DNA of 35,970 nucleotides. Source: Candidatus Equadaptatus faecalis. Its GTDB lineage: Bacteria > Synergistota > Synergistia > Synergistales > Synergistaceae. Both the position numbers and the translations under genes were made by a program. The notes below the pieces were generated by a model. That model was not told the origin of the DNA. It saw only the letters and a list, made by a program, of their open reading frames with translations, and did not search any database. The stretch is taken from the NCBI GenBank assembly GCA_018065065.1, contig JAGHTZ010000003.1, positions 1 through 35,970 of the forward strand, in the 5' to 3' direction. This document shows, one piece after another, positions 1-35,970 of the stretch (positions within the stretch are counted from its first letter, which is position 1; every line of letters starts with the position of its first letter).

Positions 1-236
1 CGTTTTTGTCCGGGGACCCTGCCGCCAGCCAGCTTGCAGTTACCGAAGATTCCCCATTCATACTAAACTTAGCAGCTGGTTTGCCACGGTTTGGATGGAC
101 CACGCACGCGCGCCATGCGATTTTTAGTTAATTGCAAATACTATAGCCGGTGTACAGAACCGGATGTTACCTTGCGCGGCTACGCTTCCGACGCTGTACA
201 ATGTACCGCAAGCCAAGGAGTCGAACTCCGTCGGCG
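1..236 (-). other. Unidentified structured transcript or long 5' leader (partial)
   Basis: This is the roughly 236 bases downstream of the leftward promoter. The predicted RNA opens with a hairpin (GGAG-TTCGA-CTCC, 217-229), followed by GTAC-ATT-GTAC and a CCGG...CCGG stem. No reading frame from the start point is long, and no RNA family could be matched: tmRNA, SRP RNA, RNase P RNA, 6S RNA and the common riboswitches lack their signature motifs. A frame opens at an ATG at 61 and stays open to the left edge (begins MNGESSVTASWLAAG), but no Shine-Dalgarno precedes it. The element is therefore either a non-coding RNA or a leader of about 175 bases before a gene cut by the window edge. Confidence 0.35.
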
Positions 237-242
237 AAATAT

Positions 243-270
243 ATTATACATATATCTTGTGATAAGTCAA
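243..270 (-). promoter_or_regulatory. Strong sigma70-type promoter, leftward
   Basis: On the minus strand a TTGACT -35 (265-270) is followed after 16 bases by a perfect TATAAT -10 (243-248). Transcription would start near 236 and run off the left edge. A match this close to consensus, with no ribosome-binding site near the start point, suits a stable RNA or a long regulatory leader better than a short mRNA leader. It is divergent to the tRNA-Ala promoter, about 55 bases away. Confidence 0.7.
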
Positions 271-325
271 TAGTAAATTGCACGAATGCAAAAATTTTTG
301 TTTTTTCATAAGTATATAATAACAA

Positions 326-354
326 TTGACAGAAACGGGTCAAGCAATTATAAT
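326..354 (+). promoter_or_regulatory. Consensus promoter of tRNA-Ala
   Basis: TTGACA (326-331) and TATAAT (349-354) are separated by exactly 17 bases, a perfect sigma70 consensus. The start point would be near 361, seven bases before the tRNA. Confidence 0.9.
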
Positions 355-367
355 CTCATAGTTGCTT

Positions 368-443
<76 letters not shown>

Positions 444-452
444 GAAGATTTC

Positions 453-478
453 AGAACCTGCTTTGCAGGTTCTTTTTT
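453..478 (+). terminator. Rho-independent terminator of tRNA-Ala
   Basis: AGAACCTGC and GCAGGTTCT form a perfect 9-bp stem around TTT, followed by a T run. Confidence 0.92.
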
Positions 479-571
479 GTGCCGTATTGTTCTGACGTTA
501 GATGAAAAGCGCGGCGGACATGGACGAAAGATTATTGTGCCCCGGATTTGCCGCCATACTAAATGCAGCAA

Positions 572-600
572 ATGAAAGAAACGCCGCCGTGTGGTATAAT
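572..600 (+). promoter_or_regulatory. Probable promoter of the small Cys-rich gene
   Basis: A perfect TATAAT (595-600) stands 17 bases after ATGAAA (572-577), one mismatch from TTGAAA. The start point would be about 25 bases before the GGAGGAAGG ribosome-binding site. Confidence 0.55.
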
Positions 601-631
601 TCCGATATAAACTTTAACGGAGGAAGGAAAA

Positions 632-895
632 ATGAAACAGAGCCGAGAGTACCTCAAAAAGCTTGTTGAAAACCGCGAAAAGGGGAATTACAGACAGGAA
701 GACATGACGGAAGACGAAAATTATGACCCGTCAAAGATTTACTGGAGCTGTTTTTCCGAAACTCCCGAAGGGTGTGAGTGCATACTTGTTTATGCCTTTG
801 ACAGGCAGACTGCGGGAGAGGTGTGTCCCTGCGAAGGCTGTTTTGACAACGCCGATTTTGCGTTCGGCTCAATCCCTTGCAGCAGCTGGAAGTAA
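632..895 (+). CDS. Small cysteine-rich hypothetical protein
   Basis: An 87-residue protein of unknown function. A strong GGAGGAAGG Shine-Dalgarno sits the right distance before the ATG and a good -10 lies upstream, so expression is likely. There is no signal peptide or membrane segment, so it should be cytoplasmic. The N-terminal 35 residues are charged and hydrophilic. The C-terminal half carries seven cysteines in WSC, GCEC, CPC, GC and PC contexts. Their spacing could bind zinc or an iron-sulfur cluster, but it does not match a named fold I recognise. The gene stands alone between tRNA-Ala and the TRAP operon. A frame-shadow artefact is unlikely given the start signals and uninterrupted frame. 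Confidence 0.72.
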   Translation: MKQSREYLKKLVENREKGNYRQEDMTEDENYDPSKIYWSCFSETPEGCECILVYAFDRQTAGEVCPCEGCFDNADFAFGSIPCSSWK

Positions 896-921
896 TTTTG
901 CGGAGCCCGAAAAATGAACCG

Positions 922-943
922 ATAAACAAAACTTGTTTATTTT
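922..943 (+). terminator. Weak A/T-rich terminator-like hairpin
   Basis: ATAAACAA and TTGTTTAT form an 8-bp stem around AAC, followed by TTT only. It is correctly placed after the small gene, but the stem is nearly all A-T pairs, so termination may be inefficient. Confidence 0.4.
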
Positions 944-977
944 AGGAAAAAAATTAAAAAAAAGTACATTTTGGTAC

Positions 978-1005
978 TTGTATTTGCAAAAAAGTGGTAT
1001 ATAAT
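978..1005 (+). promoter_or_regulatory. Probable promoter of the TRAP operon
   Basis: TTGTAT (978-983) and TATAAT (1000-1005) are 16 bases apart. Just upstream, AAGTAC and GTACTT form an inverted repeat (about 963-979) that touches the -35 and could be an operator. Confidence 0.6.
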
Positions 1006-1058
1006 TGCCCCCATAACGCGGTAAGCGGATACTCAAACCAATGGAGGTGCACCACATT

Positions 1059-2048
1059 ATGAAGAAATTTGCAGCATTCCTCGCGCTCGCCATGCTTCTT
1101 ACGGCACTTTTTGCATGCAGCGCACAGGCAGCAACAACACTGAAGCTCAGCCACGCCACACCGAGAACCAGTACGTGGCATCAGGGTGCGGAAAAATTTG
1201 TTGAAATCGTCAAGGCGAAAACCGGCGGAAAATACGACATCAAAATTTTCCCGAGCGACGAACTTTCAGGCGGCAACCAGGCTGCCGGTATCGAACTTGT
1301 CCAGACGGGCGTAACCGACATCCACATTCAGGACGCTCTCGTATGGTCATCAGTCGCGAAGAAGAGCATCGTTCCCTGCTTCCCCTGGCTGCTCCCGACC
1401 TACAAAGACGTTGACAAAGCCATGCAGGGCGCAGGCGGAAAAGCAATGAAAGCCGCACTCAACGAAGCCGGCGTCGTCTGCCTCGCAATCGGTGAAAACG
1501 GCTACCGCCAGGTTGTCAACAACAGAAACCCGATCAATGCGCCGAAAGACATGAAAGGTCTTAAAATGCGCGTTCCCGGAAGCAACGTCCACGTCAACCT
1601 TCTGAAATACATCGGCGCAGACCCGCTTACGATGAACCAGTCGGAAGTGTACACGTCGCTTCAGCAGGGCACGATTGATGCCTGCGAAAACACGCTCGAC
1701 CTTCTCTTCACGCAGAACACGCTTGAAGTCGTAAAGAACATTTCGCTCTGGAACTACTCGTACGACCCGATTTACTTCTCAGTAAGCAAAGAGCTCTGGG
1801 GCAAACTTTCAGCGGCAGAAAAGAAGATATTCCAGGATGCCGCAAACGAAGCCATGAAATACCAGATCAAAGTCACGCGTGAAAAAGATCAGAAGCTTCG
1901 CAGCCGCCTCGGCGAATACAAAATCAAGGTTGTCAAATCGCTTACGCCTGCAAACCTCGCGGCATTCAAAAAAGCGGTTGCCCCGATTTACAAGGACAAC
2001 GAAAAGAATTTCGGAAAAGAACTTAAGGAATTCGGCTACAAATTCTAA
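1059..2048 (+). CDS. dctP: TRAP transporter substrate-binding protein DctP
   Basis: Extracytoplasmic solute receptor of a tripartite ATP-independent periplasmic transporter, 329 residues. It captures a small organic acid and delivers it to the DctQM permease. The start at 1059 is chosen because GGAGGTG (1043-1049) lies 9-11 bases before it; the in-frame ATG at 1041 overlaps that site. Residues 1-24 form a classic signal peptide ending AQA before ATTLKLSHA; the LFAC segment gives a weaker lipobox alternative. The DctP core is recognisable in the TWHQGAEKF opening and in KGLKMRVPGS, whose arginine usually pairs with the substrate carboxylate. dctQ and dctM follow after a terminator. The substrate cannot be read from sequence. 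Confidence 0.95.
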   Translation: MKKFAAFLALAMLLTALFACSAQAATTLKLSHATPRTSTWHQGAEKFVEIVKAKTGGKYDIKIFPSDELSGGNQAAGIELVQTGVTDIHIQDALVWSSVAKKSIVPCFPWLLPTYKDVDKAMQGAGGKAMKAALNEAGVVCLAIGENGYRQVVNNRNPINAPKDMKGLKMRVPGSNVHVNLLKYIGADPLTMNQSEVYTSLQQGTIDACENTLDLLFTQNTLEVVKNISLWNYSYDPIYFSVSKELWGKLSAAEKKIFQDAANEAMKYQIKVTREKDQKLRSRLGEYKIKVVKSLTPANLAAFKKAVAPIYKDNEKNFGKELKEFGYKF

Positions 2049-2060
2049 GAAACGTTTCCT

Positions 2061-2099
2061 GTATGGCGGCATTTTACGGTGCCGCCATACTCTTTTTTT
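2061..2099 (+). terminator. Intra-operon terminator between dctP and dctQ
   Basis: GTATGGCGGC (2061-2070) and GCCGCCATAC (2081-2090) make a perfect 10-bp stem with a 10-base loop, followed by TCTTTTTTT. Only 18 bases separate it from dctQ, and no promoter is visible in between. It probably acts as a partial terminator that lets the binding protein be made in excess of the permease. Confidence 0.9.
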
Positions 2100-2116
2100 G
2101 AGAGTGAGTGTGTTGA

Positions 2117-2605
2117 ATGGAAAAAATAGACTTTTTGCTGAACAAACTGGAAGAGACAGTTATGGTCGTCGGCGGAATTATTATGGTGGCGATGAATTTT
2201 CTCAACGTTGTGTGCCGCTACCTGCTTCCGAAGACGCCGTTTTCATATACTGAAGAGCTCGTCGTACTGGTCTTTATGTGGGTCAGTATGTTCGGTATTT
2301 CATACGCCTACAGAAGAAGAGCGCACACGCTTCTTACAATTCTTTCCGACCTTATCAAAGGCAGGGGAAGAATTCTGATAGTGCTGTTCTCAATGGCGGC
2401 ATCCATGCTGCTTATGGCGCTTATAGCCTATACGGGCTACGGCATGGTGCTGAATCAGATTAAATTCAGCCAGATACTTCCGGGCATGAGACTTCCTATG
2501 GCTTACATGGGCTGGTCAGTGCCTGCGGGGGCGGCGGCTTCGCTGCTCAGCGTTCTGGTAAGCGGCTGCAAGGAAATTAAAGAAATCTGCGGCGGAACGA
2601 AATAA
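2117..2605 (+). CDS. dctQ: TRAP transporter small permease DctQ
   Basis: A 162-residue inner-membrane protein with four hydrophobic segments and the DctQ-type stretch YTEELVVLVFMWVSMFG, then the YRRRAHT loop. DctQ binds DctM to form the sodium-driven permease that accepts substrate from DctP. Its length is normal for the family. The ribosome-binding site is weak (GAGTGAGTG), which together with the upstream terminator should keep its level low. It lies 14 bases before dctM and is surely co-transcribed with it. Confidence 0.93.
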   Translation: MEKIDFLLNKLEETVMVVGGIIMVAMNFLNVVCRYLLPKTPFSYTEELVVLVFMWVSMFGISYAYRRRAHTLLTILSDLIKGRGRILIVLFSMAASMLLMALIAYTGYGMVLNQIKFSQILPGMRLPMAYMGWSVPAGAAASLLSVLVSGCKEIKEICGGTK

Positions 2606-2619
2606 GGGGGAAGGATAAA

Positions 2620-3909
2620 ATGACCGGAATAATTCTGCTTGGAACATTTTTCGGGCTCCTTCTTCTGAAGGTTCCCGTTGCTGCCTCCATGGGGCTTGCC
2701 GCTTTTGCCGGAATGATAGACATGGGCTTCAAAATTTCTGTTTTCCCGACGGTTTTCTACGCGGCAATAGCCAAATACACCATGCTCGCAATACCGTTCT
2801 TCATTCTTGCGGGCGTTATCATGGACTATGCCGGCATTTCAAAACGTCTTATAGACCTTGCCAACTCCTGCGTAGGACACCGCAGAGGCGGGCTGGCGGT
2901 CGTAACGGTCGTGGTTGCCTGCTTCTTTGCGGCAATTTCAGGCTCAGGCCCCGCAACCGTTGCCGCCATAGGCGGGGTTTTAATTCCCGCAATGAGAAAA
3001 CAGGGCTACGACAAAAACTTCGCAACGGCGGTCGTTGCCTCCTCAGGCGGTATTGGAATGATTATTCCTCCGAGCATTCCTTTTATCATCTACGCTATGC
3101 TTGCCGAAGTTTCAGTAGGCACAATGTTTATGGCAGGCGTAGTACCGGGCCTGCTTTTCGGCTTGTTCTTCTCGGTCGCGGCGCTTCTCTATCTCCGCAA
3201 TGACAAAAACGTCATACTCAGCCCGAGATGCAGCTGGAAGGAACGCTTCAAGGCATTCAAGAGCGCAATATGGGCTCTGCTCATGCCTGTAATCATTCTC
3301 GGCGGAATCTACGGCGGAATATTTACCCCTACGGAAGCCGCTGGTGTTGCGGTTGTCTACGGACTGTTTGTCGGAGTTTGCGTGTACAGGGAAATCAAAA
3401 TGAAACAGCTTTGGAAAATCATGGTTGATTCCTTTGTTTCCTCGGCGATTATTATGTTTATAATGGGCTGCGCGGGAGCGTTTACCTGGATTCTTACCAC
3501 CTCCGGCGTAACGCGCGAGCTTACTGACCTGCTTCTCTCGCTTACAAGCGACAGAAACATGATGCTGCTGATTATAACGATCATATTCCTTATCGCAGGC
3601 TGCTTTGTCGACTCGGCATCAGGCTTCTACCTGCTGCTTCCGATACTGCTTCCGATAATCAGGGAAATGCACTATTCGCTTATAGCCTTCGGCGTTATAG
3701 CGACCTCAAACTTTGCGCTCGGACAGGTTACGCCGCCTGTCGGTTCCAACCTGTTTGTCGCCTGCAACATTGCAGACGTTACGATGAAAGACCTTGTCGC
3801 AAAGGTGTGGCCGTTCCTGATAGCCGGTATAATCTGCCTGCTGCTCATAACCTATATGCCGCAGCTTATAACGTTTTTCCCGACGCTGCTCGGAATGAAG
3901 GTTATATAA
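2620..3909 (+). CDS. dctM: TRAP transporter large permease DctM
   Basis: A 429-residue membrane protein with about 12 hydrophobic segments, the transport subunit of the TRAP system. Family hallmarks are GSGPATVAAIGGVLIPAM, then SSGGIGMIIPPSIPFIIY in the first half, and the matching GQVTPPVGSNLFVAC in the second half, which reflects the internal repeat of the ion-transporter superfamily. AAGGGGGAAGG gives a strong ribosome-binding site. The stop is followed directly by the next ATG at 3910, so transporter and the M24-fold protein are translationally linked. Confidence 0.96.
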   Translation: MTGIILLGTFFGLLLLKVPVAASMGLAAFAGMIDMGFKISVFPTVFYAAIAKYTMLAIPFFILAGVIMDYAGISKRLIDLANSCVGHRRGGLAVVTVVVACFFAAISGSGPATVAAIGGVLIPAMRKQGYDKNFATAVVASSGGIGMIIPPSIPFIIYAMLAEVSVGTMFMAGVVPGLLFGLFFSVAALLYLRNDKNVILSPRCSWKERFKAFKSAIWALLMPVIILGGIYGGIFTPTEAAGVAVVYGLFVGVCVYREIKMKQLWKIMVDSFVSSAIIMFIMGCAGAFTWILTTSGVTRELTDLLLSLTSDRNMMLLIITIIFLIAGCFVDSASGFYLLLPILLPIIREMHYSLIAFGVIATSNFALGQVTPPVGSNLFVACNIADVTMKDLVAKVWPFLIAGIICLLLITYMPQLITFFPTLLGMKVI

Positions 3910-5055
3910 ATGAAAATCGCAAAAGAAGAATTTATCGCGCGACAGCAGTCGCTCCGCCGCATTATGGCGGAGCGGGGACTTGACGCAGTCTGCATAGCAG
4001 GCTCTGCGCAGCTTGACACGCGCGGGGTTCTCAGATACTTCACAGACTACTATCTGCCTGTATTTGAAGAATATCTGCTGATTACGCGCGACGGAAGCTT
4101 CTTCTTTGCCCACGACGGCTGCGGAGCAGACTACGCGAAAAAATTCTGCGCCGTTGACGAAATAAAAATCATACCTGAAGCGGACTACAACTTTGACCCT
4201 GCAAAGCCCGTCGTGAACGTGCTGAAGGAACTCGGCTGCAAAAGCGCCGGCACCTGCTGGGGACGCCAGGTGTCCGCAGGTTTCTGCAATTCCTTCGCAA
4301 AAAATGCTGAAGGCATAAGCACCGAAGACGTTTCCATGTCCGTGCACCGGCTCCGCGCGGTCAAAAGCCCTGCGGAAATTGAACTGTTGCGCGAAGCGGT
4401 GAAATTCAACGAAAAGATACTTGATTTCTACGTCAGTCAGACAGCGGCGGGCAAAACTGAACTCGACGCGGTGAACAAAGCTTCTCTCTATGCGCTTGAA
4501 CAGGGTGCGGAAGACCTCTACTGGATGACCGCGTCCGGAAAAACACCGTCGCTTGCCTATCTTGCCGCCTCAAGGCAGCAGAAACACGTATGGCAGCGGG
4601 GAGACTATCACTATGTAGTGCTTGAACACTCTGTGCCCGGAGGCTATTACAGCGAAATAACGCAGCTTGTATCTTTCGGAAAACCTAAAAAAGAATACGA
4701 AGAGGCGTACAAAGCCGTGACGGAAGCCCAAAAAGCGGCAGCCTCAGCCGCCAGAACAGGCGAACCTGTTTCAAAGCTTGCAGAAGCATCGCACAAAGTG
4801 CTCTGCGAACTCGGTTACTGCGCAAAAGAATCGCCGGTGCCCTGCATAGGTCATTCGCAGGGGCTTGACGCATGGGAATTCCCGCGGATAGCGGCAGACG
4901 AAACAATGACGGTACAGCCCGGCATGCGTTTCAACATACATCCTGCCGTGGTTCTTCCGGACGGCGCAAAAATCACTTCCTGCCAGAGCTGGCTTGCAGC
5001 GGAAAACGGCTGCGAACAGCTGTCATCTCTCAGCGATGAAATAATCGTGCTTTAA
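3910..5055 (+). CDS. M24-fold (aminopeptidase P/creatinase-like) protein with altered metal site
   Basis: A 381-residue protein with the creatinase-type N-terminal domain (about 1-150) and a pita-bread C-terminal domain (about 155-381), joined by HRLRAVKSPAEIELLREA as in prolidases. Family peptidases use five metal ligands D-D-H-E-E. Here the aligned positions read E239, E249, H315 (GHSQGLD), H344 (NIHP in place of IEP) and about C358. Only the histidine is kept. Creatinase shows that this fold can work without metal, so a metal-independent C-N hydrolase is possible, as is a non-catalytic role. It starts at the base after the dctM stop, so its substrate is probably related to what the TRAP system imports. 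Calling it Xaa-Pro aminopeptidase would be unsafe. Confidence 0.85.
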   Translation: MKIAKEEFIARQQSLRRIMAERGLDAVCIAGSAQLDTRGVLRYFTDYYLPVFEEYLLITRDGSFFFAHDGCGADYAKKFCAVDEIKIIPEADYNFDPAKPVVNVLKELGCKSAGTCWGRQVSAGFCNSFAKNAEGISTEDVSMSVHRLRAVKSPAEIELLREAVKFNEKILDFYVSQTAAGKTELDAVNKASLYALEQGAEDLYWMTASGKTPSLAYLAASRQQKHVWQRGDYHYVVLEHSVPGGYYSEITQLVSFGKPKKEYEEAYKAVTEAQKAAASAARTGEPVSKLAEASHKVLCELGYCAKESPVPCIGHSQGLDAWEFPRIAADETMTVQPGMRFNIHPAVVLPDGAKITSCQSWLAAENGCEQLSSLSDEIIVL

Positions 5056-5072
5056 AAGCTGATACAGACTAT

Positions 5073-5106
5073 AAAAAAGAAACCTCTCCTGAGGTTTCTT
5101 TTTTGT
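5073..5106. terminator. Terminator of the TRAP operon
   Basis: AAGAAACCTC and GAGGTTTCTT pair around TCCT, with A and T runs on the two sides, so it can work in both directions. Confidence 0.92.
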
Positions 5107-5125
5107 AATTTTTGCGGGTATCTGC

Positions 5126-5153
5126 TTGACATCTCAAATAAATTGTGTACTAT
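5126..5153 (+). promoter_or_regulatory. Promoter of the TSCPD-marR unit
   Basis: TTGACA (5126-5131) and TACTAT (5148-5153) are 16 bases apart. The following TTATATTATAC stretch is an A/T-rich near-palindrome that could hold the downstream MarR regulator; that is inference. Confidence 0.7.
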
Positions 5154-5186
5154 TATATTATACAAGCTTTAACGGGAGGCGGTAAC

Positions 5187-5450
5187 GTGCAGTACAGCTA
5201 CAAAACGCAGGGCACCTGCTCGCAGCTGATTACCTTTGAATACGAAAACGGCAAGATCAGCGGCGTGAAATTTTACGGCGGCTGCCCGGGAAACCTCGCG
5301 GCGATACCGCGGCTGGTTGAAGGCATGACGCCTGCCGAAATCCGCGAAAAACTTGAAGGCATAAGCTGCGGCGGAAAACCAACCTCCTGTGCCGACCAGC
5401 TCGCGAAAGCGGTAACGGCGGCTGAACAGGAAGCAGCAGAAAAAGCATAA
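5187..5450 (+). CDS. TSCPD domain protein (TIGR03905 type)
   Basis: An 87-residue cytoplasmic protein. It is the stand-alone TSCPD domain, known elsewhere as the C-terminal cysteine module of some ribonucleotide reductases. The GTG at 5187 is taken as start because GGGAGG (5174-5179) precedes it properly and the domain begins at once (QYSYKTQGTCSQ). An ATG at 5145 would lie inside the promoter. Conserved points are GGCPGN, and CGGKPTSCADQLAKA near the C-terminus, where TSCPD reads TSCAD. These cysteines probably bind metal; the cellular role is unknown. The next gene follows after 12 bases. Confidence 0.88.
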   Translation: MQYSYKTQGTCSQLITFEYENGKISGVKFYGGCPGNLAAIPRLVEGMTPAEIREKLEGISCGGKPTSCADQLAKAVTAAEQEAAEKA

Positions 5451-5462
5451 GGGGGAAAAGAA

Positions 5463-5930
5463 ATGATACAGAGCAGAAAAGGCTTCAATGAAGCAGTATC
5501 AGCCGTACAGGGCGGCAAACTCAGAGATCAGCTTGCGTTCATGCTCTATGCCGGAGCAAAAGAAACGACTCGCAGATACAAAATGCTGCTGCGCGATACG
5601 GGACTTACTTACACGCAGTACCTTGCGATGCTCGTGCTTTGGGAAAAAGAAAAAATCAACGTCAAAACACTTGGTGAACAGCTCTACCTTGACAGCGGCA
5701 CACTTACCCCTATGCTCAAGAAAATGGAAGAAGCCGGCTTCATCAAACGCACGCGCGACAGCGGAGACGAAAGAAACATGATAGTAACGCTCACCGACGC
5801 CGGCAGAAAACTCCGTTCGGCAACGGCGGCTGTCGAGATTAAAGCGAAAGCAGAATTTCCGATAACCGGCATGGAAGCAAAACAGCTTGCCGCCACACTT
5901 GAAAAACTGCTCTACGGACTTTCGAAATAA
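5463..5930 (+). CDS. MarR-family regulator, OhrR-like but lacking the redox cysteine
   Basis: A 155-residue winged-helix repressor. It matches the OhrR branch closely: LTYTQYLAMLVLWEKE (about 48-63), the recognition helix in DSGTLTPMLKKMEEAGFI, and the wing RTRDSGDERNMIVTLTDAGRKL. OhrR senses organic peroxides with a cysteine in QLCFALY near the N-terminus. Here the same place reads QLAFMLY, with Ala25. Peroxide sensing by that route is therefore unlikely, and a ligand-binding or alternative sensing mode must be assumed. No ohr peroxiredoxin gene is nearby. It sits between the TSCPD gene and a secreted-protein gene with strong ribosome-binding sites (GGGGGAAAAG), so it probably regulates its own operon. 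Confidence 0.9.
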   Translation: MIQSRKGFNEAVSAVQGGKLRDQLAFMLYAGAKETTRRYKMLLRDTGLTYTQYLAMLVLWEKEKINVKTLGEQLYLDSGTLTPMLKKMEEAGFIKRTRDSGDERNMIVTLTDAGRKLRSATAAVEIKAKAEFPITGMEAKQLAATLEKLLYGLSK

Positions 5931-5947
5931 CACAGGGAGGAAAAACC

Positions 5948-6385
5948 ATGAAAAAATACATCTCAATACTTCTTATAATCGCCGCATTTTTCACAATAGC
6001 GCCGTCAGCCGGAGCCTTTGACCTCGGCGACGTTGTAAAAACGGTAGCTGTCGGGGCTGTCGGCGGTTACGCGGTTACAAAGCTCAGTCCCCAGCTTAAC
6101 AGTTTCATCAACACGATAACACTCCAAAACGGCGTAAAATATCAGGGCTACACCAAAGTAGTTCCCATAGTTTCGCTCGGCGACGGCTCAAAAGTCGGAG
6201 CGGCACAGGTCGGGGCAACGACAAAATCGGCGCTTGACGCGACAAAAGCTGTTGCGCAGCTTGAAGGACACTTCAACTCCATACGCGCTACCGCGCTTAT
6301 TCCCATAAACTCCACCAACCCGTTTAAAGGCGTAAAACGCGTGGCAGGCGTCGGAGTTACGGCAATAATCGACGTTAAACTTTAA
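5948..6385 (+). CDS. Small exported protein of unknown function
   Basis: A 145-residue protein with a clear signal peptide (MKKYISILLIIAAFF... ending AGA at about residue 23), so it should be periplasmic or surface located. The mature part starts FDLGDVV, has a glycine/alanine/valine-rich stretch that could be one membrane-associated or beta-rich segment, and contains no cysteine. Residues 30-145 alternate small and hydrophobic residues, as in beta-structured envelope proteins. I do not recognise the family. AGGGAGG precedes the ATG, and the gap to marR is 17 bases, so it is the last gene of that operon. Control by the MarR regulator is a fair guess. Confidence 0.8.
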   Translation: MKKYISILLIIAAFFTIAPSAGAFDLGDVVKTVAVGAVGGYAVTKLSPQLNSFINTITLQNGVKYQGYTKVVPIVSLGDGSKVGAAQVGATTKSALDATKAVAQLEGHFNSIRATALIPINSTNPFKGVKRVAGVGVTAIIDVKL

Positions 6386-6394
6386 CAAATGTGC

Positions 6395-6422
6395 TTGACA
6401 ATCCGATGAGATATTGTAAAAT
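6395..6422 (+). promoter_or_regulatory. Promoter of the tRNA-Tyr/tRNA-Thr unit
   Basis: TTGACA (6395-6400) and TAAAAT (6417-6422) are 16 bases apart, placed about 33 bases before tRNA-Tyr. Confidence 0.82.
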
Positions 6423-6454
6423 ATTTCACCGTAGCGGGTTGCTTCCGCGTACGT

Positions 6455-6540
6455 GGTAGGATGGCCGAGTGGTCAAAGGCAACAGACTGTAAATCTGTCG
6501 GCGAGAGTCTACGCTGGTTCAAATCCAGCTCCTACCACCA
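6455..6540 (+). tRNA. tRNA-Tyr, anticodon GTA
   Basis: An 86-base class II tRNA. The acceptor stem GGTAGGA/TCCTACC is perfect, CCA is encoded, the anticodon stem CAGA/TCTG holds anticodon GTA, a long variable arm follows, and the T arm is CTGG-TTCAAAT-CCAG. Confidence 0.97.
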
Positions 6541-6570
6541 TTTTTTTTATTTGATAGAAGTTTTGCTCAG

Positions 6571-6646
6571 GCCGTCTTAGCTCAGCAGGTAGAGCACATC
6601 CATGGTAAGGATGGGGTCCCCGGTTCGAGTCCGGGAGACGGCTCCA
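6571..6646 (+). tRNA. tRNA-Thr, anticodon GGT
   Basis: A 76-base cloverleaf. The acceptor stem GCCGTCT/AGACGGC is perfect, the anticodon stem CATCC/GGATG surrounds loop ATGGTAA (anticodon GGT), the T arm is CCCGG-TTCGAGT-CCGGG, and CCA is encoded. It lies 30 bases after tRNA-Tyr and shares its promoter. Confidence 0.97.
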
Positions 6647-6656
6647 GAAAACTCAG

Positions 6657-6677
6657 ACGCCCGTTCGGGCGTTTTTT
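6657..6677 (+). terminator. Terminator of the two-tRNA unit
   Basis: ACGCCC-GTTC-GGGCGT hairpin followed by six T. The next gene starts 38 bases later. Confidence 0.9.
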
Positions 6678-6714
6678 ACTGCTCTAATGCTTCTCCCGGG
6701 AGGAAAGAAAAAAC

Positions 6715-8697
6715 TTGAAAAAAATATTGCTGTTATTTCTAATCTGTCTGACATTTGCTCTGCCGGCAAACGCCGAAGAAATTAAATGTGACGTTGCCGT
6801 CGTAGGCGGAGGCTGCGGAGGCTGTGCTGCCGCGCTTCAGGCGGCAAGGCTCGGCGCGTCTGTCACAGTTCTTGAAGAAACTGAAATGCTCGGCGGGCAG
6901 ATGACCTCTGCCGCTGTATCCACAATGGACGACAGAGGACTCACCCGCACTGGTATATACAAAGAATTTTTGGACAAAATCCGCGCCTATTACAAAACCG
7001 CCGGCAAAAACGTCAGCTGCTGCTACTGGGGAGGCGACACAATAGCCTTTGAACCTCTCCGCGGCGCGAAAATACTTCACGAAATGCTTGCTGATGCCGG
7101 AGTGAACGTCATATACGGCGTCCGTCCCGTATCCGCGGCGGCAAAAAAAGACACGGTTGTTTCGGCGGCATTTGAAACCGCAGAAAAAGAAAAAATTACC
7201 GTAAGAGCCAAAATATTCATAGATGCTACGGAATGCGGCGACTTTATTCCGCTCACGCCGGCGCGCTGGAGGGCAGGAAACTCCCTGTCGCCGAAAATTG
7301 ACAAAAACGGAATAATACAGGACATAACGTGGGTTGCGGTAGTCAGAAAATATCCTGACGGCGTGCCTGCAGAGCTTTTGCTTAACGAAATGCCGCCAAA
7401 CTACGTCAAATATATTGACGAATACCGCGCGATAGTGACCAAAAACGGAAACAACTGGCCGGAAGGCTACCCTTACAACACGGCAACACACAACGAATAC
7501 CGCGCCATACCTGACCTTTCGAACAGCCTCAACGTTGACGGCGGAAATCCCGAAACGTGGGAAAACGTCACAAAAACCTGCCTCAACTGGGCTAATGACT
7601 ACCCGGGGGGAACCTACGGAGCAAAAGGAGAACATCTTTCCTCAGCATACCTGACGAACGCGGAATACCGCGAAAAAATCAACCTCCGTGCAATGGAAAA
7701 AACGCTCGGCTTCGTATACTACATGCAAAAAGAACTCGGCATGAACGACTGGTCGGTTTCCGATGAAGGCTACACCGTGCAGCTTGTGGACTGGCAGGCT
7801 GACGAAAAACTTGCGCGCTTTGCCGGAATACTCAGACATTTTCCCTGCCGCCCCTACGTAAGGGAAAGCCGGCGGCTGGCAGGAGTCAAAACCATGACTG
7901 TCAAAGACGTAATCAGGGATCCGCAGCTCAAACGCACCTTAAAAAATAAAACGGACTCAGTAGCTCTCGGTGAATACCCGATAGACCTTCACGGCTCCTC
8001 TGACAGCCAATACCTTGACGCTGACCTCGGCGAAACGAAAGAAAGCATACCAAACGACTGGCAGTACATAAAGGGCGGACTTTTTCAAATTCCTGCCGGA
8101 GTTCTCATACCTGAAAAAATCAACGGACTCCTTGCGGCGGAAAAAAACATCTCGGTATCACGCACAGTCAACGGCGCCACGCGGCTCCAGCCGGTGACAA
8201 TGCTTACCGGACAGGCGGCGGGAGCGCTTGCCGCGCTCGCTGTGAAACAAAAGACACAGCCGAGGGAAATATCTGTAAAAGAAATTCAAAAGACGCTCAT
8301 ATCCGCAAAAGACAGAATATCTCTCCACCGCTTTGACGACCTCACAGAAAACGATTCCGACTGGAAATACGGAGAATACGCCATAGTGCGCGGACTGCTT
8401 GAGCCTGAGCTGGAAAACCGCTTCGGAAGCAAAACGCAGCTGGTTTTTCTTGAACTTCGCCACATCTTTGAACAGCTCACCGGACTCAGAAAAACCGCAA
8501 TTGACAGAGACCCGTTTGAGCCTGTAACCTGCGGCACTGCTGCGGAATGGCTTACACAACTTACGGAAGGTGAAAAATGCGCAGCCGCGATGCGCACGTT
8601 CATTGCCGCGCTTGAGCAGAACGGCGAAAACCCTTTAACGAAAATGGTTATGGCAAAATTTATATGGAACTGGGACGATGTTAAAGGTGAAAAATAA
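6715..8697 (+). CDS. Exported FAD-dependent oxidoreductase (FAD_oxidored family)
   Basis: A 660-residue flavoprotein. The start is TTG at 6715, supported by GGGAGG ten bases upstream and by the signal peptide that follows (residues 1-20, ending ANA). Directly after it lies the dinucleotide-binding fold: VAVVGGGCGGCAAALQAARL (28-47) with the FAD-ribose acidic residue at E54-E55, and LGGQMTSA (59-66). Later features are RPYVRESRRL and GATRLQPVTMLTGQAAGALA, the C-terminal half of the FAD site. The family (PF12831) includes oxidoreductases of unknown substrate. A flavoprotein with a general-export signal must acquire FAD after export. It has no obvious partner gene, and its own terminator follows. 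Confidence 0.9.
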   Translation: MKKILLLFLICLTFALPANAEEIKCDVAVVGGGCGGCAAALQAARLGASVTVLEETEMLGGQMTSAAVSTMDDRGLTRTGIYKEFLDKIRAYYKTAGKNVSCCYWGGDTIAFEPLRGAKILHEMLADAGVNVIYGVRPVSAAAKKDTVVSAAFETAEKEKITVRAKIFIDATECGDFIPLTPARWRAGNSLSPKIDKNGIIQDITWVAVVRKYPDGVPAELLLNEMPPNYVKYIDEYRAIVTKNGNNWPEGYPYNTATHNEYRAIPDLSNSLNVDGGNPETWENVTKTCLNWANDYPGGTYGAKGEHLSSAYLTNAEYREKINLRAMEKTLGFVYYMQKELGMNDWSVSDEGYTVQLVDWQADEKLARFAGILRHFPCRPYVRESRRLAGVKTMTVKDVIRDPQLKRTLKNKTDSVALGEYPIDLHGSSDSQYLDADLGETKESIPNDWQYIKGGLFQIPAGVLIPEKINGLLAAEKNISVSRTVNGATRLQPVTMLTGQAAGALAALAVKQKTQPREISVKEIQKTLISAKDRISLHRFDDLTENDSDWKYGEYAIVRGLLEPELENRFGSKTQLVFLELRHIFEQLTGLRKTAIDRDPFEPVTCGTAAEWLTQLTEGEKCAAAMRTFIAALEQNGENPLTKMVMAKFIWNWDDVKGEK

Positions 8698-8737
8698 CTG
8701 CAAAAAAGAAAAAACAGCGGGTTAATAAACAAATAAC

Positions 8738-8762
8738 CGGCTTGGGGTTTCCCAAGCCGTTT
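8738..8762. terminator. Terminator between convergent genes
   Basis: CGGCTTGGG (8738-8746) and CCCAAGCCG (8751-8759) form a perfect 9-bp stem around GTTT. Flanking ATAAACAA and TTGTTTAT can extend it. It serves the flavoprotein gene and the leftward cyclophilin gene. Confidence 0.88.
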
Positions 8763-8780
8763 CTTGTTTATATCCGCCAA

Positions 8781-9326
8781 TTATTTTATTGTTACGCTTT
8801 CCATTACAACTTTTTTGAGCGGTCTGTCCATGCTGTCTGTCGCAACATGTCCAATTTTTTCAACGATGTCCATGCCTTTGACAACGTGTCCGAAGATTGC
8901 GTGTTTGCCGTCAAGCCACGGGCAGGGCACCAGCGTGATGAAGAATTGGCTGCCGCCTGTGTTGGGTCCTGCATTTGCCATGGATAGGACACCTTTGCTT
9001 TCATGCTTGAGACCTTTGCCGAATTCGTCTGGTATTGTGTAGCCGGGGCCTCCCATGCCGCTGCCTGTCGGGTCTCCGCCCTGTATCATGAACTGGTCGA
9101 TGACTCGGTGGAATATGATGCCGTCGTAGAATTTCTTTTTCGTGAGGTCAATAAAGTTTTTGACCGTTTTGGGCGCAAGGTCGTTGTAGAGTTCGATTTC
9201 GAACGTGCCCATGTTTGTTTTGAATACGGCGGTCTGGCGTTTTGCAGCTTCTGCCTGTGCTGCTGAGGAGCATACCATTGTGCATACTGCTGCGAGGATA
9301 AGAGCGATTGTGTAAAACATTTTCAT
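8781..9326 (-). CDS. Exported peptidyl-prolyl cis-trans isomerase, cyclophilin type
   Basis: A 181-residue cyclophilin that isomerises proline peptide bonds in exported proteins. The start at 9326 is preferred because AGGAGG lies 7 bases upstream and a signal peptide follows (residues 1-25, ending AQA); an ATG at 9365 lacks both. The catalytic core is complete: IIFHRVIDQFMIQGGDPTG with the active-site arginine, GVLSMANAGPNTGGSQFFIT, and the WLDGKHAIFGHVVKGMD segment. It has the short bacterial form without extra loops. It stands alone, convergent with the flavoprotein gene. Confidence 0.95.
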   Translation of the reverse strand: MKMFYTIALILAAVCTMVCSSAAQAEAAKRQTAVFKTNMGTFEIELYNDLAPKTVKNFIDLTKKKFYDGIIFHRVIDQFMIQGGDPTGSGMGGPGYTIPDEFGKGLKHESKGVLSMANAGPNTGGSQFFITLVPCPWLDGKHAIFGHVVKGMDIVEKIGHVATDSMDRPLKKVVMESVTIK

Positions 9327-9349
9327 TTTGTGCCTCCTGATATAAAGAT

Positions 9350-9538
9350 AATTACGAATTACCAATTATGAATGACGAATCACCAAGTACTAATTACCAA
9401 ATGGTGGTGCTGCAACAAGTTGCAATATTGAAAAGTTAGACCCTCAATATCTCAAAAGATTTAAGTTTTTCGCTTTTATTTCCAATCAAAAGCTTGCGAA
9501 GCAAGGCATCCTCAATTGGTACTTGGTAATTCGTAATT
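9350..9538. repeat. 189-bp element bounded by 16-bp inverted repeats
   Basis: AATTACGAATTACCAA (9350-9365) is repeated in inverted orientation as TTGGTAATTCGTAATT (9523-9538), with 16 of 16 bases matching. A second internal pair, ACCAAGTACTAATT (9382-9395) and AATTGGTACTTGGT (9514-9527), matches at 13 of 14. The left arm is itself built from degenerate copies of an AATTAC-like unit. There is no reading frame inside. The layout resembles a small non-autonomous mobile element or intergenic repeat. It fills the gap between the cyclophilin and nadE genes. Confidence 0.6.
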
Positions 9539-9586
9539 TGTTACTGTACAGGGAATACCGCGCGTTTAGCGAGAGTATTGACAAGC

Positions 9587-11644
9587 CTATTCCCCGAATT
9601 GTTTCAGGAACATATCCATTGACGACGGGCGCGGTTTTTCCGCCGCCGGTGCTCCTTTTTTGCCATCCGCCGCCATGCGTTTCGCAAGGCGGTTTTTTTT
9701 GAATTGTTCGTAGGTCGTTGTTTTTCTTGACGACCTCTGCGCATATTCTTCGTCTATTTTGTCCATTTCCGCAAGCCAGAGCGCTGCTTTCGCGTCTCCG
9801 GGCATTTTCCAGTCCTGCGGCGAGAGGCTCGCGCTGCCCGTTCGCACGCCTTCCGGCTGGCAGCTGCGTTTGTACTGCTGCGCGAAGAAGCGGCTGATGA
9901 AGGTTCTGAGCGTTTTGAGTATTTCCGCTTCGGGGTAGTCGTTTTCAAAGGCGTATTTCGCAAGACGGCATATTTTTGCCGGCGAAAAGCCGAAGCGCAG
10001 GAACCAGTAGAGGAAGAAGTCGTGCAGTTCGTAAGCGCCTAGGATTTCTTCCGTTTTCTGCGTTTCGCCGCCTTTTTTGGCAGGCAGCAGTTCGGGGCTT
10101 ACAGGGGTGCGGAGTATATCTTTGAGCACCGCTTTGAGTTCTTCGCTGTCTGTCTGTTCCGCTTCGTATTCAACGAGCGCCCTGACGAGCGTTTTCGGTA
10201 TTGCAGCGTTGAGCGAGTACATTGACATGTGGTCGCCGTTGTAGGTTGTCCAGCCGAGTGCAAGTTCAGAGAGGTCTCCCGTGCCTATGACAAGTCCGTT
10301 TTCCATGTTGGCGGCATCCATCAGCAGCTGCGTCCGTTCGCGCGCCTGCGCGTTTTCGTATGCCGCATCGCGGGTTTTTCCGTCGTGTCCCAGGTCGCGG
10401 AAGTGTTTTCGCACCGCCGGTTTGATGTCTATTTCGCGCAGTTCGGCGCCAAGCAGGGCACAGAGTTTCTGCGCGTTGTTTTTCGTTCTGTCGCTGGTGC
10501 CGAAGCAGGGCATTGTGTATGCAAGCAGGCTGCTGCGCGGTTTGTCCGCAAGGTCGAGCGCGCGTACGCAGGCAAGCAGCGCAAGCGTGGAGTCAAGTCC
10601 GCCTGATATTCCGAGTACAAGCCGCTGCGCTTTGGTGTGTTCAATTCTTTTTTTCAGTGCGTGCGCCTGGATTTGCAGTATTTCCTCCGCGCGCAGACGG
10701 CGGTCAGCTCTTTTTTCGGGTACAAAGGGCTGCTGAAGCACCGGTCTTTCCAGGCGCGTTTCGCGGAGGAGAAGGTCAAAAGGGATTGTTTCTGTGCCTT
10801 CCGTGTTCAGTTCAGGGTAGTTGGGCTGTTTCTGTCTTTCGGCGGCAAGCCGCTGCAGGTCGATGACGGCGGAGCAGTAGCCGTTGCCGAACGGTTTTGC
10901 CGAGGCAAGCAGCTGTCCGTTTTCAACGATGAAGTTTTCACCGCCGTACACACATTCGCTTGTCGATTCGCCTTCACCGGCGTTTGCCGCGACAAGCCCG
11001 CAGACAAGTTTCGCGGACTGCGCGCAGACTGCCGTTTTGCGGTATTCAGAGCGCCCGGCAAGTTCGGGATCTGCAAGACAGTTCACTATCAGGTTTGCCC
11101 CCGCAGCCGCAAGTTTTTCCGACTTGGAGAACGGGAGAAACAGGTCGTCGCCGATTTCACAGCCGAAGCAGAATTCGGGTACGGAGCTGCATTTGAAGAG
11201 AAGGTTTGCGCCGAACGGTATTTCTTCGGCACCAAGTATCGCTTTGCCGTTGCCGGCAGGCGCAGGCGCAAACCAGCGTCCGTAGTCCGCTGATTTTTTC
11301 GTTTTGGGAACTATGCCGAGTGTTCTGCCGTTGAAAAGCACCGCTGCGCAGTCGTAGAGCTGTCCGCCGTTTTCAAAGGGTATGCCGACGATTGCGGCTG
11401 TCTGCCAGGGGCAGCTTTGCGCAAGATCAACAAGCGCTTTTTTTGCTTCCTGCTGAAGTTTTTTCTGAAAAAACAGATCTTTGCAGCTGCAGCCCGTTAT
11501 TGCAAGCTCAGGCAGTACTATAAGCGATACTCCGGCTTCCGCCGCGGCTTTTATCGTTTCGTGCAGCACTTTCGCGTTAAATTCGCAGTCTGCGGGTTTG
11601 AGCCGCGGAGCTACCGCAGCTGTTTTTATAAAGCCGTCGCGCAT
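9587..11644 (-). CDS. nadE: Glutamine-dependent NAD+ synthetase
   Basis: A 685-residue two-domain enzyme that makes NAD+ from deamido-NAD+, ATP and glutamine. The nitrilase-type glutaminase domain (about 1-290) has its triad at E46 (PELAITG), K114 (PKTKK) and C162 (FGCEIGDD). The synthetase domain (about 310-640) has the PP-loop LGISGGLDSTLAL (344-356), then GTGDLSELALGWTTYNGDH. The C-terminal 40 residues are charged and look like a family-specific tail. AGAAGGGAG precedes the ATG at 11644. The gene is divergent from the mutase gene, with a TAGAAT -10-like site on its side of the 147-base gap. Confidence 0.96.
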   Translation of the reverse strand: MRDGFIKTAAVAPRLKPADCEFNAKVLHETIKAAAEAGVSLIVLPELAITGCSCKDLFFQKKLQQEAKKALVDLAQSCPWQTAAIVGIPFENGGQLYDCAAVLFNGRTLGIVPKTKKSADYGRWFAPAPAGNGKAILGAEEIPFGANLLFKCSSVPEFCFGCEIGDDLFLPFSKSEKLAAAGANLIVNCLADPELAGRSEYRKTAVCAQSAKLVCGLVAANAGEGESTSECVYGGENFIVENGQLLASAKPFGNGYCSAVIDLQRLAAERQKQPNYPELNTEGTETIPFDLLLRETRLERPVLQQPFVPEKRADRRLRAEEILQIQAHALKKRIEHTKAQRLVLGISGGLDSTLALLACVRALDLADKPRSSLLAYTMPCFGTSDRTKNNAQKLCALLGAELREIDIKPAVRKHFRDLGHDGKTRDAAYENAQARERTQLLMDAANMENGLVIGTGDLSELALGWTTYNGDHMSMYSLNAAIPKTLVRALVEYEAEQTDSEELKAVLKDILRTPVSPELLPAKKGGETQKTEEILGAYELHDFFLYWFLRFGFSPAKICRLAKYAFENDYPEAEILKTLRTFISRFFAQQYKRSCQPEGVRTGSASLSPQDWKMPGDAKAALWLAEMDKIDEEYAQRSSRKTTTYEQFKKNRLAKRMAADGKKGAPAAEKPRPSSMDMFLKQFGE

Positions 11645-11726
11645 GTTACCAGCTCCCTTCTGTTGTATCGTCGTTTTCTTGTTGTTTCGCGTCCGCTGAG
11701 TATTCTACCATATTTTTATCAATTTT

Positions 11727-11755
11727 TTGATTTTTTGACAATCCGGCTGTATAAT
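11727..11755 (+). promoter_or_regulatory. Promoter of the phosphomannomutase gene
   Basis: TTGATT (11727-11732) and a perfect TATAAT (11750-11755) are 17 bases apart. The TTGACA at 11735 is only nine bases from the -10 and is not the functional -35. Confidence 0.65.
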
Positions 11756-11791
11756 TATGCAGTAATCTCAATTCTTTGGGGGCGTTTTGTT

Positions 11792-13180
11792 GTGGCAAAA
11801 ATACCTGCTCATATTTTCAGGGAGTATGATATCCGCGGTCTTGCGGAGGAGGAGCTGACCAGCGAAAACGTTGAACTTATCGCTCTTGCCTACGGCACCT
11901 GGCTGGTGCGAAACGGTGTTGCCAAGGCGACGTTGGGCGGCGACGTGCGGCTTTCGACGAATCGCATTAAGGCTGCTTTGGCAAAAGGGCTGCTTGCGGC
12001 AGGCGTTGACGTTGTTGACCTCGGCGTGACGTCAACCCCGACTTTTTACTGGAGTTTCTTCCGCTGCGGCGCAGACGGAGGTATTCAGGTTACGGGCAGT
12101 CACAATCCGAAGGAGTTTAACGGTCTGAAGGTTGCTTTCAAAAAGGCAACGCTTTGGGGAGACGCCATTCAGAATATTTACAGGATGATTGAAACTGATG
12201 ATTTTGCCGTCGCAAAAACGCCGGGAAAACTTTCCTCGCTTGATATTACCGACGAGTATATCGATATGCTGGCTTCAAAGGTTCAGCTCGGCGGCAGAAA
12301 GCTGAAGATTGTCTGTGATTACGGAAACAGCACCGGGGGTTATTACGGGCCAAAGCTTTTCAGAAAGCTCGGCTGTGAGGTTATCGACCTTTTCGCGGAG
12401 CCTGACGGCAATTTCCCAAATCATCACCCGGATCCGACAAAGCGCGAAAATCTGCTTTCGCTTATGGAAGCCGTAACGCGCGAGGGAGCGGACGCAGGTT
12501 TCGGTTATGACGGAGACGCGGACAGACTGGGCGTGGTTGACGATAAGGGCAATATGCTTGTCGGCGACAGGCTTATGGCGCTTTATTGGCGCGAAATTCT
12601 GGCGAAAAATCCGGGCGCGGTTGCAATTTGCGAAGTCAAGAGTTCAATGGCTCTTCCGGAGGACATTGAAAAGCACGGCGGAAAGCCGCTCTGGTGGTGC
12701 GCCGGTCATTCACTGATTAAGGCAAAGATGGCTGAGCAGAAGGCGCTTTTTTCGGGCGAGGTTTCCGGTCACCTTTTCTTCGCTGACGAGTATTTCGGTT
12801 ACGATGACGCTTTTTACGCGGCAGAACGGCTTTGCCGCATTTTGTCCAACGAAACAAAAAAGCTTTCGTATATAATGGAGGAAATTCCTCGGTATCCTTC
12901 TACCGCCGAAACGCGTTACGACTGTCCTGACGACAAAAAACGCGGCGTGGTGGAACGCGTGAAAGAACAGGCTCTCGCCGAGAAACTAAACGTGATTACC
13001 GTTGACGGCGTGAGGATTATTTATGAAAACGGCTGGGGACTTGTCCGTATTTCAAATACGCAGCCTGTGCTTGTGGCGCGCTGCGAGGGCAGGACAAAGG
13101 AAGCGCTTGCCGATATCTGCGCAGATATGAAGCGCCGTCTGCTTAACGCGGGAAGTCCGGCGTTTAACTGGGAGTTTTAA
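11792..13180 (+). CDS. Phosphomannomutase/phosphoglucomutase
   Basis: A 462-residue alpha-D-phosphohexomutase that interconverts hexose 1- and 6-phosphates for sugar-nucleotide and envelope synthesis. The frame is open far upstream, but GTG at 11792 is the start: it follows TTGGGGGCG and a promoter, and the family N-terminus IFREYDIRG begins at residue 8. The phosphoserine loop is TGSHNP (S103), the metal loop is DGDADRLG (about 239-246), the sugar-specificity loop is GEVSGHLFF, and the phosphate-binding C-terminus has NGWGLVRISNTQP. GEVSGH is the form found in bifunctional PMM/PGM enzymes. A terminator follows. Confidence 0.93.
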   Translation: MAKIPAHIFREYDIRGLAEEELTSENVELIALAYGTWLVRNGVAKATLGGDVRLSTNRIKAALAKGLLAAGVDVVDLGVTSTPTFYWSFFRCGADGGIQVTGSHNPKEFNGLKVAFKKATLWGDAIQNIYRMIETDDFAVAKTPGKLSSLDITDEYIDMLASKVQLGGRKLKIVCDYGNSTGGYYGPKLFRKLGCEVIDLFAEPDGNFPNHHPDPTKRENLLSLMEAVTREGADAGFGYDGDADRLGVVDDKGNMLVGDRLMALYWREILAKNPGAVAICEVKSSMALPEDIEKHGGKPLWWCAGHSLIKAKMAEQKALFSGEVSGHLFFADEYFGYDDAFYAAERLCRILSNETKKLSYIMEEIPRYPSTAETRYDCPDDKKRGVVERVKEQALAEKLNVITVDGVRIIYENGWGLVRISNTQPVLVARCEGRTKEALADICADMKRRLLNAGSPAFNWEF

Positions 13181-13185
13181 TTTTC

Positions 13186-13226
13186 AGGCAATACAGCGGT
13201 GCAAAACGCCGATATTCTGCCTTTTT
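13186..13226 (+). terminator. Terminator after the mutase gene
   Basis: AGGCA...AATA...GCGG pairs with CGCC...TATT...TGCCT as an interrupted stem (13186-13222), ending in five T. It separates the mutase gene from the NifU-like gene, 39 bases downstream. Confidence 0.7.
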
Positions 13227-13264
13227 AATTTTGTTTCTGCACTATATAAAGGAGGGGTTTTTGT

Positions 13265-13957
13265 ATGGAGTACACAAAGAAACTTGAGGGTATGTGCCCC
13301 GTTGCAAAGGGGCCAAAGCATGGGCCTGCGCCTATTCCCGAAGAGGGTAAATGGGTTGAGGCAAAGGAAATAAAGGATATTTCCGGGTTCACTCACGGCG
13401 TAGGCCGCTGCGCACCGCAGCAGGGCGCCTGCAAGCTTACACTGAACGTTAAGGACGGCATTATCCAGGAAGCGCTCGTTGAGGTGCTCGGCTGCTCCGG
13501 AATGACTCATTCAGCAGCTATGGCAGCTGAAATTCTGCCCGGCAAAACGCTGCTTGAAGCTCTGAATACAGACCTTGTCTGCGACGCGATTAATACGGCA
13601 ATGCGCGAGCTTTTTCTGCAGATTGCATACGGCCGTTCGCAGTCGGCTTTTTCGGAGGGCGGTCTTACTGTAGGAGCAGGGCTTGAGGATCTCGGCAAAG
13701 GGCTGCGTTCGCAGGTCGGCACAATGTACGGCACAAACGCAAAGGGTGTCCGCTATTTTGAGATGGCAGAAGGCTATATTACGCGTCTTGCGCTTGACGC
13801 AAACAATGAGGTCATCGGCTATGAGTACGTTTCTCTCGGCAAGATGATGGAGGCGATCAGAAACGGTGTTGATCCGCGCGATGCTTACAAAAACAATCTC
13901 GGCAGTTACGGACGTTTTGCCGAAGCGGTCAAGTATATTGACCCGCGCAAGGAATAG
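13265..13957 (+). CDS. NifU/IscU-like iron-sulfur scaffold protein
   Basis: A 230-residue protein whose middle part (about 40-125) resembles the NifU N-terminal/IscU scaffold. Three cysteines fit the cluster ligands: C56 (GAC before KLTLNV), C77 (LGCSGMTHSAAMAAE, compare GCGSAIASSS in IscU) and C106 (LVCDAIN). The long N-terminal segment with C11, and a C-terminal domain of about 100 residues (GVRYFEMAEGYITRLAL...), are absent from IscU. No cysteine desulfurase gene is near, so it is not a standard isc/suf operon. It precedes the GGGtGRT gene by 12 bases, a pairing seen in strict anaerobes. AAGGAGGGG is the ribosome-binding site. A role in a special iron-sulfur protein or enzyme is inferred only. 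Confidence 0.85.
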   Translation: MEYTKKLEGMCPVAKGPKHGPAPIPEEGKWVEAKEIKDISGFTHGVGRCAPQQGACKLTLNVKDGIIQEALVEVLGCSGMTHSAAMAAEILPGKTLLEALNTDLVCDAINTAMRELFLQIAYGRSQSAFSEGGLTVGAGLEDLGKGLRSQVGTMYGTNAKGVRYFEMAEGYITRLALDANNEVIGYEYVSLGKMMEAIRNGVDPRDAYKNNLGSYGRFAEAVKYIDPRKE

Positions 13958-13969
13958 GAGGCGTTTTTC

Positions 13970-14968
13970 ATGGTTACTTTTGAAGGTTACGAACGCAGAA
14001 TAAAACAGATAGATCCTTTCCTTAAGGCGGACGGCATCAACAGCCTTGAGGAGGCGCGCGAACTGTGCCTTTCCAAGGGCGTGGACGTTGAGGCCATCGT
14101 TCGCGGCGTGCAGAGAATCGCTTTTGAAAACGCGGTGTGGGCTTACACTATAGGCGCAGCACACGCTGTCAAAGCAGAGGTTAAAACGGCAACCGATGCC
14201 GCAAAGAAAATTGGCGAAGGTTTACAGGCCTTCTGTGTGCCCGGTTCTGTCGCCGACAGACGCAAGGTCGGTCTCGGCCACGGCAATCTTGCGGCAATGC
14301 TTCTTACCGAAGAGACAAAATGTTTCTGCTTCCTCGCCGGACATGAGTCTTTTGCAGCCGCAGAGGGAGCAATAGGGATTGCACGTTCGGCCGACAAGGT
14401 GCGCAGGGAGCCGCTGCGCGTTATTCTTAACGGTCTCGGCAAGGATGCTGCTTACATCATCTCAAGAATAAACGGCTTTACCTACGTTGAGACAAAGTAT
14501 GATTATTTCACGGGTGAGCTTGCTGTTACAAAGGAAATTAAGTTCTCTGACGGCGAACGTTCAAAAATCCGCTGCTACGGAGCTGACGACGTCAGCGAGG
14601 GTGTCGCGATTATGGCTCATGAGGGTGTTGACGTGTCTATAACGGGAAATTCAACAAACCCGACGCGTTTCCAGCATCCTGTCGCGGGAACGTACAAGAA
14701 ATGGGCGATAGAGAACGGCAAAAAGTATTTCTCGGTCGCATCAGGCGGAGGCACAGGCAGAACCCTGCATCCTGACAATATGGCAGCAGGTCCCGCAAGC
14801 TACGGCATGACGGACACGATGGGAAGAATGCACAGCGACGCGCAGTTTGCAGGTTCTTCTTCTGTTCCCGCTCACGTTGAGATGATGGGACTTATAGGAA
14901 TGGGCAACAATCCCATGGTCGGCGCATCAGTGGCTGTTGCTGTTGCTGTTGCCGAGGCTCTTAAATAA
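13970..14968 (+). CDS. GGGtGRT protein
   Basis: A 332-residue protein of the family named for its GGGTGRT motif (here residues 259-265, in SVASGGGTGRTLHPDN). The function is unknown. Other visible features are GLGHGNLAAMLL, CFCFLAGHESFAAAEGA (about 118-134), STNPTRFQHPVAGTYKKWA, and a glycine/methionine-rich end (EMMGLIGMGNNPMVGAS) followed by an alanine/valine helix. There is no signal peptide or clear membrane span. The tight linkage to the NifU-like gene implies a shared task, perhaps an oxygen-sensitive cluster-dependent reaction. AATAGGAGGCG gives the ribosome-binding site. Confidence 0.9.
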   Translation: MVTFEGYERRIKQIDPFLKADGINSLEEARELCLSKGVDVEAIVRGVQRIAFENAVWAYTIGAAHAVKAEVKTATDAAKKIGEGLQAFCVPGSVADRRKVGLGHGNLAAMLLTEETKCFCFLAGHESFAAAEGAIGIARSADKVRREPLRVILNGLGKDAAYIISRINGFTYVETKYDYFTGELAVTKEIKFSDGERSKIRCYGADDVSEGVAIMAHEGVDVSITGNSTNPTRFQHPVAGTYKKWAIENGKKYFSVASGGGTGRTLHPDNMAAGPASYGMTDTMGRMHSDAQFAGSSSVPAHVEMMGLIGMGNNPMVGASVAVAVAVAEALK

Positions 14969-15001
14969 AATCCGGGTTCAGTTTTATTATTTCTTAAACA
15001 A

Positions 15002-15031
15002 ATACAGCCCTCCGCTTTTGGAGGGCTGTAT
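15002..15031. terminator. Bidirectional terminator
   Basis: ATACAGCCCTCC and GGAGGGCTGTAT form a perfect 12-bp stem around GCTTTT. It lies between the convergent GGGtGRT gene and the metallopeptidase-like gene. Confidence 0.9.
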
Positions 15032-15051
15032 CTGTTGTTTTATTTTCTTTC

Positions 15052-15609
15052 CTATTCTTCTGTCCTGATGTCTTCGTAGAACTGTCCCATAAGCTTTTTC
15101 CAGTCAACGCCTTCGTCAAGCAGGTTGGCACAGGTTTCGTTCGGGTAGAACCATTTTCTGCCAAGTCCTATTACAACCTGCCACCAGTCGTGAACGTCGG
15201 GTATCAGCATTTTTCCCTCAGGTCCTATGCGACGCAGTTCGCTGTAAAGCAGCGCTGTCATCTGGCTTTCGTCAAGCGCAGCTGTCGTTTTTGCGTAGAA
15301 TTCTATTTTGTAGAAATAAGAAACTCCGGCAAGCTGGTACATAAGCTCTGTCCATTTCTGCGGTATTCTTGTCGTATGCGCAAGGACAATATGATTTTTG
15401 CTGCCCGCGTTTTTGTGATTGAGTATAAAAAGAATTTTTTTCGGGTCTATGTGCTTCAGCTCGTCAAATTTGGCAATGAGCTGCTCCGCTAGCGGCAGTA
15501 TCCTTTTGCTGACGATTTCGTAGTCGAATTCCGCTACGCCGCTTTCATTTTCTTCAAGCTCTCCGAGCTTTTCAATATCTTCTGTCTGGTACATTTCTTC
15601 TTCCTGCAT
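15052..15609 (-). CDS. Metallopeptidase-like protein lacking HExxH histidines
   Basis: A 185-residue cytoplasmic protein. The start at 15609 follows GGAGGT seven bases upstream; earlier in-frame ATGs lie in the ftsZ terminator region without such a site. Residues 27-155 resemble the putative phage-type metallopeptidase domain: LAEQLIAKFDELKHI, a central beta pair, and LLYSELRRIGPEGK followed by DVHDWWQVVIGLGRKW. In peptidases of this group the helix reads HELxH. Here it is S123-E-L-R-R127, so both histidines are missing while the downstream DVHDW is kept. Zinc catalysis is therefore doubtful, and a binding role is more likely. The N-terminal 25 residues are very acidic. It follows ftsZ but is separated from it by a terminator. 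Confidence 0.7.
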   Translation of the reverse strand: MQEEEMYQTEDIEKLGELEENESGVAEFDYEIVSKRILPLAEQLIAKFDELKHIDPKKILFILNHKNAGSKNHIVLAHTTRIPQKWTELMYQLAGVSYFYKIEFYAKTTAALDESQMTALLYSELRRIGPEGKMLIPDVHDWWQVVIGLGRKWFYPNETCANLLDEGVDWKKLMGQFYEDIRTEE

Positions 15610-15658
15610 TGTGCTTACCTCCGCCGGCATTTTTTCAAAACTTTGCCGCAATTTACGC

Positions 15659-15683
15659 AAAAAGGCTTTGCGGAAGCAAAGCC
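15659..15683 (-). terminator. Terminator of ftsZ
   Basis: Read leftward, AGGCTTTGC-TTCC-GCAAAGCCT is followed by a T run. It ends the ftsZ transcript 28 bases past its stop. Confidence 0.85.
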
Positions 15684-15710
15684 TCATTGTACACAATCAA
15701 TGGCTGCTGT

Positions 15711-17009
15711 TTAAGACAGTTTCGGCGTTTCCGCTTTTTTGCGAATCCAGGTCGGCTTGTCGTAGAACGCTTCCTCTGGTTCCTCCGCCGCTGCGGGCTG
15801 AGCCTCATTTTTCCGCTCCACAGTTTCCTGTTTATCGTTATTTCTCAGCCACCCCGGAATGAAATATTCAGACTGAACCGCTTTGTTTTCCGCCGGCTGC
15901 GAAATCGCAGCAGGTGAATGATCGGAGTTGTTTTTCATAAACGTCTCGTTTCTTTTTTCCGTTTTTGGCGTGCTGTCCGGAGCTTTGTTGTAGATTCCGG
16001 TCGCAATAACAGTAACCTTTACGTACTCTTCTGCCTCAGGATTTTCCGCTGTACCCCAGACAAACAGCGTGTCGTCCGCTATATACTCCCTGAGACGCGA
16101 AGCCGCCTGCTGAAGCTCGTAAATTGTCAGGGTTCCCGCGCTTGTAATATTCATCAAAACCCCGGAGGCATTTGCCGGCGTCGTTTCCATTAAAGGACTT
16201 TCCATTGCCTGGCGCAGCGCTTCTTCAATCCTGTTTTCGCCGCAGGCGTACCCTGTGCCCATAACGGCGATGCCTGACTTTTCCATAACGGCTTTTACGT
16301 CGGCGAAATCCATATTAACCATGCCCGGGTGTGTTATAAGCTCCGTAACACCGATAACAGCCTGTCTGAGAACCTCGTCTGCTTTGGCAAAAGCTTCAGG
16401 TATTGTGGTGTCTGCATCGCTGTTTTCAAGCAGTTTTTCATTAGGGATAACGATGAGGGCATCAACTACGCTGCGCAGTTTTTCAATACCCTCAAGCGCA
16501 AGATTCATCTTTCTTGAGCCCTCAAAAGTAAACGGTTTGGTAACAACAGCAACAGTAAGAACTCCAAGGTTTTTGGCTGCTTCAGCAATAACAGGAATTG
16601 CTCCTGTTCCTGTACCTCCGCCCATACCTGCGGTAAGGTAGACCATATCGGCGCCGCGGATAAAGTCCATAATTTCACCGAGCGACATACGCGCCGCGTC
16701 TTCGCCGTTTTGAGGAATACACCCTGCACCGGTTCCTGATTTGCCAAGTATTATTTTGTTTTTGCAGGAAGCTTTTTCAAGGTTGCGGACGTCGGTATCA
16801 ACAGCAAGACACCCAACTCCCCCCGAACCCGCGGCAATGATGTGATTTAAGGCGTTTCTGCCGCCCCCGCCGATACCTATAATTTTTATTTTGTCTTCAA
16901 GCAGGGGTTCCGGCGATGTTTGAACAAAAGTCAACTGGCTGTCATCTGAATGGATTGCATTGGATTGTTCGTTCTCTGAAAAATACAGTTCTTGTGCAGG
17001 CAAACCCAC
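15711..17009 (-). CDS. ftsZ: Cell division protein FtsZ
   Basis: A tubulin-like GTPase of 432 residues that forms the division ring. The start is a GTG at 17009 behind AGAGGAGCGG. The GTPase domain is intact: IKIIGIGGGGRNALNHI near residues 40-56, the signature GGGTGTGAIPVIAE, and NMDFADVKAVM for the T7 loop. A 40-residue N-terminal extension precedes it. The C-terminal tail is unusual because two short motifs resemble the conserved tail peptide that binds FtsA and other partners: FIPGWLR (383-389) and DKPTWIRKK (417-425). No ftsA or other dcw genes adjoin it. The gene lies in the origin-proximal minus-strand block and has its own promoter and terminator. Confidence 0.97.
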   Translation of the reverse strand: MGLPAQELYFSENEQSNAIHSDDSQLTFVQTSPEPLLEDKIKIIGIGGGGRNALNHIIAAGSGGVGCLAVDTDVRNLEKASCKNKIILGKSGTGAGCIPQNGEDAARMSLGEIMDFIRGADMVYLTAGMGGGTGTGAIPVIAEAAKNLGVLTVAVVTKPFTFEGSRKMNLALEGIEKLRSVVDALIVIPNEKLLENSDADTTIPEAFAKADEVLRQAVIGVTELITHPGMVNMDFADVKAVMEKSGIAVMGTGYACGENRIEEALRQAMESPLMETTPANASGVLMNITSAGTLTIYELQQAASRLREYIADDTLFVWGTAENPEAEEYVKVTVIATGIYNKAPDSTPKTEKRNETFMKNNSDHSPAAISQPAENKAVQSEYFIPGWLRNNDKQETVERKNEAQPAAAEEPEEAFYDKPTWIRKKAETPKLS

Positions 17010-17059
17010 TGTAGACCGCTCCTCTGTCTATAAATTAGCATCTTAAAAACTACCCCTGT

Positions 17060-17068
17060 ATTATAGCA
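17060..17068 (-). promoter_or_regulatory. Extended -10 promoter of ftsZ
   Basis: The minus strand reads TGCTATAAT, an extended -10 element. No good -35 stands upstream, which is normal for this class. The start point is about 45 bases before the ftsZ GTG. Confidence 0.6.
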
Positions 17069-17576
17069 TCAGAGGGAAATTTTAGGGATGGTTTTGCAAA
17101 AAAATTTTTGAAAATTTTTCAAAAAAGGGATACGTGTAAAATTTTAGTCAATAAAAGTCTATAATATTATTCTCTTTTTATGCCAATTATTTCTCTTTTC
17201 ATAAAAAAAGTGTCTGTAAATACTGTTTACTCCTGCTTTTACACGCTATTGTACTGCAACAGGATTTTTCAGCAGACTGTCTGTATGTTTTGAAGAATTG
17301 TGTTTTACAAAAAACAGCGTGTCTTGTCCTTCTCTTTTTTACCGTAAAGTCCTCACATAATTTTTGTTGTTTTATATACTTTTTACACAGTGTTTATCAC
17401 ACATTGCGGCTGTTTTTTAAACATTTTGTTGTGGATAACTTCACACCTGTTACACCTATAAACCTTTGCAATTACTGTATTCTTTATTTCTAAACATCTT
17501 AATCACAAACTTATATACAATTTTGCAGTGTTATTTTCTCCTTTTTGTGTCTGTTTCTGTATTGTTTTTTGACAGC
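17069..17576. other. Long A/T-rich intergenic region with a DnaA box
   Basis: About 500 bases without a credible gene between ftsZ and dciA, even though the neighbours are on the same strand and the rest of the block is tightly packed. It is rich in T runs and TTTTACA/TTTATCACACA-like sequences, with one perfect DnaA box. It may be a secondary origin element or a DnaA-responsive control region for ftsZ; this is inference. No tRNA or clear hairpin RNA was seen. Confidence 0.5.
17430..17438 (-). promoter_or_regulatory. DnaA box, perfect consensus
   Basis: TGTGGATAA on the plus strand is TTATCCACA on the minus strand, an exact DnaA-binding nonamer. It is embedded in the A/T-rich ftsZ-dciA gap, about 6.3 kb from the main candidate origin. 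Confidence 0.7.
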
Positions 17577-17606
17577 AAAAAAGGAAGCTTTGCGCTTCCT
17601 TTTTTT
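17577..17606. terminator. Terminator of the dnaN-dciA operon
   Basis: AAGGAAGC and GCTTCCTT pair around TTTGC with A and T runs on both sides. It lies just past the dciA stop. Confidence 0.9.
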
Positions 17607-17613
17607 GTCTTTT

Positions 17614-18123
17614 CTATGTATTTTTCTGCCTGCTCTTTTTTTCCGCTATAACCCGGACTCTTGCTATAACTTCTCTTAGTGTTTCTCCGGCTGCTGTTTC
17701 CCTCAGTTCTGCTTTCGCTTTTTCAACCTGTTCTTCAGCCGCAAGCAGTACTCCCTGTCTTTCAAATGCCCTGAGCGCAGGCTTCGCACTGCTGATTCGT
17801 TCAACCTTACCTGCCGCAAACTCTATTTTTTTTATCTTTATTCCAAGAAACCATTCTACCCTGCTTTTAAACAGCTTTTCTTTAAAACGCAGACTCTGCA
17901 GGAGTGCGGCGTTTCTGACGTGTACCGTAAGCACTGCGCTGCTGTCTTCAAAACTGCAGTTTCCCGGGGAAGTTTCACGTCCCAAAGCTTCTTCGCTTCC
18001 CTGAAACAATGACTGCCACTCCTTTTCGAGCTTTGTAAGCCTGCCGCATATTTCAAGCATTCCTGCAGTTTCAGGAGGCAGACATTTCTGCCATTCTGAG
18101 AGCGTTTTTATTCTCTCAGGCAT
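17614..18123 (-). CDS. dciA: DciA-like protein (DUF721), probable replicative helicase loader
   Basis: A 169-residue protein. The DUF721/DciA pattern covers about residues 30-105: LEKEWQSLF, then SAVLTVHVRNAALLQSLRFKEKLF and LGIKIKKIEF, which is the KH-like fold that contacts DnaB helicase. A helical, charged C-terminal part of about 60 residues (EEQVEKAKAELRE...) may be disordered or coiled coil. DciA is the usual helicase loader in bacteria that lack DnaC or DnaI. Its placement downstream of dnaA-dnaN-recF-mnmG supports that role. The ATG overlaps the mnmG stop by eight bases, which indicates translational coupling. The family match is weak in places, so the name is moderately secure. Confidence 0.78.
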   Translation of the reverse strand: MPERIKTLSEWQKCLPPETAGMLEICGRLTKLEKEWQSLFQGSEEALGRETSPGNCSFEDSSAVLTVHVRNAALLQSLRFKEKLFKSRVEWFLGIKIKKIEFAAGKVERISSAKPALRAFERQGVLLAAEEQVEKAKAELRETAAGETLREVIARVRVIAEKKSRQKNT

Positions 18124-19999
18124 CTTTTTTTGACCTTCTGGAAGCTTCTATGGCTATCCAAAGCAGCTGTATGTCAGCTGGAGAGACACCTGAAATCCTT
18201 GAGGCCTGCCCGAGAGTGGCAGGCTGTATTTTTTCAAGTTTCTGCAGCCCTTCCGCTGAAAGCCCTGTGACTTTTGACAGGTCAAAGTTTTGCGGGAAGC
18301 GCAGCTGTTCCATTTTGGAGAATTTTTCCACCTGACGCAGCTGCCTGTCAATGTAACCCTCATATTTGCAGGCAACAGATATTTTTTCTCCTGTTTCCGT
18401 ATCAACACTGCTTTCCGACAGTTTTGCCACTGTTTCCCAGCATATTTCCGGTCTTCTTAACAGCTCAAATGCTGTTGTTCCTTCAGTAAGCGGGGCCGCT
18501 CCGTTTTCTGCAATCATGCCGTTTACTGTGTCAGATGCCGGAATTTTGACGTTTTGCAGCCTTTCGGTTTCTTCATCGCGTTTTTTGCGGCGCATATTAA
18601 GAATATTCCATTTTTCGTCAGGAAGAAGCCCTATTTTGTGTCCTATGTCCGACAGTCTGTCGTCCGCGTTGTCAAAACGCAGAAGAAGTCTGTATTCACA
18701 GCGGCTTGTAAGCATTCTGTAGGGTTCTTCGGTGCCTTTTGTTACAAGATCATCAATCAGGACACCGCAGTATGCCTGTTCGCGTCCAAGCACAAGCGGT
18801 TCTTCGCCGCGCAGGACAAGCGCAGCGTTTATACCGGCAATAAGCCCCTGCACGCCTGCCTCTTCATAGCCGGAAGTTCCATTGATCTGTCCTGCCGTGA
18901 ACAGCTTTTTTATTTTCTTTGACTCAAGCCACGGATGCATCTGCAAAGGGTTTGAGTAGTCGTATTCTATCGCGTAGCCAGGTTTAAGAATGTGGGCATG
19001 CTCACAGCCTTTAATTGTGGCAACTGATTCAAACTGGGCTTCAAGGCACATTGAAGTAGAGAAATTTTGCATGTAAACTTCCATATTTGCCGGGGAAACA
19101 GGTTCAAGAAAGACAGGATGTGACTCTTTTTGCGGGAATTTTATCAGCTTGTCGTCTATTGAGGGGCAGTAGCGTGGCCCTTTTTTGCCGGCAAGTTCAC
19201 CCGAAACAAGCGGTGACCTGTCAAAGTATTTTCTTATTATTCTGTGTGTTTCGACATTTGTCCGTGTAAGACCACAGAACATGCCGCTGTATGTCTTTTT
19301 TTCGCCGAAATGGGAAAATGCCTGCGGCTCTTCAAGACTTTCCTGTTTTTCAAGTATATCCCAGTCTATCGTGTCTATCTGCAGACGCGGTGTGGTATCC
19401 GTGCGCAGTCTTCCCATGTCAAGACCTGCGCTGCGCAGACTTCTTGAAAGTGCTGTACCTGCAACACTTCCCAAAGGTCCCGATTTGTGGTTTGTCAGTC
19501 CGATATGGATTTTTGAGCCGAGAGAGGTGCCTGTGCAAAGAATTACTGCTTTTGCTCTGAAAATCTGTCCTGTTGTTATTTTTACCCCCGCGGCGCTTCC
19601 TTTTTCAACCACAAGCTCTGTTACCTGAGCCTGGTGAACTTCAAGGTTTGGGCAAGAGTAAAGTGCTTTCAAGTAAAATTCCGTGTACTTTTTGGGGTCA
19701 CATTGTGCCCTAAGGCTTCGTACTGCAGGGCCTTTTGAAGTGTTCAGCCAGCGCAGGTGCCTTGTCGAGAAATCTGCAGCTTCTGCCATTACACCGCCCA
19801 ACGCATCTATTTCCCGTACTATGTGCCCCTTTGCAGGGCCTCCTATGCTTGGGTTGCATGGCATCATTGCTGTTGCGTCAAGGTACAGATTAAGCATCAG
19901 CGTTTTTGCGCCCATTTTTGCGGATGCAAGTGCCGCTTCACAGCCTGCGTGTCCCCCGCCTACTATTATTACGTCGTATTCTTCTCCGTTTATTTTCAT
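18116..19999 (-). CDS. mnmG: tRNA uridine-34 5-carboxymethylaminomethyl modification enzyme MnmG
   Basis: A 627-residue FAD enzyme that, with MnmE, modifies the wobble uridine of several tRNAs. The start at 19999 (MKINGEEYDVIIVGGGHAG) is chosen because the FAD-binding GGGHAG (14-19) then has its usual position and the ATG sits one base after the recF stop; a further open stretch upstream lies inside recF. Conserved segments include MMPCNPSIGGPAKGHIVREI, DTTPRL, and GYEEAGVQGLIAGINAAL. The C-terminal domain ends with the MnmE-contact region EGLQKLEKIQPATLGQASRI. The MnmE gene is not in the window. It is cotranscribed with recF and dciA. Confidence 0.97.
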   Translation of the reverse strand: MKINGEEYDVIIVGGGHAGCEAALASAKMGAKTLMLNLYLDATAMMPCNPSIGGPAKGHIVREIDALGGVMAEAADFSTRHLRWLNTSKGPAVRSLRAQCDPKKYTEFYLKALYSCPNLEVHQAQVTELVVEKGSAAGVKITTGQIFRAKAVILCTGTSLGSKIHIGLTNHKSGPLGSVAGTALSRSLRSAGLDMGRLRTDTTPRLQIDTIDWDILEKQESLEEPQAFSHFGEKKTYSGMFCGLTRTNVETHRIIRKYFDRSPLVSGELAGKKGPRYCPSIDDKLIKFPQKESHPVFLEPVSPANMEVYMQNFSTSMCLEAQFESVATIKGCEHAHILKPGYAIEYDYSNPLQMHPWLESKKIKKLFTAGQINGTSGYEEAGVQGLIAGINAALVLRGEEPLVLGREQAYCGVLIDDLVTKGTEEPYRMLTSRCEYRLLLRFDNADDRLSDIGHKIGLLPDEKWNILNMRRKKRDEETERLQNVKIPASDTVNGMIAENGAAPLTEGTTAFELLRRPEICWETVAKLSESSVDTETGEKISVACKYEGYIDRQLRQVEKFSKMEQLRFPQNFDLSKVTGLSAEGLQKLEKIQPATLGQASRISGVSPADIQLLWIAIEASRRSKKDA

Positions 20000-20000
20000 T

Positions 20001-21065
20001 CTATTCCGATATTTTCTCCACTTTTCCTTTGTCAACCCTGTACACAGCGCCGCGGAAGTTTTCAGTAAACGGTTCCGCTGTTGCGGCAATCACCTGTTCT
20101 TTTCTGTCAAGCAGTGTTCCAAACATTATTTCTCTGCCTCCGGTGTCAAGTTCTGCTGTTACTTCATCAAGAAGCAGTGTTGGTCTTTTGCCAGTCTTTC
20201 TGAAAACCCCTTCGCTGGCTGCAAGCATTAATGCTATTGCCGTGCGGCGTCTGTACCCGCGGCTTAACGCTTCTGCGGTCGGCAGATTGTTGCTTTCTAT
20301 AATAATATCATCTCTTTGCGGGCCGACAAGCGGTATTCTGTATCTTTGTTCTTTTTCGCGCAGCGCAGCCAAACTTTCAAAGAAAAAACTTTCTTCGTTT
20401 TCACTTTTTATTCCTCCTTTAGCAAAAGAGAGAGTTGTTCCCTCTGCTGCCAGGCCGCTTAGTCTCTCCATTTCTTCCGAGAGGAGAATTACAGCTTCTT
20501 TTCTCATTTTCCATATCCATTGGGCAAGCGGTTCCATTACCTTCTCAACAATTTCAGTATTTTCCCCTTTTTTTAGGAGAACCGCTTTCTGCCGTACAGC
20601 CCTTTTGTATTCGCTGTGTCTTTTGGCATATGCGGGTATCAGAAGAGCAAGGAGAAGGTCAAGAAGGCGTCTTCTTCTTGCAGCAGGTCCTTCCACAAGC
20701 TGTGTGTCATCAGGCATGAAACAGAGCACCGGCATTCTGAAGCGCAGTTCTGTAGAAGAAAGAGGTTTGTCGTTGTATCTTATACTGTTTCTTTCTCCAA
20801 GGCAGACTTGTATTATTTCGCCGTATTCATCATCTTTCTGCCCGGTAAGAATGATATTTTTTTCCCTGCTTTCCCTTGCTGCGAGATCTTTCGTCTTTGT
20901 TCCTCCTTCAAAAGGCCCCCAGCCGGAAAGCAGGCTTATCCCCTCCAGAAAATTGGTTTTCCCGGAACTGTTAAGTCCGGTGAGCAAATTCAGCCCACCG
21001 GACAGTTGTACTTCTTGCGGTTCTATGTTTCTGAAATTTATATACTTTACTCTTCTAAATCCCAT
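20001..21065 (-). CDS. recF: DNA replication and repair protein RecF
   Basis: A 354-residue SMC-like ATPase that helps load RecA at gaps and restart forks. Walker A is TGLNSSGKTNFLEG (29-42), with NSSGKT in place of the usual NGSGKT/NGAGKT. The signature is LSRGYRRRTAIALMLA, where most RecF proteins have LSQGQ(Q)R. Walker B is PTLLLDEVTAELD. The coiled-coil middle is short. The changes are conservative enough that ATP binding should persist. Its ATG directly follows the dnaN stop codon, with no gap, which is the typical dnaN-recF coupling. Confidence 0.95.
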   Translation of the reverse strand: MGFRRVKYINFRNIEPQEVQLSGGLNLLTGLNSSGKTNFLEGISLLSGWGPFEGGTKTKDLAARESREKNIILTGQKDDEYGEIIQVCLGERNSIRYNDKPLSSTELRFRMPVLCFMPDDTQLVEGPAARRRRLLDLLLALLIPAYAKRHSEYKRAVRQKAVLLKKGENTEIVEKVMEPLAQWIWKMRKEAVILLSEEMERLSGLAAEGTTLSFAKGGIKSENEESFFFESLAALREKEQRYRIPLVGPQRDDIIIESNNLPTAEALSRGYRRRTAIALMLAASEGVFRKTGKRPTLLLDEVTAELDTGGREIMFGTLLDRKEQVIAATAEPFTENFRGAVYRVDKGKVEKISE

Positions 21066-22208
21066 TTATTCCTCTTTTTCTTCTTCCTCTTCTGTAGGGA
21101 CGTTAATCGGCGCTACGAGACAGATAAAACTTTCCTCTCCGACTCTTTTTATAGTGAGATGTCCCTGGCTCCCGTTGAAAGAAAGACTTACTTCCTGATC
21201 CCGGAGCACTTTAAGCGCTTCCATAAAGAACTTTGTGTTGACGCCGAATTTCAGTTCTTCTCCTGTAACGCGGGCTGATATCTCCTCTTTTGCCTGACCG
21301 AAATCGGGAGCCTTGCCGCGCATTTTAAAACTCTCTCCTTCGCTGATATCAAGAATTACCATTCTGTTGTGATCTCTTACAACAATGTCTATACGTTCAA
21401 GTGCTGAAATCAGACTGCTTCTGTCTACAATTATGTTAGTTGTTCTTGTCTTCGGAAGTATTCTCTCATAAGCCGGGAAATGTGAGTCCACTCTCCTGAC
21501 TGCAAACTCTATTCCTTTTGCAACAAAGAAGAACTGCGCTGCGTCGTAAAGGATGCTGACTTCTTCTTCAGGGTCAAAGAAAGAGAGAATTCTCTGTATT
21601 TCTTTTATTCCTTTCATTGGAAGAAGATAGTTGCCGTCTTCTCCTTTTTCAGGAACAACAGTGCTTGAAAGAGCAAGTCTTCTTGTATCTGTTGAGACAA
21701 TACTGAGTACCCCTTCTTTCATTGAAAGGTTCGCAGAAGAAAGATAGAGAGGGAAATCTTCCGTTGTGGATGCCGCTATTGTTCCTTCTTCAAGCACCTT
21801 TGCGAGGTCTTTTGCAAGTATTTTGCAGAAAGTCTTTGCCTGTTCATGCGACGGAAGCTCCGGAAATTCCTTTACAGGAAAGGTTGAGAAATTATAGCGG
21901 CTTTTTCCTGCTTTTAAAACAGCTTTTCCGTCTGTTACTGTTATTGAAAATTCTTCTCCCGGCGCTTTTTTAAAAAGTTCAGAAACCATCTTAACAGGAA
22001 AAACAGCTGTTCCAGGCTCTTCAATAACAACACCGGCTGCCTCACAGCAGATAGAGGTTCTTACGTCTGTCGCTTGAAGAGTTATGCCTTTTTCATCTGC
22101 TTTTACAAGAACAGAGGACAAAACTCCCATAGTGTTTCCGCCTGCAGCGCTTCTTTCCGCAACAGACCAGCTTTGGATAAAATTCTTTTTGTTTACGTTA
22201 AGTTTCAT
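21066..22208 (-). CDS. dnaN: DNA polymerase III beta sliding clamp
   Basis: A 380-residue processivity clamp with three repeats of the clamp fold. Visible signatures are the N-terminal MKLNVNKKNFIQSWSVAERS, the repeat segments TDVRTSICCEAAGV and STDTRRLALSSTVV, and HFPAYERILPKTRTT. It ends with the SFICLVAPINV segment that contributes to the partner-binding pocket, plus an unusual poly-glutamate tail (last nine residues). GGAGGAAG precedes the ATG. It follows dnaA after 204 bases. Confidence 0.96.
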   Translation of the reverse strand: MKLNVNKKNFIQSWSVAERSAAGGNTMGVLSSVLVKADEKGITLQATDVRTSICCEAAGVVIEEPGTAVFPVKMVSELFKKAPGEEFSITVTDGKAVLKAGKSRYNFSTFPVKEFPELPSHEQAKTFCKILAKDLAKVLEEGTIAASTTEDFPLYLSSANLSMKEGVLSIVSTDTRRLALSSTVVPEKGEDGNYLLPMKGIKEIQRILSFFDPEEEVSILYDAAQFFFVAKGIEFAVRRVDSHFPAYERILPKTRTTNIIVDRSSLISALERIDIVVRDHNRMVILDISEGESFKMRGKAPDFGQAKEEISARVTGEELKFGVNTKFFMEALKVLRDQEVSLSFNGSQGHLTIKRVGEESFICLVAPINVPTEEEEEKEE

Positions 22209-22412
22209 TTTTCTTCCTCCTATTTTTTTATTTTATATTTAAAAATCAGTAGTAGCAGAAGCAGGGGTGAAAAAATTGTTAAAACAAAGTCCCTATACAG
22301 AGTACAACTGTTTTTCTTCCGTGGATTATTTTATTATTTTTTTCGAAATATATCCACAAGATAAACAAAAAAACAATAAAATTTATTTAAAATGTGGAAA
22401 AAAAGAAAAAAA
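22209..22412. promoter_or_regulatory. dnaA-dnaN intergenic region with DnaA-box-like sites
   Basis: A/T-rich. ATATCCACA (22350-22358) is one mismatch from the DnaA nonamer, and TGTGGAAAA (22393-22401) is the inverse of TTTTCCACA. The dnaA 3' end adds another TTTTCCACA near 22433. This is consistent with DnaA control of dnaN or with a second cluster of a split origin. Confidence 0.55.
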
Positions 22413-23738
22413 TCACAGCTTTTTTACAACGTTTTCCACAACCATTTTAACACGACTGTCTAATTTCAGCAGATCTTCTATTTTCTTGCAGGCGTAGAGA
22501 ACAGTGGTGTGGTCTTTCTTATTGAAGCTGATGCCAATCTGCTGCAGACTTTCTTCTGTTTTCTCTCTGGCGATAAACATTGCAATTTGCCTTGCAAGGG
22601 AAAGTTCTGCCGTCCTTTTGTGTGAGAGAAGTTCTTCTACAGAAATACCAAAAGAATCTGCTGTAAGCTGTTGTATCTGGCTTATAGTTGCAGGACCGTG
22701 CGTTTTATTTCTGATAAGGTCTTTAAGCCAAAGATTTGCATTTTCTACAGAGAGAGGCTCATTGTTGAATTCGGAAATAGAGCAGACTCTGTTGAGAGCA
22801 CCCTCCAGTTCTCTTATGTTGCTTGGAATACTTTCCGCTATAAACCTGATAACATCTTCGGATATTTCAAGACCTTTTCTTTCCGCTTTGTTTTGAAGTA
22901 TAGAAACACGGGTTTCAAAGTCAGGAGTCTGTATGTCCGTTACAAGACCGGAAGAGAAACGGCTGACAAGTCTGTCTTCAAGACCAGTTTCCTTTGGGGG
23001 TCTGTCAGAGCTCAGTATAATCTGTTTCTTTGCGATATGTAGCGCATTGAATGTGTTGAAAAATTCTTCCTGCGTTGATTCTTTCCCGCTTATAAACTGG
23101 ATGTCATCTATCATAAGCACGTCAAGTTCCCTGTAGCGCTGGCGAAAACTCTCTGTGCTGTTTGTTCTGATAGAATGTATAAGGTCGTTGGTAAAAGTGT
23201 CCGCACTTACATACAGAACTTTTTTTGAGGGGGTTTTCTCAAGAACAAAATGTCCGATGGCCTGCATAAGATGTGTTTTGCCAAGACCAACCTTCCCCCA
23301 AATAAAAAGAGGATTGTATGCAACTCCTGGTTGTTCCGCAACAGCAAGACACGCAGCATGCGGAAGCCTGTTTGATTTCCCCACTATAAACGTGTCGAAA
23401 ACGTAGTCCCTGTTCAGACCGGTGCCTTCCAGTGGTGATTTAACAGAAGGCTCTGCCGAACGCATCTCACGGGCAGACTCTTTTTTCTCTGAGGCAAGCG
23501 ACAAAACAATGTCTTTGCCGAAGCCGGTATCTTTAATAAGCATGCGCATGTCGTCAAGATATCTTGAAGAAACAGCTTCGCAACAGAACTGTGTGGGAGC
23601 TTCAAGCGCAAGAATGCCGTTGTCAAGAGACGTGGGCATACAAGAATCCAAATAGGTTTTAACCGCGTTATCCACAGAAATTTTGCTTACGCAGTATGCT
23701 TTAAATTCGTTCCATATAATATCAACCTGACTGTTCAT
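22413..23738 (-). CDS. dnaA: Chromosomal replication initiator DnaA
   Basis: A 441-residue initiator ATPase. The ATG at 23738 is taken as start, giving MNSQVDIIWNEFKAYC; a GTG 12 bases earlier is possible, and only a weak GGTGG precedes either. Domain I spans about 1-85. Domain III begins near YVFDTFIVGKSNRLPHAACL, with Walker A GKVGLGKTHLMQAIG (148-162) and Walker B DVLMIDDIQFI (206-216). Domain IV carries the DNA-binding KKDHTTVLYACKKI (407-420). The linker domain II is short. A DnaA box lies within the first 70 bases of the gene, so autorepression is likely. Confidence 0.97.
   Translation of the reverse strand: MNSQVDIIWNEFKAYCVSKISVDNAVKTYLDSCMPTSLDNGILALEAPTQFCCEAVSSRYLDDMRMLIKDTGFGKDIVLSLASEKKESAREMRSAEPSVKSPLEGTGLNRDYVFDTFIVGKSNRLPHAACLAVAEQPGVAYNPLFIWGKVGLGKTHLMQAIGHFVLEKTPSKKVLYVSADTFTNDLIHSIRTNSTESFRQRYRELDVLMIDDIQFISGKESTQEEFFNTFNALHIAKKQIILSSDRPPKETGLEDRLVSRFSSGLVTDIQTPDFETRVSILQNKAERKGLEISEDVIRFIAESIPSNIRELEGALNRVCSISEFNNEPLSVENANLWLKDLIRNKTHGPATISQIQQLTADSFGISVEELLSHKRTAELSLARQIAMFIAREKTEESLQQIGISFNKKDHTTVLYACKKIEDLLKLDSRVKMVVENVVKKL
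23668..23676 (+). promoter_or_regulatory. DnaA box inside the dnaA 5' end
   Basis: TTATCCACA, an exact DnaA nonamer, lies 62 bases into the coding region of dnaA. Confidence 0.65.
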
Positions 23739-24228
23739 TGAAACCACCACTTAAAGAATAGTAAAATCGCTCTGTGTTTTCATATTATCATAAAAAAAAG
23801 CAAAAAAAGAGTGTAGAAAATGTAAAAGTTATCCACATATACACAAACCATAAGTGGAAAAAAAAACAACAAAGAAAACAGCAAAAAATACTGCCCAAAA
23901 AAAATAAACAAAGTGAATAAAAAGAAAAAAAACACACAAACACAGTAATTACAATATATTTCCAAGTGTGTAAAAAAATGTTTGCAACTTGTAATTAAAA
24001 AAGAAATTATTTTTAAGAGCAGAAAAAAACGGAAAAAAATTAAAAAGTTTTCCACCAAAAAAAATTACCCCAAAAAAGAATTTTGCAGTAATATAAACAA
24101 GTTATTCACTTTTTTGTGGAAAAAACCGGTGAGTAATGTTACTTTTTTATCACTATTTACTAAAAAATAAACAGAAATAAATTTAACGCCACGGAGATTG
24201 TTTTTTCAGCTTTGTATGTTAAGCAGGG
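23739..24228. other. Probable replication origin (oriC)
   Basis: A 490-base gene-free gap upstream of dnaA with very high A+T and long A runs on the plus strand. It holds one exact DnaA box (TTATCCACA, 23829-23837) and relaxed copies: AGTGGAAAA near 23853, TTTTCCACC near 24049, TTATTCACT (24102-24110) and TGTGGAAAA (24115-24123). The A-only stretches between 23855 and 24070 are candidates for the unwinding element. Gene orientation diverges around this site. A functional origin is inferred from layout and motifs. Confidence 0.75.
23829..23837 (+). promoter_or_regulatory. DnaA box in the oriC candidate
   Basis: TTATCCACA, a perfect DnaA nonamer, 90 bases upstream of the dnaA start and beside the A-rich stretch. 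Confidence 0.72.
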
Positions 24229-26166
24229 TTATTTTATGCTGTCAATCTTCCCTGATATTTCTTCCAGAGAAGCGTAATTTTTTTCCAGCAGTTGTTCGAG
24301 TTTTTTAAACTCAATTATTGTTTGCGAAACTAAAGTTGAATTTTTTAGAAATTCCGAGTCGCACAGTTTTTCAGAGAGATTGTTTTTCTCGGCTTCCTGC
24401 TGTGTTATTTCTTTTTCAAGTTTCTCCTGCTCTTCCAAATATTTCTTTCTGCTTCGGAAAAGCCTGTTCCTTTCTTCAGCCTCTGCCCGTTTTTGTTCTT
24501 TGGTTTTAGACGGTTCCGGCTGTTTTGTCTGTCCTGAAATTTCTTTTCCTTCCTCTTCAAGTTTTGCGCGTCGTTCTATAAAGTACGAATAATTTCCTTT
24601 GTAGTCATAAAGCCTTCCGTTTCTGATTTCCAAAACGCGCGAAACAAGGTTATCCAAAAACGCGCGGTCGTGGGAAACAATAAGGATAGTACCGCCATAT
24701 GAAAGAAGCGCCTTTTGGAACAATTCTTTTGTGCTGTAGTCAAGATGGTTGGTAGGCTCATCCAAAATCAGAAGGTTGGAAGGGGAAAGAAGCATTTTAA
24801 GAAGTCCTATTCTCGACTTTTCTCCCCCTGACAAGACGGAAATCTTCTTATATATATCATTTCCCGAGAAGAGAAAAGCACCGAGCAGACTGCGTCTGGC
24901 AGGAGCTTCCATAGTTGAACCCGTTGCCGAAATTTCTTCCCATACCGTTTTGTTGTAATCAAGATTCTGCGAGGACTCCTGGGAGAAATATTTCCTTTTA
25001 ACGTTTGTTCCGAATGAAACTTCACCGGACGCAGGCTCCTCTGTTTTGTTAAGAAGCCGCAGCAGGGTAGATTTTCCTGCACCGTTTACACCTACCAGCG
25101 CAACCCTCTCTCCCCGCTGGACAGAAAAATCCACATTGTCAAAAACCAGATTATCACCATACTGCTTTTTCAGTGACGTGGCGGAAACAACATCAAGTCC
25201 GCTTCTCGGCGCATCGGGAAATTTAAACGAAACTGTTTTATGAGCAGCTTCAACGTCGGTTATTTCAAGCTTTTCAAGCTGTTTTATCCTGCTTTGAACC
25301 TGTGCGGCTTTGGTTGCTTTATAGCGGAAACGCTCTATGAAATGCTGCATTTCCTCAATTTTTTCCTTCTGCTGCTCGCGTTCTGCCTCAAGTCTTGCGC
25401 GCCGTGCTTCGCGTTCGGAAAGGTATTTGTCGTAACCCATGGAATAGGTTGTGATTTTTCCAAAAGACAGTTCTGCAACAGATGTAACCATGTTTTCAAG
25501 AAATCTTTTGTCGTGGGAAACGGCTATCATTGTACCGCGGAAATCTCTAAGCCAGCCTTCCAGCCATTCCATACTTTCCGTATCCAGATGGTTGGTAGGT
25601 TCGTCGAGAAGCAGCAGGTCAGGCTCTGACAAAAGCAGAGCTGCAAGTGCAATACGCATTTTCCAGCCGCCTGAAAATTCAGACGTTCTTCTTTTTATGT
25701 CGTGTTCGGGGCGGAAACCGAGACCTTTGAGCACCTTTACTGCTTCTGTTTCAAATTTATACCCTCCGCGTGCGTCAAATTCGCGCTGCAGCTTTTCGTA
25801 AACCGCAAGCCTGCCGCACAGTTCAGGAGAGTTTTCTTCCAGCTCCGCAAGTTCTGCTTCAGCCTCCCCCAGTTTTTTCCTGATTTCGTCAAGTCCTGCG
25901 CTTGTATATAAGAAGGAAAGCAGCGGAGCATCATCAATCTCGACCAGATCCTGCGGCAGATAACCTGTTCTGGCTGCTTTTCCCGAAAAAACAACAGATC
26001 CGTCGTCATATTCCTGAAGACCTGCAAGTACACGCAGCATGGTAGTTTTTCCTACCCCGTTGCCGCCGACAAGCCCTACCCTGCTTTTGGGGGCAATAAA
26101 CCAGTCGGTGCCGTTAAGCACAACCTGCTCTCCAAAATTGATTTTGAGACCGCGAATTGTAATCAT
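24229..26166 (-). CDS. ABC-F family ATP-binding protein
   Basis: A 645-residue soluble protein with two ABC ATPase domains and no membrane part, typical of ABC-F factors that act on the ribosome. Domain 1 has Walker A GGNGVGKTT (about 34-42) and FSGGWKMRIALAALL with LLLLDEPTNHLD. A charged linker of about 80 residues (REARRARLEAEREQQKEKIEEM) corresponds to the P-site tRNA interaction motif. Domain 2 has GVNGAGKST and LSGGEKSRIGLLKMLL with LLILDEPTNHLD. A C-terminal coiled coil of about 85 residues (QEKLEKEITQQEAEKNN) is like that of Uup/YdiF-type members. A translation or ribosome-rescue role is likelier than antibiotic resistance, since no macrolide-type context is present. Confidence 0.92.
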   Translation of the reverse strand: MITIRGLKINFGEQVVLNGTDWFIAPKSRVGLVGGNGVGKTTMLRVLAGLQEYDDGSVVFSGKAARTGYLPQDLVEIDDAPLLSFLYTSAGLDEIRKKLGEAEAELAELEENSPELCGRLAVYEKLQREFDARGGYKFETEAVKVLKGLGFRPEHDIKRRTSEFSGGWKMRIALAALLLSEPDLLLLDEPTNHLDTESMEWLEGWLRDFRGTMIAVSHDKRFLENMVTSVAELSFGKITTYSMGYDKYLSEREARRARLEAEREQQKEKIEEMQHFIERFRYKATKAAQVQSRIKQLEKLEITDVEAAHKTVSFKFPDAPRSGLDVVSATSLKKQYGDNLVFDNVDFSVQRGERVALVGVNGAGKSTLLRLLNKTEEPASGEVSFGTNVKRKYFSQESSQNLDYNKTVWEEISATGSTMEAPARRSLLGAFLFSGNDIYKKISVLSGGEKSRIGLLKMLLSPSNLLILDEPTNHLDYSTKELFQKALLSYGGTILIVSHDRAFLDNLVSRVLEIRNGRLYDYKGNYSYFIERRAKLEEEGKEISGQTKQPEPSKTKEQKRAEAEERNRLFRSRKKYLEEQEKLEKEITQQEAEKNNLSEKLCDSEFLKNSTLVSQTIIEFKKLEQLLEKNYASLEEISGKIDSIK

Positions 26167-26206
26167 GTATTTTTCCTCCCGGCTATTATAACAAAGAAAT
26201 TTCCGG

Positions 26207-26336
26207 AATAAGCAGTAAATTTTTTGTAAAACAGATAAAAAATTATGCTTAATTTAACAAAAAACACCAAATAAGCAGAAAAATTATAAAAATAAGCAGC
26301 AAAAACACTTGAAATTTATGCTTAATAATGTATAAT
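26207..26336 (+). promoter_or_regulatory. glnN promoter with repeated TAAGCA operator motif
   Basis: The promoter is TTGAAA (26309-26314), a 16-base spacer and TATAAT (26331-26336). Five copies of a TAAGCA-core motif surround it: AATAAGCAG at 26207, 26270 and 26291, and the reverse form TTATGCTTAAT at 26243 and 26316. The last copy lies between -35 and -10. The copies are 21-36 bases apart. This looks like a multi-site operator for a nitrogen or glutamine-sensing repressor. The regulator is unknown. Confidence 0.65.
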
Positions 26337-26374
26337 ACAGTAGCAACGGAATAAAACTTTTTGGAGGTGCTGCA

Positions 26375-28522
26375 ATGTCAGAACAAAAAAAATACCCGAA
26401 CATGCGGGAAATTTTTGCTTCGTTGGTTTTTGACCGCAGAGAAATGAAACATCGGCTTCCGCAGGACGTTTATGAAAATCTTATAGGCGCGATGGAAGGC
26501 AGACAGAAAATAGATTCCGGAATTGCCGACACAGTTGCTCTTGCAATGAAAGACTGGGCTGTAAGCAACGGAGCAAGCCACTGGGCACACTGGTTCCACC
26601 CTCTTCATGAGCACACGGCTGAAAAACACACCGCATTTCTTACAGCCGACGCAGAAGGGGCGCCAATAGAGCTTTTCAGAGGAAAAGATCTTATGCAGAG
26701 TGAACCCGACGCCTCCTCCTTCCCCTCGGGCGGAACAAGAAGCACCTTTGAAGCAAGAGGATATTCCGCATGGGATCCGACATCTCCGGCATTCATCATC
26801 AAAAGCCCAAAAGGCGGAACCCTGTGTATTCCCTCTGTTTTTATCGCTTACGACGGTTCCCCGCTTGATTTGAAGACGTACCTTCTCCGTTCGCTTGACG
26901 CTGTCGAAAGCAGGGCGCTGAAGCTGCTTAAGCTTTTCGGAAACAGGGGAGTGCGCTACGTCAGGGCAACGCTCGGCGGAGAGCAGGAATTCTTCCTGCT
27001 TGACAGACCTCGTGCGCAGAAACGCCCAGACCTGCGTTTCTGCGGAAGAACCCTGATAGGTTCAAAGCCGCCGCGTGACCAGAAAATGGAAGACCATTAT
27101 TTCGGAACAATTCCGCCAAAGGTACTTGCTTATATGGAAGACGTACAGCGCGATCTGGCGCGTCTCGGGGTGGACCTTGCAACGCGCCACAATGAGGCTG
27201 CGCGCTGCCAGTTTGAATTTGCCCCGAATTTCTCAGAGGCAAATCTTGCCTGTGACCAGAACCAGATAATTATGGAAACGATGCGCAAGCTTGCGAGTCA
27301 GCATGATTTGCGGCTTCTTTTCCACGAAAAACCTTTTGACTGCTTGAACGGCAGCGGAAAACACACAAATTTCTCTCTTGAAGACAGTGAAGGCCGCAAC
27401 CTTCTGAAACCGTCGACAAACCACAGAAAGAATGTGATTTTTCTCTCGTTCCTGACTTCGTTTGTCTTTGGTGCTTCAGAATACAGCGGACTTCTTCAGG
27501 CATCGGTTTCAACGCCGGGCAACCTTTACAGGCTTGGCGGACAGGAAGCACCCCCTTTTATAATGAGCGTCTATCTTGGCGACACCATAGACAGAATGCT
27601 TACTGCCGTTGAAAAAGCAGCAGGCAGGGACGAAGATATGCCCGAGAAGAGCACGCTTGACCTCGGTCTTGACAAACTGCCTACGATAATCGCATACGAC
27701 AGCGACAGAAACAGGACAAGCCCGATTGCTTTTACAGGAAACAAATTTGAATTCCGCGCTCCCGGAGCGTCGCAGGCCATGGCAATTCCGGCAACCTTCA
27801 TATTTGCAATATGGGCTGCGGGTCTGGAAAAATTCAACGAAAAATTCAGCGCGCGCCTTAAAAAAGGCGCAGACGTACTTGACGCTGCTCTTGCAACAAT
27901 CCGCGAAGTTTCAAAAGCAAGCCGCAAAATCCGTTTTGAAGGCGACAGCTATTCGGAAGAATGGCGCAGGGAAGCAGAAAAACGCGGCATAGTCAAGGCT
28001 GAAACGATACCGGAAGGCATTGATCTCTTCCTTGAACCAAAATCCGTTGAAATGCTGTCAAAACTCGGTGTTTTCACTCCGCGCGAAATGGAAGCATTCC
28101 ACACAATCCGGCTTGAAGCCTTTGTCAACAGCATAGAAATTGAAATTTCCCTGCTTCGTGACATGATGTTTGAAGGTTTCCTGCCGAGTATATCAAAGCA
28201 GCTGAAGCTTGAAAACGAATCGATTGCTTCGGTCAAGGACATGCGCATACCGCACATAGACGCGTGGAAAAAACACATAGAGCTGTTGGCAAAGAGCAAG
28301 GCGGAAATAATAGTAAAAACCAAAGAACTCGAACTGCTGAAAGAGAAAATGGCAGAACTTGAACCCAGGGAACATGCAGAAGCCATAATTGTTAAAGCTC
28401 TTCCGCTTATGAAGAAAATAAGAGAACTGTGTGACGAGGCCGAAGGCTATATTTCAAAAGAAAACCTTGCCTACCCGAAGTACCGCGCTCTTATGTCACT
28501 CAGCACGCAGCTCAGCGAATAG
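26375..28522 (+). CDS. glnN: Glutamine synthetase type III
   Basis: A 715-residue GSIII enzyme that makes glutamine from glutamate, ammonia and ATP as a large double-ring oligomer. GSIII marks are the long chain, the N-terminal region with SNGASHWAHWFHPLHEHTAEKH, the catalytic GGEQEFFLLDR, GSGKHTNFSLED, and the ATP-site segment NRTSPIAFTGNKFEFRAPG. The C-terminal 150 residues are helical and end in SLSTQLSE. TTGGAGGTG precedes the ATG. The upstream operator array suggests nitrogen control. pyrC follows after ten bases, so the two are cotranscribed. Confidence 0.97.
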   Translation: MSEQKKYPNMREIFASLVFDRREMKHRLPQDVYENLIGAMEGRQKIDSGIADTVALAMKDWAVSNGASHWAHWFHPLHEHTAEKHTAFLTADAEGAPIELFRGKDLMQSEPDASSFPSGGTRSTFEARGYSAWDPTSPAFIIKSPKGGTLCIPSVFIAYDGSPLDLKTYLLRSLDAVESRALKLLKLFGNRGVRYVRATLGGEQEFFLLDRPRAQKRPDLRFCGRTLIGSKPPRDQKMEDHYFGTIPPKVLAYMEDVQRDLARLGVDLATRHNEAARCQFEFAPNFSEANLACDQNQIIMETMRKLASQHDLRLLFHEKPFDCLNGSGKHTNFSLEDSEGRNLLKPSTNHRKNVIFLSFLTSFVFGASEYSGLLQASVSTPGNLYRLGGQEAPPFIMSVYLGDTIDRMLTAVEKAAGRDEDMPEKSTLDLGLDKLPTIIAYDSDRNRTSPIAFTGNKFEFRAPGASQAMAIPATFIFAIWAAGLEKFNEKFSARLKKGADVLDAALATIREVSKASRKIRFEGDSYSEEWRREAEKRGIVKAETIPEGIDLFLEPKSVEMLSKLGVFTPREMEAFHTIRLEAFVNSIEIEISLLRDMMFEGFLPSISKQLKLENESIASVKDMRIPHIDAWKKHIELLAKSKAEIIVKTKELELLKEKMAELEPREHAEAIIVKALPLMKKIRELCDEAEGYISKENLAYPKYRALMSLSTQLSE

Positions 28523-28532
28523 GAGAGAAAGT

Positions 28533-29681
28533 ATGGTTTTAGGCAGAAAAAAAACTGAAGCAGCGCGTTTTCCGCGCGGGGTTCAGCTTCCGGCATTCTG
28601 CGACGTACACGTGCATTTCAGGGAACCGGGCTTTTCCTACAAGGAAACGATAAAAACAGGCTGCCTTGCTGCCGCACACGGAGGTTACTCTGCTGTCTGC
28701 GCGATGCCTAATCTGAATCCTGTTCCCGACACCCCTGAAAATCTTGAAAAAGAGCTCGAAATAATACGCCGCGACGCATGTATTAACGTTTACCCCTACG
28801 GTGCGGTTACAGAAGGACAACGCGGGGAAAAGCTTGCGCAAATGGATTTAATTGCACACAATGTAATTGCTTTTTCTGATGACGGACACGGTGTTCAGAG
28901 TGAAGCGTTAATGAGAGATGCCATGCTTGCGGCAAAGAAACTCGGCAAACTTATTGTCGCTCACTGCGAGGTTAATTCGCTGCTCAACGGCGGTTACATA
29001 CACGACGGGGTGTATGCTGCCGCGCACGGTCACAGAGGTATTTGCAGCGAAAGCGAATGGAAACAAATTGCGCGCGATTTAATGCTTGCAAAAGAAACAG
29101 GCTGCGGCTATCACGTGTGCCACATATCAACCAAAGAAAGCGTTGAACTGATACGCAGAGCAAAAGCGGAAGGAGTAAACGTAACCTGTGAAACGGCTCC
29201 GCACTATCTTCTGCTTGACGAAAATGACCTTTGCGAGGACGGACGTTTTAAGATGAACCCCCCTCTGCGGGCAAAAGAAGACAGAGAGGCCCTGCTGGAA
29301 GGTATACAGGACAGAACCATAGACATGATTGCAACCGACCATGCGCCGCACAGCGCGGAAGAAAAATCGCGCGGACTTGAAAAAAGCGCAATGGGAATTA
29401 CAGGACTTGAAACAGCGTTCCCGCTTCTCTACACAGATCTTGTAAAAAACGGGATAATAACGCTTAAACGGCTTGTCAATCTTCTTGCCGTATGGCCGAG
29501 AGAACGCTTCGGAATACCGCAGACGAAAGATTACTGCATTTGGGATTTGGACGAAGAATACGAAATAAACCCGTCGGAATTTCTTTCAATGGGCAGGGCA
29601 ACCCCGTTTGAAGGCAGAAAGGTATTCGGACGCTGCCTGAAAACGGTTCACAACGGCAAAACGGTTTACGAATACAAATAG
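28533..29681 (+). CDS. pyrC: Dihydroorotase (class I), short N-terminus
   Basis: A 382-residue zinc enzyme that closes carbamoyl aspartate to dihydroorotate. The ATG at 28533 is chosen from AGGAGAG just upstream; an open frame continues back into glnN but overlaps it. The metal site is complete: DVHVHFREPG (H26, H28), AFSDDGHG, IVAHCE, YHVCHIS and IATDHAPHSAEEK. Most class I enzymes place the HxH near residue 60. Here only about 25 residues precede it, so most of the N-terminal part of the beta-sandwich subdomain is absent. The C-terminal strands (GRATPFEGRKVFGRCLKTVHNGKTVY) remain. Cotranscription with glnN links nitrogen supply to pyrimidine synthesis. Confidence 0.93.
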   Translation: MVLGRKKTEAARFPRGVQLPAFCDVHVHFREPGFSYKETIKTGCLAAAHGGYSAVCAMPNLNPVPDTPENLEKELEIIRRDACINVYPYGAVTEGQRGEKLAQMDLIAHNVIAFSDDGHGVQSEALMRDAMLAAKKLGKLIVAHCEVNSLLNGGYIHDGVYAAAHGHRGICSESEWKQIARDLMLAKETGCGYHVCHISTKESVELIRRAKAEGVNVTCETAPHYLLLDENDLCEDGRFKMNPPLRAKEDREALLEGIQDRTIDMIATDHAPHSAEEKSRGLEKSAMGITGLETAFPLLYTDLVKNGIITLKRLVNLLAVWPRERFGIPQTKDYCIWDLDEEYEINPSEFLSMGRATPFEGRKVFGRCLKTVHNGKTVYEYK

Positions 29682-29689
29682 AACTGAAC

Positions 29690-29726
29690 AGAAAACGGGG
29701 GAAATATTTTCACCCCGTTTTCTTTT
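29690..29726. terminator. Terminator of glnN-pyrC
   Basis: AGAAAACGGGG and CCCCGTTTTCT form a perfect 11-bp stem (29690-29700, 29713-29723) with a 12-base loop, ending in TTTT. It also faces the convergent ridA gene. Confidence 0.9.
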
Positions 29727-29793
29727 GCCTGAATATTCGTTATTCGCCGCTTGCTGCCGGCTGTACGCTGTATGCGTTGGAAGCATACAGTGT

Positions 29794-30171
29794 TTACTTT
29801 GCTGCTACAACCTCTATTTCAACCTTTATATCCCTGGGAAGCCTTGCTGCTTCAACGCATGAGCGTGCCGGTTTTGTTTCTCCGAGGTATTGTGCGTACA
29901 CCTCGTTGACGGCGGCAAAATCGTTCATGTCTTTGACAAAAACAGTCGCTTTTACAACATCTTCCATTGAGTATCCCGCCGCTTCAACGACAGCTTTAAC
30001 GTTTTCAAGCGATTGTTTTGTCTGTTCTCTGATATCTTCGGACGGAACCTGACCGGAAGCAGGCACAAACGGTGCCTGTCCTGACACGTAAAGGGTTCCG
30101 TTGACTTCTACCGCCTGTGAATAAGGACCTATTGCTTCGGGAGCTTTGTCTGTGTGGATTATTCTTTTCAT
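29794..30171 (-). CDS. ridA: RidA family enamine/imine deaminase
   Basis: A 125-residue protein of the RidA/YjgF family, a trimeric enzyme that hydrolyses reactive enamine and imine intermediates from PLP enzymes. Visible marks are [22 protein letters not shown] near the start, [14 protein letters not shown], and the active-site stretch [21 protein letters not shown] with its catalytic arginine. Length is exactly typical. The ribosome-binding site is weak (GAAGGC). It is divergent to the carB operon and convergent with pyrC. Confidence 0.95.
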
Positions 30172-30242
30172 ATCGCAAGCCTTCTTTGATTGAGATTTCT
30201 GGAACTGTGTAAATTATACCATTGCCGGAGGCAAAATTTCTG

Positions 30243-30270
30243 TTGACACAATACGTACAGAATATATACT
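30243..30270 (+). promoter_or_regulatory. Promoter of the carB-pyrKDF operon
   Basis: TTGACA (30243-30248) and TATACT (30265-30270) are 16 bases apart. GTAC tetramers flank the -10 (ACGTACAG and ATGTACGA). A leader of about 175 bases follows. Confidence 0.78.
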
Positions 30271-30308
30271 TGATATGTACGAATTGGATATGGTTATGTC
30301 TTTAAGGC

Positions 30309-30392
30309 GATCCATGAGAGGTCGGCAAGAGCAGTGCAACGGTGCGGCATTCTGCCGCGGGTTGGTCTTGCCGCGCGGGCAGGACTTTTTTT
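30309..30392 (+). promoter_or_regulatory. PyrR-type transcription attenuator
   Basis: The leader has the three parts of pyr attenuation. GATCCATGAGAGGTC (30309-30323) matches the PyrR-binding loop pattern TCC-N-GAGAGG in a short stem. The terminator GTCTTGCC/GGGCAGGAC (30365-30372, 30377-30385) is followed by seven T. GGCAAGA (30324-30330) can instead pair with TCTTGCC of the terminator, giving an antiterminator. With UMP, PyrR would stabilise the first stem and allow termination. PyrR itself is not in the window, so control by it is inferred from the RNA. Confidence 0.78.
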
Positions 30393-30454
30393 ATGCACAA
30401 AGACCGCGTAAAACAGAACGCCTGAAAAGCTTTTTGTGAAGGGAAGATTGACAG

Positions 30455-33400
30455 ATGAAAAGAACGGATATCAAAAAAGTGCTGATTATAGGCTCAGGGC
30501 CTATAGTTATAGGTCAGGCGGCGGAATTTGATTATGCCGGAACTCAGGCATGTCTTGCGCTGAAAGAGGAGGGTTACAAGGTCATTCTTGCAAACTCAAA
30601 TCCGGCGACAATAATGACAGACACGAGTATCGCCGATAAAGTCTATATGGAGCCGCTTACGGTGGATTACATAGCGAAAATACTTCGCATGGAGCGTCCG
30701 GACGCAATAGTTCCAGGCATTGGCGGACAGACAGGACTTAATCTCGCAATGCAGCTTGAAAAAGCCGGAGTTCTCAAGGAATGCGGCGTTGAACTGCTGG
30801 GAACAAGCAGCGAAAGTATTGAACGCGCGGAAGACCGCGAGCTTTTCAAGGAAATGTGCCAGTCAATAGGAGAACCTGTCATTCCTTCGGAAATTACCTA
30901 CGACCTCGAACATGCAAAAGAAGCGGCGAAAAAAATAGGCTATCCCGTAGTTCTGCGCCCTGCCTTTACTCTCGGTGGAACGGGCGGCGGTTTTGCAAAC
31001 AACGAGGAAGAACTGACAGCGATAGGCATAAATGCTTTCAAACTTTCGCCGGTGCATCAGGTGCTGGTTGAAAAAAGCGTCAAAGGTTATAAGGAAATTG
31101 AATTTGAAGTTATGCGCGACTCAGCAGACCACGCCATTACGATATGCGGCATGGAAAACGTTGACCCCGTAGGCGTTCATACGGGAGATTCAATAGTTGT
31201 GGCGCCGATTCTTTCGCTGAGCGGCGCAGACATGAAAATGCTGAACGACAGCGCGATTAAAATTATCAGGGAGCTGAAAATAGAAGGCGGCTGCAACGTA
31301 CAGTTTGCCCTTGACCCGAATTCGAGCAGATACTATCTGATAGAAGTCAACCCGCGCGTTTCCCGTTCTTCGGCGCTTGCCAGCAAAGCAAGCGGCTATC
31401 CGATAGCGCGTGTCACGGCAAAAATAGCTGTAGGCATGCTGCTTGAAGAAATCCCTGTTGCAGGCGGAACAGCCGCAATAGAGCCCAGTCTTGACTACGT
31501 TATCACTAAATTCCCGCGTTTCCCGTTTGACAAATTCGCTGATGCCGACAACACGCTCGGAACACAGATGAAAGCCACGGGCGAAGTTATGGGCATCGGG
31601 GCGAATTTTGAAGAAAGCTTCCTGAAAGCGATACGGTCGCTTGAAATAGGGGTAAAGCATGTCTATAAAGCAAAATTTGACAATATGACCACGGAAGAGC
31701 TGCTTGATTATCTGAGCGTTTTCCGCGATGACAGTGTTTTTGCCATCACGGAAGCTCTTTACCGTGGTGTTTCGGTCGAAAAACTGCACGAAATAACCGC
31801 AATAACGGAGCTTTTCCTTGAAGGGCTGCAGAGAATTATCAGCATGGAAAATGTACTGAAAGAAAATCCTGGCAGCCTTGAACTGCTGAAAGCGGCAAAA
31901 AAGCTTGGCTTCTCCGACTTCTTTATAGCGCGCCAGTGGAACGTTACTGAAAAAGAGGTTGCGGAAAAACGTTATGCGAACGGCATAACACCTGTTTTCA
32001 AAATGGTTGACACGCTGCACACAGGGAAATATATCCCCTATCTTTACTCTTCCTATAGCGGCGAAAACGAATCGCGGCTGACGGGCAAAAAGAAAATTGT
32101 AGTGCTGGGAGCAGGCCCCATACGCATAGGACAGGGCGTTGAATTTGACTACTCCACGGTTCATGCCGTCCAGACAATAAAAAACCTTGGCTACGAAGCA
32201 ATCATAATCAATAACAATCCCGAGACGGTTTCAACAGACTACACGACAGCAGACAAGCTCTATTTTGAACCTCTGGTTCCCGAGGACGTAATGTCGATTA
32301 TCAACTTTGAGAAACCTGAAGGGGTTATCGCCTCTCTCGGAGGACAGACGGCAATCAACCTTGCGCAGCCGCTTGCCGATCTCGGTGTAAAAATCATAGG
32401 AACAGGCTGTGAAGCAATCGACCGGGCAGAAAACAGGGACAGCTTTGAAAAACTGCTGCTTGAACTTGATATTCCGCAGCCTAAAGGCAAAGCCGTAACA
32501 AATATTCAGGACGGGGTGAACGCTGCGGCGGAAATCGGTTATCCCGTGCTTGTACGCCCGAGCTTTGTTCTCGGAGGCAGGGCAATGCAGATTGTTGCGG
32601 ACGAAGAACAGCTGCGCCGTTACCTGAAAAATGCGGTTGAAATTGACGAAGACAAACCGGTGCTGGTTGACAAGTATATTTACGGCAAAGAGGTCGAAAT
32701 TGACGCTATCTGCGACGGAAGAAACGTATTTGTCCCGGGAATAATGGAGCTTGTAGAACGCACCGGCGTCCACTCAGGCGACTCCATCAGCGTCTATCCG
32801 GCGTTCAGCATCTCTGACAAGGTCAAGGGAACGATACTCCGCTACGCGAAAAAACTCGGTCTTGGCATTGGAATAGTGGGGCTTTACAACATACAGTTTA
32901 TAGTCGACAAAGATGAAAACGTCTACATAATAGAAGTAAATCCGCGCTCGTCGCGCACAGTGCCGTTCCTTTCAAAAGCTACGGGCTGTCCGCTCGCTGA
33001 CATCGCCACAAAAGCGATTTTGGGCGTCAGTCTGAAAGAACAGGGAATATTCGACATCTATCCTGACGAGAAAAAACGCTGCTACGTCAAGGTTCCCGTG
33101 TTTTCCTTCAACAAACTCAAAGGTCTTGACGCCTATCTCTCGCCCGAAATGAAATCAACGGGCGAAGCCATAGGCTACGACGACAAACTCAACCGCGCGT
33201 TTTACAAGGCACTGCAGGCGTCAGGAATGCTGCTTGCAAATTACGGCACGGTTTTTGTAACCGTTGCCGACGAAGACAAACCGGAAATTCTTCCGCTGAT
33301 GCGCCGCTTCTACAGACTCGGCTTCAACATAGCCGCGACAAAAGGCACTGCGGCATTCCTTAAGGATAACGGAATAAAGACCCACGTCCTGAGAAAAATC

Positions 33401-33625
33401 AGCGAAGGCAGCGAAGAAATTCTTGACGCGATCAGAACCGGAAAAATTGCCTATGTTATTAACACTAAACAGGTGGGCGCGTCCGAACAGGAAACGGACG
33501 GGCACATGATACGCAGCAGCGCTACGGAAAACAACGTAACAATCTTTACGGCGCTTGACACAGTCAGGATAGTGCTTGACGTGCTTGAAGAAACCACGCT
33601 CAACGTATCTCCGATAAACGCGTAG
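30455..33625 (+). CDS. carB: Carbamoyl phosphate synthase large subunit
   Basis: A 1056-residue enzyme that makes carbamoyl phosphate from bicarbonate, two ATP and ammonia channelled from CarA. The two homologous halves are clear: [20 protein letters not shown] at 8-27 and [20 protein letters not shown] near 548. ATP-grasp metal segments are [20 protein letters not shown] and [20 protein letters not shown]. The C-terminal MGS-like regulatory domain has [19 protein letters not shown], where UMP and ornithine bind in other bacteria. Full length for the family. carA is not adjacent, so the small subunit is encoded elsewhere. Confidence 0.98.
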   Translation: [1056 protein letters not shown]

Positions 33626-33666
33626 CGAAGCGAACGCTATCCTAATTCATTAAGAAAGGAAAATAC

Positions 33667-34404
33667 ATGAAACAGGACATCTTTACCGTAACGGAAAACG
33701 TGAAAATTGCCCCGTCCGTGTACAAAATGCGGCTGGAAAGCGGCGTGCCGGCAATTACAAAACCGGGGCAGTTCATAAACATCAAGCTTGACGGCTTTTA
33801 TCTGCGCCGCCCTATCTCCGTCTATGACCTTGACGAAAAAGGCGTAACAATTATTTACAAAGTTGTCGGCAAAGGCACGGAATACATGGCTGCGCTTGGA
33901 AAAGGGACACGGCTTGACATTCTGACAGGGCTTGGCAACGGCTACGACGTTTCCTGTGCGGGAGACGCGCCGCTGCTGCTCGGAGGAGGACTTGGAGTGC
34001 CCCCAATGTACCTGCTTGCCAAAACGCTGCTTGCAGAAGGCAGAACGGTAACGGCAGTTCTCGGCTTCAACAAAAAAGAGGAAATTTTCTGCGCGGACGA
34101 ATTTGAAAAGCTCGGCGCCAAAGTAATTGTAACGACGGCAGACGGTTCCTACGGCGTAAAAGGCCTTGTAACGGACGCGATGAAAGAACTTTCGTACACA
34201 CACGTCTTCTGCTGCGGCCCCGAGCCAATGCTTCGCGCTGTGTACAAAAAATGCAAAACCTCGGGGCAGTTCAGCTTTGAAGAGCGCATGGGCTGCGGTT
34301 TTGGGGCATGCATGGGCTGTTCGTGCAAGACAATAACGGGCAGCAAAAGAATATGCAAGGATGGGCCTGTCCTGTTCAGGGAGGAAATTCTATGGGACGC
34401 TTAA
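33667..34404 (+). CDS. pyrK: Dihydroorotate dehydrogenase electron transfer subunit PyrK
   Basis: A 245-residue iron-sulfur flavoprotein that passes electrons from PyrD to NAD+. The FAD site is RRPISVYD (47-54), the NAD site is LLLGGGLGVPPMY, and the C-terminal [2Fe-2S] motif is MGCGFGACMGCSC...RIC with C210, C215, C218 and C230. It follows carB by 41 bases and its end overlaps pyrD by 13 bases. Its presence assigns the neighbouring PyrD to the NAD-dependent class 1B enzyme, suited to anaerobes. Confidence 0.96.
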   Translation: MKQDIFTVTENVKIAPSVYKMRLESGVPAITKPGQFINIKLDGFYLRRPISVYDLDEKGVTIIYKVVGKGTEYMAALGKGTRLDILTGLGNGYDVSCAGDAPLLLGGGLGVPPMYLLAKTLLAEGRTVTAVLGFNKKEEIFCADEFEKLGAKVIVTTADGSYGVKGLVTDAMKELSYTHVFCCGPEPMLRAVYKKCKTSGQFSFEERMGCGFGACMGCSCKTITGSKRICKDGPVLFREEILWDA

Positions 34405-35303
34405 CCACAAGCCTCTGCGGCATTGAACTTGACAACCCTGTAATACCGGCCAGCGGCACCTTCGGCTACGGCTGCGAATTTGCAGAGCTGTACGACATAA
34501 ATATTCTCGGCACCTTTTCTTTCAAGGGAACAACGCGGGAACCGCGCTACGGCAACACTCCGCCGAGAATAGCCGAAACGCCGTCGGGAATGCTCAACGC
34601 CGTTGGGCTGCAAAACCCCGGCGTTGAAAAAGTAATCTCCGAAGAACTGCCCGCTCTGAAAAAAATTTTCCACAAGCCTGTAATGGCAAACGTCAGCGGA
34701 TTTTCTCCTGAAGAATACGCGTACGTATGCGGACGGCTTGACGCGGAACCGCAAATCGGCTGGCTTGAAGTCAACATAAGCTGCCCCAACGTTCACGGAG
34801 GGGCAATGGCATTCGGAACAGACCCAAAATCGGCTGCGGAAGTGACAAAAGCGGTCAAAAAAGTTACAAAAAAACCTGTAATAATCAAACTTACGCCGAA
34901 CGTAACGGACATAGTTTCCGTTGCAAAAGCCGTTGAAGACGCGGGAGCTGACGGAATAAGCCTTATAAACACGCTGCTCGGCATGAGAATAAACCTGAAC
35001 AGCAAAAAACCGCTGCTTGCAAACACAACGGGAGGACTTTCAGGCCCCGCCGTGTTCCCTGTCGCTTTAAGAATGGTTTATCAGGCGGCAAAAGCTGTAA
35101 AAATTCCCGTAGTCGGTCTCGGAGGAATATCAACTGCGGAAGACGTAATAGAAATGATGCTTGCCGGCGCCTGTGCCGTGCAGATTGGCGCGGCAAATCT
35201 TACAGACCCGTTTGTCTGCCCGAAAATCATAGAACAGCTTCCGGAGACAATGGACAAATACGGAATAAAAAATCTTAAAGACATTATCGGAGGTGCCCTG
35301 TAA
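34392..35303 (+). CDS. pyrD: Dihydroorotate dehydrogenase B, catalytic subunit
   Basis: A 303-residue FMN enzyme, class 1B, oxidising dihydroorotate to orotate with PyrK. The start at 34392 follows GGGAGGAAA, inside the end of pyrK; an earlier open frame only shadows pyrK. Typical points are MNSKPL-like IELDNPVIPASGTFG, NAVGLQNPGVE, the catalytic cysteine in VNISCPNVHGG, and the FMN-phosphate segments TGGLSGPAVFPVALRMV and GLGGISTAEDVIEMMLAGA. The end overlaps the pyrF start by one base. Confidence 0.97.
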   Translation: MGRLTTSLCGIELDNPVIPASGTFGYGCEFAELYDINILGTFSFKGTTREPRYGNTPPRIAETPSGMLNAVGLQNPGVEKVISEELPALKKIFHKPVMANVSGFSPEEYAYVCGRLDAEPQIGWLEVNISCPNVHGGAMAFGTDPKSAAEVTKAVKKVTKKPVIIKLTPNVTDIVSVAKAVEDAGADGISLINTLLGMRINLNSKKPLLANTTGGLSGPAVFPVALRMVYQAAKAVKIPVVGLGGISTAEDVIEMMLAGACAVQIGAANLTDPFVCPKIIEQLPETMDKYGIKNLKDIIGGAL

Positions 35304-35970
35304 TGGAAAGAGACGTTATCGTAGCGTGCGATTTTTCAAGTGCTGAACAGCTGTACGGCTTCCTTGACAAATTTACGGACAGAAAACCGTTTGTAAAAAT
35401 AGGCATGGAGCTTTTTTACGCGGAAGGTCCTCGGATTGTGCACGAAACAAAGGCGCGCGGACACAAAATATTCCTTGACCTGAAACTGCACGACATACCG
35501 AACACAGTGAAAAAAACAATGGCGGTGGTTTCGCGGCTTGACATTGACATCTGCAACCTTCACGCAGCAGGTGCAACAGACATGATGAAAGGCGCTATTG
35601 AAGGGCTCACGAGGGAAGACGGCAGCCGTCCGCTTCTCGTAGCTGTTACACAGCTCACAAGCACCGACCAGGAAACGCTGGAACGCGACCTGCTCATAAA
35701 AAAACCGATTGACGAAGTTGTAATGCACTATGCCCTGACAGCCAAAAACGCGGGACTTGACGGAGTTGTCTGCTCACCGCTGGAAGCTGCCAAGGTTCAC
35801 GAAACCTGCGGCAAAAACTTCCTTACGGTAACGCCCGGCGTTCGCTTTGCAGACGGAGACAAGGGCGACCAAAAACGCGTAATGACGCCGGAACAGGCGA
35901 AACTCGCAGGTTCTGATTTCATAGTCGTGGGCAGACCGATAACGGCCGCGCAGAATCCTGTCGCGGCGTA
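35303..35970 (+). CDS. pyrF: Orotidine 5'-phosphate decarboxylase (partial, 3' end cut)
   Basis: The first 222 residues of UMP-forming OMP decarboxylase; the window edge cuts the last few residues. The active-site DLKLHDIPNTVKKT holds the catalytic lysine and aspartates. KIGMELFYAEG, CNLHAAGATDMM, VTPGVRF and the phosphate-binding IVVGRPIT are all present. GGAGGTG precedes the ATG that overlaps the pyrD stop (TAATG). It is the last visible gene of carB-pyrKDF. Confidence 0.96.
   Translation, partial: MERDVIVACDFSSAEQLYGFLDKFTDRKPFVKIGMELFYAEGPRIVHETKARGHKIFLDLKLHDIPNTVKKTMAVVSRLDIDICNLHAAGATDMMKGAIEGLTREDGSRPLLVAVTQLTSTDQETLERDLLIKKPIDEVVMHYALTAKNAGLDGVVCSPLEAAKVHETCGKNFLTVTPGVRFADGDKGDQKRVMTPEQAKLAGSDFIVVGRPITAAQNPVAA

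Follow-up and report, generated by a model that had tools for sequence, protein, structure and literature searches.

A conserved inverted repeat at the glnN promoter and a candidate nitrogen-assimilation regulon in Synergistota

The TAAGCA copies around glnN

The question raised by this locus is whether five copies of the hexamer TAAGCA, crowded around the promoter of a glutamine synthetase gene, constitute an operator, and if so, what might bind there. The window (i.e., the whole stretch of 35,970 nucleotides that was analysed) belongs to a Synergistaceae genome of 1.6 Mb in 100 contigs. The proposed regulated gene, glnN, faces away from an ABC-F family ATPase gene across an intergenic gap of 208 nt (26167-26374), which contains all five copies. 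glnN was recognised through its orthologs, with identity of up to 75%, while its matches to glutamine synthetase family HMMs were weak. The features were as follows:

24229..26166, minus strand: ABC-F family ATPase gene, divergent, on the opposite side of the intergenic region (open reading frame, HMM)
26209..26214, plus strand: outermost TAAGCA copy, near the divergent ABC-F gene; position not conserved (sequence, relatives)
26246..26251, minus strand: putative auxiliary half-site (its spacing recurs in relatives)
26272..26277, plus strand: putative accessory copy in direct orientation, preceding the left arm by two helical turns (21 bp) (sequence)
26292..26325, symmetric: putative main operator, a 34-bp inverted repeat (T/A)TAAGCA-N20-TGCTTAA over the glnN promoter (sequence, conservation, pattern counts)
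26293..26298, plus strand: left arm of the main operator, TAAGCA (sequence; conserved in relatives)
26309..26314, plus strand: predicted -35 hexamer TTGAAA, in the central gap of the operator (TTGATT/TTGACA-like hexamers aligned in relatives)
26319..26324, minus strand: right arm, TGCTTA on the plus strand, inside the -35/-10 spacer (sequence)
26331..26336, plus strand: predicted -10 hexamer TATAAT (promoter inspection, relatives)
26375..28522, plus strand: glnN, GSIII-type glutamine synthetase of 715 aa (orthologs, HMM)

The sequence-only reading had described three direct and two inverted copies near the glnN promoter, with one lying between -35 and -10. Both observations were confirmed, the latter referring to the copy at 26319, which lies in the 16-nt spacer of a near-consensus sigma-70 promoter (TTGAAA-N16-TATAAT, 26309-26336; 11/12 positions). 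Rather than five equal copies, the functional unit would be the inverted pair 26293(+)/26319(-) with its fixed 20-nt gap; this is the core of the operator, the general form of which is TTAAGCR-N20-YGCTTAA. When derived from 40 operators, the half-site was TTAAGCR followed by an A/T-rich stretch, in pairs facing each other across 20 nt. The three other copies of the five are probably accessory, and among these only that at 26246 is conserved in position, in a few other genera. Its GCTTA precedes the left-arm TAAGC by 41 nt, with equal spacing in genomes G041 and G045 and a shift of one base in G017 and G018; half-sites spaced by N41-43 were found at some promoters of the ammonium transporter gene amt too, where direct pairs of 21-22 bp, like that formed by 26272 and the left arm, also recurred. 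Having an intergenic region in common with glnN, the ABC-F gene is a candidate for co-regulation only. A search of the window against Rfam returned no riboswitch.

It had also been claimed that the cluster is hard to explain by chance. In the window as a whole, TAAGCA occurred 26 times where 22.9 were expected, so the hexamer was not over-represented and the anomaly is the cluster itself. Among 20,000 Markov shuffles of the 208-nt gap the maximum was four copies, and five were never reached; if the choice of hexamer was left free, however, a five-copy hexamer containing two or more G/C arose in 169 of the 20,000 shuffles (~0.8%). Taken alone, the cluster is therefore suggestive, and the claim of improbability was modest on this evidence; it stood once conservation was added, which we regard as decisive for a TAAGCA site.

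Tandem 7-base repeats, (TAAGCAN)n or (AAGCAAA)n, were scattered over many contigs of the same genome (e.g., L004:1460-1660 and L002:1490-1560). That the copies clustered by chance in A/T-rich DNA, or drifted from these TAAGC-rich heptamers, would be compatible both with the presence of such arrays and with the ordinary frequency of the hexamer in the window. Yet the position and spacing of the repeat were kept across genera and control matches were zero, while the arrays have a 7-bp period; this explanation is hardly credible, and the period-7 repeats are apparently unrelated to the operator.

Conservation of the repeat and its occurrence at other genes

The 34-bp inverted repeat held the same position upstream of glnN in about 11 genera of Synergistaceae, the family of the window (f1). 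For the bare core TAAGC-N22-GCTTA, the number of genera with a site upstream of glnN was 12; in 300 shuffles no spacing or orientation reached more than two. The exact sequence TAAGCA-N20-TGCTTA occurred at 19 sites in 53 genomes of the family, and 17 of these sites preceded GSIII genes; the reversed control produced 0. The looser pattern TAAGCR/YGCTTA was noisier; since it also produced control matches, its sites were judged by location. Lack of conservation upstream of glnN orthologs had been named beforehand as the result that would count against an operator, and the motif being conserved there, this outcome did not occur. Strong sites in f1 preceded glnN and a second GSIII gene (glnN2), where the repeat stood just upstream of the -35 hexamer. 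GSIII genes lacking the operator were seen in G001 and in the g22 genomes, and glnN lacked it in G050-G052 as well as G001. In G016 (93% complete), the sole further member of the window's genus in the search, glnN had no match, through either loss or an assembly gap.

The two arms showed joint A-to-G and T-to-C changes in G004, G005 and G047; as this co-change fell short of significance when all sites were counted (Fisher p = 0.08), it was left out as evidence. In some deep members of f1 (e.g., G023, G024 and G040) and some f6 genomes, and also at L114, L122 and L123, the operator repeat occurred near the start of glnN, adjoining the ribosome-binding site instead of the promoter, a placement that tells against the reading as a promoter operator; here it might serve as a downstream operator or form an RNA hairpin.

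A second Synergistota family (f6) carried the repeat before GSIII genes (L112, L127-L129, L133, L134, L140, L141, L143, L144), before genes of branched-chain-type (liv-type) amino-acid ABC transporters (L111, L113, L132, L139, L142) and before an aminotransferase gene (L182, gene type assigned by eye). The liv-type assignment was by HMM for L142, a binding protein, and by eye from sequence for the others. Related half-sites formed arrays at amt in several Synergistota genomes. This gene was divergent from GSIII in G140 and G131 (L189, L244), and from an apparent glutamate synthase gene (gltB) in several other genomes; together these divergons contained 34 half-sites, compared with 10.7 (sd 3.3) in shuffles, and a divergent half-site pair spaced by N62-63 occurred in 6 of 7 genera, where the shuffle maximum was 2. 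At L239:1396-3162 the ammonium transporter bore a C-terminal PII fusion, and similar long open frames were seen at other amt loci.

A profile search of 188 genomes had its top matches mainly at GSIII, liv-type and amt/gltB promoters; matches in G017 (C31) were discounted as chance occurrences, as were several low-scoring ones within genes. In the genome of the window this search found a site at glnN only, and no Amt was found there, so the regulon is visible in relatives and not here. A genome-wide search for further members, as the sequence-only reading had proposed, was thus productive among relatives (GSIII, glnN2, liv-type genes, amt/gltB arrays) and yielded glnN alone in the genome itself.

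Besides these genes, a perfect operator was found at L103:3763-3990 (G014), in the interval from a glutamine-synthetase-like gene to an rRNA operon. It has its own -35 and -10 hexamers and precedes an apparent short transcript that ends in a terminator-like hairpin. This is possibly a nitrogen-controlled small RNA; it had no Rfam match and was not seen in the part of G015 covered (L147).

The symmetric site was therefore observed at promoters of several nitrogen and amino-acid genes in two families, which is in keeping with the class of nitrogen-assimilation operators. We judge, with a probability of about three in four, that the site in the window is the operator of a nitrogen-assimilation regulon of Synergistota under one symmetric DNA-binding protein. 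An operator for a regulator of nitrogen assimilation is what had been proposed from the promoter itself, and the conservation at glnN, together with the sites at nitrogen and amino-acid genes of relatives, speaks in its favour. The liv-type targets could nevertheless reflect amino-acid rather than nitrogen control.

Known systems and candidate regulators

The site had been said to be unlike the usual GlnR or NtcA sites, and comparison agreed with this. GlnR/TnrA of Firmicutes is similar in exerting nitrogen control over glutamine synthetase and ammonium transport genes via inverted repeats at promoters; however, no good TGTNA-N7-TNACA site was found here, the best having 2 of 8 mismatches, and its half-sites are separated by 7 nt as opposed to 20. 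Cyanobacterial NtcA controls glnN (GSIII) in response to nitrogen and so resembles the present case in its target, but an exact GTA-N8-TAC site was absent from the window and its relatives, and matches to this 6-base motif with one or two mismatches lay off the conserved operator. NtrC and sigma-54 were rejected, the NtrC dyad having 5 mismatches and the -24/-12 promoter 4, with a sigma-70 type promoter present instead. Archaeal NrpR represses glutamine synthetase and ammonium transport genes, and is alike in these targets; it was rejected because Pfam PF01995 was above cut-off in 0/53 Synergistaceae genomes and GGAA-N6-TTCC was absent. HisR sites had no match at the window. BirA-type operators are bipartite, with two distant inverted half-sites, and the 34-bp layout of the present operator is similar, but the window differs from the BirA-type sequence by at least 7 of 18 mismatches. 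Because of this bipartite layout, HTH_11 (BirA-like) proteins were sought in the window's genome; the search returned mostly CodY, B. subtilis-type PurR, Lrp/AsnC, FapR, Rex, HrcA and RpiR, among which there was no convincing candidate. None of the transcription factor genes checked had the operator upstream.

Helically phased sites are used by Lrp-type octamers, which control amino-acid genes; an Lrp/AsnC-family regulator, such as L260 of the window's genome, might form an array on phased half-sites here, and an L260 ortholog was present throughout f1. This is nonetheless very improbable. Co-occurrence with the operator fails for the L260 orthologs, no match being found in the majority of the f6 genomes that carry the operator (G145, G146, G148-G151 and G153, some genomes without a match not being listed by name), while G147 and G152 gave matches with E>1e-4 only. 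The typical site of the family is a 15-bp palindrome, from which the main operator differs.

The window's genome has a CodY ortholog that exceeds NCBIfam cut-offs, and CodY was present in most of the phylum. L258 and L261 of this genome are a B. subtilis-type PurR-like protein and CodY, here within a Gram-negative phylum. If CodY were the protein binding here, the TAAGCA half-sites would represent a CodY site specific to this lineage, and the regulon would be that of Synergistetes CodY. CodY in Synergistetes has already been published: its regulon has AT-rich arms, variable spacers and a role in amino-acid uptake (Geng et al. 2022, PMC9318921), and it resembles the present one in phylum, in having palindromic arms separated by a spacer close to promoters, and in amino-acid transport and metabolism targets. 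The window region also contains one-mismatch matches to two of the published AT-rich consensus forms (PMC9318921). But the canonical box AATTTTCWGAAAATT differed at 4 or more positions, both in the window and in 18 relatives; the published consensus, whether AATTTTCWGAAAATT or AT-rich arms, is without TAAGC, and the word 'glutamine' is absent from the main text of the paper (PMC9318921). Moreover, CodY had no match in two near-complete genomes with perfect glnN operators, G042 (96% complete) and G153 (97%), gaps in these metagenome-assembled genomes being possible; conversely, CodY was present in G001 and G050-G052, whose glnN is without the operator. The CodY wHTH appears conserved, which argues against a new specificity. 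Altogether, we consider CodY improbable as the regulator.

Mode of action and significance

The placement of the operator relative to the promoter bears on how it may work. Its left arm started 31 nt upstream of the -10 hexamer in 16/17 f6 promoters as scored, 41 or 39 nt upstream in 15/19 f1 glnN promoters as scored (39 in the window), and about 60 nt upstream at glnN2; the remaining copies either carry a weak -35 hexamer or received a wrong score from the script. The register to the promoter is thus fixed within each group, and the steps from 31 to ~41 and ~60 nt are close to whole helical turns.

As the arms overlap or abut the -35 and -10 hexamers, repression by occlusion is the simplest reading, and a repressor is the most likely type of regulator. 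A dimeric or tetrameric protein would hold both half-sites; when nitrogen is plentiful the bound protein would block RNA polymerase, and when nitrogen is scarce it would release the DNA, allowing GSIII and the uptake systems to be made. The signal is probably glutamine or a related compound, nitrogen and glutamine being suggested by the target genes. The extra half-sites at 26209, 26246 and 26272 would probably allow further subunits to bind, tightening control.

An activator, which would bind the upstream arrays of half-sites and recruit RNA polymerase at nitrogen limitation, is an unlikely alternative that nevertheless draws on several features. Sites at glnN2 and amt were mostly upstream of -35 and so equally suited to activation; the window has three extra upstream half-sites; the register relative to -10 moves by about whole turns, and many f1 glnN promoters have imperfect -35 hexamers. 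On the other hand, the promoter of the window is near-consensus, the f6 arms abut -35 and overlap -10, and the right arm in f1 lies between the two hexamers, where binding should block polymerase.

We take the conserved operator to be authentic, and the nitrogen regulon to be apparently undescribed. Among open-licence papers on GSIII promoters, Synergistetes regulons and TAAGCA operators the site was not described, nor was a description of a nitrogen regulator for Synergistota found in that literature. Well-studied bacterial groups each use their own nitrogen regulator, and the Synergistota are anaerobes living largely on amino acids. We put at slightly better than even the odds that they have a nitrogen control of their own, in which an undescribed regulator (not GlnR, NtcA, NtrC, NrpR or CodY) would act on phased TTAAGCR half-sites to govern GSIII, amino-acid ABC transporters, the Amt-PII fusion and glutamate synthase. 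In this proposal the phasing is convergent N20, direct 21-22 bp and divergent N41 or N62-63. Now that the operator is defined and its target promoters are listed, it can serve as direct bait for the discovery of the regulator, and nitrogen control can be read from it in uncultured Synergistota.
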